From Streptomyces griseoviridis (GTDB lineage: Bacteria > Actinomycetota > Actinomycetes > Streptomycetales > Streptomycetaceae): a stretch of DNA of 64,000 nucleotides. The stretch is from contig NZ_CP029078.1 of assembly GCF_005222485.1 (NCBI RefSeq), forward strand, positions 3,717,501 through 3,781,500, written 5' to 3'. Positions 1 to 64,000 of the stretch are shown here, in pieces. Both the position numbers and the translations under genes were made by a program. The notes beneath the pieces were generated by a model, which saw nothing but the letters and a program-made list of their open reading frames with translations, did no database searches and was not told the origin of the DNA. Position 1 is the stretch's first letter. Each line of letters begins with the position of its first letter.

Positions 1-110
1 TGTTTTCTTCAAAGGAACCTCGCCCCGGTCATGATGACCGGAGACGGGGTATCAACATATCTGGCGTTGACTTTTGGCACGCTGTTGAGTTCTCAAGGAA
101 CGGTCGCTTC
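1..110 (-). other. rRNA operon leader, upstream of a 16S gene off the left edge
   Basis: Read on the minus strand, this stretch carries the conserved leader found just before Streptomyces 16S rRNA genes: TTGAGAACTCAACAGCGTGCC, a spacer ending ATGTTGATACCCCGTCTCC, and a GAGGTTCCTTTGAA box. The first element resembles the antitermination and RNase processing boxes of actinobacterial rrn leaders. The 16S gene itself lies beyond position 1. The match is to sequence I recall, not to a search. Confidence 0.8.
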
Positions 111-483
111 CTTTGTACTCACCCTCTCGGGCTTTCCTCCGGGCTTCCCTTCGGTCTTGCGTTTCCGACTCTATCAGATCTTTCCGATCCGATTTCCTCG
201 GTGCTTTCCGGGGTTTTCGCTTTCGCGCTTTCCCTTTCCGGCGGTTCCGACTTTATCAGAAGTTTCGCGCCGGACTGACCGGCAACTCATTTTCCGATTT
301 ATCGGGAGTGCTTCTGCGGCATCGACGTTCACCGATGTTCTGAGAAGCAGTCAGATACTCACCGCTGCCGACCGGAAGAACCAGTTCTAGGCAACTGTTC
401 GAATCTACCGCCCCGATCGCTCCGTGTCAACGGACCTCCTGGGGCGAACAAGAGACTAACAGCTCTGGAGGGCTGTCTGCACA
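111..483 (-). promoter_or_regulatory. rrn multi-promoter region
   Basis: This gene-free stretch is clearly less GC-rich than its surroundings and lies directly upstream of the rrn leader. Besides the strong promoter at 402-430 it has two further minus-strand -10-like boxes, TAAAGT at 250-255 and TAGAGT at 169-174, each in a similar CTGATA context. Their -35 boxes are poor. Tandem promoters are usual for Streptomyces rrn operons, so these are plausible additional start points. The short open frames here are not coding. Confidence 0.65.
402..430 (-). promoter_or_regulatory. Consensus vegetative promoter of the rrn operon
   Basis: On the minus strand a perfect TTGACA (425-430) is followed after 17 bases by TAGATT (402-407). 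This is a near-ideal HrdB-type promoter. It points left toward the rRNA leader and starts only about 55 bp past the stop codon of the SpoIIM-like gene. Confidence 0.8.
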
Positions 484-1491
484 TCAGGCGGCCAGGGGCA
501 CCGAGGCGCTCCGTTCCGAGGCTTCCACGTCGCCCGTCGCGCCCGCGCGGACCGCTCGTCCGCCCAGGACGAAGACGTAGGCGAGGAAGGCCGCCTCGGC
601 CGCCACCCCGATGCCGATGCGGGCCCAGGTGGGCAGTCCTGACGGTGTCACGAAGCCTTCGATCGCTCCCGAGACGAAGAGGACCAGGGCCAGCCCGATG
701 GCCATGCCCACGGCGGCTCGGCCCTCCTCGGCGAGAGCCGTGCGCCGGGTCCGCTGGCCGGGGTCGATGAGGGTCCAGCCGAGACGGAGTCCGGTGCCGG
801 CGGCGACGAACACCGCGGTCAGCTCCAGGAGCCCGTGCGGGAGGACCAGGCCGAGAAAGGTGTCCAGACGGCCGACCGAGGACATCAGACCGAAGCCGAC
901 ACCGAGGTTGAGCATGTTCTGGAAGAGGATCCACAGGACGGGGAGGCCCAGGAAGACCCCGAAGATCAGGCACTGGGCGGCGGCCCACGCGTTGTTCGTC
1001 CAGACCTGGGCCGCGAAGGACGCCGCGGGATGGCTGGAGTAGTACGTCTCGTACTGGCCCCCGGGACGGGTCAGCGCGCGCAGTTCGTCGGGGGCCGCGA
1101 TGCTCGCCTGGACCTCCGGATGGGTGCCGATCCACCACCCCAGGAGCACGGCGACGGCCGTCGACAGCAGCGCGGTCGGCACCCACCAGCGGCGGGATCG
1201 GTAGACCGCGGCCGGAAACCCCTCGGTGAGGAAGCGGGTCACGTCCCGCCAGGAAGCGCGTCGCGTTCCCGTCACCGCGTTACGCGCGCGTGCCACGAGT
1301 TGGCTGAGGCGTCCGGTCAGCTGGGGGTCGGGAGCGCTGGACTGGATCAGCGAGAGGTGCGTGGCCGTGCGCTGGTAGAGGGCGACGAGTTCGTCGGCCT
1401 CCGCCCCGGTGAGACGACGTCGACGTCCGAGCAGCGCTTCGAGGCGGTCCCACTCGGCCCGGTGGGCGGTGACGAATACGTCGAGGTCCAT
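484..1491 (-). CDS. SpoIIM-family (stage II sporulation protein M-like) membrane protein
   Basis: The 335-residue product begins with a charged helical region (about residues 1-95), then has several membrane segments from about residue 105 (VPTALLSTAVAVLLGWWIG) through LIFGVFLGLPVLWILF and a C-terminal segment near 305-320. This is the layout of the DUF95/SpoIIM family, integral membrane proteins of unclear biochemical role that occur in many actinobacteria beside RDD proteins. It is divergent from the RDD gene at 1620, which fits that association. A GAGGAG ribosome site precedes the ATG. It reads toward the rrn promoter. A direct role in sporulation should not be inferred from the family name. 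Confidence 0.8.
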   Translation of the reverse strand: MDLDVFVTAHRAEWDRLEALLGRRRRLTGAEADELVALYQRTATHLSLIQSSAPDPQLTGRLSQLVARARNAVTGTRRASWRDVTRFLTEGFPAAVYRSRRWWVPTALLSTAVAVLLGWWIGTHPEVQASIAAPDELRALTRPGGQYETYYSSHPAASFAAQVWTNNAWAAAQCLIFGVFLGLPVLWILFQNMLNLGVGFGLMSSVGRLDTFLGLVLPHGLLELTAVFVAAGTGLRLGWTLIDPGQRTRRTALAEEGRAAVGMAIGLALVLFVSGAIEGFVTPSGLPTWARIGIGVAAEAAFLAYVFVLGGRAVRAGATGDVEASERSASVPLAA

Positions 1492-1619
1492 CGGTCTGCC
1501 TGCTCCTCGGCTGCTCGTCGGGGCGCGTCACTGATGTCAGCTTGTCTTACTGACGCACAAAGTGTCCTCAGCTTGGCAGACTGGCCGTTCTCGATGCTGA
1601 TCAGGGGAAGGACCATGAC

Positions 1620-2642
1620 GTGAGTGAGCTGGTGACGGGCGAGGCGGTGGCACTGGAGCTGCGCCCCGCGAAGCTGCCCAGCAGGGGGCTCGCGATCCTG
1701 CTCGACCTGCTCCTGGCCGTGGTCGTGTACATCGTCCTGAGCATCGGGCTGTCCGCCGCGACCGCCTCGCTCGACGACGCCGCGCAGACCGCCGTCTCGA
1801 TCGCGGGCTTCGTGCTGATCCTGGTGGGAGCGCCGATCGCCGTCGAGACCCTCACGCACGGGCGGTCGCTCGGGAAGATGGCGTGCGGGCTGCGCGTCGT
1901 ACGGGACGACGGCGGCCCGATCCGGTTCCGGCACGCGCTGGTCCGCGGCGGGATCGGCGTGGTCGAGATCCTGATGACGTTCGGCGTCGTCGCCTGTATC
2001 GCCTCCCTGGTCTCGGCGCGTGGGCGCCGCCTCGGGGACGTGTTCGCGGGCACCCTCGTGGTGCGGGAGCGGGTGCCCGTCTCGCGGACCGGTTTCCTGC
2101 CGCCGCCCCCGCCCTGGCTGGCCGGGCGGTTCTCGGACCTCGATCTGTCGGCGGTCCCCGACGGCCTGTGGCTCGCCGTGCGTCAGTACCTGACGCGGAT
2201 GCACCAGTTGGACCCGCAGGTCGGCTGGGGCATGGCGCAGCGGCTCGCCTCCGACCTGGCGGAGCGCACCGGCACTCCGGTTCCGCCCGACGTCCCGCCG
2301 GGCGCGTATCTGGCGGCCGTGCTCCAGGAGCGGCAGGCGCGGGAGGCGCGGCGGGCCTTCGCCCACGGTTCCGCGCTGCCCGGCGGACCGGTCGGTGCGG
2401 TGCCTCCGTACGCGGTCGCTCCCCAGTTCCCCGGGGCCGGGATGCCGGCGAAGGCTTCGGCCTACGCTCCTCCGGCCGCCTGGGCCCCCGAGGCGGGTCC
2501 GGCGCCGGGCAAGGCTCCGGCCGACGGTCCCGTCGCCGCGCCTTCCTCGCCCTCCGCGCCTCCCGCCACTCCCGCGCCTCCCACGGACACGAGTCACCCC
2601 GGCGGCACTTCCAAGCCCACCGGCTTCGTGCCGCCCGCGTAG
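1620..2642 (+). CDS. RDD-family membrane protein
   Basis: A 340-residue protein with an RDD domain at about residues 15-155: membrane segments LAILLDLLLAVVVYIVLSI, IAGFVLILVGAPIA and VVEILMTFGVVACIASL, with HGRSLGKM and RRLGDVFAGTLVV signatures. Residues 160-230 are soluble, and the rest is a low-complexity Pro/Ala-rich tail ending GFVPPA that is probably disordered. The start is GTG, with AGGGGAAGG upstream. RDD proteins are small membrane proteins proposed to work in transport; substrates are mostly unknown. The divergent SpoIIM-family gene is the usual partner in actinobacteria. Confidence 0.8.
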   Translation: MSELVTGEAVALELRPAKLPSRGLAILLDLLLAVVVYIVLSIGLSAATASLDDAAQTAVSIAGFVLILVGAPIAVETLTHGRSLGKMACGLRVVRDDGGPIRFRHALVRGGIGVVEILMTFGVVACIASLVSARGRRLGDVFAGTLVVRERVPVSRTGFLPPPPPWLAGRFSDLDLSAVPDGLWLAVRQYLTRMHQLDPQVGWGMAQRLASDLAERTGTPVPPDVPPGAYLAAVLQERQAREARRAFAHGSALPGGPVGAVPPYAVAPQFPGAGMPAKASAYAPPAAWAPEAGPAPGKAPADGPVAAPSSPSAPPATPAPPTDTSHPGGTSKPTGFVPPA

Positions 2643-2652
2643 GCGGGTTCCG

Positions 2653-3267
2653 TCACGCGAACGTCGACGGCGGTGTCTCCAGGTCCTCCAGCTCGATCCC
2701 CGGTGCCGAGAGCACCACGTCGCCGGCCAAGTGCACGGTGTGCCGCTCGCCGGTGTCCAGGGCTGTGACCTGGTATTCCTCCACGGTCAGAGGGCCGTTG
2801 TCAGTGGCGTGTGCTTCGCTGTTCACCAAGGCCCAGGACTGATCCACGGTGCGTGGCGCGAGCACCGGATCGGTGAAGGCGACCAGGCGTACGCGGGTGG
2901 CGGAGGCGGAGGGGGTGAGGCGCAGCAGACGGGCGGTGGCGATGAGGAACGCGGGGGATGTGCCGGTGAAGGCGTGGGCGCGCACGTTGCCTTCGGTGGC
3001 CTCGGTCCCCGTGGGGTCGGTACGGACCCAGGTGACGCCGTCGAGGGCGGCGCCGCGGATCTGCCAGCTCTCGGCGTGCAGTTCGAGGCGGATGGGGCGG
3101 CCGAGTTCGTCGAGGGCGAGATCGACGGAGCCTCGGTGGTCGCCTGTGGGGGAGGTCAGTTGGGAGACATAGCGCCAGCCGGACGGGCCGGGGGCGCAGT
3201 GGAAGTGCTCGTCTGCCAAGGGGGTGTGATCGTGCGGATCGTGGAGCGAATAACGGCCGCGGGGCAT
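2653..3267 (-). CDS. Conserved hypothetical protein, unrecognised family
   Basis: I do not recognise a domain in this 204-residue protein. It has no signal peptide or membrane segment. The sequence is rich in beta-type residues, with an acidic/His N-terminus (HDPHDHTP) and a WRYVSQL / SVDLALDELGRP region typical of beta-sandwich or lipocalin-like folds, so a small cytosolic binding protein is possible. Coding status is supported by the codon bias, an AGGA ribosome site and a fit between neighbours. It ends 10 bp from the convergent RDD gene, so the two mRNAs may overlap. Confidence 0.6.
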   Translation of the reverse strand: MPRGRYSLHDPHDHTPLADEHFHCAPGPSGWRYVSQLTSPTGDHRGSVDLALDELGRPIRLELHAESWQIRGAALDGVTWVRTDPTGTEATEGNVRAHAFTGTSPAFLIATARLLRLTPSASATRVRLVAFTDPVLAPRTVDQSWALVNSEAHATDNGPLTVEEYQVTALDTGERHTVHLAGDVVLSAPGIELEDLETPPSTFA

Positions 3268-3322
3268 GGGGGTCCTGGGTCTTGACGGGTTGATCCGGCC
3301 GCGCCTGGCGACGGCCGACCGG

Positions 3323-3371
3323 CTACCGGCTACCGGCTACCGGCTACCGGCTACCGGCTACCGGCTACCGG
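3323..3371. repeat. Seven perfect tandem copies of CTACCGG
   Basis: The heptamer CTACCGG is repeated seven times without error in the gap between the unknown gene at 2653 and ahcY. Perfect identity suggests recent expansion by slippage. CTACCGG also recurs in intergenic repeats at about 23381, 24545, 24572, 61232 and 61298. Confidence 0.95.
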
Positions 3372-3402
3372 GCGAGGCGACCACTGACGGCGGTCAAAGA
3401 GG

Positions 3403-3433
3403 CAGGCCCCCGGCACGGGGGTGCGGGGGCCTG
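3403..3433 (-). terminator. Hairpin after ahcY
   Basis: CAGGCCCCCG pairs with CGGGGGCCTG around a short loop, about 85 bp past the ahcY stop codon. There is no clear U-tract, as is common for Streptomyces terminators. Confidence 0.6.
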
Positions 3434-3518
3434 ACTCTTGAGCTTGCCGGGGATAGGACCCGGGCTCGCCCTGGGTCCCATCCCGGTCAGGTCCGGGTCA
3501 CGCCCGGATCTGGTCGGC

Positions 3519-4976
<1,458 letters not shown>

Positions 4977-5277
4977 GGGGAGCTGCTCCTCGGGGTTGGG
5001 GCGAGGTGGGTACGGCTGGTCTGCGCGAGCGGACACAGGGGTGCCCGAAGGAGGGCACAGGCATGCCCGCGTGCGCGCAGCGCAGTCCGTCGGAGGCCCT
5101 CTCTCCCTCGGCCGGTCCGCGGTGGGACCGCCCGACCGCCATCAGCAGCGACGTCTGGCTCTGTCCCAAGCTACACCGGGCGGGCGGCCGTCCCCAGTCC
5201 GCCTCCGGATCGGCCGGCGTGATCAGGACCGATCAGGACGGCCGTGGCGGACGAGGAGGCGGACGGAGGAGGGGGGA
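4977..5277. other. Gene-free gap upstream of ahcY
   Basis: This 300-base gap lies between ahcY and the cation efflux gene, both on the minus strand, and must hold the ahcY promoter and leader. It contains a small perfect hairpin GTGCCC-gaagga-GGGCAC at 5041-5058. No clear -35/-10 pair or coding frame is visible. Confidence 0.5.
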
Positions 5278-6258
5278 TCAGTGGCCGGCGGGGTGGGCGT
5301 CGGGGCCGCCGGGGGTGGCCTCGCGGTCGGCGCCCTTGGCGGCCTCGGCCTCGCTGTAGATGTCCGGTTCCAGGTAGATGACGCGGGCGATCGGGACGGA
5401 GGCGCGGATGCGGGCCTCGGCGGCGTTGATGGCGGCGGCGACCTCGGCGGCGGTGTCGTCGTGCTGGACGGCGATCTTCGCGGCGACCAGCAGTTCCTCG
5501 GGGCCGAGGTGGAGGGTGCGCATGTGGATGATGCCGGTGACCGTGTCGCCGTCGACGACGGCGGCCTCGATCTTCCTGACCTCTTCGGTGCCCGCGGCCT
5601 CGCCCAGGAGCAGGGACTTGGTCTCGGCGGCGAGGACGAGGGCGATCAGGACGAGGAGGATGCCGATGAGGAGGGTGCCGATGCCGTCCCAGATGCCGTC
5701 GCCGGTGAGCAGGGCGAGGCCGACGCCGCCGAGGGCGAGGACCAGGCCGATGAGGGCGCCGAAGTCCTCCAGGAGGACGACGGGGAGCTCGGGTGCCTTG
5801 GCGCGGCGGATGAACTGGGACCAGGAGAGCGTGCCCCGGAGCTGGTTGGACTCCTTGATGGCGGTGCGGAAGGAGAAGCCCTCGGCGATTATCGCGAAGA
5901 CGAGGACGCCCACCGGCCAGTACCAGTGCTCGATCTCGTGCGGGTGCTTGATCTTCTCGTAGCCCTCGTAGATGGCGAACATGCCGCCGACGGAGAAGAG
6001 GACGATGGAGACGAGGAAGGCGTAGATGTAGCGCTCGCGGCCGTAGCCGAAGGGGTGTTGCGGGGTCGCCTCGCGCTGGGCCTTCTTGCCGCCGACCAGG
6101 AGCAGGAACTGGTTGCCCGAGTCGGCCACGGAGTGGACGCCCTCGGCGAGCATCGACGACGAACCGCTGAAGGCGAACGCCACGAACTTCGATACCGCGA
6201 TCGCGAGGTTGGCGCCGAGTGCCGCCACGATCGCCTTGGTGCCGCCTGACGCGCTCAT
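5278..6258 (-). CDS. Cation diffusion facilitator family transporter
   Basis: A 326-residue proton-coupled divalent metal exporter of the CDF family. Membrane helices appear from residue 8 (TKAIVAALGANLAIAVSKF), with the helix II metal motif in AEGVHSVADSGNQ (H and D near 41-45), further helices at about 80-105, 115-135 and 160-215, and a cytosolic C-terminal ferredoxin-like domain from about 225 (VVDGDTVTGIIHMRTLHLGPEELLVAAKI). The C-terminus ends AHPAGH, which could be a minor metal-binding tail. The frame continues 44 codons upstream, but the ATG at 6258 has AGGGAC before it and begins the conserved region. The metal, probably Zn or Fe, cannot be told from sequence. Confidence 0.85.
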   Translation of the reverse strand: MSASGGTKAIVAALGANLAIAVSKFVAFAFSGSSSMLAEGVHSVADSGNQFLLLVGGKKAQREATPQHPFGYGRERYIYAFLVSIVLFSVGGMFAIYEGYEKIKHPHEIEHWYWPVGVLVFAIIAEGFSFRTAIKESNQLRGTLSWSQFIRRAKAPELPVVLLEDFGALIGLVLALGGVGLALLTGDGIWDGIGTLLIGILLVLIALVLAAETKSLLLGEAAGTEEVRKIEAAVVDGDTVTGIIHMRTLHLGPEELLVAAKIAVQHDDTAAEVAAAINAAEARIRASVPIARVIYLEPDIYSEAEAAKGADREATPGGPDAHPAGH

Positions 6259-6409
6259 GTGTTCGCGTTGTCCCTTCACCCTCGTACGCCCACCGGCCGG
6301 GTCCGCTGCCCGCCCTGGGGTTTTGCCCGGCCTTTGCCGGTGGGTCATTGTTGCAGTCCGGTCGGGCAGTGGTGTGTCAGGTGTCCACAAGCCCGATAAG
6401 ACAAACCGA

Positions 6410-7561
6410 TCAGACGACCACGGTGGCCCGGAAGACCGTTCCCGCGCCGGACACCTCGGCCTTCTCCCCCGCCGGGACGAACACGGAGTGTCCGGGCGTC
6501 AGCTCGTGCTCGCCCGCGCGGACCGTGCCCGCGGTGCAGAGCAGGATCTGCGGGGTGTCGCGGGTGAGGTCGCGGGCCGCGGCGCCCTCGGGCAGGACGT
6601 ACCGGGAGAGCCTGAACTCGTCGATGGGCGTCGCGTAGACCTCTTCGCCGTCCGGGGCCGCCTCGGGGCGCAGGACGCCCGCGTCACCGGCCTCGAAGCG
6701 GACGACGCGCAGGAGTTCGGGGACGTCGACGTGCTTGGGGGTGAGACCGCAGCGCAGCACGTTGTCGGAGTTGGCCATGATCTCGACGCCGAGGCCGTTC
6801 AGATAGGCGTGCGGGATGCCCGCGCCCAGGAAGAGGGCCTCGCCGGGCTGGAGCCTGACGTGGTTGAGGAGCATCGCGGCGATGACGCCGGGGTCGCCCG
6901 GGTAGTGGTGGGCGATGTCCGCGTAGGGGGCGTAGGCGCCGCCCAGGTGTGCGCAGGCGGCCGCCGTCTCGGTGACCGTGCGGCGCATGTCCTCCGGGTC
7001 GGCGGTGAGGACGGCGGTGAGGACCTCGCGCAGGGCCGCGTCCTCGGGACGGGCGCGCAGCAGGTCGACGTACGGCTTCAGGGAGTCGACGCCGAGTCCG
7101 GCCAGCAGGTCGGCGGTCCCGGCCGGGTCGCGGAAGCCGCAGAGGCCGTCGAACTCGGTGAGCGCGCAGATCAGTTCGGGCTTGTGGTTGGCGTCCTTGT
7201 AGTTGCGGTACGGGGCGTCGACCGGGATGCCGCGCCGCTCCTCGTCGGCGTAGCCCTCCTTCGCCTGCTCCAGGTCGGGGTGGACCTGGAGGGAGAGCGG
7301 GGCGCCCGCGGCGAGGAGCTTGAGCAGGAAGGGCAGCCGGGGGCCGAACTTCGCCGTGGCGGCCGGGCCGAGCTCCCGGCGCGGGTCGGCGTCGATCACC
7401 TCGACGAGGGTGCCGCGTCCGGTGCGCGAGGGCGCGCCGGGGTGGGCGCCCATCCACATCTCCGCCTGCGGTTCGCCGCTCGGTGCGGTGCCGAGCAGCC
7501 CGGGGAGGGCGGTGGTTGAACCCCAGGCGTAGGGGCGGACGGTGTTGTCGAGGCGGTCCAT
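6410..7561 (-). CDS. manA: Mannose-6-phosphate isomerase, class I
   Basis: Interconverts fructose-6-phosphate and mannose-6-phosphate, the first step to GDP-mannose. The 383-residue cupin-type zinc enzyme has AEMWMGAHPGAPS near residue 34, SLQVHPD near 95 (zinc-site Gln and His), DANHKPELICAL near 125, and the C-terminal LRCGLTPKHVDVPELL motif near 265. It is the first of four same-strand genes with the SIS-domain, Trm112-like and manB genes upstream of it on the minus strand, so a mannose-activation operon reading right to left is likely. Confidence 0.95.
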   Translation of the reverse strand: MDRLDNTVRPYAWGSTTALPGLLGTAPSGEPQAEMWMGAHPGAPSRTGRGTLVEVIDADPRRELGPAATAKFGPRLPFLLKLLAAGAPLSLQVHPDLEQAKEGYADEERRGIPVDAPYRNYKDANHKPELICALTEFDGLCGFRDPAGTADLLAGLGVDSLKPYVDLLRARPEDAALREVLTAVLTADPEDMRRTVTETAAACAHLGGAYAPYADIAHHYPGDPGVIAAMLLNHVRLQPGEALFLGAGIPHAYLNGLGVEIMANSDNVLRCGLTPKHVDVPELLRVVRFEAGDAGVLRPEAAPDGEEVYATPIDEFRLSRYVLPEGAAARDLTRDTPQILLCTAGTVRAGEHELTPGHSVFVPAGEKAEVSGAGTVFRATVVV

Positions 7562-7644
7562 GCGGTTCTCTCTGCCGTTCTCGGTCGGGCACTGGGGTGA
7601 CGCGGGTCGCCGTCGCCGCGGCGGTCAGGGCGTCGGCGTCAAGG

Positions 7645-8787
7645 TCAGGCCCCGGAGACGAGCGCCAGGTAAACGGCGGCGAAATCCGTGATGGCGATCA
7701 GTTCGGCGAGGGTCTCCAGTTCGCCGCCGGCCTCCGGCTCCAGCTCGCTGATCGGCGTGTCGTGGCTGAGGGCCAGGTCACGGGCGGCGGGGGCGGCGGT
7801 GAGGCCGCCGGTGGGGCGGTCGCGCAGCAGCACCACGCGCGCGTGCAGCGCGGGCGCCTGGTCGACGCGGTCGCGGAAGAAGTCGTCCGGGTCGGCGCCC
7901 GCGGCGAGCCGGCCGGCCAGCAGCGTGCTGTGGGCGACGAGGGCCTCGGGCAGTTCGGCGACGACCGCGGGGGTGCCGGAGAGTTCGGCGAGGGAGGCGG
8001 CGAAGCGGCGCCCGGCGGGTCCGGCGGAGACGCCTTCGGTCCAGACGACGGGCAGCGACTCGGCGAGTTCGGAGGCGAGCGTCTTGGCGGGGTTGCTGTA
8101 CGTCGCGACGGCCGGGCCGCACCGTTCGGCGACCTGGTCGAGGCGGTCGGCGACCTTCGCCAGGGCCTCCGGCGGGGCGCTGAGCACGCCGGTGCGGTCG
8201 AGGAGCGCGAGCAGCGGGGTGAGCAGCGCCCACAGGACGCCGGGGGCCGAGGCGGTGACCTCGACGCCGTTCTCGTCGTCCTCCTGCTCGTAGGGGGCGG
8301 TCGCCATCGGCACGAAGAGGCCGTGGGCGCCGGCGACCGACTCGCTGAGCGGGGTGCGGCCCGGGGCGACGGCGACGACCGTGCAGCCGCGCCGGTAGGC
8401 GGCGTCGGCGAGCAGGGACAGGCCGGGTTCGGAGCCGTCGGGGGTGGCGATGAGGAGCAGGTCGACGGAGCCCGCCCAGCCCGGCAGCTCCCAGCGCAGG
8501 GCGCCCGCGGCCGGGGCGACGCCGGTGGGGGCGAGGCGGATGACGGGGCTGCCCGCGCCCGCGAGGGTGCCGAGCAGGTCGGCGACGTTGGTGGCGGCGG
8601 CGCCGGGGCCCGCGATCAGGACGGCGCGGGGGCGGCCTTCGGGCGTGAGGTCGGGGACACCGGCCTCGACGGCGTTGCGGGCGGCGGTGCGGACCCGGGC
8701 GCCGGCCTCGGCCGCGCCGCGCAGCAGGCCGCGGCGGTCGGCCGCAGAGAGCGCCTCGGGGGTGTCGAGCAGCGATTCGTCGAGCAT
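7645..8787 (-). CDS. SIS-domain protein (phosphosugar isomerase-like)
   Basis: A 380-residue cytosolic protein with a sugar isomerase fold. GPGAAATNVADLLG near residue 62 resembles the phosphate-binding loop of SIS domains, VDLLLIATPDGSEPG near 108 is a second core strand, and YSNPAKTLASELAESLPVVWTEG near 238 matches the phosphoglucose/phosphomannose isomerase C-terminal domain. Actinobacteria carry this gene between manA and manB. It probably acts on hexose phosphates, but the key catalytic residues cannot be confirmed from sequence alone and activity is inferred from context. Confidence 0.75.
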   Translation of the reverse strand: MLDESLLDTPEALSAADRRGLLRGAAEAGARVRTAARNAVEAGVPDLTPEGRPRAVLIAGPGAAATNVADLLGTLAGAGSPVIRLAPTGVAPAAGALRWELPGWAGSVDLLLIATPDGSEPGLSLLADAAYRRGCTVVAVAPGRTPLSESVAGAHGLFVPMATAPYEQEDDENGVEVTASAPGVLWALLTPLLALLDRTGVLSAPPEALAKVADRLDQVAERCGPAVATYSNPAKTLASELAESLPVVWTEGVSAGPAGRRFAASLAELSGTPAVVAELPEALVAHSTLLAGRLAAGADPDDFFRDRVDQAPALHARVVLLRDRPTGGLTAAPAARDLALSHDTPISELEPEAGGELETLAELIAITDFAAVYLALVSGA

Positions 8788-8844
8788 GTGCGGCAGCCTC
8801 CGGGCGCCGTGCGGGCGGGCGGGTCGTGCGGGCGGCGGGCCTGG

Positions 8845-9015
8845 TTACGCCGGGCGGCGGGCCTCGTCGACCAGGAGGACCGGGATGCCGTCGCGGACGG
8901 GGTACGCGAGGCCGCAGTCCTGGCCGGTGCAGATCAGCTCGGTGTCGTCCTCCCTGAGGGGGGCGTGGCACGCCGGGCAGGCGAGGATCTCCAGGAGGCC
9001 GGCTTCGAGCGGCAT
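8845..9015 (-). CDS. Trm112-family small zinc-ribbon protein
   Basis: A 56-residue protein starting [19 protein letters not shown], with a second cysteine pair in [21 protein letters not shown]. This CPxC / CxxxxC arrangement and the final [16 protein letters not shown] segment define the Trm112/YcaR family, whose members bind and stabilise methyltransferases or other partners. It starts 17 bases before the codons of a gap upstream of the SIS gene and is co-directional with manB, so it is likely part of the same transcript. Its partner protein here is unknown. Confidence 0.85.
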
Positions 9016-9240
9016 GGGTTTTCCCTTCGGAGCTGGGGCGGATGTGCCTGGTCAGGGTACCGCCGTGGCGGGGTGCGGGCGGGGTCGTGGGACGGGCCCG
9101 CCCGGCGGGCGTCCAGGCGGTGGCGGGCCGGGCCCGCGGAGAGCACCGCGGGCCGGGCCCCGGGCCCCTGTCGGCGTCGGTCCGGGTCCGGCCGGCTCTG
9201 ACCGGGCCGGCTCCGGCCGGGACCGGTCGGCTCTGGCCGG

Positions 9241-10605
9241 TCAGCCGCGGATGAGGGCCAGTGCCTCGTCGCGCACCTTGGCCATCGTCGCCTCGTCCCG
9301 CGCCTCGGCGTTCAGCCGCAGCAGCGGTTCGGTGTTGGAGGGGCGGACGTTGAACCACCAGTCGGCGGCGGAGACGGTGAGGCCGTCGAGTTCGTCGAGG
9401 GTGATGCCGTCGGCGCCCTGGTAGGCGGCCTTGATCGCGGCGAGGCGGCCGGTCTGGTCGTCGACGGTGGAGTTGATCTCGCCGGAGCCGACGTAGCGGT
9501 CGTACTCGGCGACGAGGGCCGAGAGCGGGCCGTCCTGGCCGCCGAGGGCCGCGAGGACGTGCAGGGCGGCGAGCATGCCCGTGTCGGCGTTCCAGAAGTC
9601 CTTGAAGTAGTAGTGCGCGGAGTGCTCGCCACCGAAGATCGCGCCCGCGCGCGCCATCTCGGCCTTGATGAAGGAGTGCCCGACGCGGGTGCGCACCGGG
9701 GTGCCGCCGTGCTCCTCGACCACCTCGGGGACCGACCAGGACGTGATCAGGTTGTGGATGATCACGCCGTGTCCGCCGTTGCGGGCGAGTTCGCGCGCGG
9801 CCACCAGGGCGGTGACCGCCGACGGGGAGACCGGGTCGCCGTGTTCGTCGACGACGAAGCAGCGGTCGGCGTCGCCGTCGAAGGCGATCCCGAGGTCGGC
9901 GCCCTCCTCGCGGACGCGCCGCTGGAGGTCGACGATGTTGGCCGGGTCGAGGGGGTTGGCCTCGTGGTGGGGGAAGGTGCCGTCCAGCTCGAAGTACATC
10001 GGGACCACGGTCAGCGGGAGGCCGGCGAAGACCGTGGGGACCGTGTGACCGCCCATGCCGTTGCCCGCGTCGACCACGACCTTCAGGGGGCGTACCGAGG
10101 TCAGGTCCACGAGCGAGCGGAGGTGGGCCGCGTACTCCTCCAACGTGTCCCGCGAACCGATGGTTCCCGGGGTCGCGACGGGTTCGGGGGCGCCCGTGTC
10201 GCTCCAGCGCTCGGCGAGTTCGCGGATCTCGGTGAGGCCAGTGTCCTGGCCGACGGGTGCCGCGCCCGCCCGGCACATCTTGATGCCGTTGTACTGGGCC
10301 GGGTTGTGCGAGGCGGTGAACATCGCGCCGGGCAGGTCGAGCGCGCCGGAGGCGTAGTAGAGCTGGTCGGTGGAGCAGAGGCCGATCTCGGTCACGTCCG
10401 CCCCGCGCGCGGCGGCCCCGCGCGCGAAGGCCCGCGACAGGCCGGGCGACGAGGGCCGCATGTCGTGCCCGGTCACGATCGCGTCGGCGCCGGTCACCTG
10501 GACGAAGGCGGCCCCGAACAGCTCGGCGAGGGACTCGTCCCACTGGTCGGGGACGACTCCGCGCACGTCGTACGCCTTCACGATCCGCGTGAGATCAGCA
10601 GCCAC
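9241..10605 (-). CDS. manB: Phosphomannomutase/phosphoglucomutase
   Basis: Converts mannose-6-phosphate to mannose-1-phosphate, between ManA and ManC. The 454-residue enzyme shows all four alpha-phosphohexomutase domains: YDVRGV at residue 13, the phosphoserine loop MFTASHNPAQYNG near 97-109, the metal loop FDGDADRC near 237, the sugar-binding GEHSAHYYF near 327, and the phosphate-binding RPSNTEPLLRLN near 424. The start is GTG. Dual specificity for glucose phosphates is common in this family. Confidence 0.95.
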   Translation of the reverse strand: MAADLTRIVKAYDVRGVVPDQWDESLAELFGAAFVQVTGADAIVTGHDMRPSSPGLSRAFARGAAARGADVTEIGLCSTDQLYYASGALDLPGAMFTASHNPAQYNGIKMCRAGAAPVGQDTGLTEIRELAERWSDTGAPEPVATPGTIGSRDTLEEYAAHLRSLVDLTSVRPLKVVVDAGNGMGGHTVPTVFAGLPLTVVPMYFELDGTFPHHEANPLDPANIVDLQRRVREEGADLGIAFDGDADRCFVVDEHGDPVSPSAVTALVAARELARNGGHGVIIHNLITSWSVPEVVEEHGGTPVRTRVGHSFIKAEMARAGAIFGGEHSAHYYFKDFWNADTGMLAALHVLAALGGQDGPLSALVAEYDRYVGSGEINSTVDDQTGRLAAIKAAYQGADGITLDELDGLTVSAADWWFNVRPSNTEPLLRLNAEARDEATMAKVRDEALALIRG

Positions 10606-10709
10606 GGCCAGCCCTTCCGAAGTCCTGTGGGTCGCCTCAAACTACCCGGAGCGGATGGCCGTGCGCTGTGCGGACGCCCTGGGGGCGGGCGGGGCGGGCG
10701 CGCGGCGGC

Positions 10710-12326
10710 TCAGGGCAGCGTCCAGCCGAGGACCGGGGTGCTCTGGCCGACCACGATCAGGCACATCACCAGCAGCAGTCCCACGCTCCACGGCAGCACC
10801 TTGCGCAGCACGTCCCCCTCGCGTCCGGCGAGACCCACGGCCGCGCAGGCGATGGTCAGGTTCTGCGGGGAGATCATCTTGCCGAGGACACCGCCCGAAC
10901 TGTTGGCGGCGGCGAGGAGTTCGGGCGACAGGCCCGACTCGCGGGCGGCGGTCACCTGGAGGGCGCCGAACAGCGCGTTGGCGGACGTGTCGGAGCCGGA
11001 GACGGCCACGCCGAACCAGCCGAGCACCGGTGACAGGAAGGCGAGTCCGGCGCCCGCCGCCGCCACGCAGTAGCCGATCGTCGCGGCCTGTCCCGAGAGG
11101 TTCATGACGTACGCGAGGGCGAGCACGGAGGTCACGGTGAGGATCGCGAACCTCAACTCGCGCACGGTGGCGAGCCATTCCGCGGCCGCCACGCGCGCGT
11201 GCACGCCGAGCACGACGGCGGCGGCCACCCCGGCGATCAGTACGAGCGTGCCGCCGGTGGAGACGACCGGCCAGCTGAAGACGTTGCCGCCGACCCGCGC
11301 GCCGTGCGCGTCCACGACGTCGAGGAAGGGCCAGTCGAAGGTCCGGGTCGCCCGCGCCAGCCAGTCCTTGACGGCGGGGATCTGGGCGACCGAGAAGACC
11401 ACCACGATCAGCGCGTACGGGGTGTAGGCGCGCAGCACCTCGGGGCGCGGGTCCCGCTGGTCGAAGTCCTCGCCGCGCGCGCCGGTGAGCACGGAGGCGC
11501 GGACCGTCTCCGCGGCGGGCACGCGCGCGTGCGGTACGGCGACCAGGGCGCCCGCGCCGATCAAGGAGGCGGCGATGTCGGCGAGTTGCGCGGAGACGTA
11601 GTTGGAGGCGGCGAACTGGGCGGCGGCGAAGGCGACTCCGCACACCAGGGCGGGCACCCAGGTCTCGCGCAGTCCGCGCCTGCCGTCCACCAGGCCGACC
11701 AGCACGAGCGGCACCACCAGGGCGAGCAGCGGGGTCTGACGGCCCACCACGGAGGCGACGGTGTCCAGTGGCAGCCCGGTCACCTGGGCGAGGGTGACGA
11801 CCGGGGTGCCCATGGCGCCGAAGGCGACCGGCGCGGTGTTGGCGACCAGACAGACCACGGCCGCGCGCACCGGGTCGAAGCCGAGGGCGACGAGCATGAC
11901 CGAGCAGATCGCGACGGGGGCGCCGAATCCGGCGAGGGCCTCCAGGAGGGCGCCGAAGCAGAAGGCGACGACGAGCGCCTGGACGCGCGGGTCGTCGGAG
12001 AGGCGTCCGAAGGAGCGGCGCAGGACGTCGAAGTGGCGGGTGCGGACGGTCATCCGGTACACCCACAGGGCGTTGACGACGATCCAGAGGATGGGGAAGA
12101 GGCCGAAGGCGGCGCCCTGGGCGGCGCTGGAGAGGGTCTGGTCCAGGGGCATGCGGTAGGCGAGGCAGGCGACCAGAACGGCCGTCAGGAGGCCGCTGAG
12201 GCCCGCGAGATGGGCTTTCATCCGGACGCCGCCGAGCAGGACCAGGACGATCACCAGGGGCAGCGCGGCGACGAGGGCGGAGAGGCCGAGCGAGTCGGCG
12301 ACGGGTCGCAACTGCTGGACGTACAC
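10710..12326 (-). CDS. L-lactate permease (LctP family)
   Basis: A 538-residue inner-membrane protein with about twelve to fourteen hydrophobic helices, starting LVAALPLVIVLVLLGGVRM near residue 20. Family signatures are visible: AFCFGALLEALAGFGAPVAI near 120, MGTPVVTLAQVTGLPL near 172, and SGSDTSANALFGALQ near 435 with ANSSGGVLGKMISPQNL near 468. The family imports L-lactate, D-lactate or glycolate with protons. The start codon is GTG. No lactate dehydrogenase or regulator sits next to it, so its physiological substrate is inferred from the family. Confidence 0.9.
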   Translation of the reverse strand: MYVQQLRPVADSLGLSALVAALPLVIVLVLLGGVRMKAHLAGLSGLLTAVLVACLAYRMPLDQTLSSAAQGAAFGLFPILWIVVNALWVYRMTVRTRHFDVLRRSFGRLSDDPRVQALVVAFCFGALLEALAGFGAPVAICSVMLVALGFDPVRAAVVCLVANTAPVAFGAMGTPVVTLAQVTGLPLDTVASVVGRQTPLLALVVPLVLVGLVDGRRGLRETWVPALVCGVAFAAAQFAASNYVSAQLADIAASLIGAGALVAVPHARVPAAETVRASVLTGARGEDFDQRDPRPEVLRAYTPYALIVVVFSVAQIPAVKDWLARATRTFDWPFLDVVDAHGARVGGNVFSWPVVSTGGTLVLIAGVAAAVVLGVHARVAAAEWLATVRELRFAILTVTSVLALAYVMNLSGQAATIGYCVAAAGAGLAFLSPVLGWFGVAVSGSDTSANALFGALQVTAARESGLSPELLAAANSSGGVLGKMISPQNLTIACAAVGLAGREGDVLRKVLPWSVGLLLVMCLIVVGQSTPVLGWTLP

Positions 12327-12549
12327 GGGCGCCTCCCCGGTCCGGTTCCATGATGCGGAAAGGTGATTTCTTGATTCCGCTCAGGAAATGGTCGTGTCCG
12401 CGACAAGAACGAGTCAATGGGCGCGCACGGACGACCGGGCCGGGACAGGATCCGCGAGGGTGTCTGCGCCGGCGGGGGCGCGAGGAAGGGAAGAGGGCGA
12501 CGGGAGGAGCGCGAGGAAACCGTTCAGCGGCTGCCGGTGAAGGCGGTCG

Positions 12550-12969
12550 TCAGTTGTCCGGGGAGCGCAGCACGCGCAGATGGCCCCGGCGCGCGACCTC
12601 CATCGGGTCCGCCCCGCGGGCGCCCCCGGCCTGCGCCCTGCGCTCCTGCGGGCGGGCCGCCTCGCGGACCGCGTTGGCCAGCGCCTCCAGGTCGTCACCG
12701 CTCGGGCGGGCCGGGGCCGAGCTGTCGAGGAGCCGGACGACCTCCCAGCCGCGGGGCGCGGTGAGACGCTCGGAGTGCTCGGCGCACAGGTCGTAGCAGT
12801 GGGGTTCCGCGTAGGTGGCGAGCGGGCCGAGGACCGCGGTCGAGTCGGCGTAGACGTACGTCAGCGTCGCTACGGCGGGACGGCCGCAAGCGGTGCGAGA
12901 ACAGCGACGTACAGGGCTCACGACGTTGGACGGTACCGCACTCTTGAACGGGCCGCGACGACTCTCCAC
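12550..12969 (-). CDS. DUF3499 family protein
   Basis: A 139-residue protein of the actinobacterial DUF3499 family. It carries four cysteines in a zinc-ribbon-like layout, CSRTACGRPAVATLTY near residue 22 and EPHCYDLCAEHSERL near 55, followed by a charged tail. The GTG at 12969 is chosen because GGAG lies eight bases upstream; the frame is open further but without coding character. The function of the family is unknown; the Cys pattern suggests metal binding. It is divergent from the zincin-like gene, as I recall from other Streptomyces. Confidence 0.8.
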   Translation of the reverse strand: MESRRGPFKSAVPSNVVSPVRRCSRTACGRPAVATLTYVYADSTAVLGPLATYAEPHCYDLCAEHSERLTAPRGWEVVRLLDSSAPARPSGDDLEALANAVREAARPQERRAQAGGARGADPMEVARRGHLRVLRSPDN

Positions 12970-13272
12970 CAGGTCACTCCACCGTGTCGTGTTGTGAAAC
13001 GCCCCACACGTCCCTTTCGGCACACCCACCTGACCTGCGCGGACGCGCACTGACAGGGTGTCATGCAACCCGCACCCGATCAACACTCGGTACAAACGCA
13101 CCAATTGTCTCGCACGCAACGGTCCTGCGGCATACCAGAACGAGCCCAACCTTGGCTGGAATGATCGCCTCGCGCCAGGCGGTCCGGGCGTGCCCCGGCG
13201 CGGCCCCGGCGCGGCCCCGATGCAGCGTGGGGGCGGGCGTGCGGCCCCGCCGAGGACTACGCTTCAGCGGTG
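12970..13272. other. Divergent promoter gap
   Basis: About 300 bases between the DUF3499 gene and the zincin-like gene. The middle (about 13085-13150) is less GC-rich than its surroundings and is the likely promoter region for both. I could not pick a convincing -35/-10 pair. Confidence 0.4.
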
Positions 13273-13722
13273 ATGGACAGCCCCGTACCGCCCCGAGCCA
13301 CAGGTCCAGGACCCCGCCGTCGTGACCGCCACGGCCGGGGGATGCGCGGACCGATCGCGCCGCCCCAGGTGCCGCTCGCGGCGAGCCGCGCCGACGCGTT
13401 CGCGGACCTGGTGCGGGACTCCGTGGAGCGGCTGGAGCGGCGGTGGCCGCAGCTCGCCGAGATCGACTTCCTGGTCCTCGAGGTGCCGCGCCTCGACGGC
13501 CCCGGCACCACCTGGAACGACGAGGCCGTGCCGCTGGGCGGCACGATCGCGGCCCGCGACGGGCAGCCCGCGCGCGTGGTCGTCTACCGGCGGCCGGTGG
13601 AGATCCGCGTGAAGGGCCGCGACGAGCGGGCCGCGCTGGTGCACGAGGTTGTCGTCGAGCAGGTCGCCGAACTGCTGGGCCTGACCCCGGAGACGGTCGA
13701 CCCGCGCTACGGGGAGGAGTGA
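13273..13722 (+). CDS. Zincin-like metallopeptidase-family protein with altered active site
   Basis: A 149-residue protein resembling the small zincin-like (DUF1025) family. Residues 30-60 are helical, followed by strand segments IDFLVLEVPRLDGP and ARVVVYRRPVEIR. The position where the family carries HExxH reads HEVVVEQVAELLGL near residue 120, so the second zinc-binding His is replaced by Val. Either metal binding differs or proteolytic activity is lost. The start is ATG 13273; an overlapping GTG three bases upstream is also possible. It is transcribed away from the DUF3499 gene. Confidence 0.7.
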   Translation: MDSPVPPRATGPGPRRRDRHGRGMRGPIAPPQVPLAASRADAFADLVRDSVERLERRWPQLAEIDFLVLEVPRLDGPGTTWNDEAVPLGGTIAARDGQPARVVVYRRPVEIRVKGRDERAALVHEVVVEQVAELLGLTPETVDPRYGEE

Positions 13723-13762
13723 CCTTCCCGGTCACCCTTCCCCGCGGCCCGTCCCCCGCAGG

Positions 13763-15259
13763 TCACTTCTGGAGCACCGACAGGTCCTGCCGCGCCCGCG
13801 GCACCGACACCGTGCCCCGGTCGTCGGAGAGCGTCTGGACCGTGAAGCCCGGGACGCCGCCCTCCGTGGCCGCGAGGGTGCGGGAGGCGTAGACCGGGCC
13901 GCCGGAGAGCGGTTCGACGGTCAGCGCGTAGCCGCCCTTCCCGCCGCTCGGGGTGGGCGCGGCCACGTCCTGGGTGGTACCGCCCTTGATCGTGAACGTC
14001 TTGGACGCCGCGGTGCCGCCCTCGCTGCCCGCCGACGCCGTCACCTTCACCTGGGCACCCGCGCGCGGGGCGGTGATCGACAGGGTGGAGCCCTTGGCGT
14101 TGTTGTCGGCGGACGTCGCGCGGGCGCCGACCGCGCCGGCCGCCGGGATGAACGCCGTCTCCTGGGCCGCGCCCTTGCCGCGCACGACCCGCAGCGCCGC
14201 GACCACCGGCACGGACCGGCCGGTCTGCGTCAGCACCAGGGAGCCGGCCTCGCCCCGGGTGATGTCCCCGAGGTCGGCGGCGGCCGTCATGCCCGCCTTG
14301 ACGTGGAGTTCGCCGTTGCCCGCGGGGGTGATCAGGCCGGTCGGGGAGGCGAGCTTCACGGTGAGGTCGGCGTCCGCGTCGCCCGGCGCGAAGGCGATCA
14401 GCCGGACCGCGGTGGCGTCCTTGGGGATGCCGGGCAGCACCAGGCTGCCCGCCGGGTCGGTGGCGGCGGCCAGCCAGTCGCCGCCGATCTTGTCGTCGAG
14501 CGCCTGGACGGCGGCGCCCACCCGCCCGCTGCGGACGTTCACGTGGACCGTGAGGTTGGTCTGCTTCTCAGGGGTGAGCGTGGAGAGCAGGATCGGCTCG
14601 CTGGAGTGCGGCGGGACGGTGAGGTTCTCCCCCACCTGCGAGGCGATCGCGCCGTCCTTGCCGTACAGCTCGATGTCGACGACGGCGGCGGAGTCGTCCG
14701 GGTTGGTGAGGTGGACGTAGTCGGTGCGGTCGGCGTCGGTGCTGGCGCCCGGGAACCAGAACGAGGTGTCGGGGGGCGTGCAGTTGACGCCCTGGAGGCC
14801 GCGTCCGGTGCCGGCGGCGACCTCCGTGGTCTGCTGCACCGTCCACCCCGGGGCGAACTTGCCCTCGGCGGAGCCGATCAGCGCGGGCGCGTCGCTGCCC
14901 GAGGTGTCCCCGGTGGCGGGCGTGCCGGGGGCCTTGGGCGTGACGACGGGCTTGCCCGCCTTCTTCTTGCCGGTCTTGCCGCCCTTGCCGTCCGCCGACT
15001 CCTCGGTGGCGGCCGTCAGTTCGGCCTTGCCCGCGCTCTCCGTGCCCTTGGTGACGGGCGTGAACGACGTGAACGAGGTGTCGGCGAGGTCCGAGGTGCT
15101 CGGCGCCGGGCAGAGCAGGCTGGTGCGCTCCACCGGCAGCACGGCCGCGGCCCGTTCGGGTTCCTTCGTGGCGGCGGCCGGTTCGGACATCGAGGCGAAG
15201 CCGGTGATCGCGGCGAGCGCGGCCGTGCCGGCGAGCAGGGAGAGGGTGCTGCGGTTCAC
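13763..15259 (-). CDS. Secreted DUF5719-family protein
   Basis: A 498-residue exported protein. The GTG start is followed by a signal-like segment STLSLLAGTAALAAITGF, then a Lys/Gly/Thr-rich low-complexity linker (about residues 80-125, GKGGKTGKKKAGKP), and beta-rich extracellular domains from about 150 (TDYVHLTNPDDSAAVVDIELYG) of the DUF5719 type found in actinobacterial wall-associated proteins. Its GTG start overlaps the stop codon of the glycosyltransferase gene by four bases (GTGA), so the two are translationally coupled and probably act together at the envelope. The substrate or ligand is unknown. Confidence 0.75.
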   Translation of the reverse strand: MNRSTLSLLAGTAALAAITGFASMSEPAAATKEPERAAAVLPVERTSLLCPAPSTSDLADTSFTSFTPVTKGTESAGKAELTAATEESADGKGGKTGKKKAGKPVVTPKAPGTPATGDTSGSDAPALIGSAEGKFAPGWTVQQTTEVAAGTGRGLQGVNCTPPDTSFWFPGASTDADRTDYVHLTNPDDSAAVVDIELYGKDGAIASQVGENLTVPPHSSEPILLSTLTPEKQTNLTVHVNVRSGRVGAAVQALDDKIGGDWLAAATDPAGSLVLPGIPKDATAVRLIAFAPGDADADLTVKLASPTGLITPAGNGELHVKAGMTAAADLGDITRGEAGSLVLTQTGRSVPVVAALRVVRGKGAAQETAFIPAAGAVGARATSADNNAKGSTLSITAPRAGAQVKVTASAGSEGGTAASKTFTIKGGTTQDVAAPTPSGGKGGYALTVEPLSGGPVYASRTLAATEGGVPGFTVQTLSDDRGTVSVPRARQDLSVLQK

Positions 15260-18200
15260 TGCTGACTCCCGTCGGGGCGATCGGGGTTGTTCGGGTGCGG
15301 CTGCCCCGCCTGGTCGTACCGGGGGTCGTAGCCCTGCTGCTGGTACGAGGGGTCGTAGGGCTGCTGCTCGTAGCTCCCCTGGGAGCCGTCGTAGGCGTAC
15401 GGGTCGTACTGGCCGCCCTGGTAGGGGTCGGCCTGGTACGTCTGGTCGTAGCCGCCCGCCGGGTACTGCCGCTGGTCGCCGTAGCCGCCGTACTCGGCGC
15501 CCGCGTACGGGTTCTGGTCCCACTCGCCGTAGGACTGCTGCTGCGGGATCGCCGCCGCCGTCTCCTCCTGCGGAGCGTGTTCTGCGTGTTCTGCGTGTTC
15601 GGCGTGTTCTGGGTGTCCCGCCTGTTCCGGGTGTTCGGTCTCCTCGGCCTGGGCGCGCAGACGGCGGGCGCGGCGGCCCTCGCCGGCCTCGGCCTGGGTC
15701 GGGATCTCCGGCTCGTCCGGAAGGTCGTCGTCGACGACGCGACGGCGCCCCGGCAGGGCCAGCACGACCAGGACGAGGGCGAGCAGGCCCTGCCCCCACA
15801 TCCAGGCGGTGTGGGTGATCGGGGCGTCGTAGGTGACGTCGAGCCGGCCGCCCGCGGCGGGCAGCCGGAAGCCCTGGGCCCAGCCGTCGACGGTGGTGCG
15901 GGTGAGCGGCTTGCCGTCCAGGGTGGCCGTCCAGCCCTCGGCCGCGGTGTCGGCGAGGCGCAGGACGCGGCCGTCGGCGCCGGCCGGGATCTCCGTGTGG
16001 ATCTCGACGGGTCCCGCGGCGACGGGCTGCGCGGCGCCGGTGCCGGAGGCCGGGGTGATGGTGGCGCGGGCCACCTCCTGGTTGACCCGCCACAGGGCGC
16101 TGCCGCCCTGCTGGCTGAGCCGGCTCAGTCCGGGGGTGGCGTCCAGGACGCGGGTGACCTGACGCGGGGTGCCCTTGTGGACGAGGACGTAGCGGACCGC
16201 GAACTTGCCGAGCTGGTCGGACTGGTCGGCGCCCGATCCCGCCGCCAGGTTGGCGACGACCTTGTCCAGGACGGCGTTGCCGCCGGCGGCCGCGGCGAGG
16301 TCGGCGTCGCCGAGGCGGGCGCCCGAGCCGCGGACCAGGGTGTAGGCCACGCGCGCGGTGGAGTCGCTGTCGAGGACCAGGGTGCGGGCCTGGTCCCTGG
16401 TGCCGCTGTCCTCGGCGACGAACGCGGGCACCTGGACGGGGTCACGGCGTTCGAGGGGGCCGTCGGCGCCGCGGATCATCCAGCCCGCGGCGATGAGCAG
16501 CGGGCCCGCGGCGGCCGCGAAGGCGATCAGCGCGGCCACCGGCTGGCGCCAGCCGAAGCTCTGCTCGGCGACCCGGGAGCGGGCGCCGTCGGCGCCGAGG
16601 ACGGCGGCGGCCAGCAGGGCGAGGCCGTAGACGAGGGTGGCGGGTCCTGCCCAGGTGGAGCCGTTGGACAGCACCGCGAAGACCAGGCCGACCAGGGCGA
16701 CCAGCCAGGACGCCCAGATCCCGAACTGCCGTTCGGAGCGCAGCAGGGCGGCGAGCGCGGCCAGCACGATGCCGATGAGCATCAGCCCGCTGACCGTGCC
16801 GGGGCCGCCGGGGCTGGCGCCGAGCAGGTCGAGCGCGGAGGCGGCCGAGGAGCCGTACTCCAGGCCCGCCTCCTTGAAGAAGCCGAACGGGAGCAGCGAG
16901 AGCGACCACGGCGCGAGGACCAGCAGGGGCGTGCCGAGCTGGGCGAGGAAGCGCGGGCCGTAGGCGGTGATCTCGGTGCGGCGCACGGCCAGGACGGCGA
17001 CGCCGAGCAGCAGCGCGACCGGCCACACGATCGGGGTGAACGCCGTGGTGACCGTCAGGAGCAGGGCGTACGCCCAGGTCGCGCGCCAGCTGCCGCGCGC
17101 TCCCGAGCTGTGGGCGAGACCGCTGGCGGCGACGCCCGCGCGGGCCATCAGCGGCAGCAGCACGGCCAGCACGGCGGTGCCGAGCCTGCCGCCCGCGAGC
17201 GCGCCGGTGGCGGCGGGCAAAAAGGCGTAGACGACGGCCGCCCAGGCGCGCAGCAGCCGTGACTCGACGAGCGGGCGGGAGGCGAAGTACGCCGTGAGTC
17301 CCGCGAGCGGTACCGAGCAGACCATCAGGACGGTGAGCGCGAGGCCGGTCGAGCCGAACAGCAGGGTGGCGAGCGCCGCGACGACGGCGAGGTACGGCGG
17401 TGCGGAGGGGATGCCTCCGGTGCCGACCGGGTGCCAGGCGTCGAGGTAGTGGGACCACAGCTCGGAGGCGTCGGCCGGGGCGGGCAGCAGGGCTCCGCCG
17501 GAGAGCGCGCCGGTGCCGAGCAGGGAGCGGCAGGCGGCGAGCGAGACCAGCAGCAGCATCAGGAAGAGCATCGGCCCCGGCTTGCGGGCGATGCGCTTGA
17601 GGCGGGCGAACTGCTCGATCTCCAGGAAGTCGGCGTCGTCGCCGCCGGGTCCCGACTCGATGCCGCCGCCGTGCCGGCCCGCGCCCGAGGTGACCTCGGG
17701 GTCGGAGTTGTCGACGAAGCTGCCCGCGGCCTGTTCGACGGTGGCCCTGATGGTCGCTCCGGGCGGCGGGAACAGCGCCCGCAGCTCCTCCTTGTCGATC
17801 TGCGGGCTGCCCCGGCCGCGCCGTCCGGCGATGATCCGCTCGGGGCGCAGCAGGGTGCCCAGCAGGCCGCGGATCTCGTCGAGGGCCTGTCCCGGCACCT
17901 TGCCGACGAGGTAGGCGAGGGTCCGCAGGACGGTGCCGAGGACCAGGCGCAGCAGCACCCAGGGCAGCGCGGCGCCGCGGACGTTGACGAGGAGGGTGTA
18001 GGCGGCGCCGGCCTTGTCGACCTTGTGCGGGGAGGCGGCGGTGCGGCCCACGCAGTCGACGGCGCGGCGCTCGCGGGAGGCGGCCTCGGCGTGCCGGACG
18101 ACGGCCTCGGGGGCGACCAGGACGCGGTGGCCCGCCAGGTGGGCGCGCCAGCACAGGTCGACGTCGTCGCGCATGAGCGGCAGGCGGCGGTCGAATCCGC

Positions 18201-18918
18201 CGAGCTGCTCGAAGACGTCGCGGCGGATCAGCATGCCGGCGGTGGAGACGGACAGCACGGCGCGGACGTGGTCGTGCTGGCCCTGGTCCTGTTCGCGGCG
18301 GTCGAGACCGGTCCAGCGGCGGCCGGAGTTGGCGATGGAGACGCCGACCTCCAGCAGCTGTCTGCGGTCGTACCAGCCGCGGAGCTTGGGGCCGACGACG
18401 GCCACGTCGTCGCGGCCGAGTTCCATCTCGTTGTCGACCACGCGCAGCAGCTGGGCGAGCGCGTCCGGTTCGGGGGCGCAGTCGTCGTGCAGCAGCCACA
18501 GCCACTGGACGGGTTCGCCGTACGGCAGTTCGGGCAGGTCGTAGGCGTCGTCGCGCCAGGTGCGGGTGACGGGGTCCCAGCCGCTCGGCCGCTTCAGGTA
18601 CGGCAGTTCGTCCGGTGTGAGGACGGGTGCCGTGCGGCCTGCCTCCTCGACGGCCTGGCCGAAGCCGGTGCGCCGGGCGAGGTGCAGCACGTGGTCGGCG
18701 CCGAGCGCCTCGGTGACCAGTTGGGCGGAGGCGTCGGCGCTGCCGGTGTCGGCGGCCACCGCGAACTGGACGGGGCGCTCCTGGCCGAGGAGCCCGGACA
18801 GCGCCTCGGGCAGCCAGCGGGCACCGTCATGGGCGACGAGCACCGCCGTCACCACGTGACGCGGGAACTCAGGAGTGGCAGCGTCGTGTTGGGCTGCCGT
18901 ATGGCTGTGCACGGACAT
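15256..18918 (-). CDS. Large membrane-bound family 2 glycosyltransferase
   Basis: A 1220-residue fusion. Residues about 20-280 form a GT-A glycosyltransferase family 2 domain (VTAVLVAHDGARWLPEALSG, a LWLLHDDCAPEPDAL DxD-type motif, and LPLMRDDVDLCWRAHLAGHR). From about 310 to 340 and 450 to 850 there are many membrane helices, then an extracellular beta domain and a last helix near 1030. The C-terminus is unusual: an EHAEHAEHAEHAP run and a long Tyr/Gln/Gly/Pro-rich tail to the end. This architecture suits polymer assembly at the membrane, with the sugar donor and product unknown. Coupled to the secreted DUF5719 gene. Confidence 0.85.
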   Translation of the reverse strand: MSVHSHTAAQHDAATPEFPRHVVTAVLVAHDGARWLPEALSGLLGQERPVQFAVAADTGSADASAQLVTEALGADHVLHLARRTGFGQAVEEAGRTAPVLTPDELPYLKRPSGWDPVTRTWRDDAYDLPELPYGEPVQWLWLLHDDCAPEPDALAQLLRVVDNEMELGRDDVAVVGPKLRGWYDRRQLLEVGVSIANSGRRWTGLDRREQDQGQHDHVRAVLSVSTAGMLIRRDVFEQLGGFDRRLPLMRDDVDLCWRAHLAGHRVLVAPEAVVRHAEAASRERRAVDCVGRTAASPHKVDKAGAAYTLLVNVRGAALPWVLLRLVLGTVLRTLAYLVGKVPGQALDEIRGLLGTLLRPERIIAGRRGRGSPQIDKEELRALFPPPGATIRATVEQAAGSFVDNSDPEVTSGAGRHGGGIESGPGGDDADFLEIEQFARLKRIARKPGPMLFLMLLLVSLAACRSLLGTGALSGGALLPAPADASELWSHYLDAWHPVGTGGIPSAPPYLAVVAALATLLFGSTGLALTVLMVCSVPLAGLTAYFASRPLVESRLLRAWAAVVYAFLPAATGALAGGRLGTAVLAVLLPLMARAGVAASGLAHSSGARGSWRATWAYALLLTVTTAFTPIVWPVALLLGVAVLAVRRTEITAYGPRFLAQLGTPLLVLAPWSLSLLPFGFFKEAGLEYGSSAASALDLLGASPGGPGTVSGLMLIGIVLAALAALLRSERQFGIWASWLVALVGLVFAVLSNGSTWAGPATLVYGLALLAAAVLGADGARSRVAEQSFGWRQPVAALIAFAAAAGPLLIAAGWMIRGADGPLERRDPVQVPAFVAEDSGTRDQARTLVLDSDSTARVAYTLVRGSGARLGDADLAAAAGGNAVLDKVVANLAAGSGADQSDQLGKFAVRYVLVHKGTPRQVTRVLDATPGLSRLSQQGGSALWRVNQEVARATITPASGTGAAQPVAAGPVEIHTEIPAGADGRVLRLADTAAEGWTATLDGKPLTRTTVDGWAQGFRLPAAGGRLDVTYDAPITHTAWMWGQGLLALVLVVLALPGRRRVVDDDLPDEPEIPTQAEAGEGRRARRLRAQAEETEHPEQAGHPEHAEHAEHAEHAPQEETAAAIPQQQSYGEWDQNPYAGAEYGGYGDQRQYPAGGYDQTYQADPYQGGQYDPYAYDGSQGSYEQQPYDPSYQQQGYDPRYDQAGQPHPNNPDRPDGSQQ
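15579..15647. repeat. Nine-base TGTTC-type repeat inside the glycosyltransferase tail
   Basis: About seven imperfect copies of a 9-base unit like GTGTTCTGC encode the repeated Glu-His-Ala/Pro triplets of the C-terminal tail. The reading frame is kept, so copy-number change would lengthen or shorten the tail without frameshift. Confidence 0.8.
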
Positions 18919-19135
18919 CGAGGTACGGGCCCCGGTTCGATGGACTGCGGTGGACTCTCGCGGCCGCTGGGAGCGGCGCGGTGTCTCGGACGAGCGACCA
19001 CACTATCGGCTGGGCATGACGGCGGCCCGCCGCCTGTGGATAACCCACTGGTGACGGGCCGTTGCCGCGGTGCCCTGCTGCTCGGATGACGCCCTGTCAG
19101 GCGCTCGCCGCCGTCTGCGGTGCCGCTGTGGAGCC

Positions 19136-19399
19136 CTAGACGGCGGCCTTCTTGAGGCGGCGCCGCTCGCGCTCGGAGAGGCCGCCCCAGATGCCGAAGC
19201 GCTCGTCGTTGGCGAGGGCGTACTCAAGGCATTCGGAGCGGACCTCGCAGGCGAGGCAGACCTTCTTGGCCTCGCGGGTGGAGCCGCCCTTCTCGGGGAA
19301 GAAGGACTCGGGGTCGGTCTGGGCGCACAGTGCGCGCTCCTGCCAGCCGAGTTCCTCGTCCGCGTCGTCGACCAGCAGTTGCTGCACCAGCTCGGTCAT
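19136..19399 (-). CDS. whiB: WhiB developmental transcription regulator
   Basis: An 87-residue iron-sulfur protein needed, in S. coelicolor, for septation of aerial hyphae. Cluster-binding cysteines are C25, C48, C51 and C57 (CLACEVRSEC), followed by the GIWGG beta-turn at 69-73 and the basic ERERRRLKKAA tail that contacts DNA or sigma factor. The length and sequence match the founding WhiB protein as I remember it rather than the other Wbl paralogues. GAGGGG precedes the ATG. It works with the regulator WhiA and the vegetative sigma factor in other Streptomyces; WhiA is not in this window. Confidence 0.95.
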   Translation of the reverse strand: MTELVQQLLVDDADEELGWQERALCAQTDPESFFPEKGGSTREAKKVCLACEVRSECLEYALANDERFGIWGGLSERERRRLKKAAV

Positions 19400-19471
19400 G
19401 TGCGCCCCTCGTCCGTCTTTCGCGTCCCCGTGATGTGGCCGTTACCGTTCCGGCTGAACGACACGAGTGAA

Positions 19472-19501
19472 ATTACAAGTGTGCTGCTCCGGGCGAGTCA
19501 A
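19472..19501 (-). promoter_or_regulatory. Putative whiB promoter
   Basis: On the minus strand TTGACT (19496-19501) and TGTAAT (19472-19477) are 18 bases apart, about 70 bases before the whiB start codon, in an AT-richer pocket. This is a good vegetative-type match. whiB in S. coelicolor has two promoters; only this one is evident here. Confidence 0.55.
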
Positions 19502-19804
19502 GCCGAGATCTGCTATTGGGCCCCTTATTCACTCTGCGGAACCAAGGCCGTGCGGTAAGTGTTCAAATCGGCATAAACCTTGACACGCAGACGAGGCCCC
19601 CCGGAACCTCCGTTTCCGCGCCCGGCCCACCGGGCTCGGTACGGAGGAGGACGTGCAGGGGTTCGATCGCGTTCCCGCGCGCCCCTCGGATGAGGTGTGC
19701 GCGCCCGGTCCTGCGCCATGTGTCCCGGCAACCCGGTGAACAAACCTTTCATCTTTCAGAAGAACCGGAAGAGGTGAACCATGTCCCGCATTTCGGACGT
19801 CGAG
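19502..19804. other. Gene-free part of the whiB-cdo divergent region
   Basis: No convincing coding frame on either strand. The minus-strand frame at 19525-19752 has neither coding codon bias nor a ribosome site. The segment just before 19805 leads into the promoter of the leader peptide. Confidence 0.4.
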
Positions 19805-19835
19805 TTGACAGTGAAGGTGTGAACCGCTGTCCTAG
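19805..19835 (+). promoter_or_regulatory. Putative promoter of the Cys-rich leader peptide and cysteine dioxygenase
   Basis: A perfect TTGACA (19805-19810) is followed by GTCCTA/TCCTAG around 19829-19835. The distance to the ATG at 19841 is what a leaderless transcript starting at that ATG would need. The -35 is strong, the -10 weak. Confidence 0.5.
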
Positions 19836-19840
19836 TGGGC

Positions 19841-19936
19841 ATGCTCGCGAACTTGGCACTCACCTCGACCCGCCCCGCCGGGTCCCACGGTGCTGCCCGC
19901 GCTCGCTGTAGCTGTTGTTGCCGTTCCAGCTGTTGA
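19841..19936 (+). CDS. Cysteine-rich leader peptide (uORF) upstream of cysteine dioxygenase
   Basis: A 31-codon open frame beginning MLANLAL and ending ARCSCCCRSSC, with five Cys codons in the last nine sense codons. No ribosome site precedes its ATG, but a TTGACA promoter box lies 30 bases upstream, so translation from a leaderless mRNA is likely. It ends 154 bases before the cysteine dioxygenase start. Leaderless polycysteine uORFs that sense cysteine are known upstream of cysteine genes in mycobacteria, which makes an attenuation role plausible here. It is too short for codon statistics and the call rests on composition and position. Confidence 0.6.
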   Translation: MLANLALTSTRPAGSHGAARARCSCCCRSSC

Positions 19937-20014
19937 GCCACCCGCGCTCCGGCTGCCCCTGAGTCCATCCCGACTCGGCTGCTGCTCTCCCGCCCCACCC
20001 AGGGCCCGCCTCTC

Positions 20015-20033
20015 CCGCCCGCGACCCGGGCGG
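20015..20033 (+). promoter_or_regulatory. Hairpin between leader peptide and cysteine dioxygenase
   Basis: CCGCCCG pairs with CGGGCGG around a five-base loop. It lies between the end of the Cys-rich uORF and the dioxygenase ribosome site and could be one arm of an attenuator. Confidence 0.4.
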
Positions 20034-20090
20034 ACGGTATGTGACACCCAGCCAGCCCCACTTCTCCCGCCGAGGACCCTCCCCACCCCC

Positions 20091-20609
20091 ATGAACAGCG
20101 ACAACGACCTCCAGATCGCCGGCGACATCCTCGAAGTGCCCCACCTCCTCAAGCCCCCGCGCGAGCACCCGGTGACCGTCGCCGAGTTCGTCGGACTGGC
20201 CCGCTCGCTGGCCGCCGACCGCTCCCGGTGGGCGCACCTGGTGCGCTACGACGCGAGCGCCCGCTGGTACCACCGGCTGCGCACCGGGCCCGGCTACGAG
20301 GTGTGGCTGCTGTCCTGGGTGCCGGGCCAGGGCAGCGGCCACCACGACCACGGCCGCTCCTCCGGGGTGCTGACCGTCCTGGAGGGCACCCTCACCGAGC
20401 GCGCCGGGCGCACCACGCGCGTGCTGGGGGCGGGCGCCCAGCGGGTCTTCGCGCCCGGATATGTGCACGAGGTGGTCAACGCCACGCTGGAGCCCGCCGT
20501 CAGCCTGCACATCTACCACCCCGGTCTCACCGAGATGCCGATGCACACCGCGCCGCACTGCGAGGCCAGGACCGAGCCGCGCCCCGGGGCGGGTGCGGTG
20601 ACTGCCTGA
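20091..20609 (+). CDS. Cysteine dioxygenase
   Basis: A 172-residue cupin that oxidises cysteine to cysteine sulfinate with non-haem iron. The metal motif is [19 protein letters not shown] near residue 82, with a third His in [22 protein letters not shown] near 124-140. The length is typical of bacterial type enzymes. The ATG at 20091 has only a distant GAGGA, a weak initiation site that fits control by the upstream leader. It is followed after 33 bases by fbiA but has no metabolic link to it. Known role: cysteine catabolism and removal of excess cysteine. Confidence 0.85.
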
Positions 20610-20642
20610 CGCGTTGTCGTACCCGCCTGCGAGACTTCTCCC

Positions 20643-21602
20643 ATGCGCATTGTGGTTCTGGCAGGCGGCATCGGCGGTGCCCGGTTCCTGCGCGGTCTGA
20701 AGCGGGCCGCGCCGGAGGCGGACATCACCGTCATCGGCAACACCGGGGACGACATCCACCTCTTCGGTCTGAAGGTCTGTCCCGACCTCGACACGGTGAT
20801 GTACACCCTCGGCGGCGGCATCAACGAGGAGCAGGGCTGGGGGCGGGCCGAGGAGACCTTCCATCTCAAGGAGGAGCTGGCCGCGTACGGCGCCGGGCCG
20901 AGCTGGTTCGGGCTCGGCGACCGGGACTTCGCCACGCACATCGTGCGGACCCAGATGATCGCCGCGGGCTTTCCGCTCAGCGCGGTCACCGAGGCGCTGT
21001 GCGACCGCTGGCAGCCGGGCGTGAAGCTCATCCCGATGACCGACGACCGCGTGGAGACGCACGTGGCCGTCGAGATCGACGGCGAGCGCAAGGCCGTCCA
21101 CTTCCAGGAGTACTGGGTGCGGCTGCGGGCCTCCGTGCCCGCCGAGGCCGTGGTGCCGGTCGGCGCCGAGCAGTCCAAGCCCGCGCCCGGCGTCCTCGAG
21201 GCCATCGCGGCGGCGGACGTCGTGCTGTTCCCGCCGTCCAACCCGGTCGTCTCGGTCGGCACGATCCTCGCCGTGCCGGGGGTGCGCGAGGCCATCGCCG
21301 AGGCGGGGGTCCCGGTGGTCGGCCTCTCCCCCATCGTCGGGGACGCGCCCGTGCGCGGGATGGCCGACAAGGTGCTCGCGGCGGTCGGCGTGGAGTCGAC
21401 GGCCGCGGCGGTCGCCGAGCACTACGGCTCGGGGCTGCTCGACGGCTGGCTCGTCGACACCGTGGACGCGGGCGTGGTGGAGCGGGTCGAGACGGCCGGC
21501 ATCCGCTGCCGCGCCGTCCCTCTGATGATGACCGACCTGGACGCGACGGCGGAGATGGCCCGCGCGGCCCTGGCGCTGGCGGAGGAGGTGCGGGCGGCGT
21601 GA
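20643..21602 (+). CDS. fbiA: 2-phospho-L-lactate (phosphoenolpyruvate-type) transferase of F420 synthesis
   Basis: CofD/FbiA family, 319 residues. It joins the activated lactyl or enolpyruvyl phosphate group to the deazaflavin Fo, giving (dehydro-)F420-0. The N-terminal [14 protein letters not shown] loop, [26 protein letters not shown] near residue 36, [13 protein letters not shown] near 88 and [14 protein letters not shown] near 195 are the family signatures. It overlaps fbiB by GTGA, so the two steps are translationally coupled. Cytosolic. Confidence 0.95.
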
Positions 21603-22960
21603 GCGGCACGGGCGCGGTGACGGACAACGGCGGCCGCGGGAGCGGCCCGGGTCCCGCGGAGTACCGGGTGTGGGCGCCCTCAGGGATGCCCGAGGTGCGC
21701 GCCGGGGACGATCTCGCGAAGCTGATCGCCGCCGCCGAACCGGGTCTTGCCGACGGGGACGTCGTGCTGGTCACCTCGAAGATCGTGTCCAAGGCGGAGG
21801 GCCGGATCGTCGAGGCGGCCGACCGGGAGGCCGCGATCGACGCGGAGACCGTACGGGTCGTCGCCCGGCGCGGCACCCTGCGGATCGTCGAGAACCGGCA
21901 GGGGCTGATCATGGCCGCCGCGGGCGTCGACGCGTCCAACACCCCCGCCGGGACCGTCCTGTTGCTGCCCGTCGACCCCGACGCCTCCGCGCGCGCGATC
22001 CGCGACAGAGTGCGCGACGCCCTCGGCGTCCGGGTCGGTGTGGTGGTGACGGACACGTTCGGGCGGCCCTGGCGCTCGGGGCTCACCGACGTCGCCATCG
22101 GCGCCGCCGGGGTGCGCGTCCTCGACGACCTGCGCGGCGGCACGGACGCGTACGGCAACCCGCTCAGCGCGACGGTGGTGGCGACCGCCGACGAACTGGC
22201 CGCGGCGGGCGACCTCGTCAAGGGCAAGGCGGCCGGGCGGCCGGTCGCCGTGGTGCGCGGGCTGCCGCACGTCGTGACCGACGCCGGAGCCGACGCCGAT
22301 GACGACGGCGCGCGGGCCATGGTGCGCGGCGCCCGCGACGACATGTTCCGGCTCGGCACCTCGGAGGCGGTCAGGCAGGCGGTGACCCAGCGCCGCACCG
22401 TGCGGGCGTTCACCGACGCGCCCGTCGACCCCGGCGCGGTACGGCGGGCGGTCGCCGCGGCCGTCACCGCGCCCGCGCCGCACCACACCACGCCGTGGCG
22501 GTTCGTGCTGCTGGAGTCCGAGGAGTCACGGACCCGGCTGCTCGACGCGATGCGCGACGCCTGGATCGCCGACCTGCGGCGGGACGGCAGGTCCGAGGAG
22601 TCCATCGCCAAGCGGGTGCGGCGCGGGGACGTGCTGCGGGCCGCGCCCTACCTGGTCGTGCCCTGTCTGGTGACGGACGGCGCGCACCGCTACGGCGACG
22701 CCCGGCGGGACGCGGCCGAGCGGGAGATGTTCGTCGTCGCCGCGGGCGCCGGGGTGCAGAACCTCCTCGTCGCGCTGGCCGGGGAGCGGCTGGGGTCGGC
22801 GTGGGTGTCGTCGACGATGTTCTGCCGGGACGTGGTCAGGGAGGTGCTGGGGCTGGCGGCGGAGTGGGACCCGATGGGCGCGGTCGCCGTGGGCCACCCC
22901 GCGGAGGAACCGCGGCCGAGGCCCGCACGGGACGCGGGGAGTTTCATCGAGGTGCGGTGA
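21599..22960 (+). CDS. fbiB: Coenzyme F420:L-glutamate ligase / dehydro-F420 reductase fusion
   Basis: A 453-residue bifunctional protein. Residues about 20-245 are the CofE gamma-glutamyl ligase ([53 protein letters not shown]), which adds glutamates to F420-0. Residues about 255-450 are an FMN-binding nitroreductase domain ([47 protein letters not shown]), which in actinobacteria reduces dehydro-F420. The two-domain form is typical of Actinobacteria, whereas archaeal CofE has only the first. GTG start, coupled to fbiA. Confidence 0.95.
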
Positions 22961-23064
22961 ACGGCGGCACGGCCCGGCGCGAGGTGTCCGGTGAGGACCG
23001 GGCGCCGGGCGCCGAGTGGCACGCGGTGTCCGGGGCGGGCCGGGTTTTCGGGGCGGACCCGGCT

Positions 23065-23118
23065 CCCGGAGCAAACCGGGTTCCCGGAGCAAACCCGGTT
23101 CCCGGAGCGGAGCAAGCT
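23065..23118. repeat. Three 18-bp tandem units
   Basis: Units starting CCCGGAGCAAACC repeat at 23065, 23083 and 23101 with a spacing of exactly 18 bases; a partial CCCGG follows at 23119. This is the first of three adjacent tandem arrays downstream of fbiB. Confidence 0.85.
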
Positions 23119-23126
23119 CCCGGTCG

Positions 23127-23228
23127 GGGAGAGTTCCATGTCCGGGAGAGTTCCACGTCCGGGAGAGTTCCACGTCCGGGAGAGTTCCACGTCCGGGAGA
23201 GTTCCACGTCCGGGAGAGTTCCACGTCC
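23127..23228. repeat. Six 17-bp tandem units
   Basis: GGGAGAGTTCCACGTCC is repeated six times head to tail; only the first copy differs (T for C at one base). Units abut with no spacer, and 17 is not a multiple of three, so the array would read in all three frames and is not a designed coding repeat. Confidence 0.95.
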
Positions 23229-23239
23229 GGGGCGGTTCC

Positions 23240-23324
23240 GGATCGAGGACCGCTCAGGATCGAAGGCCGCTCCGGATCGAAGCGTGCTCGGGATCGAAGG
23301 CCGCTCCGGATCGAAGCGTGCTCA
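23240..23324. repeat. Five 17-bp units of a second type, alternating
   Basis: Units beginning GGATCGA follow each other at 17-base spacing. After the first copy the variants GGATCGAAGGCCGCTCC and GGATCGAAGCGTGCTC alternate A-B-A-B, pointing to a 34-base higher-order duplication. Same period as the array before it, but unrelated sequence. Confidence 0.9.
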
Positions 23325-23411
23325 GGGCTGCTGGCCGCCGCACATCGCGGGGCGTTTAAGCTCGTAGGGGCGGTTTTCGGCTACCGGTTTTCGGCTACCT
23401 CAGGACTTTCG

Positions 23412-24410
23412 TTGGCGGGACGTTTCGCTCCACGGACCACGCGTACCGACGTGCGCGTGCCGTCCGGTGTGCCCCGGCAGGATGCCGCCGGTGCCGCGCG
23501 GGTGCGGGTCGTGGTGCCCGGCGGGCCCGTCGATCTGGGGCTCGTGCTCGGGCCGCTGCGGCGCGGGCCCTGGGATCCCACCTACCGGGCGCTGCCCGAC
23601 GGATCGGTGTGGCGGGCCAGTCTGACGCCCGCGGGACCCGGCACCCTGCGCGTCACCGCCTCCGCCTGCGCGACCGCCGTGCGCGGCGAGGCGTGGGGGC
23701 CGGGCGCCGACTGGCTGCTGGAGCGGCTGCCCGATCTGGTCGGCTGCGCCGACGACCCCGCCGCCTTCGTGCCGCGTCACCGCGCCGTCGCGCTCGCCCG
23801 GCATCTGCGGCCCGGGTTGCGGCTGACCAGGACCGGTCTCGTGCTGGAGTCGCTGATCCCGTCGGTGCTCGAACAGAAGGTCACCGCCGACGAGGCGTAC
23901 CGGGCCTGGCGGCTGCTGGTGCGGAAGTTCGGGGAGCCCGCGCCGGGACCCGCCGCCGGTGGCCGGCTCTGGGTGATGCCCTCGCCCCGCGCGTGGGCGC
24001 TGATCCCGTCCTGGGAGTGGCATCGGGCCGGGGTCGACGACAAGCGGGCCGCCACCGTGCTGCGGGCGGTGCGGGTGGCCGCGCGGCTTGAGGAGTCGGT
24101 GGGGATGACGCCCGAGGCGGCCCGTGCCCGCCTCGAGGTGGTGTCGGGGATCGGCCCGTGGACGTCGGCGGAGACCGTGCAGCGCAGCCATGGCGCCGCG
24201 GACGCGGTGACCGTGGGGGACCTGCATCTGCCGGGGATCGTCGGGTGGGTGCTCGCGGGGGACCGGGACGCGGACGACGAGGTGATGCTGTCGCTGCTGG
24301 AGCCGTACGCCGGGCAGCGGCACCGGGCCGCCCGGTTGGTGCTGCTCAGCGGGAACGGCCCTGCGCGGCGGGCGCCTCGGATGTACCGGACCGACATCGG
24401 ACGGTTGTGA
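23412..24410 (+). CDS. DNA-3-methyladenine glycosylase II-type protein (HhH-GPD superfamily)
   Basis: A base-excision repair glycosylase of about 332 residues. RLTRTGLVLESLIPSVLEQKVTADEAYRAWRLLVRKFG near the middle and the helix-hairpin-helix LEVVSGIGPWTSAETVQRSHGAADAV, with the catalytic-position Asp in VTVGDLHLPGIVGW, match the HhH-GPD family. It would cleave alkylated bases from DNA. The start is unsure: the frame is open back to 23016 through tandem repeats with no protein-like sequence, so the TTG at 23412 with AGGAC upstream is chosen as the first plausible start; GTG codons near 23450 are alternatives. Confidence 0.75.
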   Translation: MAGRFAPRTTRTDVRVPSGVPRQDAAGAARVRVVVPGGPVDLGLVLGPLRRGPWDPTYRALPDGSVWRASLTPAGPGTLRVTASACATAVRGEAWGPGADWLLERLPDLVGCADDPAAFVPRHRAVALARHLRPGLRLTRTGLVLESLIPSVLEQKVTADEAYRAWRLLVRKFGEPAPGPAAGGRLWVMPSPRAWALIPSWEWHRAGVDDKRAATVLRAVRVAARLEESVGMTPEAARARLEVVSGIGPWTSAETVQRSHGAADAVTVGDLHLPGIVGWVLAGDRDADDEVMLSLLEPYAGQRHRAARLVLLSGNGPARRAPRMYRTDIGRL

Positions 24411-24538
24411 CGCGGGGGCGCCGGAGGGTGTTCCCGCCCCCGCCGCCCCGCCCGTCCTGTCCCCGGGGGCACGCGCCCCCGGGTCCTCGCTTCCCGCCCG
24501 ACGGCCTCGTCCTCGAACCCCGGACGGGTCCGGCCGCC

Positions 24539-24645
24539 GACCGCCCTACCGGTCCGGCGAGAAGGACCGCTCTACCGGTCCGACGAGAACGACCGCCCAC
24601 CGGTCCGACGCGAAGCCGACCGCCCTACTGGTCCGACGAGAAGCG
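24539..24645. repeat. Four about 26-bp repeats copying the 3' end of manC
   Basis: Copies at 24539, 24565, 24591 and 24618 share GACCGC..CTACCGGTCCGACGAGAA with a few changes. The copy at 24618 is itself the last codons and stop of manC (CTA is the stop on the minus strand). The other three lie just past the gene, as if the gene end had been duplicated outward. Confidence 0.9.
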
Positions 24646-25707
24646 GACCGCTCCCGCCGGGATCCTCGCGTCGCACCACACCCGTACGCCGTCCCGGAGT
24701 TCGTTGTCGGCGCCGACGATCGCGCCGTCGCCGATGACCGTGCCGGTGAGGACGGAGCGCCGGCCCACCCGGGCCCTGGTACCGATCAGGGAGTCGGTGA
24801 CCACCGCGCCGGGTTCGATGACGGCGCCGGGCAGGATCGTCGAGCCGAAGACGCGGGCGCCCTCCGCGACGAACGCGCCCTCGCCGACCACCGTGCCGCC
24901 GGTGAGTTTGGCGTCGGGGGCGACGGTGGCGGTCGGCAGGACCAGGCGGTCCCCGCAGCGGCCGGGGACCGCGGGCGACGGGGCGCGCCCCATGACCAGG
25001 TCGGCCGAGCCGCGCACGAAGGCGGCCGGGGTGCCGAGGTCGAGCCAGTAGGTGGAGTCGACCATGCCCTGGAGGTGGGCGCCGGCCGACAGCAGGTCGG
25101 GGAAGGTCTCGCGTTCCACCGAGACCGGCCGGCCGGCCGGGATGGTGTCGATCACCGATCTGCGGAAGACGTACGCGCCCGCGTTGATCTGGTCGGTGAC
25201 GATCTCCTCCGGCGTCTGGGGCTTCTCCAGGAACGCCAGGACGCGGCCGGTCGGGTCGGTGGGGACCAGCCCGTAGGCGCGCGGGTCGGTCACCCTCGTG
25301 AGGTGCAGGGAGACGTCCGCGCCGGTCGTCGCGTGGGTGTCGACGAGCCGTCGGATGTCGAGGCCGGTGAGGATGTCGCCGTTGAAGATCAGGACCGGGT
25401 CCTCGGGGCCCGAGTGCAGGCGCGAGGCGACGTTGCGGATGGCGCCGCCGGTGCCGAGGGGTTCCTCCTCGGTGACGTACTCGATGTGCAGGCCGAGCGC
25501 CGAGCCGTCGCCGAAGTGGGGTTCGAAGACCTCCGCGAGATAGGAGGTGGCCAGCACGATGTGTTCGACGCCCGCCGCTCTCGCTCTCGCCAGCTGGTGG
25601 GTGAGGAACGGCACCCCGGCCGCCCGGACCATGGGCTTCGGCGTGTGCACCGTGAGCGGGCGCAACCGGGTGCCCTTGCCGCCGACCAGGAGGATCGCTT
25701 CTGTCAC
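24625..25707 (-). CDS. manC: GDP-mannose pyrophosphorylase (mannose-1-phosphate guanylyltransferase)
   Basis: Makes GDP-mannose from mannose-1-phosphate and GTP. The 360-residue protein has an N-terminal nucleotidyltransferase domain with the signature AILLVGGKGTRLRPLT and KPMVRAAG, the product-site LIFNGDILTGLD near 108, FLEKPQTPEE near 160, and a C-terminal left-handed beta-helix of hexapeptide repeats from about 255 (VVGEGAFVAEGARVFGSTILPGAVIEPG). Nucleotide choice (GTP versus dTTP or UTP) cannot be proved by eye; manA and manB in the same region favour GDP-mannose. In Streptomyces GDP-mannose feeds protein O-mannosylation and phosphatidylinositol mannosides. Confidence 0.85.
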   Translation of the reverse strand: MTEAILLVGGKGTRLRPLTVHTPKPMVRAAGVPFLTHQLARARAAGVEHIVLATSYLAEVFEPHFGDGSALGLHIEYVTEEEPLGTGGAIRNVASRLHSGPEDPVLIFNGDILTGLDIRRLVDTHATTGADVSLHLTRVTDPRAYGLVPTDPTGRVLAFLEKPQTPEEIVTDQINAGAYVFRRSVIDTIPAGRPVSVERETFPDLLSAGAHLQGMVDSTYWLDLGTPAAFVRGSADLVMGRAPSPAVPGRCGDRLVLPTATVAPDAKLTGGTVVGEGAFVAEGARVFGSTILPGAVIEPGAVVTDSLIGTRARVGRRSVLTGTVIGDGAIVGADNELRDGVRVWCDARIPAGAVRFSSDQ

Positions 25708-25811
25708 CTGTCGTCTCTGCTTCCTGCCGGGACCGGCCGAACTGTCTTTCGGCCGGCCAGTGTATGCAGACCGTTGTGCGGCGGCTTAGACGGCGGGAGA
25801 GGCTCCGCGGT

Positions 25812-27212
25812 TCAGCGGCCCTGGTAGCGGGCCGCCGTCGTGCGGGTGGTGCCGAGCCTGCTGTAGAGCTGCCCCCCGGGGCAGTCCGTGGCGAAGCCGT
25901 CACGGTGGCCGGAGATCACGTTCAGTCGTACGTTCTTACCTTTTCGGTAGAGATTGCCACCGCCGGACTTCAGATATGTCTTGCCCCGCGGATTGGCACC
26001 GTAGAGGCCGAGCTTCCACGCGGTGAGGCGGGCGAGCGCGGTCACGGCGGCGGCCGGCGGCTTGGCCGAGCCGAAGCTGCCGAGGACGGCGATCCCGGTG
26101 CTGTTGGAGTTGAAGCCCAGGGTGTGGGCGCCCAGGACGGCCTTGCCCACTCCGCCGGCGCGGCCCTCGTAGATGCCTCCGCACTTGTCGATGAGGAAGT
26201 TGTAGCCGATGTCCCGCCACCGCAGGCTCTTGACGTGGTAGCGGTAGATCCCGCGGATGACGGACGCGGACTGCGCACAGGTGTACCCGTTGCCGGTGGC
26301 CGTGTGGTGGACGAACGCGGCCTTCACGGTCGTCGTGTAGACGAACTTCCGTTCGCGCAGCTTCTCGTCGGCGCCCCAGCCGCGCCGGGTGACGATCCGC
26401 GGGCGGTCGCCGATGTGGGGCTTGGCGCGCTGATCGTCCGTCAGTTCGGTGCCGCGCAGGGTGACCAGTTCGCGTTCGGTCGCCGTGCGGCCGAGGGCGG
26501 GGATCTCGGTCGCGCCGGCCGGGGCGAGGTCGGCGTTGGCGACGGCCGCCTCGGTGGCCTCAGCCGACTCGGCCGCCCCCGGGGTGCCCGCGGCGCGGGA
26601 GGCGGGGTCGGGCGGCGCGTCGCCCGGGTCGACGAGTTCCAGGCGCAGACCCTCGGGCAGCGGGGCCCGCGGGCGGACGGCGCGGGCGGTCTCCTCGGTG
26701 CGGTCGGCCGGTTCGGCGCTGACCCTGGCCTCGACGGCGTCGGAGTCGCCGACCCAGAGCGGGGCCGTCGCGCCGCGCACCCGGCCGGTGGCGCGTTCGG
26801 CGGAGTCGGGGTCGGCCGCGTCGTCGTTGTGGGTCTCCACGTCCCGCCAGTCGGACCAGGTACCGGTGCCGGTCGACCGGGAGCGGACCTGGACCTCGCC
26901 GTGCAGGGCGGTGTCGGGGTCGTCCCAGACCACGCCGACCATCGAGAAGCGGGCCACCTCGCGGCGGGTCACGCCCTGGTCGGCGGCGGGGCCGAGGGTG
27001 CGGTCGGCGGTCGGTCCGGTGGCGAGGGGGGTCAGCGGGAGGGACTGGGTGGAGCCGGGCAGGTCGGGTCCGGCCGTCCCGGTCGCTCTGCCGGTCGCTG
27101 GGGCCACCGGTGCCGCGGTCGCGGGCGGGGTCAGCGGAAGGGCGAGAGCCACCGCGCAGGTGACGCCGATGGAGGAAGCAAGGAATCCACGCATGCCCCT
27201 GATCTTGAACAT
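25812..27212 (-). CDS. Secreted N-acetylmuramoyl-L-alanine amidase (PGRP/amidase_2 type)
   Basis: About 466 residues. A signal peptide (FLASSIGVTCAVALALPL, cleavage after ATA) is followed by a beta-rich region with a WSDWRDVETHNDD motif near 120 and a PGRP-type zinc amidase from about 285. Zinc ligands are visible as FVHHTATGNGYTC, SGHRDG and DCPGG, with the catalytic Tyr in KCGGIYEGR and GAHTLGFNSNSTGI next to it. It cuts the bond between muramic acid and the stem peptide in peptidoglycan. No ribosome site precedes ATG 27212, but a TATATG -10 lies eight bases upstream, which suits a leaderless mRNA; ATG 27194 is the alternative. The frame runs on upstream over another gene without coding character. 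Confidence 0.85.
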   Translation of the reverse strand: MFKIRGMRGFLASSIGVTCAVALALPLTPPATAAPVAPATGRATGTAGPDLPGSTQSLPLTPLATGPTADRTLGPAADQGVTRREVARFSMVGVVWDDPDTALHGEVQVRSRSTGTGTWSDWRDVETHNDDAADPDSAERATGRVRGATAPLWVGDSDAVEARVSAEPADRTEETARAVRPRAPLPEGLRLELVDPGDAPPDPASRAAGTPGAAESAEATEAAVANADLAPAGATEIPALGRTATERELVTLRGTELTDDQRAKPHIGDRPRIVTRRGWGADEKLRERKFVYTTTVKAAFVHHTATGNGYTCAQSASVIRGIYRYHVKSLRWRDIGYNFLIDKCGGIYEGRAGGVGKAVLGAHTLGFNSNSTGIAVLGSFGSAKPPAAAVTALARLTAWKLGLYGANPRGKTYLKSGGGNLYRKGKNVRLNVISGHRDGFATDCPGGQLYSRLGTTRTTAARYQGR

Positions 27213-27217
27213 AGTCA

Positions 27218-27229
27218 GACATATATGTC
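27218..27229. promoter_or_regulatory. Perfect palindrome GACATATATGTC before the amidase start
   Basis: A 12-base perfect palindrome in an AT-rich pocket of an otherwise GC-rich gap, overlapping the likely amidase -10 box (TATATG). It sits between the divergent amidase and TIGR03089 genes and is a candidate operator. Confidence 0.5.
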
Positions 27230-27343
27230 CATACGGGAACTGACGGGCCGTCGACTCGCCCTCCGCCGTACTCCCCCGGGATTCCCCCGAACCGGTGGCC
27301 CCGCCCCGGCCGCGCACGGCTCGCCGCGCGTACCCTTGCCCGG

Positions 27344-28084
27344 GTGAACGCCACTGATCGCACCCCTGCCGACCTGCTGCGTTCCGCGCTCGCCGCGGAC
27401 CCGGGACGCCCCCTGGTGACCTTCTACGACGACGCCACGGGCGAGCGCGTGGAATTGTCCGTGGCCACCTTCGCCAATTGGGTGGCCAAGACAGCCAACC
27501 TCCTCCAGGGCGACCTGGCCGCCCAGCCGGGCGACCGGGTCGCGCTGCTGCTGCCCGCGCACTGGCAGACGGCGGTCTGGCTGCTGGCGTGCGCGTCGGT
27601 GGGCACGGTCGCGGACGTGGGCGGCAACCCCGCGGCGGCCGACGTGGTGGTGAGCGGCCCCGACACGCTGGACGCGGCGCGGGCCTGCCGGGGCGAGCGG
27701 ATCGCGCTCGCGCTGCGGCCGCTGGGCGGCCGGTTCCCGCAGCGGCCGGAGGGGTTCGCCGACTACGCCGTCGAGGTGCCGGGGCAGGGCGACCGGTTCG
27801 CGCCGTTCGCGCCCGTCGACCCGGAGGAGCCCGCGCTGATCGTGGCCGGACGGGAGTTCTCGGCGGCCGAGGTCGTGGAACGGGCCCGCGCCGAGACCAC
27901 GGAGGCCGGGACCCGGGTCCTGTCCGGGCTGCCGTACGACACCTGGGACGGCCTGGTGGCGGGCCTGTTCGGTCCGCTCGCCACGGGCGGTTCGGTGATC
28001 CTGTGCCGGAACCTGGCCGAGCTGGACGAGGACGCGCTGGCCCGCCGCGTGGAGTCCGAGAAGGCGACGGCCCTGCGGCGCTGA
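27344..28084 (+). CDS. TIGR03089 family protein
   Basis: A 246-residue actinobacterial protein resembling a shortened acyl-CoA synthetase/AMP-binding N-terminal region: RPLVTFYDDATGERVELSVATFANWVAKTANLL, then LLLPAHWQTAVWLLACASVGTVADVGG. It lacks the AMP-binding core motif (YTSGTTGxPKG) and the C-terminal adenylation domain, so it is unlikely to activate acids by itself. TIGR03089 genes occur next to LCP genes in many actinobacteria, and here it precedes LCP gene 1. GTG start; divergent from the amidase. Function unknown. Confidence 0.8.
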   Translation: MNATDRTPADLLRSALAADPGRPLVTFYDDATGERVELSVATFANWVAKTANLLQGDLAAQPGDRVALLLPAHWQTAVWLLACASVGTVADVGGNPAAADVVVSGPDTLDAARACRGERIALALRPLGGRFPQRPEGFADYAVEVPGQGDRFAPFAPVDPEEPALIVAGREFSAAEVVERARAETTEAGTRVLSGLPYDTWDGLVAGLFGPLATGGSVILCRNLAELDEDALARRVESEKATALRR

Positions 28085-28198
28085 CCGACCGGCCCGGCAC
28101 CGGGCGCCACGCCCCCGCCCCTCCCCGATCGCCTCCCTCTCACCCGTCCGGCGCAGCAGCGGCGGCCCCCCGCGCCGGTTCGGGAGAAGGTCGGGAGA

Positions 28199-29485
28199 GT
28201 GCACGCGCCAGACGATCGGGGGGCAGCGGACGTGACCGACAGCGCGGGGTCCCGGCGGACGGGGGCGGTCGCGAGCGGCTGGGGAGCGGGACGGCGGCGG
28301 CGACGGCGGTGGATCTGGGCCGGCGCGGTCGCGGCGGCCGTCGCCGCGATCGGCGCGGGCGGCGCCGGGTGGGCCGCGTACGTGACGTTGAGCGGGAACA
28401 TCACGCCGGACGAGGCAGCCGCCGCCGAACTCGCGCGGTACGCCGGGGAGCGGCCCCCCTCACTCGTCAAGGGCGCGCGCAACGTCCTGCTCATCGGGTC
28501 CGACTCGCGCGCGGGGCGCGGCAACGCGCGCTACGGGCGCGACTCGGGCACCGAGCGCTCCGACACCACGATCCTGCTCCACCTGGCGGCCGGGCGGCGC
28601 AGCGCCACCGCCGTCTCGCTGCCCCGCGACCTGATGGTGGACGTGCCCGCGTGCAGGCGCCGGGACGGCAGCAGGTCGGAGCCGGAGTTCACGATGTTCA
28701 ACTCGGCGTTCGCGACGGGCGGTTCGGCCTGCACCATCCGGACCGTCGAGAGACTGACGGACATCAGGGTCGACCATCACGTGGTCATCGACTTCCAGGG
28801 TTTCCAGAAGATGGTGGACGCGGTCGACGGCGTCCGGCTCTGCCTGCCCGAGCCGATCCACGACAGCGCGGCCGGACTGCGGCTGCCCGCGGGGAAGGTG
28901 ACGCTCGACGGTGCGCGGGCGCTGGGCTATGTGCGGGCCCGCAAGTCCCTGGGCGACGGCAGCGACACCGAGCGCATGGACCGCCAACAGCGGTTCCTGG
29001 GCGCGCTGGTGAACAAGGTGCAGAGCAACGGCGTCCTCCTCAACCCGGCGAAGCTGTATCCGGTGCTGGACGCGGCCACCTCGTCGCTCACCACCGACCC
29101 GGGGCTCGCGAGCCTGCGCGGGCTGTACGACCTCGTCCGCGATCTGCATGACATCCCCACCGAACAGGTACGCTTTCTGACGGTCCCGAGGGAGGCGTAC
29201 GTGGACGACGACAACCGCGACCAACTCGTGGAGTCCGAGGCGCGGAAACTCTTCGAACGGCTGCGCAGGGACGCCCCGGTGACCGTCGTGAGGAAAGCGC
29301 CACAATCGGCTTCGGATTCGCACGAGAAGTCCGGTCAGGATTCGTATACGCAATCGGACGACTACGATGAGTACCGGGGAGATGACGGGAAGCCCCGCGG
29401 AAAAGGGCCCGGTGCGGCCTCGGATCCCGTTTCTCCGGCGCCGACGTTCCGTGGAAACACGGCCGCGGAAGACGTCTGCGGGTAA
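28199..29485 (+). CDS. LCP (LytR-CpsA-Psr) family cell wall glycopolymer ligase 1
   Basis: A type II membrane protein of about 428 residues. A cytosolic Arg-rich segment (GRRRRRRW) and one helix (IWAGAVAAAVAAIGAGG) lead to the extracellular LCP domain at about 85-310: NVLLIGSDSRAG, DTTILLHL, AVSLPRDLMVDVP and the RAR motif in YVRARKSLGDGSD. LCP enzymes move polyprenyl-linked polymers such as teichoic acids to peptidoglycan. The tail is charged and ends EDVCG. The GTG at 28199 is close behind GGGAGA; the GTG at 28232 with GGGGGG upstream is an equal alternative start. First of six LCP genes. Confidence 0.9.
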   Translation: MHAPDDRGAADVTDSAGSRRTGAVASGWGAGRRRRRRWIWAGAVAAAVAAIGAGGAGWAAYVTLSGNITPDEAAAAELARYAGERPPSLVKGARNVLLIGSDSRAGRGNARYGRDSGTERSDTTILLHLAAGRRSATAVSLPRDLMVDVPACRRRDGSRSEPEFTMFNSAFATGGSACTIRTVERLTDIRVDHHVVIDFQGFQKMVDAVDGVRLCLPEPIHDSAAGLRLPAGKVTLDGARALGYVRARKSLGDGSDTERMDRQQRFLGALVNKVQSNGVLLNPAKLYPVLDAATSSLTTDPGLASLRGLYDLVRDLHDIPTEQVRFLTVPREAYVDDDNRDQLVESEARKLFERLRRDAPVTVVRKAPQSASDSHEKSGQDSYTQSDDYDEYRGDDGKPRGKGPGAASDPVSPAPTFRGNTAAEDVCG

Positions 29486-29729
29486 AGCGATCGCCAAGCC
29501 GATCAGCGACCGTTCCTAAAAAGTCCAAGGAAATGGGCGGATTGCCCACTTGTAGGGATGAAGAATTTGTCACCGGCGTCGCTCGACGCCGAACTGGCCG
29601 GATAGTGTGAGCGATCCGGTGCACCCGGCAGCTTGGGACCGTCCTTGCGTCGCGCACTGAGAGACCGAGACCCGAGCGCCTTTGTAGGGGGAAGGCGCCG
29701 CGTGGCCCAGACGGAGGATTCGGACGACC
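29486..29729. other. Intergenic region before LCP gene 2
   Basis: An AT-richer gap of 244 bases that should carry the LCP2 promoter. TAGTGT at 29603-29608 is a good -10 box but has no matching -35. Confidence 0.4.
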
Positions 29730-31463
29730 GTGGACGCGCAAGGCCGTGGGCGGGCGGACAACATCGATCCCGCAGACCAATGGGTGCTCAATCCGGACAC
29801 CGGCGAATACGAACTGCGACTGACTCCTTCCGCACCGCAGTCGGCGGTGCCTGGACCCCGCAGAGGCGCCTCACGCGGCAAGGGCGACGCGACGGCGGGC
29901 AAGCGGTCGGCACCTCCCCGGCAGGCCCCGGGCCGTGACGTCCCCGGGCCGCGGCGGCGCGGCGCCCCCGCGCCCGAGGAGCCGGCGGCGGGCCGGCGCG
30001 GCAGGCGGCCGGCGAAGAAGAAGCCGAAGGCGAAGAAGGTCCTGCTGTGGACCGGCGGCGCGATGGCGTTCGTCCTGGTGGCGGGGGCGGGCGGCGCCTA
30101 CCTCTACATCAAGCACCTCAACGACAACATCACCGCCGTCTCCGACGACGGCGCGAGCACCGGTGGCTTCCAGAAGGACAAGGCCATCAACATCCTGCTG
30201 ATCGGCACGGACAAGCGGACCGGCGCGGGCAACGAGGGCTACGGCGACTCGGGCAGCGTCGGGCACGCCGACACCACGATCCTGCTGCACGTCTCCAAGG
30301 ACCGTTCGAACGCGACCGCGTTGAGCATCCCGCGCGACCTGATCGTGGACGTCCCCGACTGCCCGACCGAGCAGGAGGACGGCACCACGAAGGTCATCCC
30401 GGGCGACAGCGGTGTCCGCTTCAACACCAGCCTCGGCCAGGACGACCGGACGCCGAGCTGCACCATGCGCACGGTCACCGAGCTGACCGGCGTCAAGCCC
30501 GACAACTTCATGGTCGCCGACTTCAACGCCGTCAAGACGCTGACCACGGCGGTCGACGGCGTCGAGGTCTGCCTCGGCAAGGACATCGACGACGCCGACT
30601 CGCACCTGAAGCTGAAGAAGGGCATGCAGCACATCTCAGGCGAGAACGCGCTGGCTTTCGTCAGGACCCGGCACTCGGTCGGCTTCGGCGGCGACCTCAG
30701 CCGGATCGCGCTGCAGCAGCAGTTCCTCAGCGCCCTGATGCGGAAGCTGAAGTCGAACGACACGCTCACCGACCCGACGAAGATGATCAAGCTGGCGGAG
30801 GCGGGCACCAAGGCGCTCACCGTCGACTCCCAGCTCGACAGCATCAGCAAACTGAAGGACCTCGGCCTCGAGTTGGGCAAGCTCAACGTCAAGAACCTGA
30901 CGTTCACCACGGTTCCGGTGATCGACAACCCGGCGGAGAAGGTCAAGGCGACCGTCGTCCTCAAGGCGACGGCCCCCGCGGTCTTCAGCGCCATCAAGAA
31001 CGACGTCTCGTTCACCGAGGTCGAGAAGAAGAAAAAGCAGCAGAAGAAGGACGCGGACGCCGCCAAGCTCAAGGGCACCAAGGCCGACGCCTCCGAGGTC
31101 CGGGTCCGCATCCTCAACGGCGGCGCGGAGCCGGGCAGCGCCCAGGAGACCCTCCAGTGGCTCCAGAACGACGAGGGCGTCCTGAAGTCGGAGAACGCGG
31201 GCAACGCGCCCGACAACCTGGCCAGGACGACCCTGGAGTACGCCCCCGACCAGGCCGACCAGGCCCGCCGGCTGGCCGACATCATGGGTCTTTCGGGCTC
31301 GGCGCTGAAGCCGGGCGAGAGCGTGCGGAACTCCCAGGGCCTGCCCGCGATGACCCTGACCCTCGGCAAGGACTTCGAGGGCGCGGGCGTCCCCCTCACC
31401 GCCCCGACCACGGCGCCGGACGTCGACAAGACGACCGCGGACAAGGTCGAGTGCGCCAAGTAG
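29730..31463 (+). CDS. LCP family protein 2 with LytR C-terminal domain
   Basis: 577 residues. A long cytosolic N-terminus with NIDPADQWVLNPDTGEYEL and basic Lys/Arg stretches is followed by a helix (LLWTGGAMAFVLVAGAGGAYLYI) and the LCP domain from about 145: INILLIGTDKRTG, DTTILLHVS, ALSIPRDLIVDVPDC and FVRTRHSVG. A Lys-rich coiled segment (EKKKKQQKKDADAAK) joins it to a LytR_C domain (EVRVRILNGGAEPGSAQ, about 445-550). It ends DKVECAK, with one Cys near the terminus as in LCP1 and LCP5. GTG start with GGAGG 12 bases upstream. A strong terminator follows. Confidence 0.9.
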   Translation: MDAQGRGRADNIDPADQWVLNPDTGEYELRLTPSAPQSAVPGPRRGASRGKGDATAGKRSAPPRQAPGRDVPGPRRRGAPAPEEPAAGRRGRRPAKKKPKAKKVLLWTGGAMAFVLVAGAGGAYLYIKHLNDNITAVSDDGASTGGFQKDKAINILLIGTDKRTGAGNEGYGDSGSVGHADTTILLHVSKDRSNATALSIPRDLIVDVPDCPTEQEDGTTKVIPGDSGVRFNTSLGQDDRTPSCTMRTVTELTGVKPDNFMVADFNAVKTLTTAVDGVEVCLGKDIDDADSHLKLKKGMQHISGENALAFVRTRHSVGFGGDLSRIALQQQFLSALMRKLKSNDTLTDPTKMIKLAEAGTKALTVDSQLDSISKLKDLGLELGKLNVKNLTFTTVPVIDNPAEKVKATVVLKATAPAVFSAIKNDVSFTEVEKKKKQQKKDADAAKLKGTKADASEVRVRILNGGAEPGSAQETLQWLQNDEGVLKSENAGNAPDNLARTTLEYAPDQADQARRLADIMGLSGSALKPGESVRNSQGLPAMTLTLGKDFEGAGVPLTAPTTAPDVDKTTADKVECAK

Positions 31464-31484
31464 CAGTGATCCAGTGATCCCTGG

Positions 31485-31522
31485 AGGCCTGCCGTACGTC
31501 TGACAGGACGTACGGCAGGCCT
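31485..31522 (+). terminator. Strong hairpin terminator after LCP2
   Basis: A perfect 16-bp stem AGGCCTGCCGTACGTC / GACGTACGGCAGGCCT with a six-base loop, followed by TTTC, 21 bases after the LCP2 stop codon. Isolates LCP2 from LCP3. Confidence 0.9.
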
Positions 31523-31596
31523 TTCAGTGGCTCGGTATGCCCCGGCCCGCCGCCCTTCGCGGCGGTGCGGGCCGGGGAACGGGGAGGGACGGGGAG

Positions 31597-33246
31597 ATGA
31601 CGGGGAACGGCGTGCGGGAAGACGGCCCGCTCCAGGAGAGCCGGTGGGTCAGGGGCGCGGCGGCGCCGGGAGGCGCGGGCGGCGCGCCCGCGGGCGGCGA
31701 CGGCGCGGGCCCCGCGACGCGCGGAACGCCGCGCGGACCGCGGCGCGGGCGCCGGGCGCTCAAGGGCGCGGCGACGGCCCTCTCGGTGCTGATCCTCGGC
31801 ACCGCGGGAGCCGGGTACCTCTACTACGAGCACCTCAACGGCAACATCCAGAAGGGCGAGCGCAGCAGCGGCGACGCCAAGGCGCGGCGCGCCGGCGCCA
31901 ACGCGGCCGGGCAGCGCCCGATGAACATCCTGCTGATCGGCTCCGACAGCCGTAACTCGGCGGCCAACGTGCGGCTGGGCGGCAGCAGGTCGAGCCGGGG
32001 CAACCCGCCGCTCGGCGACGTGCAGATGCTGATCCACCTGTCCGCGGACCGCAAGAGCGCCTCCATGGTGAGCATCCCGCGCGACACCCGCGTCGACATA
32101 CCCGCGTGCAAGGACCCCGACAGCGGGCGCTCCTACCCGGCGACCAACGCGATCATCAACGAGTCGCTGGCCCGCGGCGGGGCCGGCTGCACGCTCGCCA
32201 CCTGGGAGAACCTCACCGGGGTGTACATCGACCACTGGATGACGATCGACTTCGCCGGCGTGGTGAAGATGGCCGACGCGATCGGCGGCGTCGAGGTGTG
32301 CGTCAACCAGAACGTGTGGGACCGCCCGCTGCCCGGGGTACCGGGCGGCTCGGGGCTGAAGCTGACCGCGGGCACCAAGAAGGTCAAGGGCGAGCAGGCG
32401 CTTCAGTGGCTGCGCACCCGGCACGCGTGGGGCAGCGACCCGCTGCGGGCCCGCGCCCAGCACATGTACCTGAACTCGATGATCCGCACCCTCAAGGGGC
32501 AGAACGTGTTCACCGACTCGGGCCGGCTGACGGGCCTGGCGGAGGCGGCGACGAAGTCCCTGACGGTGTCCTCGGAGATCGGCACCGTCAAGAAGCTGTA
32601 CGACCTCGGCACACAGCTGAAGACCGTGCCGACGGACCGCATCACGATGACGACGATGCCGGCGATCACCGACCCGCAGGACATCGACCATCTGCTGCCC
32701 GACGGCGCCCGCGCGGAGAAGATGTGGTCGATGCTCCGTGACGACGTGCCCTTCGACGACAAGGGCGGGGCGTCCGGCACGGCGAAGAAGCCGGCCGCAC
32801 CGGCGCGGGCCACGAAGGAGCCGTCCACCTCGCGGGACGGGATCGGGGTCGTCGTCCAGAACGCCACCAGGTCCGCCACGCTCGCCCCGGTCACCGGGCG
32901 CGCGGGCACCGTCGCGCGGGCGCTGGCGGGCAAGGGGTTCACCCGGGCCGGGACGGACACCACCGCCGGGCTCGCCGAGGAGCGGACCGTGGTGCGCTAC
33001 CCGAGCGCCGAACTGGAGGGCGACGCCCAGGAGGTGGCCGGGGCGCTCGGGGTGCCGCTCGGCTCGGTGAAGCGGTCGGCCGACGTCTCGGCGGTCACCG
33101 TCGTGGTGGGCTCCGACTGGCGCGGCGGGACGTCGTACCCGAAGCAGTCCGCGCCGTCGGCGGGTGACCTTCCGGACAACGCCGACGCCATCAACGGCTC
33201 CGACTCCGCGCAGTGCATGGACGTGTACCAGCCGTACCGATGGTGA
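31597..33246 (+). CDS. LCP family protein 3 with LytR C-terminal domain
   Basis: 549 residues from the ATG preceded by GGGACGGGGAG. Gly/Ala-rich cytosolic part, one helix (AATALSVLILGTAGAGYLYY), LCP domain from about 100 (MNILLIGSDSRNS, VSIPRDTRVDIPAC, WLRTRHAWGSDP) and a LytR_C domain from about 410 (GIGVVVQNATRSATLAPV). It is closely similar to LCP4 over the whole length, including DRITMTTMP, the VVRYPSAELEGDA block and an AINGSD..QCM ending, so the two are a tandem duplicate pair. Confidence 0.9.
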   Translation: MTGNGVREDGPLQESRWVRGAAAPGGAGGAPAGGDGAGPATRGTPRGPRRGRRALKGAATALSVLILGTAGAGYLYYEHLNGNIQKGERSSGDAKARRAGANAAGQRPMNILLIGSDSRNSAANVRLGGSRSSRGNPPLGDVQMLIHLSADRKSASMVSIPRDTRVDIPACKDPDSGRSYPATNAIINESLARGGAGCTLATWENLTGVYIDHWMTIDFAGVVKMADAIGGVEVCVNQNVWDRPLPGVPGGSGLKLTAGTKKVKGEQALQWLRTRHAWGSDPLRARAQHMYLNSMIRTLKGQNVFTDSGRLTGLAEAATKSLTVSSEIGTVKKLYDLGTQLKTVPTDRITMTTMPAITDPQDIDHLLPDGARAEKMWSMLRDDVPFDDKGGASGTAKKPAAPARATKEPSTSRDGIGVVVQNATRSATLAPVTGRAGTVARALAGKGFTRAGTDTTAGLAEERTVVRYPSAELEGDAQEVAGALGVPLGSVKRSADVSAVTVVVGSDWRGGTSYPKQSAPSAGDLPDNADAINGSDSAQCMDVYQPYRW

Positions 33247-33339
33247 TACCGGGCAGATGGCAGGTAACCCATTGGGGTGTTCGCGCGTCTGACTTGGCGC
33301 GGGGAAGCCCGATTCAGGCGCAGGGGTGGAGGCAGGGAG

Positions 33340-35001
33340 TTGGCGCAAAGTGTGCGCGGTGAGGTTCCCGCGGTCGAGGAGAAGTCCCTCGGATCGCGGG
33401 AACCGGCGGAGCCGGCGGACCAGGACGGTGGCAGAGGCGCGGACGGAGACGGAGGGCAGGATCTCGGAAGACGTCGCAGACGGCGTGCGCTGCGCTGGTC
33501 GGCGATGGTGCTCGCGGTGGTGATATCGGGGACGGCGGGCGCCGGATACCTCTACTACCGCCATCTGAACGCGAACATCAAGAAGGACCCGCTCAACATC
33601 GGTGCCCCCAGGGACCGGGCGACCAAGGTCAGGGCGAACGCGGCGGGGCAGACGCCGTTGAACATCCTGCTGATCGGGTCCGACGCGCGGAACTCCAAGG
33701 AGAACCAGAAGCTCGGCGGTGCCAAGGACACGTACAACACCGCCCCGCGCGCGGACGTCCAGATGCTGCTGCACGTCTCGGCGGACCGCACCAACATCTC
33801 GGCCGTGAGCATGCCCCGCGACACCCTCCTCGACCTGCCGCAGTGCACGGACCCGGAGACCGGTGACGTGTACGAGGCCCGCTCGAACACCATCACCAAC
33901 GACTCGCTGGGGCGCGGCGGTCCGGGGTGCACGGTGGCGACCTGGGAGAAGCTCACCGACATCCACATCGACCACTTCATGATGATCGACTTCGCGGGTG
34001 TGGTGTCGATGGCGGACGCGGTCGGCGGGGTGCCGGTGTGCGTGGACGCCAACATCCACTCCAAGTCGTCGGACGGCCACGGCTCGGGTCTGAAGCTGAA
34101 GAAGGGCACGACGTCGGTGAAGGGCGTGCAGGCCCTGGAGTGGCTGCGCACCCGCTACGGCTTCGAGGACAACACCGACATCGCGCGGGCCAAGGCGCAG
34201 CACCAGTACATGAACTCGATGGTGCGCGAGCTGCGTGCCAACGCCACCCTGAGCAACCCGAACAAGCTGCGCACGCTCGCCGAGACGGCCACCCGGGCGC
34301 TGACCGTGGACGAGGGGCTCGGCACGGTGGCGAAGCTGTACGACCTGAGCAAGGAGCTGCGGAAGGTCCCGACGGACCGCATCACCATGACGACGATGCC
34401 GTGGCAGTACTCGACGACGAGCCCCGGCCGGGTGGTGCCGAGGCCGGGCGACGCGGCGAAGCTGTTCCGGCTGGTGCGCGAGGACATCGCGCTGGACGGC
34501 AAGGACGGGACCGACACCCAAGACTCCTCGGACTCCCCAGACGCCGCGGACGCCGCGGACTCGGCTTCGGCGGCCGACCGGGCGGCGGCCGACGACCGGA
34601 TCGCCGTGCGGGTGGAGAACGGCACCCGGGACAGCGCCAGGGCCGCCGTCGAGGGGCGCGCGGACGCGGTCGCCGACCTGCTCGTCGGCAAGGGGTTCGC
34701 CAAGGCCGTCGCGGACCCGTCGGCGGTCGACGGCGAGAAGACGACGGTGGTGCGCTACCCGAGCGCCGAGCTGAAGGGTGACGCGCGCCGGGTGGCCGAG
34801 GCGCTCGGGGTGCCGCTCGGCTCGGTGAAGCGGTCGACGGACGTGTCCGGGGTGACGCTGGTGGTCGGCGCCGACTGGCGCTCGGGGACCGCGTACAAGG
34901 CGGCGAAGGACGACGACGACTCGACGCCCGACACCGCGGAGGCGATCAACGGCTCCGACGAGAAGCAGTGCATGCACGTCAACCCGAACTACACGTACTA
35001 G
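33340..35001 (+). CDS. LCP family protein 4 with LytR C-terminal domain
   Basis: About 553 residues. One helix (MVLAVVISGTAGAGYLYYRH), an LCP domain with LNILLIGSDARNSKEN, VSMPRDTLLDLPQC and WLRTRYGFEDN, an Asp/Ser/Ala-rich linker (DTQDSSDSPDAADAAD), and a LytR_C domain ending AINGSDEKQCMHVNPNYTY. The start is uncertain: TTG 33340 follows GTGGAGGCAGGGAG and is chosen, while the frame is open to 33277. Paralogue of LCP3 with the same domain order and 94 bases between the genes, suggesting a local duplication. Confidence 0.85.
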   Translation: MAQSVRGEVPAVEEKSLGSREPAEPADQDGGRGADGDGGQDLGRRRRRRALRWSAMVLAVVISGTAGAGYLYYRHLNANIKKDPLNIGAPRDRATKVRANAAGQTPLNILLIGSDARNSKENQKLGGAKDTYNTAPRADVQMLLHVSADRTNISAVSMPRDTLLDLPQCTDPETGDVYEARSNTITNDSLGRGGPGCTVATWEKLTDIHIDHFMMIDFAGVVSMADAVGGVPVCVDANIHSKSSDGHGSGLKLKKGTTSVKGVQALEWLRTRYGFEDNTDIARAKAQHQYMNSMVRELRANATLSNPNKLRTLAETATRALTVDEGLGTVAKLYDLSKELRKVPTDRITMTTMPWQYSTTSPGRVVPRPGDAAKLFRLVREDIALDGKDGTDTQDSSDSPDAADAADSASAADRAAADDRIAVRVENGTRDSARAAVEGRADAVADLLVGKGFAKAVADPSAVDGEKTTVVRYPSAELKGDARRVAEALGVPLGSVKRSTDVSGVTLVVGADWRSGTAYKAAKDDDDSTPDTAEAINGSDEKQCMHVNPNYTY

Positions 35002-35038
35002 TCCGGGTCGGGCGTGCGGCGGGAGGGGCTCGCGGGAC

Positions 35039-36067
35039 TCAGTCGGTGACGAGGACCGCGGGGCGGCGGGACGCGATGACCTTCCTGGCCAGCGACTTGG
35101 GGCTGGTCAGAAAGCCCCAGCCCCAGCACATGTGCATGGTGGCGAGGGCGAGCGGGATGCGCAGCCGGGCCCCGGCGGGCAGGCCCTTGCCCGCGGGGAG
35201 CGAGCCGGCGACGATCGCGGCGAGGTAGCCGCCGGGGACCACCAGGCCCCACGGGGTGACCAGGGCGCCGACCAGCAGGCCCGCCGCGATGGCCAGCACG
35301 GCCGTCGGCGGGGCGAGGTAGCGCAGGTTGATGGAGCCCTCGTGGTAGCGGGCGACGACGTGCCGCCAGCGGCCGTAGTCCTTGTACTGCTTGGCGAGGG
35401 CCCGCACGCTCGGCCGGGGCCGGTAGGAGACCCGCAGTTCGGGCGAGAACCAGATCAGGCCGCCGGCCTCGCGGATGCGGAAGTTCAGCTCCCAGTCCTG
35501 GGCGCGGATGAACTCCTCGTTGTAGCCGCCCTGCCGCTCCAGCGCCTCGCGCCGGAAGACGCCGAGGTAGACCGTCTCGGCCTCGCCCGCCGCGCCGCCG
35601 GTGTGGAAGGCCGCGTTGCCGACGCCGATCTTGGAGGTCATGGCGGCGGCGACGGCGTGCTCCCAGTCGTTCTCGCCCTCGGCGTGCATGATGCCGCCGA
35701 CGTTCTGCGCGCCGGTCTCCGCCAGCAGCCTGACGGCCGTCGCGATGTAGTTCGGCGAGAGCACGCCGTGGCCGTCGACCCGCACCACGACCGGGTGCCG
35801 GGAGGCCTTGATCGCCGCGTTCAGGGCGGCCGGGGTGCGGCCCGTCGGGTTGGGCACGGTGTGCACGCGCGGGTCCTCGCGGACCAGTTCGGCGGCGATC
35901 TCGTCGGTGCGGTCCGTGGACGGGCCGAGGGCGATCACCACCTCCATCGCACCGGCGTACTCCTGGGCGAGGATGGCCAGCACGGCCGTGCGCAGGTGCC
36001 GTTCCTCGTTGAGGACGGGCATGATCACGGAGACGGCGGGCGAGCGCATGTCGGCGTTGGCGTTCAT
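35039..36067 (-). CDS. Family 2 glycosyltransferase
   Basis: 342 residues with a GT-A domain: VSVIMPVLNEERHLRTAV at residue 12, GPSTDRTDEIAAEL near 48, the metal-binding VRVDGHGVL near 95 and the acceptor-side EEFIRAQDWELNFRI near 180. Two or three C-terminal hydrophobic segments (AVLAIAAGLLVGALVTPWGLVV and LAAIVAGSL) suggest membrane attachment. It sits inside the LCP cluster and reads toward LCP4, so it may build the lipid-linked polymer that the LCP proteins transfer. The sugar is not predictable. Confidence 0.85.
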   Translation of the reverse strand: MNANADMRSPAVSVIMPVLNEERHLRTAVLAILAQEYAGAMEVVIALGPSTDRTDEIAAELVREDPRVHTVPNPTGRTPAALNAAIKASRHPVVVRVDGHGVLSPNYIATAVRLLAETGAQNVGGIMHAEGENDWEHAVAAAMTSKIGVGNAAFHTGGAAGEAETVYLGVFRREALERQGGYNEEFIRAQDWELNFRIREAGGLIWFSPELRVSYRPRPSVRALAKQYKDYGRWRHVVARYHEGSINLRYLAPPTAVLAIAAGLLVGALVTPWGLVVPGGYLAAIVAGSLPAGKGLPAGARLRIPLALATMHMCWGWGFLTSPKSLARKVIASRRPAVLVTD

Positions 36068-36194
36068 CGGTGCTCACGTTACCGCGAACGGGGGACACGG
36101 TACGCCCCGCCGGGTGCGGTGCACCGGTCCGCAGATCGTATCGGCCTACGGTGCTCACGGATCCCGCGTACGGCCGTCGCCCGGAGGTGTCCCC

Positions 36195-37691
36195 TTGCCC
36201 ACGCCGCCCCGGTCCGCCGCTCCCGTCCGGCCGCAGCGCCGCCCGCAGCCGCCCCGCCCGCCCCGGTCGGGTCCGCCGCGGCCGGCGGTGCGACGGCGCA
36301 GGCCGCGCTGGGCCGGGCGGGTGGTGACGACGCTCTCGGTGGTGGTGCTCGCCTCGGCCGGCATCGGGCACGCGGTGGTCACCAGCCTCGGCTCGGACAT
36401 CGGCCGGGTCGACCCGTTCAAGGACATGAAGAACCGCCCCCGGGCCGGCCACGGCATGAACGTGCTGCTGGTCGGCACCGACGGCCGGGACAAGATCACC
36501 GAGCAGGAGCGGCAGGCTTTCCGGCTCGGCGGGGCGCCCTGCCACTGCACCGACACGATGATGATCGTGCACATCTCGCAGGACCGGGAGCGGGCCAGCG
36601 TGGTGAGCCTGCCGCGGGACTCGTTCGCGATGACGCCCGAACACACCGACGAGACGACGGGTCAGCACCACAAGGGCCACCCCATCAAGATCAACGCGGC
36701 GTACGCGGAGGGCGGACCCCAGCTGACCGTGCGGACCGTCGAGGACATGACGCACGTGAAGATCGACCACTATCTGGAGGTCGACTTCGCGAGCTTCATG
36801 AGGACGGTCGACGTCCTCGGCGGCGTCCGGATCTGCACCAGCGAGCCCCTCAAGGACTCCTACACCGGCCTCGACCTGCCCGCGGGCACCCACACCCTGA
36901 AGGGCGGCCAGGCGCTCCAGTACGTCCGTTCCCGGCATGTCGACGGCGCTTCGGACCTGGGCCGGATGAAGCGTCAGCAGCGGTTCCTCGCCGCGCTGAT
37001 CGAGCAGGCCACCTCCTCGGGGGTGCTGCTGAACCCGCTGCGGTTCCGGGACGTGACCCGGGCGGTGCTCGGCTCGGTCCGGGCCGACCAGGGCTTCGGC
37101 ACCGACCAGTTGCTCGACCTGGGGCGGGCGATGCGGAACTTCTCGCCGTCGTCGTCGGAGTTCACGACCGTGCCGATCGGGGAGATGTCGTACCCCGTCA
37201 AGGGCATCGGCTCGACCCTGAAGTGGGACACCGTCAAGGCCGACCGGCTGTTCCGGGCGCTGCGCGAGGACAAGCCGCTGACCGAGCACCGGCCGGGGCA
37301 GCCGCAGCCGCAGGCGCGGGTGGAGGTGGCGCCGCAGCAGATCCGGGTCCAGGTGGAGAACGGGACGGCGACGGCGGGCCTCGGCAGGCGGGTGGACGCG
37401 GCGCTGGCCGCGAGCGGGTTCAGGACCACCGGCGCCCCGACCGACGCGGCCGACCGCACGGCCACCCGCACGGTCGTCTCCTACGACCCGCGCTGGGACC
37501 GCTCGGCGAAGTCCGTGGCCGCCGCCCTGCCCGGCAGCGAGCTGCGCCAGGTCGCGGGCCTCGGCCCGACCCTGAAGGTCACCGCGGGGACGGACTTCCG
37601 TGAGGTGCGCGGGGTGCGCGCCCAGGAGCCGTACCAGGGCGCCTTCGAGGCGGCGAGCGGCGACCGCGTGGTGTGCGGGAAGCAGACCTGA
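36195..37691 (+). CDS. LCP family protein 5 with LytR C-terminal domain
   Basis: 498 residues. The start is TTG 36195, decided by a clean GGAGG seven bases upstream; no ATG or GTG in the frame nearby has one. A Pro/Arg-rich cytosolic segment precedes the helix (VVTTLSVVVLASAGIGHAVV). The LCP domain has MNVLLVGTDGRDK, DTMMIVHIS, VVSLPRDSF and YVRSRHVDGASD, and lacks the Cys pair next to the PRD motif seen in LCP1-4; it has CHC earlier instead. LytR_C domain at about 375-470, ending DRVVCGKQT. Confidence 0.9.
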   Translation: MPTPPRSAAPVRPQRRPQPPRPPRSGPPRPAVRRRRPRWAGRVVTTLSVVVLASAGIGHAVVTSLGSDIGRVDPFKDMKNRPRAGHGMNVLLVGTDGRDKITEQERQAFRLGGAPCHCTDTMMIVHISQDRERASVVSLPRDSFAMTPEHTDETTGQHHKGHPIKINAAYAEGGPQLTVRTVEDMTHVKIDHYLEVDFASFMRTVDVLGGVRICTSEPLKDSYTGLDLPAGTHTLKGGQALQYVRSRHVDGASDLGRMKRQQRFLAALIEQATSSGVLLNPLRFRDVTRAVLGSVRADQGFGTDQLLDLGRAMRNFSPSSSEFTTVPIGEMSYPVKGIGSTLKWDTVKADRLFRALREDKPLTEHRPGQPQPQARVEVAPQQIRVQVENGTATAGLGRRVDAALAASGFRTTGAPTDAADRTATRTVVSYDPRWDRSAKSVAAALPGSELRQVAGLGPTLKVTAGTDFREVRGVRAQEPYQGAFEAASGDRVVCGKQT

Positions 37692-37701
37692 CCGGAGCGG
37701 G

Positions 37702-38994
37702 TCAGTCGCTGGTGACGGTGACCTTCTGGTCGTTGTTCAACTCGTCGACCAGCGTCTTCACCTTGGCCTTGTCCCAGACGAGGTTGCCGCCGGTGGAGCC
37801 GGAGATCGGCATGTTCATCGAGGTGCCGTCGCCGCCGCTGACGCCCTTCATCGCCCAGAACATCGACGCCAGGTCCCAGAGCGACATGTCCTTGTCGACG
37901 GTGAGGGAGTCGAGGCCCGCGCCGAGCGTCGGGTAGAGCTTGAAGGGGTTGAGGACCGTCGAGGGGGTGGCCACCTGGTGGGCCAGCGCGGACAGGAACT
38001 TCTGCTGGTTCTTGGTGCGCTGGAGGTCGGAGGCGGCGAAGGCGTGCCGGGTGCGGACGAAGGCGAGGGCCTGCTGGCCGTCGAGGGTCTGCTTGCCCGC
38101 CTGGAAGTCGGCGCCCGAGTACTTGTCCTTGAACGCCTTGTCGATCTCGATGTCGACGCCGCCGACCGCGTCCACGATGTTCGCGAAGCCGGCGAAGCCG
38201 ATCTCCACGTAGTGGTCGATGTGCAGGCCGGTGTTGTACTCGACGGTGCGCACCAGGAGGGTCGGGCCGTCGAAGGCGTAGGCGGCGTTCAGCTTGTTCG
38301 GGCCGAGCGGGCCCTTGACCTTGCCGGACTCCGAGCCCTTGAAGGTGGGGATGGTGACGTTGGAGTCGCGGGGCAGCGAGATGAGCGTGTCGCCGCTGCC
38401 GCCGACGTGCAGGATCATCATCGAGTCGGTGCGCTGGCCCTCGGCCGAGCCGGTGTGCAGCTTCTTCTTGTCCTCGTCGGACATGCCCGCGCGGCTGTCG
38501 GAGCCGACGATCAGGTAGTTGGTGCCCTCGCCCGCCTCGGGGCGGTCGATGACCTTCGAGAGGTCGACGTCCCGGTGGAGCTTGGAGTCGGCCCAGAAGT
38601 AGGTGCCGACGGTCGTCACGACCAGCACGGCGACGACGGTGGCCGCCGTCCACTTGATGCGCCGGCGCCAGTCGGGCCGGGGTGCCCCGCCGCCGGGGCC
38701 GCGTCCGCCGGGGCCGCCGCCACCGGGACCGCCGTAGACCTGGCCGGTGTTGTAGCCGCCGTCCTGGTAGCCGCCCTGCCCGTAGCCGCCCTGGCCCTGG
38801 CCGTCGCCGTACGACGGCTGCTGCGGCACCCCGCCGTAGGGGGGCGCGGCGGGGCGGGGGGCGCCGTGTCCGCCCGCGTCGGGGCGGCGGACCTGGCGCA
38901 TGACGCGAGGGCCCTCCGGCTGTGCGCTCGCGCTGCCGCCGCCGCGCTGGTTGCGGCGGTTCTGGTCGGACCATGCATCGGGCCATTCGCTCAT
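37702..38994 (-). CDS. LCP family protein 6, without LytR C-terminal domain
   Basis: 430 residues, convergent with LCP5. A long Gly/Gln/Tyr-rich cytosolic N-terminus (GQGQGGYGQGGYQDGGY) precedes the helix (IKWTAATVVAVLVVTTVGTYF). The LCP domain includes NYLIVGSDSRAGMS, DSMMILHVGG, LISLPRDSNVTIP and FVRTRHAFAASD. It ends soon after the domain and has no C-terminal Cys or LytR_C domain, unlike the other five. It is the most divergent in position and strand and may have a distinct polymer or timing. Confidence 0.9.
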   Translation of the reverse strand: MSEWPDAWSDQNRRNQRGGGSASAQPEGPRVMRQVRRPDAGGHGAPRPAAPPYGGVPQQPSYGDGQGQGGYGQGGYQDGGYNTGQVYGGPGGGGPGGRGPGGGAPRPDWRRRIKWTAATVVAVLVVTTVGTYFWADSKLHRDVDLSKVIDRPEAGEGTNYLIVGSDSRAGMSDEDKKKLHTGSAEGQRTDSMMILHVGGSGDTLISLPRDSNVTIPTFKGSESGKVKGPLGPNKLNAAYAFDGPTLLVRTVEYNTGLHIDHYVEIGFAGFANIVDAVGGVDIEIDKAFKDKYSGADFQAGKQTLDGQQALAFVRTRHAFAASDLQRTKNQQKFLSALAHQVATPSTVLNPFKLYPTLGAGLDSLTVDKDMSLWDLASMFWAMKGVSGGDGTSMNMPISGSTGGNLVWDKAKVKTLVDELNNDQKVTVTSD

Positions 38995-39112
38995 GGCATC
39001 AGTGTGCAGGCAGCCGCTGTGCCTCTTACAAGGGTCGTCGGAAAATCAGGTCACGGCTGTTGCCAAGCCGACACAAATTTCTTGGACACGCGTTCGGCAT
39101 AAGGTGGAGTCC

Positions 39113-39670
39113 ATGACAGAACAGGCCTCCGGCGCGGACCCGGACACACCGGAGATCCCCGGCAAGCCCACCTCGGCGTCCCGCACCACGCTCAGCCACA
39201 TCATGACCCACGCCGACACCAACCTGCTGGGGACCGTGCACGGCGGCGTGATCATGAAGCTGGTCGACGACGCGGCGGGCGCGGTCGCGGGACGGCACAG
39301 CGGCGGTCCCGCCGTCACCGCGTCCATGGACGAGATGGCGTTCCTCGAACCGGTCAGGGTCGGCGACCTGGTCCATGTGAAGGCACAGGTGAACTGGACC
39401 GGGCGGACCTCGATGGAGGTCGGGGTGCGGGTGCTGGCCGAACGCTGGAACGAGTCCACGCCCGCCACCCAGGTCGGCTCCGCGTACCTGGTCTTCGCGG
39501 CCGTCGACGCGGACGGCAAGCCGCGCCGGGTGCCACCGGTGGTCCCGGAGACCGAACGCGACGAGCGGCGCCGCCAGGAGGCCCAGATCCGCCGCACCCA
39601 CCGGCTGGCCCGCCGCCGGGCGATCACGGAACTGCGCGAGCAGCGCGCGGCCGAGGGCCTGGACGCCTGA
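39113..39670 (+). CDS. Acyl-CoA thioesterase (hotdog fold)
   Basis: 185 residues, the hotdog thioesterase family of cytosolic acyl-CoA hydrolases. TTLSHIMTHADTNLLGTVHGGVIMKLVDDAAG near residue 24 holds the active-site region, then VTASMDEMAFLEPVRVGDLVHVKAQVNWTGRTSMEVGV. The C-terminus is a long charged helix rich in Arg (RRQEAQIRRTHRLARRR). GGTGGAG precedes the ATG. Divergent from LCP6 and convergent with the acyl-CoA dehydrogenase. Confidence 0.85.
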   Translation: MTEQASGADPDTPEIPGKPTSASRTTLSHIMTHADTNLLGTVHGGVIMKLVDDAAGAVAGRHSGGPAVTASMDEMAFLEPVRVGDLVHVKAQVNWTGRTSMEVGVRVLAERWNESTPATQVGSAYLVFAAVDADGKPRRVPPVVPETERDERRRQEAQIRRTHRLARRRAITELREQRAAEGLDA

Positions 39671-39685
39671 CCGCCCGAACACGAA

Positions 39686-39730
39686 GGCCCCCGCGGACGG
39701 CGCCGGACCGGCGGCCGGTCAGCGGGGGCC
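39686..39730. terminator. Bidirectional hairpin between thioesterase and acyl-CoA dehydrogenase genes
   Basis: GGCCCCCGC (39686-39694) pairs with GCGGGGGCC (39722-39730), with more pairing inside. It lies between two convergent genes and can serve both. Confidence 0.65.
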
Positions 39731-39765
39731 GTCCGCAGCGGCCGTTCGCAGGGGCCGTTCGCGGG

Positions 39766-40923
39766 TTACGGCAGGTTCCGCGCCATGACGATGCGCTGGA
39801 CCTGGTTGGTGCCCTCGTAGATCTGGGTGATCTTGGCGTCCCGCATCATCCGCTCCACCGGGTAGTCGCGGGTGTAGCCGTAACCGCCGAGGAGTTGGAC
39901 GGCGTCCGTGGTGACCTCCATCGCGGTGTCCGAGGCGAAGCACTTCGCGGCCGCGCCCAGGTACGTGAGGTCGCCGTCGCCGCGTTCCGAGGCGGCCGCC
40001 GCCTGGTAGGTCAGGGCGCGGGCGGCCGAGATCTTCATCGCCATGTCGGCGAGCATGAACTGGATGCCCTGGAAGTCGGCGATCGGCTTGCCGAACTGCT
40101 TGCGCTCCTGGACGTAGCCCTTGGCGTAGTCGAGGGCGCCCTGGGCGATGCCGAGGGCCTGCGCGGCGATGGTGATGCGGGTGTGGTCGAGGGTCTTCAT
40201 CGCGGTGGCGAAGCCGGTGCCCTCGGCGCCGATCATGCGGTCGGCGGGGACGCGGACCTGGTCGAGGTAGACCTCGCGGGTCGGGGAGCCCTTGATGCCG
40301 AGCTTCTTCTCCGGGGCGCCGAAGGAGACGCCCTCGTCGTCCTTCTCCACCACGAACGCCGAGATGCCCTTGGAGCGCTTCGTCGGGTCGGTCACCGCCA
40401 TCACCGTGTAGTACTTCGACTCGCCCGCGTTGGTGATCCAGCGCTTCACGCCGTCGAGGACCCAGTGGTCGCCGTCGCGGACCGCCCTGGTCTTCATGCC
40501 GGCCGCGTCGGAGCCGGCGTCGGGCTCGGAGAGGCAGTAGGAGAACATGCCGTCGCCCTTGGCGAGGGGCGTCAGGTAGCGCTTCTTCAGCTCCTCGGAG
40601 CCGGAGAGGACCACCGGCAGCGAGCCCAGCTTGTTCACCGCGGGGATCAGGGAGGAGCTGGCGCAGACGCGGGCCACCTCCTCGATGACGATCACGGTGG
40701 CGAGGGCGTCGGCGCCACCGCCGCCGTACTCCTCGGGGACGTGCACCGCGTGCAGGTCGTTCCCCACCAGGGCGTCGTGCGCCTCCTGCGGGAAACGGGC
40801 CTCCTCGTCCACCGCGGCGGCGAACGGCGCGATCTTCGCCTCGGCCAGCGCGCGGACGGCGTCGCGGAGCATGTCGTGCTCCTCGGACGGGCGGTACAGG
40901 TCGAAGTCAGCCGATCCGGCCAA
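39766..40923 (-). CDS. Acyl-CoA dehydrogenase
   Basis: 385 residues, FAD-dependent alpha,beta-dehydrogenation of acyl-CoA. N-terminal helical domain, the flavin loop YCLSEPDAGSDAAGMKT near 128, WITNAGESKYYTVMAV near 160, RKQFGKPIADFQGIQFMLADM near 270, and the C-terminal KITQIYEGTNQVQRIVMARNL with the catalytic-base Glu in YEGTNQ. The GDGMF..CLSEP and VQLLGGYGYTRDYPVERMMRDAK blocks are typical of short/branched-chain enzymes. Chain-length preference is not clear. A palindrome lies in its promoter region. Confidence 0.95.
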   Translation of the reverse strand: MAGSADFDLYRPSEEHDMLRDAVRALAEAKIAPFAAAVDEEARFPQEAHDALVGNDLHAVHVPEEYGGGGADALATVIVIEEVARVCASSSLIPAVNKLGSLPVVLSGSEELKKRYLTPLAKGDGMFSYCLSEPDAGSDAAGMKTRAVRDGDHWVLDGVKRWITNAGESKYYTVMAVTDPTKRSKGISAFVVEKDDEGVSFGAPEKKLGIKGSPTREVYLDQVRVPADRMIGAEGTGFATAMKTLDHTRITIAAQALGIAQGALDYAKGYVQERKQFGKPIADFQGIQFMLADMAMKISAARALTYQAAAASERGDGDLTYLGAAAKCFASDTAMEVTTDAVQLLGGYGYTRDYPVERMMRDAKITQIYEGTNQVQRIVMARNLP

Positions 40924-40972
40924 GGTCTCTCACGCTCCAAGGACGCTTGTGACGAGCTGTGGTGACAGTGCT

Positions 40973-40990
40973 AGTTACCGTTAAGTAACT
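40973..40990. promoter_or_regulatory. Inverted repeat AGTTAC-N6-GTAACT upstream of the acyl-CoA dehydrogenase
   Basis: Six-base arms around CGTTAA in the divergent gap between the acyl-CoA dehydrogenase and UDP-glucose dehydrogenase genes, about 50 bases before the dehydrogenase start. Shape and size fit an operator for a dimeric repressor. Similar GTTAC/GTAAC elements occur at 43184-43219. Confidence 0.55.
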
Positions 40991-41124
40991 CGAATTTTAG
41001 GCGGCCTCTCACGACAGCGGTACGTGAGCTTGGCGACAGCGGGAAAAGTGCCCGGCGAAAGGCCTTCCCATGCCCCGGCTATGCTCGGGCACCGCAGCAG
41101 CCGCCCCACCCGTCTGGAGCATCG

Positions 41125-42468
41125 ATGAGCCTGAAGATCAGTGTGATCGGCACCGGTTATCTCGGCGCCACGCACGCCGCGGCCATGGCCGAACTCGGCT
41201 TCGAGGTGCTCGGGCTCGACGTCGTCGCGGAGAAGATCGACAAGCTCAGGCGGGGCGAGGTCCCGATGTACGAACCCGGGCTTGAGGAGCTGCTGCGCAA
41301 GCACGTCGCGGGCATCCCCGGCTCCACCGGGCGGCTGCGGTTCACCATGGACTTCGCCGAGGCCGCCGACTTCGGCGACGTGCACTTCGTCTGCGTGAAC
41401 ACCCCGCAGCGGCACGGCGAGTACGCGGCCGACATGAGCTACGTCGACGCCGCGATCGCCTCCCTCGCCCCGCATCTGACCCGCCCCACGCTGGTCGTCG
41501 GCAAGTCCACGGTGCCGGTCGGCTCGGCCGACCGGCTCGCCGCCTACCTGGCCGCGCACGCGCCGGCCGGCGCGGACGTCGAGCTGGCCTGGAACCCGGA
41601 GTTCCTGCGCGAGGGCTTCGCCGTCGACGACACCCTGCACCCGGACCGGATCGTGACCGGGGTGCGCAGCGAGCGCGCGGAGCGGCTGCTGCGCGAGGTG
41701 TACGCGGCGCCGATCGCGGACGGCACGCCCTTCGTGGTGACGGACTTCCCGACCGCGGAACTGGTGAAGACCGCCGCGAACTCCTTCCTCGCCACCAAGA
41801 TCTCCTTCATCAACGCGATGGCCGAGGTGTGCGAGGCGGCCGGCGGCGACGTCGCGAAGCTCGCCGAGGCGATCGGGTACGACGACCGGATCGGCCGGAA
41901 GTTCCTGCGGGCCGGCATCGGCTTCGGCGGCGGCTGCCTGCCCAAGGACATCAGGGCGTTCATGGCCCGCGCGGGCGAGCTGGGCGCCGACCAGGCGCTG
42001 ACGTTCCTGCGCGAGATCGACTCGATCAACATGCGCCAGCGCGGCCAGATGGTGGAGCTGGCCCGGCAGGCGGTGGGCGGCGGCTCGTTCCTCGGCCGCC
42101 GGGTCGCGGTGCTCGGCGCCGCCTTCAAGCCCGACTCGGACGACGTGCGGGACTCCCCCGCGCTGAACGTGGCCGGGCAGATACACCTCCAGGGCGGCCA
42201 GGTGACGGTGTACGACCCGAAGGGCATGGACAACGCCCGGCGGATCTTCCCGACCCTCGGCTACGCGGACAGCGCCCTGGAGGCGGTGCGGGGCGCCGAC
42301 GTCGTCCTGCATCTGACGGAGTGGCGGGAGTTCCGCGAGCTGGACCCGCAGGAGCTGGGGTCGGTGGCCGCGGCCCGGGTGATCCTCGACGGGCGCAACG
42401 CCCTCGACCCGCAGCTGTGGCGCAAGGCCGGCTGGACCTACCGCGCGATGGGCCGCCCGACGGCCTGA
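41125..42468 (+). CDS. UDP-glucose 6-dehydrogenase
   Basis: 447 residues; oxidises UDP-glucose to UDP-glucuronate with two NAD. N-terminal Rossmann domain (KISVIGTGYLGATHAAAMAELG), VGKSTVPVG near 129, EFLREGFAVDDTLHPDRIV near 160, the catalytic Cys in GIGFGGGCLPKDI near 270, and the C-terminal domain with LGAAFKPDSDDVRDSPAL near 330. GDP-mannose dehydrogenases are related, but the overall match is to the UDP-glucose type. UDP-glucuronate could feed a teichuronic-type wall polymer handled by the LCP proteins. Confidence 0.9.
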   Translation: MSLKISVIGTGYLGATHAAAMAELGFEVLGLDVVAEKIDKLRRGEVPMYEPGLEELLRKHVAGIPGSTGRLRFTMDFAEAADFGDVHFVCVNTPQRHGEYAADMSYVDAAIASLAPHLTRPTLVVGKSTVPVGSADRLAAYLAAHAPAGADVELAWNPEFLREGFAVDDTLHPDRIVTGVRSERAERLLREVYAAPIADGTPFVVTDFPTAELVKTAANSFLATKISFINAMAEVCEAAGGDVAKLAEAIGYDDRIGRKFLRAGIGFGGGCLPKDIRAFMARAGELGADQALTFLREIDSINMRQRGQMVELARQAVGGGSFLGRRVAVLGAAFKPDSDDVRDSPALNVAGQIHLQGGQVTVYDPKGMDNARRIFPTLGYADSALEAVRGADVVLHLTEWREFRELDPQELGSVAAARVILDGRNALDPQLWRKAGWTYRAMGRPTA

Positions 42469-42533
42469 GCCGCCGCTGCGGCCGGGGGCGCCGTCGCCAC
42501 GCACTGAGCCGCCGCTGCGGCCGAGGGCGCCGT
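42465..42533. repeat. 30-bp direct repeat that includes the stop codon of the UDP-glucose dehydrogenase gene
   Basis: CTGAGCCGCCGCTGCGGCCG and the ten bases after it occur at 42465-42494 and again at 42504-42533 with one mismatch. The first copy begins at the TGA stop of the gene. Confidence 0.9.
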
Positions 42534-42542
42534 GGGCCGGGC

Positions 42543-42583
42543 GACGCCGGTTCGGCCGAGGCTCAGTCGGCCGAACCGGCGTC
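42543..42583. terminator. Long perfect hairpin between convergent genes
   Basis: A 17-bp perfect stem starting GACGCCGGTTCGGCCGA with a seven-base loop GGCTCAG and the exact complement. No U-tract on either side. It lies between the convergent UDP-glucose dehydrogenase and CGNR genes, so it can stop both transcripts. Confidence 0.85.
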
Positions 42584-42649
42584 TGACCGCATTCTGCCCC
42601 AGATGGCGCGGACGTGCCGGACGTCGGCCCAAGTGCCCCTGTCCGCGCG

Positions 42650-43150
42650 CTACTTGGCCCGGTAGCGGCGCATCTTCGCGCGCGCCCCGCACACCTGCAT
42701 CGAGCACCAGCGGCCCCGCGCCGCCGGGCTGCGGTCGTAGTACGCCGCACGGCAGTCGGCGGCCTCGCACGCCTTCAGCCGCTGCCAGGTGCCCGCGACG
42801 AGCCCCTCGGCGACGGCGAGCGCGACCCGGGACAGCAGCGGGCCGCCGCCCGCAGGCGCGAGGGCAGCCGAGCCGTCACCGCCGTCGACGCTCACCCTGA
42901 GCGGCGCCCCGGCCAGCAGGGTGTCCAGGGGCGTGACCTCGGCGTGCGGCGGATGGCCCGCGTGGGCGAGCAGCGCGGCGCGCAGCGACTCGCGCAGGGC
43001 GCGGACGGCGGGCAGGTCGTCGGGGACGAGGCCGAAGCGGGCCAGGCCGTCCGCCGTGTCGAGCGCGTCGACGCCCGATTCGAGGGCCACGGTGTTCACC
43101 AGGGACTGGACCAGCGCGAGCCCTCCCGGTGCGGCCGATCTCCCAGTCAT
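42650..43150 (-). CDS. CGNR zinc finger transcriptional regulator
   Basis: 166 residues. The N-terminal stress-ligand-type (ABATE) region starts ALVQSLVNTVALESG and contains helices around LPAVRALRESLRAALLAHAGHPP; the C-terminal CGNR zinc finger has CEAADCRAAYYDRSPAARGRWCSMQVCGARAKMRRYR, where the usual CGNR reads CGAR. Four Cys bind zinc and the basic end should contact DNA. The ATG at 43150 is preceded by GGAGG; the frame is open upstream with no site. It is divergent from VOC1, with palindromes between them. Confidence 0.85.
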   Translation of the reverse strand: MTGRSAAPGGLALVQSLVNTVALESGVDALDTADGLARFGLVPDDLPAVRALRESLRAALLAHAGHPPHAEVTPLDTLLAGAPLRVSVDGGDGSAALAPAGGGPLLSRVALAVAEGLVAGTWQRLKACEAADCRAAYYDRSPAARGRWCSMQVCGARAKMRRYRAK

Positions 43151-43183
43151 GGTTGCGACGTTACCTCCTGTGCGGGAGCATGG

Positions 43184-43219
43184 GGTAACCGTTACCGGCT
43201 CAGGCCGGTTACCAGTAAC
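43184..43219. promoter_or_regulatory. Two palindromes in the CGNR-VOC divergent promoter
   Basis: GGTAAC-C-GTTACC at 43184-43196 is a perfect 13-base palindrome, and GTTAC-CA-GTAAC at 43208-43219 a second perfect one of 12 bases. Both lie within the 101-base gap between the regulator and VOC1 starts and are probable operators, most simply for the CGNR protein. Confidence 0.6.
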
Positions 43220-43251
43220 GTCCGTCACCGCTGCCGCTCCGAGGAGGAGTC

Positions 43252-43614
43252 ATGGCTCTCGCCGCCCTGGGGTCCGTCGTCCTTGACTGCCCCGACCCGC
43301 ACGCCCTCGCCGCCTTCTACGCCGAGGTGCTCGGCGGGACCGTGACGCCCGACGGCGACGACTGGGCCGACCTCGAACTGCCCGGCGGAGCCACCCTCGG
43401 CTTCCAGGCGGCCCCCGACCTCACCGCCCCCGCCTGGCCCGACCCACGGCGCCCCCAGCAGTTCCACCTGGACCTGACCGTCCCGGACCTGGACGCGGCG
43501 GAGGCGGGCGTGCTGGCCCTCGGCGCCCGGCCGCTGGACACCGAGGACAGGTCCCGCTCCTTCCGGGTCTACGCGGACCCGGCGGGGCACCCGTTCTGCC
43601 TCTGCGCCGGCTGA
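43252..43614 (+). CDS. VOC (glyoxalase/bleomycin-resistance) family protein 1
   Basis: 120 residues with the vicinal oxygen chelate fold: LGSVVLDCPDPHALAAFYAEVLGG near the start, WADLELPGGATLGFQ, then QFHLDLTVPDLDAAEAGVLALGARPL and a final FRVYADPAGHPFCLC. GGAGGAG precedes the ATG. Metal-binding His and Glu positions typical of glyoxalase I are only partly kept, so the reaction is unknown; many of these act in stress or antibiotic tolerance. 15 bases before VOC2, and probably cotranscribed with it. Confidence 0.85.
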   Translation: MALAALGSVVLDCPDPHALAAFYAEVLGGTVTPDGDDWADLELPGGATLGFQAAPDLTAPAWPDPRRPQQFHLDLTVPDLDAAEAGVLALGARPLDTEDRSRSFRVYADPAGHPFCLCAG

Positions 43615-43629
43615 CCGGAGGAGACCGCC

Positions 43630-44016
43630 ATGACACCGTCGATCCGGCTGCGTTCCGTCGTCCTCGACTGCCCCGACGCCCGCGCGCTCGCCCGCTTCTA
43701 CGCCGGCTTCGCGGGCGGCACGCCCGAGGACGCCGACCCCGAGTGGGTGGTGCTGCGCCTGCCCGACGGCCCCAGGATCTGCTTCCAGCGCGCGCCCGGC
43801 CACGTGCCGCCCCGCTGGCCCGGCGAGGGCCGTGACGAGCAGCAGTTCCACCTCGACTTCGACGCGGGCCCCACCTGGGAGGGGATCGAGGCGGCGGAAC
43901 AGCGGGTGCTTGCCCTGGGCGCGCGCCCGCTGGCCCGGTGCGACGAGGAGGACTTCCGCGTCTACGCGGACCCCGCGGGGCACCCGTTCTGCCTCTGCCG
44001 GATCGACACGCCGTAG
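43630..44016 (+). CDS. VOC family protein 2
   Basis: 128 residues, a close paralogue of VOC1 with the same order of motifs: LRSVVLDCPDARALARFYAGFAGG, WVVLRLPDGPRICFQ, QQFHLDFDAG, VLALGARPLARCDEEDFRVYADPAGHPFCLC. The shared C-terminal FRVYADPAGHPFCLC shows a tandem duplication. GGAGGAG at the end of VOC1's spacer forms its ribosome site. Function not known. Confidence 0.85.
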   Translation: MTPSIRLRSVVLDCPDARALARFYAGFAGGTPEDADPEWVVLRLPDGPRICFQRAPGHVPPRWPGEGRDEQQFHLDFDAGPTWEGIEAAEQRVLALGARPLARCDEEDFRVYADPAGHPFCLCRIDTP

Positions 44017-44056
44017 CGGGGGCGCCGCCGTCCACGCAGACGGGCCCTGCGCGCGG

Positions 44057-45175
<1,119 letters not shown>

Positions 45176-45268
45176 ACCGGGCTCCGTCCGTCGCGATGGC
45201 GGTACGGTCACCGTCGCACGGCGGCGGGGGCGCTTCCTGGTGGGTGGGGCGTTCGGGGGGTGTCCGGC

Positions 45269-45628
45269 TCAGCCGTCCCCGGCGGCCTCGATGACCCCGT
45301 CGAGGGTGTCCCGCGACAGGAGCAGCCCGGCGATGTCGCGGTCGATGCGCTCGCGCTCCGCGCACAGGTCGGCGACGAGGCGGGGGGTGGCGGTCGCGGC
45401 GGGGCCGCCGTCGGCATCCCGCAGGCACGGCAGGAGCTGGGCGATCGGGCCGCTGTGCAGCCCGGCGGCGAACAGTTCCTGGATGCGGATCACCCGGTCG
45501 ACGGCCGCCTCCGGGTAGTCGCGGTGGCCGCCGGGTGTCCGGTCGGCGGCGAGCAGGCCCTTGCTCTCGTAGTAGCGCAGCGACCGCTCGCTCACCCCGG
45601 TGCGCCGGGCCAGTTCACCGATCCGCAT
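45269..45628 (-). CDS. MerR family transcriptional regulator
   Basis: 119 residues. Winged helix-turn-helix MRIGELARRTGVSERSLRYYESKGLLAADRTPGGHRDYPEAAVDRV, then a dimerisation coiled coil and short C-terminus. There is no obvious metal-binding Cys pair, so this is not a typical mercury or copper sensor. It lies between the dead and intact dipeptidase genes, all on the minus strand; whether it controls either is unknown. Confidence 0.9.
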   Translation of the reverse strand: MRIGELARRTGVSERSLRYYESKGLLAADRTPGGHRDYPEAAVDRVIRIQELFAAGLHSGPIAQLLPCLRDADGGPAATATPRLVADLCAERERIDRDIAGLLLSRDTLDGVIEAAGDG

Positions 45629-45717
45629 CCGCAGGCCGCCTCACGCTCGTACTCGCAGGGGCCCTCAACGGTACGGGGAACGACGGGCGTACGCACCGCC
45701 GTTCCCTGTCGACGACG

Positions 45718-46928
<1,211 letters not shown>

Positions 46929-46932
<4 letters not shown>

Positions 46933-47453
46933 TTGCGGAACCCGAAGCCGGCGCCGGCGCCCTCGACCTTGGCGCGCAGCCGCTTGCCCTTCTCGGTGGC
47001 CTGGTCGTTCAGCTCCTGCTGGAAGTCGCGCATCCGGTGCAGGAGTTCCTCGTCGTGGGTGGCGAGGATGCGGGCGGCCAGCAGGCCCGCGTTGCGGGCG
47101 CCGGCCACCGAGACGGTGGCGACCGGGACGCCGGCCGGCATCTGCACGATCGACAGCAGCGAGTCCATGCCGTCCAGGTACTTTAGCGGCACCGGCACCC
47201 CGATGACGGGCAGCGGCGTGACGGAGGCGAGCATGCCGGGCAGGTGGGCGGCGCCGCCGGCCCCGGCGATGATCACCTTCAGTCCGCGCTCGGCCGCGTG
47301 CTCGCCGTAGCTCACCATCTCGCGCGGCATGCGGTGCGCGGAGACGACGTCGACCTCGTACCCGATCTCGAACTCGTCGAGCGCCTTGGCGGCGGCCTCC
47401 ATGACGGGCCAGTCGGAGTCCGACCCCATGACGATGCCTACAACAGGGCTCAT
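46929..47453 (-). CDS. purE: 5-(carboxyamino)imidazole ribonucleotide mutase
   Basis: 174 residues, class I PurE of de novo purine synthesis, converting N5-CAIR to CAIR. Signatures: [17 protein letters not shown] at the N-terminus, [11 protein letters not shown] near 37 (catalytic His), [17 protein letters not shown] near 63 and PVIGVPV near 84. ATGA overlap with purK upstream and GTGA overlap with the dipeptidase downstream make a tight three-gene operon. Confidence 0.95.
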
Positions 47454-48616
47454 TCGGTGATCGTGCCTCTCAGGTAGCCGGCGGCGTGACGTGCGCGTTC
47501 CAGCACGTCGTCGAGGTCGTCGCCGTAGGTGTTGACGTGGCCCACCTTGCGGCCCGGCTTCACGTCCTTGCCGTACATGTGGATCTTCAGCCTGGGGTCG
47601 CGGGCCATGCAGTGCAGGTACGCGGAGTACATGTCCGGGTAGTCCCCGCCGAGGACGTTGACCATGACCGTCCAGGGCGCGCGCGGGCGCGGGTCGCCGA
47701 GCGGGAGGTCGAGGACGGCGCGGACGTGGTTGGCGAACTGCGAGGTGATCGCGCCGTCCATGGACCAGTGCCCCGAGTTGTGCGGGCGCATCGCGAGTTC
47801 GTTGACGAGGATGCGGCCGTCGCGGGTCTGGAACAGCTCGACGGCGAGATGGCCGACGACGTCCAGTTCCTTCGCGATGGTCAGCGCCAGCTCCTCGGCC
47901 GCCAGGGCGAGGGGTTCGTCGAGGCCGGGCGCGGGGGCGATGACGGTGTCGCAGACGCCGTCGACCTGCCGCGACTCGACGACCGGGTAGGCGACGGCCT
48001 GGCCGTGCGGGGAGCGCACCACGTTGGCGGCCAGCTCGCGCAGGAAGTCGACCTTCTCCTCGGCGAGGACGGGCACGCCGGCGCGGAACGCCTCGGCTGC
48101 CTCCGTCACGTCGTCGACGACCCAGACGCCCTTGCCGTCGTAGCCGCCGCGCACGGTCTTGAGGACGACGGGGAAGCCGCCGGCCGGGCCGCCGCCGGGG
48201 GCCGCCGCCAGTTCGGCGGCGAAGGCGGCCACGTCGGCCGGGTCCTTCACGATGCGGTGCCGCGGGCAGGGGACGCCGATCTCCGTGAGCCTCGCGCGCA
48301 TCACACCCTTGTCCTGGGCGTGCACGAGCGCGTCGGGCCCGGGGCGGACGGGGATGCCGTCCGCCTCCAGGGCCCGCAGATGCTCGGTGGGGACGTGTTC
48401 GTGATCGAAGGTGATCACGTCACAGCCCCGCGCGAAGTCACGCAGCGTCTCCAGGTCGCGGTAGTCGCCGATGACGACATCGCTCACGACCTGGGCCGCG
48501 GAATCCTGGGGAGTGTCACTGAGGAGCTTGAACCTGATGCCGAGCGGGATGCCCGCCTCGTGTGTCATACGAGCGAGCTGCCCCCCGCCGACCATGCCGA
48601 CTACCGGGAACGTCAC
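47450..48616 (-). CDS. purK: 5-(carboxyamino)imidazole ribonucleotide synthase
   Basis: 388 residues, ATP-grasp enzyme that makes N5-CAIR from AIR, ATP and bicarbonate, upstream partner of PurE. N-terminal [25 protein letters not shown]-grasp [15 protein letters not shown] near 155, [22 protein letters not shown] near 195 and [32 protein letters not shown] near 270. GTG start. First gene of the purK-purE-dipeptidase operon. Confidence 0.95.
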
Positions 48617-48789
48617 GCTCCTAGGGTATCGGCCGCCCGGGGGCCGACGGTTTCCGGCCGTTCCGGGCCGCTTCCGGCCGGTCCGGCACTGCTCTTACCT
48701 GCCCTTTCCTCGCTCCTTGGGACACTCTTCCCAAGCTGTTCCCAAGCTGTGAGCGCGGAGACAGGCGATCCCGGAGGGGGGTGGTTAGC

Positions 48790-49380
48790 ATGGATGGGTT
48801 GACGAAACCGACCCGGACGGGGGCCTGCACGACCATGGGACGTGGTTCCTCGGGGTTTCGGAGGCTGCTGCGCGAGGCCGCCAAGTTCGGTGCGGTCGGC
48901 GGCGCGGGCCTGCTGGTCAATCTCGTCGTCTTCAACCTGGTCAGGCACCTCTCCGGGATCCCGGTGGTGCGGGCGAGCGTCATCGCGACGATCGTCTCCA
49001 TCGCCTTCAACTACGTGGGGTTCCGCTACTTCACCTACCGTGACCGCGACAAGGGCGGGCGGACCAAGGAACTCACCCTGTTCCTGCTGTTCAGCGCGGT
49101 CGGCCTGGTCATCGAGAACGGCATCCTCTACACCGCGACGTACGGCTTCGGCTGGGACACCCCGTTGCAGAGCAACGTCTTCAAGTTCATCGGCATCGGC
49201 ATCGCGACGCTGTTCCGGTTCTGGTCGTACCGCTCGTGGGTGTTCCGGGCGCTGCCCGTCCGCGAGCCGGTGACGGCTGCGGGTACGGCGGGCCAGGCGG
49301 GCGCGGAATCGTTCCTGGGGCAGCAGAAGCCGCCCGCGCAGCAGGAGAAGCCCAGGCCGGCCGCCCACCGGGTGGGCTGA
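48790..49380 (+). CDS. GtrA family membrane protein
   Basis: About 196 residues. Four membrane helices of the GtrA family: KFGAVGGAGLLVNLVVFNLV, ASVIATIVSIAFNYVGFRYFTY, LFLLFSAVGLVIENGILYTATY and FKFIGIGIATLFRFWSYRSWVF. GtrA proteins are thought to flip polyprenyl-phosphate sugars across the membrane for glycan modification, fitting the envelope theme of the window. The C-terminal tail is Gln/Pro/Lys-rich. The start is between GTG 48781 and ATG 48790; GGAGGGGG precedes both. Confidence 0.85.
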   Translation: MDGLTKPTRTGACTTMGRGSSGFRRLLREAAKFGAVGGAGLLVNLVVFNLVRHLSGIPVVRASVIATIVSIAFNYVGFRYFTYRDRDKGGRTKELTLFLLFSAVGLVIENGILYTATYGFGWDTPLQSNVFKFIGIGIATLFRFWSYRSWVFRALPVREPVTAAGTAGQAGAESFLGQQKPPAQQEKPRPAAHRVG

Positions 49381-49387
49381 GCCGCGG

Positions 49388-50668
49388 CTACCTGACCGTC
49401 GTCGGGTCCTCGTCGGACGCCGACGGCGGCCGCTTGATCGGGGTGCGGGACAGGAAGAGGCCGAAGACCGGCGGCTTCGTCTGGAGCATCTCGAGCCGCC
49501 CGCCGTCGGCCTCCGCGAGGTCGCGGGCGACGGCCAGGCCGATCCCGGTGGAGTTGCGGCCACTGATCGTGCGCTCGAAGATGCGGGCGCCGAGGTCGGC
49601 CGGGACCCCCGGGCCCTCGTCGGTGACCTCGATGACGGCCTGGTTGCCGGTGACCCGGGTGCGCAGCGCGACCGTGCCGCCGCCGTGCATCAGCGAGTTC
49701 TCGATCAGCGCGGCCAGCACCTGCGCGACCGCGCCCGGCGTGCCGACCGCCTGGAGGTGCCGCTTGCCCGAGCTGACGATGGCGCGCCCCACCCCCCGGT
49801 AGGCGGGCCGCCACTCGGCGAGCTGCTGCTGGATGACCTCGTCCAGGTCGAAGGTGACGGCGGACCCGGTGCCCGGGTCGCGGGCGTTGGTCAGCAGCCG
49901 CTCCACCACGTCGGTCAGCCGCTCGACCTGCGTCAGCGCGACGTTCGCCTCCTCCTTCACGGTGTCCGGGTCGTCGGTGAGGGTGATCTCCTCCAGGCGC
50001 ATCGACAGCGCGGTGAGCGGGGTGCGCAGCTGGTGCGAGGCGTCGGCGGCGAGCCGTCGCTCCGCGGTGAGCATGCGGGCGATCCGCTCGGCTGAGGAGT
50101 CCAGGACATCGGCGACCCGGTCGAGCTCGGGGACGCCGTAGCGCTTGTGGCGGGGGCGCGGGTCGCCCGAGCCGAGGCGTTCGGCGGTCTCCGCGAGGTC
50201 GGTGAGCGGGGAGGCCAGCCGGTTGGCCTGACGGATCGCCAGCAGCACCGCCGCGACGACGGCGAGCAGCGCGACCAGCGCGATGATCAGCAGGGTGCGG
50301 CCGACCTCGCGGGTCACCGAGGAGCGCGGCTCCTCGACGACGACGGTCTCGCCCTCCTCGCCGGTGGCGTGGCCGCGGATCACCTCGCCGTCCGGCTTGG
50401 AGCCGACCTCGAAGGCCGGCTCCCCCGGCAGCTTGATGACGGCGTACCGGTCCGGGGTGACCTGGGCGCGCAGTATCTCCGCGTTCACCGCGCCCGCGCC
50501 GATCAGCCGGCTGTCGACGATGCTGGCCAGCCGCTGCGCCTCGGAGCTGACCCGCTCCTGGGCGCTGGTGCTGATCGTGCGGGTCTCCACGATGACGAGG
50601 GACACGCCGAAGACGGCGATCACCACGAGCACCACGGCGAGCGTGGACTGGATCAGTCGACGGCGCAT
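49388..50668 (-). CDS. Two-component sensor histidine kinase
   Basis: 426 residues. Two membrane helices (LAVVLVVIAVFGVSLVIV at 10 and LLIIALVALLAVVAAVLLAI near 125) flank an extracytoplasmic sensor region with QRLASIVDSRLIGAG. A HAMP domain follows (NRLASPLTDLAETAERLG), then HisKA with the phosphorylated His in ADASHQLRTPLTALSMRLEE near 212 and an HATPase domain (ALIENSLMHGG, DEGPGVPADLGARIFE, STGIGLAVARDLAEADGG). It follows the response regulator gene by 52 bases and is its likely partner. The signal is unknown. Confidence 0.95.
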   Translation of the reverse strand: MRRRLIQSTLAVVLVVIAVFGVSLVIVETRTISTSAQERVSSEAQRLASIVDSRLIGAGAVNAEILRAQVTPDRYAVIKLPGEPAFEVGSKPDGEVIRGHATGEEGETVVVEEPRSSVTREVGRTLLIIALVALLAVVAAVLLAIRQANRLASPLTDLAETAERLGSGDPRPRHKRYGVPELDRVADVLDSSAERIARMLTAERRLAADASHQLRTPLTALSMRLEEITLTDDPDTVKEEANVALTQVERLTDVVERLLTNARDPGTGSAVTFDLDEVIQQQLAEWRPAYRGVGRAIVSSGKRHLQAVGTPGAVAQVLAALIENSLMHGGGTVALRTRVTGNQAVIEVTDEGPGVPADLGARIFERTISGRNSTGIGLAVARDLAEADGGRLEMLQTKPPVFGLFLSRTPIKRPPSASDEDPTTVR

Positions 50669-50720
50669 GACCTCTGTACCTGGGGTGGGGGGCTGCCGGG
50701 TGTGCGCGGTCTCGCGGGGG

Positions 50721-51398
50721 TCAGCTCTTCTCGAAGCGGAAGCCCACGCCGCGCACGGTGGCGATGTAGCGGGGGTTGGCCGCGTCGTCGCCGAGCTTCT
50801 TGCGCAGCCAGGAGATGTGCATGTCGAGGGTCTTGGTCGACGACCACCAGGTGGTGTCCCAGACCTCGCGCATCAACTGGTCGCGGGTGACGACCCGGCC
50901 CGCGTCCCGCACCAGGACCCGCAGCAGGTCGAACTCCTTGGCGGTGAGCTGGAGTTCCTCCTCGCCCATCCAGGCGCGGTGCGACTCGACGTCGATCCGC
51001 ACGCCGTGGGTGGCGGGCGGCTGCGCGGGCTCGGCGGCGCCGCGCCGCAGCAGGGCCCGGACCCGGGCCAGCAGTTCGGCCAGCCGGAAGGGCTTGGTGA
51101 CGTAGTCGTCGGCGCCCGCGTCCAGGCCGACGACGGTGTCCACCTCGTCGGCGCGGGCGGTCAGGATGAGGATGGGGATCGCGTGGCCCTCGGCGCGCAG
51201 CCTGCGGGCCACTTCGAGGCCGTCCATGCCGGGCAGCCCGAGGTCCAGTACGACCAGGTCGACACCGCCCTGCATTCCGGCGTCGAGCGCGGTGGGTCCG
51301 TCCTCACGCACCTCGACCTCGTAACCTTCCCGGCGCAGGGCGCGGGCCAGCGGCTCCGAGATGGACGCGTCGTCCTCGGCGAGCAGTACACGGGTCAT
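50721..51398 (-). CDS. OmpR/PhoB-family response regulator
   Basis: 225 residues. A receiver domain (VLLAEDDASISEPLARALR, phospho-acceptor Asp in VVLDLGLPGMDG, LTARADE, DYVTKPFRLAELLARVRALLRR) is joined to a winged helix DNA-binding domain (LTAKEFDLLRVLVRDAGRVVTRDQLMREVW and HISWLRKKLGDDAANPRYIATVRGVGFRFE). Upstream of the kinase on the same strand. ATG 51398 starts the receiver domain; nine more codons upstream have no ribosome site support. Confidence 0.95.
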   Translation of the reverse strand: MTRVLLAEDDASISEPLARALRREGYEVEVREDGPTALDAGMQGGVDLVVLDLGLPGMDGLEVARRLRAEGHAIPILILTARADEVDTVVGLDAGADDYVTKPFRLAELLARVRALLRRGAAEPAQPPATHGVRIDVESHRAWMGEEELQLTAKEFDLLRVLVRDAGRVVTRDQLMREVWDTTWWSSTKTLDMHISWLRKKLGDDAANPRYIATVRGVGFRFEKS

Positions 51399-51878
51399 GG
51401 GGTGATGGTAGTCCGCCGGTGACACGTGCTGTGGTGTGATCGGCCCCCACGGCTCTTACCTTTGGGCGTACCGCCACGAACCTGTGTCTGTGGGGTGCGA
51501 TGCGGAGGGGCACCTTGGAAACACGGCGCGCGGTTCCCTCAAAACCTGTGATCCATCTCTCAAGTCCTTCCATATCAGGCAGTGTCCTGCCTTATGGTGA
51601 ATGAACGCCTGTAGCATCGCGGGGACCTTTGGCGCCTATTGGACGCTGAGGGTCTCTTTTGTGTGCGGGCCGGTGCGCACCGGCCCGCACGGAACGACCT
51701 GTGGCCGGGCCCTCCGTGGTGAGGGCGTGGATCCCGGTGGTCGCCGTCCCCCGCTCCGAGACCCGGGGCGGACTCCCCGAGGGCGTGGGGTGGACGGACC
51801 CGACCCCGCCGGTGCCGGCCTCCCCCCACCGGGCGCGACCCGCTCACGCGCACGCGTCCCGACCAGCAAGGAACGACC
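51399..51878. promoter_or_regulatory. Divergent region between response regulator and POT transporter
   Basis: A 480-base gap without a gene. At 51572-51595 ATATCAGGCA-gtgtcc-TGCCTTAT forms an imperfect palindrome (exact AGGCA/TGCCT core). TAGCAT at 51612-51617 is a fair plus-strand -10 box, without a good -35. At 51663-51690 GTGCGGGCCGGTGC is followed directly by its exact reverse complement, a 28-base loopless palindrome in the likely transporter leader. Confidence 0.55.
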
Positions 51879-53375
51879 ATGGCGTCCAGCCTGACGAAGG
51901 ACTCGGCGACTCCGGGCACCCCCGGTCCCGAGAAGACCTTCTTCGGCCACCCCCGCGGACTGGCCACCCTCTTCATGACCGAGATGTGGGAGCGCTTCTC
52001 CTACTACGGCATGAGGGCCCTGCTCCCGCTGTACCTGGTCGCTCCCGGCGGCCTGCACCTGAGCGCGGCCACCGCGACCGCGATCTACTCGGTGTACCTG
52101 TCCCTCGTGTACCTGCTCGCCCTGCCCGGCGGCTGGTTCGCGGACCGCGTCCTCGGCCCGCGCAGGACGGTCGCGGTGGCCGGCGCGGTCATCATGCTCG
52201 GCCACCTCACGCTGGCGCTGCCGTACGCGGGCAGCTTCTACGCGGGCCTCGGCCTGGTGGCGATCGGCTCCGGTCTCCTCAAGGCCAACATCTCCACGAT
52301 GGTCGGCCACCTCTACGACGGTCCCGACGACCCGCGCCGCGACGGCGGCTTCACCGTCTTCTACATCGGCATCAACGTCGGTGCCTTCGTCGCGCCGCTG
52401 ACGATCGGCACCGTCGGCGAGAACGTCAACTGGCACCTGGGCTTCGCGCTGGCCGCGGTCGGCATGGCGCTGGGGCTGGCCCAGTTCCTGCTGGGCGGCC
52501 GCTACCTGAGCCCGCGGTCGGACGTGGTGCCGACCCCGATGAGCCAGGCCGAGAAGGCGTCGACGCTGCGCAAGTCCGCGCTGTGGGCGGCCGTCGCGCT
52601 GGTCTTCTACACGGTCGTCGGTGTCTCCGGCCACTACACCCTGAACTGGGTGATGGTCCCGATCACCGTCGCGGGACTGGTGATCCCGGTCGTCGTCCTC
52701 GGCCGCATCAAGCGGGACAGGACGCTCGACCGCGCCGAGCGGTCGAAGATGTCGGCGTACATCTGGTTCTTCGTGGCCGCCGCCGTGTTCTGGATGATCT
52801 ACGACCAGGGCGGCTCGACGCTGTCGATCTTCGCGGACTCCTCGGCGAAGAACTCCGTCCTCGGCTGGGGCTTCCCGGTCTCCTGGTACCAGTCGGTCAA
52901 CCCGGTCCTGATCATGGCGCTCGCGCCGGTGTTCGCCGCGCTCTGGCTGGCGCTGGCCCGGCGCGGCAAGGAGCCGAGCACGGCGACCAAGTTCGCCTTC
53001 GGCCTGATCCTCGTCGGCCTGTCCTTCTTCCTGTTCCTCGCCCCGCTGGCCATCGCCGACGGCGGCCACAAGGCGGCGGCGCTCTGGCTGGTGGCGATCT
53101 ACTTCGTGCAGACGGTCGGTGAGCTGATGCTCTCCCCGGTCGGCCTGTCGGTCACCACGAAGATGGCGCCCGCCAAGTACGCGTCGCAGATGATGGGCGT
53201 CTGGTTCCTCGCGGTCACGGCGGGCGACGCCACGACCGGACTGCTGTCCATCGCGGGCGTCGACCTGAACAAGACGGGCGTGGTCGCCCTCGAAGCGGTG
53301 CTCGCGGTCGCGGCGGGGATCGCGGTGTGGATGTACCGCAAGCGCGTGAAGGCGCTGATGGGCGACGTGAACTGA
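51879..53375 (+). CDS. POT/PTR family proton-coupled oligopeptide transporter
   Basis: 498 residues with twelve or more membrane helices. Family signatures are FMTEMWERFSYYGMRALLPLYL near residue 28 (the ExxERxxYY motif), GGWFADRVLGPRRT near 85, FYAGLGLVAIGSGLLKANISTMVGHLY near 115 and FTVFYIGINVGAFVAPL near 155, with GELMLSPVGLSVTTKMAP near 410. Imports di- and tripeptides with protons. AAGGA lies before the ATG. A long palindrome is in its 5' region. Together with the dipeptidase at 45718 it could form a peptide-use set. Confidence 0.95.
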   Translation: MASSLTKDSATPGTPGPEKTFFGHPRGLATLFMTEMWERFSYYGMRALLPLYLVAPGGLHLSAATATAIYSVYLSLVYLLALPGGWFADRVLGPRRTVAVAGAVIMLGHLTLALPYAGSFYAGLGLVAIGSGLLKANISTMVGHLYDGPDDPRRDGGFTVFYIGINVGAFVAPLTIGTVGENVNWHLGFALAAVGMALGLAQFLLGGRYLSPRSDVVPTPMSQAEKASTLRKSALWAAVALVFYTVVGVSGHYTLNWVMVPITVAGLVIPVVVLGRIKRDRTLDRAERSKMSAYIWFFVAAAVFWMIYDQGGSTLSIFADSSAKNSVLGWGFPVSWYQSVNPVLIMALAPVFAALWLALARRGKEPSTATKFAFGLILVGLSFFLFLAPLAIADGGHKAAALWLVAIYFVQTVGELMLSPVGLSVTTKMAPAKYASQMMGVWFLAVTAGDATTGLLSIAGVDLNKTGVVALEAVLAVAAGIAVWMYRKRVKALMGDVN

Positions 53376-53396
53376 CACCGCCCGCGCACCCGCCGC

Positions 53397-53460
53397 AGGG
53401 GTCCGCCCCTCCGCCTCCCGGCCCCTGACCGGCCGGAAAAGGGCGGAGGAACGGACCCCT
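53397..53460 (+). terminator. Large hairpin after the POT transporter gene
   Basis: AGGGGTCCG and CCTCCGCC pair in order with GGCGGAGG and CGGACCCCT, separated by a two-base internal bulge. Ends 11 bases before the LysE-type gene. Confidence 0.75.
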
Positions 53461-53471
53461 CCCGTGCTTCC

Positions 53472-54119
53472 ATGAGCGTCATGGTGTCTGCCGACCGCTT
53501 GCTCGCCTTCGCGGCGATGTCGTTCCTGCTGATAGTGATCCCCGGCCCCAGCGTGCTGTTCGTGATCGGACGGGCCCTCGCCCAGGGCCGCAGGGCCGCC
53601 CTGACCACGGTCGTCGGCAACACGCTCGGCGCCTGCGTCCTCGTCGTCGCGGTCGCCCTCGGCGTCGGGACGATCGTGGAGCGCTCGGTCCTCGTCTTCA
53701 CCGCGCTGAAGCTCGCCGGGGCCGGCTACCTGGTGTACCTGGGCGTCAGGGCGTGGCGCCGACGGGGCTCGCTGCGGTCCGCGTTCACCACCGAGGCACC
53801 CGCCCACGGCGGCCTGCGCACGCTGCTCGAAGGGTTCACCGTGGGCGTGGCCAACCCGAAGACCATCGTGTTCTTCGCGGCGGTGCTGCCCCAGTTCGTC
53901 GACCGCGCCCAGGGCCAGGTGGCGGCGCAGATGCTGCTGCTCGGACTGGTCTTCAACCTGATCGCGGTGACCTCCGACACGGCCTGGGGCCTGCTGGCGG
54001 CAACAGGCCGCGACTGGTTCGCCCGCTCACCCCGCCGCCTCTCCCTGATCGGCGGAGCGGGCGGCCTGACGATGATCGGCCTGGGGGTGACGGTGGCGGC
54101 AACTGGGCGGGGGGATTGA
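53472..54119 (+). CDS. LysE family amino acid/metabolite exporter
   Basis: 215 residues with about six helices. The LysE/RhtB pattern is plain: FAAMSFLLIVIPGPSVLFVIGRALAQGRRAALTTVVGNTLGA at the N-terminus, LKLAGAGYLVYLGVRAWR near 75, and EGFTVGVANPKTIVFFAAVLPQFVD near 120. Exports amino acids or related compounds. ATG 53472 or, nine bases on, GTG/ATG in the same frame could be the start. Convergent with the surface operon. Confidence 0.85.
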   Translation: MSVMVSADRLLAFAAMSFLLIVIPGPSVLFVIGRALAQGRRAALTTVVGNTLGACVLVVAVALGVGTIVERSVLVFTALKLAGAGYLVYLGVRAWRRRGSLRSAFTTEAPAHGGLRTLLEGFTVGVANPKTIVFFAAVLPQFVDRAQGQVAAQMLLLGLVFNLIAVTSDTAWGLLAATGRDWFARSPRRLSLIGGAGGLTMIGLGVTVAATGRGD

Positions 54120-54145
54120 GGGGGGCGGGGTCAGCCGGTGTGGGG

Positions 54146-55447
54146 TCAGCGGGATCTGCGGCTTGGCATGAAGGTGAAGATCGCTCCTCCCAGCAGGACC
54201 GTCGTGCCCGCGACCAGAGCCAGGGCCTTCAGGGGGCCGTGGTCGTTCGCGCCCGTCTCGGCCAGGCCGCCCGAGGTGGACGTCGAGGTGCCGCCCGAGG
54301 TCGTTCCGCCGCTGGTGGACGAACCCCCGGAGGCGCCGCTCGCCTGCTCGGTGGTGTCCAGGGTGAGGGAGACCGCCGTCGTGTCCGGTGTGCAGGTCGT
54401 CGTCGTTCCCAGCGCCTCGATGGTCAGCACGCCGGGCGAGAGGGTCGACGAGCCGCTGGCGCCCGGCTTGTAGGTGCCGGTCAGGTCCGGGATGCCGATC
54501 GGGTCGCCGCTCTTGATCGCGTCGGGGTTGGTCGGGCCCGTCACATGGACCGTCCCCTTGTCGGCGCCGCCCAGGACGACGTCCATCGACGGTTTCACCG
54601 AGCCCGCCGGGATGTCGGCCGGGCTGTCCATCACCGACTTCTTGAACTGCACGGTGAGGGCGTAACTCCCGCCGTCCTTCTTGGCGTTGATCTGGATCGG
54701 CGACGTGGCCCTCTTCTCCCCGATCGGCGACTGGCAGGTGTACGGGATCTGCACCTCCTTGCCGGTGAAGTCCGTCTGGCCGCCCGTTCCCGAGCCGCCG
54801 CTGTCGTCACCGGTCGCGGTCGGCGACGGCGTGGACGTCGGCGTGGGGGTCGCGCTGTCCGTGGGGGTCGGGGTGGAGCCGCCGGTGCCCGTCGTCACCT
54901 CGATCGTCGCCGCCTTCGGCACCGTCTCCGTCGGCGCGCACGCGGTGTCCGTGGAGAACGCGTTCACCGTGTACGCGTCCGGCGTGAGCGTGACCTCGCC
55001 CGCCGTCGTCAGCTTCAGCGTCCCCTTCATGTCCGACAGCACCATCGTCGCGCCCTTGGGGATCGCCGGGTTCTTCCGGGTGCCCTGCATGGCGACGGAC
55101 GCGGTCTGCGCGCCCGTCGCCTTGAGGGTGCCTGACGGCTGCACGGAGTCCGCGGGCAGGTCGACGATGTCCGGGTTCTCCGACGCGGCCTGCATGAACT
55201 TCCAGACGACGTCGACGGTGTCACCGACCTTCGCGGTGGCCGGGGCGGTGATCTCGACCTTCGTGGTGCCGTCGACCGGGTCGATGCCCGCGGGCGGCAC
55301 GCAGTGCGTGGCGTACGACACCTCCGCCGCCTGCGCGGGCCCTGCGGCCAGCCCCAGCGCGGTGCCCGCCGCGCAGAGGACCAGGGCCGCCCCGGCCGCG
55401 CCGAGCCGCCCTCCGCCGCCCGGTGTGACTCTCCTTCGCTCGCTCAC
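54146..55447 (-). CDS. Secreted surface protein with LAETG sortase signal
   Basis: 433 residues. Signal peptide (LGAAGAALVLCAAGTALGLAAGPAQA), two related beta-rich domains (about 45-190 and 245-390), a Thr/Pro/Ser linker (TPTPTDSATPTPTSTPSPT), then Gly/Ser/Thr-rich sequence, LAETG, a hydrophobic helix (LKALALVAGTTVLLGGAIF) and RRSR. This is a class E sortase sorting signal (LAxTG), so the protein should be attached to peptidoglycan. The second domain matches the single domain of the LPQTG protein at 57579. GTG start 55447 with AAGGGA upstream; GTGA overlap with the gene before it. The ligand is unknown. Confidence 0.85.
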   Translation of the reverse strand: MSERRRVTPGGGGRLGAAGAALVLCAAGTALGLAAGPAQAAEVSYATHCVPPAGIDPVDGTTKVEITAPATAKVGDTVDVVWKFMQAASENPDIVDLPADSVQPSGTLKATGAQTASVAMQGTRKNPAIPKGATMVLSDMKGTLKLTTAGEVTLTPDAYTVNAFSTDTACAPTETVPKAATIEVTTGTGGSTPTPTDSATPTPTSTPSPTATGDDSGGSGTGGQTDFTGKEVQIPYTCQSPIGEKRATSPIQINAKKDGGSYALTVQFKKSVMDSPADIPAGSVKPSMDVVLGGADKGTVHVTGPTNPDAIKSGDPIGIPDLTGTYKPGASGSSTLSPGVLTIEALGTTTTCTPDTTAVSLTLDTTEQASGASGGSSTSGGTTSGGTSTSTSGGLAETGANDHGPLKALALVAGTTVLLGGAIFTFMPSRRSR

Positions 55448-56637
55448 GTGGGTCCCTTCCTGGTGGGAGTCGTCCACCCCGCCGAATCCGGTGGGGGCGG
55501 AGAACTCGTCGGGCTGTCGTCGTGCGGTGCGGAGAGCCGTCCGTCCTGGCCAGGCCCGGTCTCCGGGGTGAACCACGGCAGGGCCGGGGCCGAGGACGGG
55601 GTCATGGGCGGGGGCGGGGGCGTCGTGGGGGTGGTGCTTCCGCGGGTCAAGTGACGCAGGCGCGACGCCAGTTGCGGTGCGCGCCAGGGTCCGGTGCCGT
55701 GCCTGCGGCCTCCCGACCTCCCGGAGCCTCCCGTCCGGCCGCGACCCCCCGTCCTCCCGCGGCCTTTCGTCCGGCCGGGGCGGAGGCGGTCCACCGCCGC
55801 CATCCCGAGCCGGAACACCGCCGTCGGCACCACCACGCACAGCAGCACCCAGAACACCGTCACGCCCCACGGCCGGCCCACGCCCCACGGCTGCTCGGCC
55901 AGGACCTTGCCGTCGTACTTCAGGGAGACCGTGTAGTCGCCGTGGGCGCCCGCCGACAGTTCCAGCGGCAGCGCCACCCGCGCCTTGTCGCCGGGTGCGA
56001 GGGTGCCGCGCCACTGCTGCTCGTCCCACTGCGGGGCGAACACCCCGTGCGCGGTGCCGACGTGGAAGACCGGGTCCTTGACGGCTGACGTGCCGAGGTT
56101 GCCGACCGTGAGGACCAGGGTGCGGGCGGGCGGCGCCCCGAACCAGGTGAGCAGGCCGCTGGAGCCGTCGAGCCTGAGGTCGGTGAGGATCGCGAGCCGG
56201 CCGCCCGCCGGTTCCGCGGGCAGCGGCCTGACCGGGTGCCCCGCGACCTGGAACGCGGCGTCGGCCTGCGCCTTGTCGCCGGTCACGGTGGCCACATGCA
56301 CCACGCACGGGCACGGCACCGGCGGTTCGGCGACCGGCAGCTTCCGGCTGAACCGGCCCGCCGGGTCCGTGGTGACGGCCCGACCGTCCGCGTTGGCACA
56401 GGAGTTGGTGCCGCCGACGACGCCCGCGGCCGGGGTGCCCTGCCCGCAGACCAGCACCATGAGGAGCGTGCGCGCCCGCCAGCCCGTGCCGGTGACGGTG
56501 ACCGAACCACCCACGCCCGCCTGCGCCGTGGACAGTTTCACGGACGGCCCCCCGGCCGCCGACGCGGTCCCCGCCGACGGCGCGAGCAGCAGCGCGCACA
56601 CCGTCGCCAGCGCCGCGATCCGCGCTCTGCCCCTCAC
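55444..56637 (-). CDS. Secreted Ig-like protein with C-terminal membrane anchor
   Basis: 397 residues. Signal peptide (IAALATVCALLLAPSAGTASA), N-terminal beta domain with VKLSTAQAGVGGSVTVTGTGW and three cysteines (CGQGTP, NSCAN, PCPC), a second beta domain near 200-290 (TLVLTVGNLGTSAVKDPVFHV), one membrane helix near 300 (VTVFWVLLCVVVPTAVFRLGM), then a basic Arg/Gly stretch and Pro/Thr-rich cytosolic tail. Overlaps both neighbours by GTGA. It resembles envelope-linked actinobacterial proteins; I recognise no named family. Start GTG 56637 chosen by the overlap and the signal peptide. Confidence 0.7.
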   Translation of the reverse strand: MRGRARIAALATVCALLLAPSAGTASAAGGPSVKLSTAQAGVGGSVTVTGTGWRARTLLMVLVCGQGTPAAGVVGGTNSCANADGRAVTTDPAGRFSRKLPVAEPPVPCPCVVHVATVTGDKAQADAAFQVAGHPVRPLPAEPAGGRLAILTDLRLDGSSGLLTWFGAPPARTLVLTVGNLGTSAVKDPVFHVGTAHGVFAPQWDEQQWRGTLAPGDKARVALPLELSAGAHGDYTVSLKYDGKVLAEQPWGVGRPWGVTVFWVLLCVVVPTAVFRLGMAAVDRLRPGRTKGRGRTGGRGRTGGSGRSGGRRHGTGPWRAPQLASRLRHLTRGSTTPTTPPPPPMTPSSAPALPWFTPETGPGQDGRLSAPHDDSPTSSPPPPDSAGWTTPTRKGPT

Positions 56638-57548
56638 GTCGGCGCTCCCGTCGTCGTCCCGGCTTCCGACAGCGGGCGTATTCGGTTGCCGGGTACGGCG
56701 GTTGGGGCGTCCGGGGCGGAGCACTTGCGGCTCGGGCGTCCGCGCCGACGGCGCACGGCGGCCCAGGTGACGCCCGCCGCCGTCGCCAGCACCGCGCCCC
56801 CGCAGCCGGCGACCGCCGCCCACGGCACGAAGCGCGCGGAGGCGCCGGCCGTGGCCCGGGTGCCGTCGGGCGCGGTCACGGTGAGCCGTACGTCGACCGC
56901 GTCCAGGGCCGGACGGTCGGGCCACGGCTCGGCGAGGCTCGTGCGGGTGCCCGGCGCGAGGCGGACCGGCAGGGTGCGCGGGGCGCGGTCGAGGACCGGT
57001 CCGAGGACGCCGTCCGCGCGCACGGCGAGCCGCGGACTCAGCGTCGTCGTCCCCCGGTTGACGATGTCGTAGGTGATGCGGTCGGCGCGCACGACGACCC
57101 GCTCGACGGTCAGCGCGGAGAGCGCCGGGACGCCCGCCCGCAGCCGCAGCGGCACCGACCGGGTGCGGCCCACCGCGTCACGGGCGGTGATCGTGCCCGT
57201 CCGGTCCCCCGACACCCGTACCGTGAACGGCACTTCGGCCCGGCTGCGGGCCGGTACCAGGACCCGGGGGTCGGCGAAGGCGGCCAGGACGCCATCGGCC
57301 GCGAGGCTCACCGTGACGGGGTGGCCGCCGCCGTTGGTCACGGACACCCTGTCCCGCACGACCGTGCCGGGTGCGCCCTCGGCGTAGAAGGACGGCCGTC
57401 CGCCGCCCGCGGGCGCGAGCGACCAGCCGGTGTCGGCCGCCGCGGCGCGCGGGACGGCCACCGCGCGGGCCGGCAGCAGGGTCAGCGGCAGGAGCAGGGA
57501 CAGGACCAGGACGCGGGTGACGTCCGGTCGGGGAGGCGTGGGGCGCAT
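56634..57548 (-). CDS. Secreted DUF916-like surface protein with membrane anchor
   Basis: 304 residues: signal peptide (VLVLSLLLPLTLLPARAVA), an N-terminal WSLAPAGGGRPSFYAEGAPGTVVRDRVSVTNGG beta domain resembling the DUF916 region of WxL-type loci, a second beta domain (YDIVNRGTTTLSPRLAV), a membrane helix near 250 (AAVAGCGGAVLATAAGVTWAAV) and a basic cytosolic tail. The DUF916 assignment is from pattern only. GTGA overlap with the next gene. The first gene of the surface operon, LPQTG, lies 30 bases upstream. Confidence 0.65.
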   Translation of the reverse strand: MRPTPPRPDVTRVLVLSLLLPLTLLPARAVAVPRAAAADTGWSLAPAGGGRPSFYAEGAPGTVVRDRVSVTNGGGHPVTVSLAADGVLAAFADPRVLVPARSRAEVPFTVRVSGDRTGTITARDAVGRTRSVPLRLRAGVPALSALTVERVVVRADRITYDIVNRGTTTLSPRLAVRADGVLGPVLDRAPRTLPVRLAPGTRTSLAEPWPDRPALDAVDVRLTVTAPDGTRATAGASARFVPWAAVAGCGGAVLATAAGVTWAAVRRRRGRPSRKCSAPDAPTAVPGNRIRPLSEAGTTTGAPT

Positions 57549-57578
57549 GGGCGGCTCCTGCGGTCGTCCGGGGCGTGG

Positions 57579-58319
57579 TCAGCGACGCGCCTGGCCCGCC
57601 CGGCCGCGCCGGGTCAGCCACAGGGTGCCGGCCGCGCCGGTGAGCAGCACGGTGGCGCCGAGGGTGCCGAGGGCGATCGCCGAGTCGGCCGGGCCGGTCT
57701 GCGGGAGCGTGCCGCCGCCGGAGCCCGAGCCGGCGGAACCCGTCGAGCCCGTCGAACCGGTCGAGCCCGTCGAACTGCCGCCTAACGAACCGGAGTCGGA
57801 GGCGCCGCCCGCCGCCGTGACGTCGAGGGTGAGCGCGGGACCCGGGGTGTTCGACGGGGTGCAGGTCGTGGTGGTGCCCAGGGCCTTGATGGTGAGGACG
57901 CCCGGCGTGAAGGTGACCTTGCCGGTCTTCTTCGGGGTGTAGGTACCCGTCAAGTCACTGATCTTGATGGGGGTGTTGGCGGGGATCGCGGCCTGGTTGG
58001 CGGGGCCGGAGACCGCGAGGGTGCCGCTGTCCGCGCCGCCCAGCACGATGGTCGCGCTCGGGCTCATCGCGCCCTTGCCCAGTTCGACCGGGCTGGAGGA
58101 GACGCCCTTCTGCCAGGACATGGTGACCCGGTAGCCGGCGCCGCTCTTGACGCCCTTGATGTCGATGGGCGAGACGGCGCTCTTGTCGCCGATCGGCGTC
58201 TTGCACTGGTAGTTGACGTCGACGACCGAGGCGTGGGCCACCGGGGCGGACATCAGCACCGCCGAGCCGGCCAGGGCCGCGACGGACGCGAGCGCGGCGG
58301 TTCGTTTCTGGTACGACAC
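57579..58319 (-). CDS. Secreted surface protein with LPQTG sortase signal
   Basis: 246 residues: signal peptide (AALASVAALAGSAVLMSAPVAHA), one beta domain starting VNYQCKTPIGDKSAVSPIDI with C near residue 38 and C near 158 that may form a disulfide, a Gly/Ser/Thr linker (STGSTGSTGSTGS), then LPQTG, a hydrophobic helix (IALGTLGATVLLTGAAGTLWL) and RRGRAGQARR. Its domain is a close paralogue of the second domain of the LAETG protein. GTG start with GAGGGTGG upstream. First gene of a four-gene operon. Confidence 0.85.
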   Translation of the reverse strand: MSYQKRTAALASVAALAGSAVLMSAPVAHASVVDVNYQCKTPIGDKSAVSPIDIKGVKSGAGYRVTMSWQKGVSSSPVELGKGAMSPSATIVLGGADSGTLAVSGPANQAAIPANTPIKISDLTGTYTPKKTGKVTFTPGVLTIKALGTTTTCTPSNTPGPALTLDVTAAGGASDSGSLGGSSTGSTGSTGSTGSAGSGSGGGTLPQTGPADSAIALGTLGATVLLTGAAGTLWLTRRGRAGQARR

Positions 58320-58426
58320 GGTCCACCCTCATTCCTGACGGCACATCAGATCGGCCGTCAAGGTACGCCCGGGGTCGAGAGGAGGGAAGACACGGCGCGG
58401 CCCCGAGTTGTGGGGATCGGGCGCAC

Positions 58427-58470
58427 GGAAAAGGCCCGCGAGCCGCTTCGGGACTCGCGAGCCGTCTTCA
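58427..58470 (-). terminator. Terminator of the anti-sigma gene
   Basis: On the minus strand GGCTCGCGAG and CTCGCGGGCC form a stem with a short loop and are followed by TTTT. It also ends the transcript before the surface operon promoter. Confidence 0.65.
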
Positions 58471-58480
58471 CACGGCGGGG

Positions 58481-58711
58481 CGCCGCCGGGTCACCAGCGG
58501 TCGAGCGCCGCCGGGTCACCGCCGGTCGAACGCCACCGGGTCACCGCCGGTCGGGCGCACCCGGTCACCAGCGGTCGGGCGGCACCGTTCGCTGGGGTCT
58601 CACCAGCGGTCCGGGCGGCACCGTCCGTCCGGGCCTCACCACCGGTCGGGCGGCACCGTTCGCACGGGTCTCACCAGCGGTCCGGGCGGCACTGTCCGTT
58701 CGGACCTCACC
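58481..58711. repeat. Tandem repeats, 25-bp then 35-36-bp units
   Basis: Three or four units of 25 bases (CGCCGCCGGGTCACCAGCGG type) run from 58481 to 58579, then units of 35-36 bases (CGGCACCGTTCGC...TCACCAGCGGTCCGGG type) from 58580 to 58711. Both share GGTCACC/TCACCAGCGGTC. Together with CG-rich slippage repeats at 58728-58795 they fill the gap after the anti-sigma gene. Confidence 0.85.
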
Positions 58712-58795
58712 CCTCCGGTTTCACCTCTCGGCGTCGCCGTCTCAGCGTCGCCGTCGCCGTCTCGGCGCCGCCGTCTCGGCGCCGCCGCTCGGGCG

Positions 58796-59341
58796 TTACG
58801 CCGGTGCGCCCAGTTCCGCCCAGACCGTCTTGCCCGTGCCGCCCGTCGTGCGGACGACTCCCCAGTCGAGGCAGAGCCGCTGCACGATGAACATGCCGTG
58901 GCCGCCGGGGCGGCCCGAGCGGTGCGGGGTGCGCGGGGCGGGCTGGCCCGCGCCGCGGTCCGACACCTCGACCCGGATCACCTTCTTGTCGCAGCCGATC
59001 CGCAGCTCGTCGGGGCCCTCGGCGTGCAGGCAGGCGTTGGTGACCAGTTCGGAGACGACGAGCAGCACGTCCTCCGCCGCGGCCCTCCGGTCGGCCGTGG
59101 CGGCGGGCAGCCAGCCCCACGCGTACAACGCCTGGCGCGCGAAGTCGCGAGCGAGCGGGACGACCCCGCTCTGGCCCTCGAAGCTCAGCCTGCGGACCTG
59201 CCGGTCCACTGTGGTCGCCGACGACGCGGGCACGTCCCCCTCGGACGCACCGTTTCCGGACGCGCCCCCCTCGGACGCACCGGAAGCGCCACCGGGCTCC
59301 GGGCCGCGGTCGCCCGGCGAGCAAGGCCGGGTGGTGCTCAT
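58796..59341 (-). CDS. ATP-binding anti-sigma regulatory protein (RsbW-like HATPase)
   Basis: 181 residues with a GHKL ATPase domain: VLLVVSELVTNACLHAEGPDELRIG near 90, VEVSDRGAGQPAPR near 125 and GGHGMFIVQRLCLDWGV near 145. The N-terminal 40 residues are low-complexity (GASGASEGGASGNGAS). RsbW-type proteins bind a sigma factor and are released by an unphosphorylated STAS antagonist. The order anti-sigma, STAS, sigma factor here fits that switch. Part of the same minus-strand unit as the STAS gene. Confidence 0.85.
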   Translation of the reverse strand: MSTTRPCSPGDRGPEPGGASGASEGGASGNGASEGDVPASSATTVDRQVRRLSFEGQSGVVPLARDFARQALYAWGWLPAATADRRAAAEDVLLVVSELVTNACLHAEGPDELRIGCDKKVIRVEVSDRGAGQPAPRTPHRSGRPGGHGMFIVQRLCLDWGVVRTTGGTGKTVWAELGAPA

Positions 59342-59547
59342 CAGCGCTTCACCTCACCGATTCACCAGTTCACGTTTCAGAAGTCGGCACGCGACTCGAC
59401 GGCTGTTCCGCCGGCCGCCCGCCGACCATGTTCAGGATGTCTCCTGCCCGACCGGACCGGCGGAACACCCCCTGTTTCGACACCGAGGGCTTGGCGCCCG
59501 GAAAGTGCCGGTCAAAAAGGGGTCGCCGGGGCGGGCCCTGCGGCCGG

Positions 59548-59955
59548 TCAGCCGGCCTCGCCGGTGCCGTCCTTCCCCCCGTCGGTCTCTCCCGCCAGGG
59601 CGTCGTCGAGCGTGGCGTGCACGGTGAAGACCGCGTCCGCCCCGGTGATCTCGAAGACCCGGGCCACCACGGGCAGCATGCCCGCGAGGTGGACCCCGCC
59701 CCCGGCGGCCTCGGCCTTCAGCCGGGCACCGAGCAGTACGTTGAGGCCGGTGGAGTCACAGAACTCCAGCCGTGCGCAGTCCACCACCAACCGGCTGAAG
59801 CCCTTGGCGAGGCACTCCTCGAGCGGCTCGCGCAACAGATCGGCGGTGTGGTGATCCAGCTCACCCGCCGGTGTCACGACAGCGCTCGAGCCCACTTCGC
59901 GCACCTCAACCAGAAGCCGGCCAGACTGTGTGCTGCCGACCGTCCCGCGGTCCAT
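59548..59955 (-). CDS. STAS-domain anti-sigma factor antagonist
   Basis: 135 residues. The STAS fold has GRLLVEVREVGSSAVVTPAGELDHHTADLLREPLEE, then LVVDCARLEFCDSTGLNVLLGARLKAEAAGG, where DSTGLN carries the regulatory Ser that anti-sigma kinases phosphorylate. The C-terminal ten residues are Gly/Asp-rich. Encoded upstream of the anti-sigma gene on the same strand and divergent from the sigma factor. Likely partner of the protein at 58796. Confidence 0.9.
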   Translation of the reverse strand: MDRGTVGSTQSGRLLVEVREVGSSAVVTPAGELDHHTADLLREPLEECLAKGFSRLVVDCARLEFCDSTGLNVLLGARLKAEAAGGGVHLAGMLPVVARVFEITGADAVFTVHATLDDALAGETDGGKDGTGEAG

Positions 59956-60081
59956 GCCGTCTCTCTCTCCCGACGTCGTGCCTGCTGACTGACGCGTCCG
60001 AACACTACGCCTTCCTCACACTCTCCGACACCCGAACAACCGCCATCAAACGGACATATGCCCAGGTAACGCACTTGCGGC

Positions 60082-60101
60082 GGGTACAGGAAAACGGGTA
60101 G
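60082..60101 (+). promoter_or_regulatory. Possible SigB-type promoter boxes before the sigma factor gene
   Basis: GGGTAC at 60082-60087 and GGGTAG at 60096-60101 resemble the -10 element of SigB-family promoters (GGGTAC/T) in the AT-richer gap before the sigma gene. I found no matching GTTT-type -35 at the usual distance. Autoregulation is possible but weakly supported. Confidence 0.3.
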
Positions 60102-60207
60102 GGCTAGTAAAGGAACGCAACCGACACGGCCGGCTTTGGAGGCGCCGCACACCGCAGTGCACGTATTTGGCTTCGGCAGCCATATGCCGAGAACGATGGA
60201 GGACATC

Positions 60208-61122
60208 ATGTCACCCCGGCTCGACGCGTCGCATACCCAGCAGGCGACGTCGACATCCCTTCCGGAACATCTGGATCCCATCGACGGTGACGCGGACGCC
60301 GCAGCCGGCCCCGCAGGACTCGACGGACTTCCGGAGATCCCGCCGTACGACGAGGTGGGACCGGTCGACGCGCGCGCCCTGTCCAAGACCCTCTTCGAGC
60401 GGCTCGAATCCCTCGAAGAAGGCACGCACGACTACTCGTACGTCCGTAACACCCTCGTCGAGCTGAACCTCGCGCTGGTCAAGTTCGCCGCCTCCCGCTT
60501 CCGCTCGCGCAGCGAGCCCATGGAGGACATCGTCCAGGTCGGCACGATCGGTCTGATCAAGGCGATCGACCGGTTCGAGCTGTCCCGCGGGGTCGAGTTC
60601 CCGACCTTCGCGATGCCAACCATCATCGGCGAGATCAAACGATTCTTCCGTGACACCTCGTGGTCCGTGCGCGTCCCGCGCAGGCTCCAGGAGCTCCGCC
60701 TCGACCTGGCGAAGGCCGGCGACGAACTGGCGCAGAAGCTGGACCGCGCGCCGACGGTGGCCGAACTGGCCGAGCGTCTGGGCATCGCCGCCGAAGAGGT
60801 CGTCGAGGGCATGGCGGCGTCCAACGCCTACACCGCCTCCTCGCTGGACGCGCAGCCCGCCGAGGACGACTCCGAGGGCACCCTCGCGGACCGGATCGGC
60901 TACGAGGACAACGGGCTCGAAGGCATCGAGTACGTCGAGTCGTTGAAGCCGATGATCGCCGAACTGCCGTCCCGGGACCGGAAGATCCTGTCGCTGCGGT
61001 TCGTCGCCGGGATGACCCAGTCCGAGATCGGCGAGGAACTGGGCATCTCCCAGATGCATGTGTCCCGGCTGCTGTCGCGCACGCTGGTGCGGCTGCGCAG
61101 GGGGCTGACCGTCGAGGAGTGA
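60208..61122 (+). CDS. RNA polymerase sigma factor, SigB/SigF/SigG subfamily
   Basis: 304 residues from ATG 60208, which has GGAGGA four bases upstream; three earlier in-frame starts, back to a TTG at 60136, have no such site. Region 2 shows LALVKFAASRFRSRSEPMEDIVQVGTIGLIKAIDRFELSRGVEFPTFAMPTIIGEIKRFFRDTSWSVRVPRRLQEL; region 3 follows, and region 4 is SLRFVAGMTQSEIGEELGISQMHVSRLL. The lack of region 1.1 and the SxPTIIGEIKRFFRDTSW block define the stress/sporulation SigB group. In S. coelicolor this locus corresponds, in my memory, to SigI. Confidence 0.9.
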   Translation: MSPRLDASHTQQATSTSLPEHLDPIDGDADAAAGPAGLDGLPEIPPYDEVGPVDARALSKTLFERLESLEEGTHDYSYVRNTLVELNLALVKFAASRFRSRSEPMEDIVQVGTIGLIKAIDRFELSRGVEFPTFAMPTIIGEIKRFFRDTSWSVRVPRRLQELRLDLAKAGDELAQKLDRAPTVAELAERLGIAAEEVVEGMAASNAYTASSLDAQPAEDDSEGTLADRIGYEDNGLEGIEYVESLKPMIAELPSRDRKILSLRFVAGMTQSEIGEELGISQMHVSRLLSRTLVRLRRGLTVEE

Positions 61123-61226
61123 GCGCGTGAGCGCCACGGGATGACCACGCCGGAGTGAGCGCGTGGCGCGGGGTGCCGCAGGGCACACCGCGCCTTGTCG
61201 TGTCCGGAGGGTCCCTGCGGAGGCCG

Positions 61227-61333
61227 CCCGGCTACCGGCGTCCGCCACTCAACGCCTGGCTACCGGCGCCCGCCCCCGACCACCCGGGCTACCCGGGCTA
61301 CCGGCGTCCGCCGCCCGGCTACCTGCGCTCGCC
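61227..61333. repeat. Four imperfect repeats copying the 3' end of hutI
   Basis: CCGGCTACCGGCGTCCGCC-type units begin at 61227, 61256, 61294 and 61314. The last one is the actual end of hutI on the minus strand, with CTA as its stop codon. The others lie beyond the gene, parallel to the manC case. Confidence 0.85.
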
Positions 61334-62488
61334 GCGCTTCCACACCTCCGTGACCAGGGGCACGCCCGGCCGGTAGGACAGATGGACGTGGCTGGGGGCG
61401 TCCAGGACGACGAGGTCCGCGAGGGCGCCGGGGGCGAGACGGCCGATGTCGTCCCGGCGCAGGGCGCGCGCGCCGCCCGCCGTCGCCGCCCACACCGCCT
61501 CGTCCGGGGTCATCCCCATGTCCCGCACGGCGAGCGCCACGCAGAACGGCACCGACGAGGTGAACGACGAGCCCGGGTTGCAGTCGGTGGAGAGCGCGAC
61601 CGTGACGCCCGCGTCCAGCAGTCTGCGGGCGTCGGGCCAGGGCGCGCGGGTGGAGAACTCGGCGCCCGGCAGCAGCGTGGCGACGGTGTCGCTGTGCGCG
61701 AGGGCGTCGACGTCCGCGTCGGTGAGGTGGGTGCAGTGGTCGGCGCTGGCCGCGTCGAGTTCGACGGCGAGCTGCACGCCCGGCCCGTGGGAGAGCTGGT
61801 TGGCGTGCACGCGCGGGTGCAGCCCCTTCGCCTTCCCCGCCGTGAGGATCGCGCGGGCCTGGTCGCCGTCGAAGGCGCCCCGCTCGCAGAAGACGTCGAT
61901 CCAGCGCGCGTACGGCGCGCAGGCGTCGAGCATCTCGCCGGTGACGAGCGCGACGTAGGCGGCCGGGTCGTCGGCGAGTTCGGGGGCGACGATGTGGGCG
62001 CCGAGGTAGGTGACCTCGTCGGTGTGGGCGGCCGCGACGCGTAGGGCGCGGGCCTCGTCGTGGACGGTGAGACCGTAGCCGGACTTGGTCTCGAAGGTCG
62101 TCGTGCCCTGGCGCAGGGCCTCGGCGAGGTGGCGGGTGAGGGTGCGTTCGAGGTCGGCGTCGCTCGCGGCGCGGGTGGCGGCGACGGTGGTGCGGATGCC
62201 GCCCGCGCTGTAGGCCCGGCCCGACATGCGGGCGTTGAACTCCTGGGTGCGGTCGCCCGCGAACAGCAGGTGCGAGTGCGAGTCGACGAACCCCGGCAGG
62301 ACCGCCCGGCCCTCGGCGTCGACCCGGTTGTCAGTGGCGGGTGCTTTGCTTGACTCACCGGTCCAGACGACGTGTTCGCCGTCGATGACGAGCGCGGCGT
62401 CCTGGATCAGACCGAGAGGGGATCCGTCACCGAGGGAGGGGTCGTTGGTGACCAGTGCGGCGATGTTGGTGATGGCGGTGCTGCTCAT
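61319..62488 (-). CDS. hutI: Imidazolonepropionase
   Basis: 389 residues, third step of histidine degradation (imidazolone propionate to formiminoglutamate). Amidohydrolase fold: [24 protein letters not shown] near 67 (metal-binding HxH), [17 protein letters not shown] near 140, [29 protein letters not shown] near 235 and [18 protein letters not shown] near 310 (catalytic Asp). The last segment is the repeat-associated 3' end. Same strand as hutF, 71 bases downstream of it. Confidence 0.95.
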
Positions 62489-62559
62489 GGTGTCCTCGTG
62501 GCTGGCCGGGGGCGGGGAGGTGCCGGCGCGGGCGCTCGCGCGGGCCGGGCACGCGGGGG

Positions 62560-63942
62560 TCAGGCGCGCAGGTCGTCGACGGCCCGCGCGAGCGCCCGCG
62601 GCACATCGGGGACGAGGGTGTGGGCCCCGTCGCGCACGATGTGCCGTCCGGCGACGACCGTGTGCCGTACGTCCGCCGCGGTCGCCGCGAATACGGCGGT
62701 CTCGGCGCCGAGCCGGGGTGTCGGCCCGGCCGTTCTGACCGAGTCGAGGGCGAGGGTCGTGAAGTCGGCGAGGGCGCCCGTCTCGAGGACTCCCGCGTCC
62801 TGCCAGCCCAGCGCGCGGTGACCGTCGGCCGAGGCGGCGCGCAGCAGCGCGGCGGCCGTCCAGTGGCCCCGGGTGCGGGTGCGCAGCCGCTCGTTCAGCT
62901 CCATCGCGCGGGCCTCTTCGAGCAGGTCGATGACGGCGTGGCTGTCGGAGCCGAGACAGAGCGGGGAGCCGGCCCGCTGGAGGGCGACGGCGGGCCCGAT
63001 GCCGTCCGCGAGGTCCCGTTCGGTGGTCGGGCACATGCAGGTGCCGGTGCCGGTGGCGCCGATCAGGGCGATGTCCTCGTCGGTGAGGTGGGTGTGGTGG
63101 ACACCGGTGGTGCGCGGCCCGAGCACCCCGTGGTCGGCCAGCAGCCGGGCGGGGGTGCGGCCGTGGGCGGCGAGGCAGGCGTCGTTCTCGGCGGTCTGCT
63201 CGGAGAGGTGGACGTGCAGCGGGGCCCGCCGCTCCTCGGCCCACCGCGCCACGGTCGCCAACTGGTCGGCGGGCACGGCCCGTACGGAGTGGACGGCGGC
63301 CCCGATCCGCGCGTGATCCCGTTCCTTGAGAACTGAACAGCGTTCGGCCCAGGCGGCGGCGGTGCCGTCGGAGAAGCGGCGCTGGTGGGCGTTGGGCGGC
63401 TCGCCGAACCCCGCGGCGAGGTAGGCCGTGTCGAGGAGGGTGATGCGGATGCCGGCGTCGGCCGCCGCCGCGATCAGCGCCTCGCCCATCGCGTTGGGGT
63501 CGGCGTAGGGGGTGCCGCCCGGGGCGTGGTGCACGTAGTGGAACTCGCCGACGGCGGTGATGCCGGCCAGCGCCATCTCGGCGTAGGTGGCGCGCGCGAG
63601 CGAGAAGTAGGTGTCGGGGGTGAGCCGGTCGGCGAACGCGTACATCACCTCGCGCCACGTCCAGAACGAGTCGGGCGCCCGCCCACCGCCCCGGCCGCCG
63701 CCGGCGCGGGTGCCCGCGTCCGCCTGGACGGTGCCGCGCAGCGCCCGGTGGAAGGCGTGGCTGTGGGCGTTCGCCAGCCCCGGGAGGGTGAGGCCGCGCA
63801 GGATCTCGGCGCCGGGCGGCGGGGTGTCCACGCCGGGGCGGACGGCGGTGACGCGGCCGTCCGCGGTCTCGACGGTGACGCCCGGCTCGACATGGGGGTC
63901 GAGCCAGGCGTGCTCGAGCCAGTACGTGCGGGTGCCGGTCAC
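62560..63942 (-). CDS. hutF: Formimidoylglutamate deiminase
   Basis: 460 residues; removes ammonia from N-formimidoylglutamate to give N-formylglutamate. [18 protein letters not shown] near 55 (metal HxH), [15 protein letters not shown] near 160, [15 protein letters not shown] near 240, [16 protein letters not shown] near 270 and [19 protein letters not shown] near 330 match the family. A Gly/Arg linker ([10 protein letters not shown]) near 80 is unusual but in frame. GTG start overlaps the stop of the upstream gene by GTGA. Implies the two-step HutF/HutG branch instead of HutE-type hydrolysis. Confidence 0.9.
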
Positions 63943-64000
63943 TTGCGGGCCAGTCCTTCCAGTACGTCGGCGAGCGCGCGCACTCCTGCCACGCAGTCGT
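63939..64000 (-). CDS. 3' end of an amidohydrolase-like gene (allantoate amidohydrolase type)
   Basis: Only the last 20 codons are inside the window (partial; 5' end off the right edge). The encoded C-terminus is [20 protein letters not shown] DCxxGVxxLAxxLxxLA ending is what M20-family allantoate/ureidoglycolate amidohydrolases carry, and in S. coelicolor such a gene lies upstream of hutF as I recall. Another hut gene is possible. GTGA overlap with hutF. Confidence 0.45.

Follow-up and report, generated by a model that had tools for sequence, protein, structure and literature searches.

In the Streptomycetaceae, the cysteine dioxygenase gene cdo is preceded by a short, probably leaderless open reading frame (the leader ORF, or uORF) that ends in a run of Cys codons, and in Streptomyces the opening codons of cdo itself are complementary to this run. 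As judged by comparison among loci, the leader is a real, widely kept element, conserved beyond chance, and both sides of the pairing, denoted helix S, are under nucleotide-level constraint and covary. We consider it fairly probable that the leader acts by translational attenuation of the mycobacterial polycysteine type, with slow reading of the Cys codons raising the production of cysteine dioxygenase (CDO). The window, that is, the whole stretch of 64,000 nucleotides that was analysed, comes from a genome of 8.96 Mb, and the named relatives carrying matching cdo loci are Streptomyces. The following features of the window are discussed below.

19136-19399, minus strand: whiB-like gene (PF02467), divergent from cdo
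19763..19780, plus strand: conserved box AACCGGAAGAGGTGAACC (AACCGGATGAGGTGAAAC-like), 5' of the -35 hexamer, conserved in 110 loci
19805..19810, plus strand: -35 hexamer TTGACA, 36 nt before the uORF ATG
19828..19833, plus strand: proposed -10 element TGTCCT, non-consensus, with a 17-nt spacer and 7 nt to the ATG, conserved in the 110-locus profile
19841..19936, plus strand: leader ORF MLANLALTSTRPAGSHGAARARCSCCCRSSC followed by the stop, 31 codons, proposed to be leaderless from the ORF and its conservation
19867..19884, plus strand: hairpin H0, GACCCG/CGGGTC, within the leader ORF, some 22 nt 5' of the Cys run, a proposed pause hairpin
19907..19933, plus strand: Cys codon run TGT AGC TGT TGT TGC CGT TCC AGC TGT
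19914..19926, plus strand: 5' arm of helix S, GTTGTTGCCGTTC, paired with 20093-20105 in the MFE fold
19927..19955, plus strand: hairpin P1 across the uORF stop, CAGCTG..GAGC / GCTC..CGGCTG, from folding
19959..19978, plus strand: hairpin P2, CTGAGTC-CATCCC-GACTCGG, with no T run after it, from folding
20072..20076, plus strand: weak Shine-Dalgarno sequence GAGGA of cdo
20091..20609, plus strand: cdo, cysteine dioxygenase gene of the CDO_I family, from a Pfam match and structure alignment
20093..20105, plus strand: 3' arm of helix S, GAACAGCGACAAC, from the G of the cdo start codon through codon 5
from 20643: cofD-like gene (PF01933), after cdo

The cdo product matches PF05995 (CDO_I; E 3.6e-19, Pfam) and aligns with solved cysteine dioxygenases (E down to 1.9e-12); it contains HDH, VHE, YHR and LHIY motifs, the roles of which we take to be consistent with an active enzyme of the cysteine dioxygenase type. 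The original prediction had described a 31-codon ATG frame with the tail CSCCCRSSC, a TTGACA box at a distance typical of leaderless starts, and a spacer containing a hairpin and a weak ribosome site ahead of a cysteine catabolism gene, and this geometry is borne out in full. The frame runs from the ATG at 19841 to the TGA at 19934-19936, with five Cys among the final nine sense codons; the first T of the box lies exactly 36 nt 5' of the A of the uORF; the stop is separated by 154 nt from the ATG (20091) of the CDO_I gene; hairpin P2 is located in this spacer; and GAGGA lies 14 nt from the cdo ATG.

The proposed -10 element has no A at position 2, which is occupied by A in 94.5% of the leaderless promoters of the S. 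lividans survey (PMC8079986), and a standard sigma-70 scan, which requires this A, found no promoter. The uORF is nonetheless probably leaderless, given its geometry and conservation. On both strands of the window, only one small ATG ORF combines a TTGAC box at that distance with at least four Cys in the last 12 residues, and none was found in 20 second-order Markov windows; two more Cys-rich small ORFs of the window both lack a TTGAC box. There is no second copy of the leader DNA elsewhere in the genome, the next-best match covering 29 bases (E 0.005). Another small ORF (ATG 19781, MSRISDVELTVKV), although it has a good ribosome site, does not qualify as a conserved leader, since the A of its ATG, at -60, is present in only 72 of 110 loci. 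The box at 19763-19780, at about -78 to -61 from the uORF ATG, is strongly conserved across the 110 loci and may be an activator site or belong to the divergent whiB control region, serving whiB, cdo or both. It was discarded as a regulon site: the genome contains a single exact copy and six further sites with two mismatches, compared with three for the backward control pattern. Tandem repeats of 17-18 bases occur further along the window, at 23057-23326 (for example, a 17-base unit in 6.4 copies at 23123-23231).

Comparison of the uORF across Streptomyces cdo loci had been named beforehand as a check of the prediction. The first sample included 110 cdo loci, from 80 of 497 contigs and 30 of 290 further genomes, some of them mutual duplicates; addition of 47 (L113-L159) and 48 loci (L168-L215) brought the total to 205. 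At least four Cys within 10 codons were found upstream of cdo in 109 of the 110 loci, L017 being the miss, and in all 110 once the threshold was lowered to three. With the leader defined by length, tail and box (20-75 codons, at least two Cys in the last 16, and a TTGAC box 22-46 nt upstream), a leader behind the box is present in 191 of the 205 loci and in 191 of the 195 near relatives (Streptomycetaceae), that is, all loci except ten distant CDO relatives with 39-50% identity (L150-L159). The 14 misses are these ten; L143, a Streptomyces locus without a leader; L186, from a genome with a second copy outside the sample; L196, in which a Cys-rich frame falls below the definition; and L198, at a contig edge.

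The distance from TTGAC to the ATG is 35-37 nt in 185 of the 191 leaders (36 nt in 144, 37 in 38, 35 in 3) and 30 nt in the other six, which start with MGMLA and therefore have a second ATG at 36 nt. Leader heads are strongly divergent, ranging from MLANLALTSTRTAGSHGAARARC to MSEFATHRSRQAVLRRAASSLC, and vary in length as well as sequence, but the ATG, the frame, the Cys tail and the stop are kept family-wide, with the tail changing in length by whole codons. At least four Cys are present in the last 16 residues of 184 of the 191 leaders, and Cys is the last sense codon in 161. Despite the divergence of the heads, the residues just 5' of the Cys run recur in similar form (AARARC, AVQARC, AASALC). 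In seven loci (L053, L099, L104, L106, L110, L112 and L115), the leader frame is open 5' through the -35 region, so that a longer leader is formally possible there.

In Streptomyces, the opening codons of cdo, AAC AGC GAC AGC/AAC, are complementary to the Cys codon run, with GCUGUUGCUGUUC pairing with GAACAGCGACAGC. In the MFE fold of the window, helix S is formed with 12 of 13 pairs and one C-A mismatch. Among 157 loci with an ATGAACA start, 10 or more of the 13 pairs can form in 135, a generous count because the best register was picked for each locus; of the 9-pair core, at least eight pairs are formed in 152 of 156 loci (all nine in 102, eight in 50, and six or seven in 4). In single-sequence MFE folds of 156 Streptomyces loci (138 unique sequences), the Cys end of the leader forms at least six pairs with cdo +1..+15 in 140 cases, namely, 51 of 52 loci with short, 27 of 28 with middle and 62 of 76 with long spacers; 14 of the 16 folds without helix S belong to the long-spacer class. 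By the same measure, the cdo start pairs with the leader head in none of the 156 folds and with the spacer instead in six. RNAalifold consensus folds of class-A leaders differ by spacer class. Helix S is present in the consensus for short spacers (36 unique sequences) and for middle ones (20); for long spacers (42 sequences), the class of the window, it is absent and the cdo start is paired with the leader head.

In 35 loci, cdo does not start with ATGAAC, and in several of these from Streptomyces (for example, L122, L130, L142, L144 and L146), the Cys tail still finds its best partner in or close to the start. As a family-wide feature, pairing at the cdo start did not hold up: helix S is clear there in Streptomyces only, and in the other sampled genera the tail mostly pairs elsewhere. 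In five of eight loci of one such genus, g150 (L201, L204, L205, L206 and L212), the Cys run is complementary to a GGAACAGAGG-like element 21-33 nt past the leader stop, a local solution unlike the start-codon pairing.

Several comparisons indicate that the pairing itself is under constraint. In the 156 loci, the duplex between leader tail and cdo start has a mean energy of -22.1 kcal/mol, compared with -14.7 for synonymous recodings that keep the same peptide, with codon usage taken from four window genes only; 2.2% of the recodings are equally strong. Of 18 target offsets compared, the strongest duplex comes at the cdo ATG or 6 nt beyond it. Leader Cys codons are TGT in 798 of 993 cases, compared with 1 of 158 in the cdo genes of 156 loci, but slow decoding may be selected too because the preference reaches Cys codons outside helix S. 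On the other side, the Ser codons at cdo positions 3 and 5 are AGC/AGT in 244 of 244 cases, compared with 434 of 1311 Ser codons after codon 12. Pairing with the start codons would explain this odd invariance of the first cdo codons.

The two sides also change together. With the register fixed on the core excluding codon 5, the choice of AGC or AAC at cdo codon 5 tracks that of GCT or GTT in the leader (odds ratio 8.2, p 4.6e-6, for the 96 of 102 full-core loci that enter the 2x2 table; odds ratio 6.1, p 2.7e-4, for unique sequences), these p-values being optimistic because the sequences are related and include near-duplicate loci. The middle base of codon 5 is unpaired in 17 of the 102 full-core loci (11 C-A, 5 C-U and 1 G-G). 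Leader tails form 11.25 of 12 pairs with their own cdo starts and 11.17 with permuted partners (sd 0.02, 0 of 2000 permutations), and 69 of 130 helices are fully paired, as against 61.8 after permutation (15 of 2000 permutations). In L079, the helix is changed on both sides; in L143, the leader is absent and the cdo start is altered; and a change of leader Cys to Arg (TGC to CGC) occurs where it preserves the RNA pairing.

The effect of a ribosome on this structure was modelled by constrained, static folding of 154 loci, from the leader to cdo +45, with the ribosome footprint forced to be unpaired. The unpaired probability of cdo +1..+12 is 0.23 in the naked RNA and 0.22 with the ribosome at the leader start; it rises to 0.46 with the ribosome at the first Cys among the last 16 leader residues, to 0.61 and 0.59 at the second and third Cys, and to 0.48 at the last Cys and 0.49 at the stop. 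For these five tail positions, the rise over the naked RNA exceeds 0.05 in 127, 148, 146, 143 and 141 loci, respectively. The unpaired probability of the Shine-Dalgarno region remains at 0.43-0.45 whatever the ribosome position, so that the switch would act on the start codons and not on the ribosome site. The folds thus predict a structure that hides the cdo initiation region and can be opened by a ribosome on the Cys run.

Under the translational attenuation that we favor, the transcript would begin at or next to the ATG at 19841, and ribosomes would load straight onto the leader ORF. An empty Cys run would hide the cdo start, its pairing partner, in a helix S predicted to form around P1 and P2; a ribosome dwelling on the Cys codons would occupy one strand of helix S and expose the start. 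Such dwelling would be prolonged by a shortage of charged Cys-tRNA, so that cdo would be translated more when cysteine is short or oxidised, alongside the cysteine biosynthesis genes. One could speculate that CDO then serves as an overflow valve or as a source of sulfite while the whole cysteine network is up. The proposed sign, which is likely, is the same as that of biosynthetic attenuators and metabolically odd for cysteine breakdown; it is deduced from static folds in which a ribosome at the stop codon opens the start as well.

The S. coelicolor gene SCO3035, a neighbor of whiB (SCO3034), is presumably the orthologue of the window cdo, and its expression bears on the sign. In RNA-seq of S. 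coelicolor after 2 h in 0.15 mM H2O2, SCO3035 is raised 6.5-fold and SCO5772 8-fold, and both are listed together with cysNDCHI, cysM, cysA and met genes (PMC4991794); SCO5772 is annotated as a putative cysteine dioxygenase (PMC3087709). The authors of the RNA-seq study ascribe the H2O2 response to HbpS-SenS-SenR, in the mutant of which it is deregulated (PMC4991794). These data fit a starvation-type sign but do not prove it.

The original prediction had assigned the opposite logic, namely, that fast reading of the Cys codons under cysteine plenty favors dioxygenase expression. Its first part, a Cys-read, probably leaderless leader before cdo, stands and is conserved (191 of 195 near relatives); the fast-reading logic finds no support in the pairing of the Cys run with the cdo start codons or in the opening of the start, in the folds, by a ribosome on the run. 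We regard such a mechanism, in which the ribosome would reach the stop, break P1 and helix S and exclude Rho or structure, as rather unlikely, although it suits the metabolic role of CDO. The stop-codon ribosome does open the cdo start in the model, so that good translation alone might give expression, and by eye the spacers look C-rich and G-poor, like Rho sites. However, a ribosome held at the second or third Cys opens the start more; half of the divergent Streptomyces leaders (7 of 14) have a helix arm that begins 2 nt ahead of the first Cys codon of the tail, which means that a ribosome stalled at this codon already covers the arm; and SCO3035 rises alongside biosynthesis genes (PMC4991794). 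In Streptomyces SCUT-3, cdo1 is up 50-fold and cdo2 8-fold on feather medium (PMC7181669), which, feather being rich in cystine, could equally support induction by excess, with the proviso that cdo1 and cdo2 are not matched to the window cdo.

An arrest peptide resembling TnaC, in which the polycysteine chain would sense free cysteine, sulfide or thiol redox, stall near the stop and free the cdo start, appears unlikely. Induction by cysteine excess or oxidative stress, and not by starvation, would be a sensible sign for a catabolic gene, and TnaC provides a catabolic precedent (PMC8429421); the position of Cys as the last sense codon in most leaders and the H2O2 response of SCO3035 (PMC4991794) are also compatible with arrest. 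The strong divergence of the heads within the family argues against it, and the replacement of Cys by Arg where pairing is kept better fits sensing through codons and RNA. If arrest nevertheless applied, the same anatomy would serve starvation sensing at biosynthetic genes and excess sensing at a catabolic gene, and the cdo leader would be to cysteine what TnaC is to tryptophan, the stalled ribosome opening helix S and so releasing the cdo start.

Classical attenuation, in which P2 would be an intrinsic transcription terminator, is quite improbable. A spacer hairpin does recur: the best stem scores 17.1 compared with 11.8 for shuffled sequences, a stem of at least five pairs is present in 131 of 138 unique spacers, and P2 variants carry two-sided changes (GGCCGAG/CTCGGCT, CTGAGTC/GACTCGG, ACCGAGTCC/GGACTCGGT). 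A T-rich tail follows the stem in 5 of these 131 spacers but is missing in 126, by which the terminator was rejected as a general feature, and searches for intrinsic terminators in the window and in L055 found none. Rfam covariance models produced no matches to 19400-20700 up to E 1. Hairpin H0 has the form GACCCG/CGGGTC in 77 of 150 unique heads, with variants changed on both sides (ACCCAC/GTGGGT, GACCCA/TGGGTC, GGACTCGC/GCGAGTTC); its role as a pause site is a guess because the best stem score of 16.8 only modestly exceeds the 14.2 obtained with mononucleotide shuffles from every second locus. A chance Cys-rich frame within a conserved whiB/cdo promoter or DNA-binding region is hardly credible: DNA conservation does extend 5' of the uORF ATG, yet the ATG, frame, Cys tail and stop are kept while the heads vary, and the tail varies by whole codons.

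The genome contains three CDO matches, two of which have a Cys leader at the 36-nt spacing. The features of the other two CDO-like genes are as follows.

G000:C1:6423868-6423924, minus strand: leader of the second CDO-like gene, NF042934 match with 35.5 bits (cut-off 27)
G000:C1:489754-490122, plus strand: third CDO-like gene, 166 residues, close behind another ORF

The second CDO-like gene (6423020-6423265) follows a leader with a GTG start, (M)TDTCVRLWRRVHMDLVRYAGCVCRPSC, and a TTGAC box 36 nt upstream; the start of the gene itself is uncertain because a candidate start lies 23 nt past the leader stop and opens a frame of 355 residues. Its leader is one of ten NF042934 matches above the cut-off in the genome. 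The 700 nt upstream of the third gene contain neither TTGAC nor a Cys-tailed small ORF, which makes this gene a natural contrast for leader control. In one Streptomyces genome with two CDO-like genes (L143 and L150), cdo lacks the leader and has a changed start (AAC AAC), and the second gene follows a leader that belongs to the known HVDF..ASALC type. By eye, sequences resembling the known leader HVDLRRQASALC are present upstream in five distant relatives (L150, L152, L153, L155 and L156); that of L150, the only one of the five scanned, scores 24.3 bits against NF042934, just under the cut-off of 27.

Leader peptides ending in Cys are known in Actinobacteria as the NCBIfam families NF042934 (cis_reg_atten, 'putative leader peptide') and NF042936 (Ms4527A), which resemble the window leader in this respect. 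The window leader itself matches neither model; among 12 further cdo-leader variants, 11 have no match to NF042934 and one, L214, scores 14.5 bits, below the cut-off. Some leaders from other genera of the family (L209, L214 and L200) resemble the RRxASALC motif of NF042934. A protein search with a longer relative produced one 40-residue match in a database of 5.8 billion sequences. In searches that covered open-licence papers but few subscription ones, no description of a leader ORF ahead of cdo in Streptomyces was found, which is not proof of absence. In the S. lividans survey, eight leader peptides are tabulated, none of them assigned to cysteine (PMC8079986). The 'methionine' leader metL of that survey, located before metNIQ (MSTTSDRTPATEATTTPGARCMCRRMCAF), has three Cys codons near its end (PMC8079986), and metNIQ is up together with cys genes under H2O2 (PMC4991794); the metL peptide may be a cysteine leader.

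TnaC, the leader peptide of tryptophanase, senses free Trp via its conserved nascent chain and Rho. Like the cdo leader, it precedes an amino-acid catabolic gene (PMC8429421), but a strictly conserved chain is not seen in the cdo leaders. The uORFC-8-2 motif before cysS of Rhodobacterales likewise places a Cys-codon uORF in a stem, but differs in having two Cys codons with UGC dominant, an intrinsic terminator and cysteinyl-tRNA synthetase as the target (PMC8632094). Leaders with Cys runs before cys and cbs genes were predicted in 2005 in Mycobacterium, Propionibacterium and Bifidobacterium (Seliverstov, PMC1262725); as here, the Cys codons lie beside the stop and no terminator was found, but the targets are biosynthetic, and, as far as that account goes, none was reported for Streptomyces cdo. 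Leaderless polycysteine small ORFs are found in mycobacteria at the cysA2/Msmeg_5788 and nirA/Msmeg_4527 loci (Shell 2015, PMC4633059; Canestrari 2020, as cited in PMC13236596).

The cdo leader shares with these mycobacterial ORFs a C-terminal Cys run, a cysteine-metabolism gene behind it and, probably, a leaderless-type start, and the run of Cys codons directly before the stop of a short ORF that marks the mycobacterial type is found in 184 of 191 leaders. In the mycobacterial attenuators, reportedly analysed by Canestrari in 2020, a stalled ribosome is said to open a structure hiding the downstream ribosome site. The cdo leader differs in that its target is cysteine breakdown and in that the Cys run finds its pairing partner in codons 2-5 of the target gene. 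The catabolic target, the pairing with the start codons and the unexpected sign thus appear to be new among polycysteine leaders. Cysteine control read by the ribosome would be extended from making to destroying cysteine across an antibiotic-producing family, with Cys leaders before two of this genome's three CDO-like genes. The predicted sign contradicts simple metabolic logic, so that either breakdown is co-induced with synthesis or the leader senses something besides starvation. Base pairing between the sensing codons and the beginning of the target gene would bring the target's own coding sequence into the switch.
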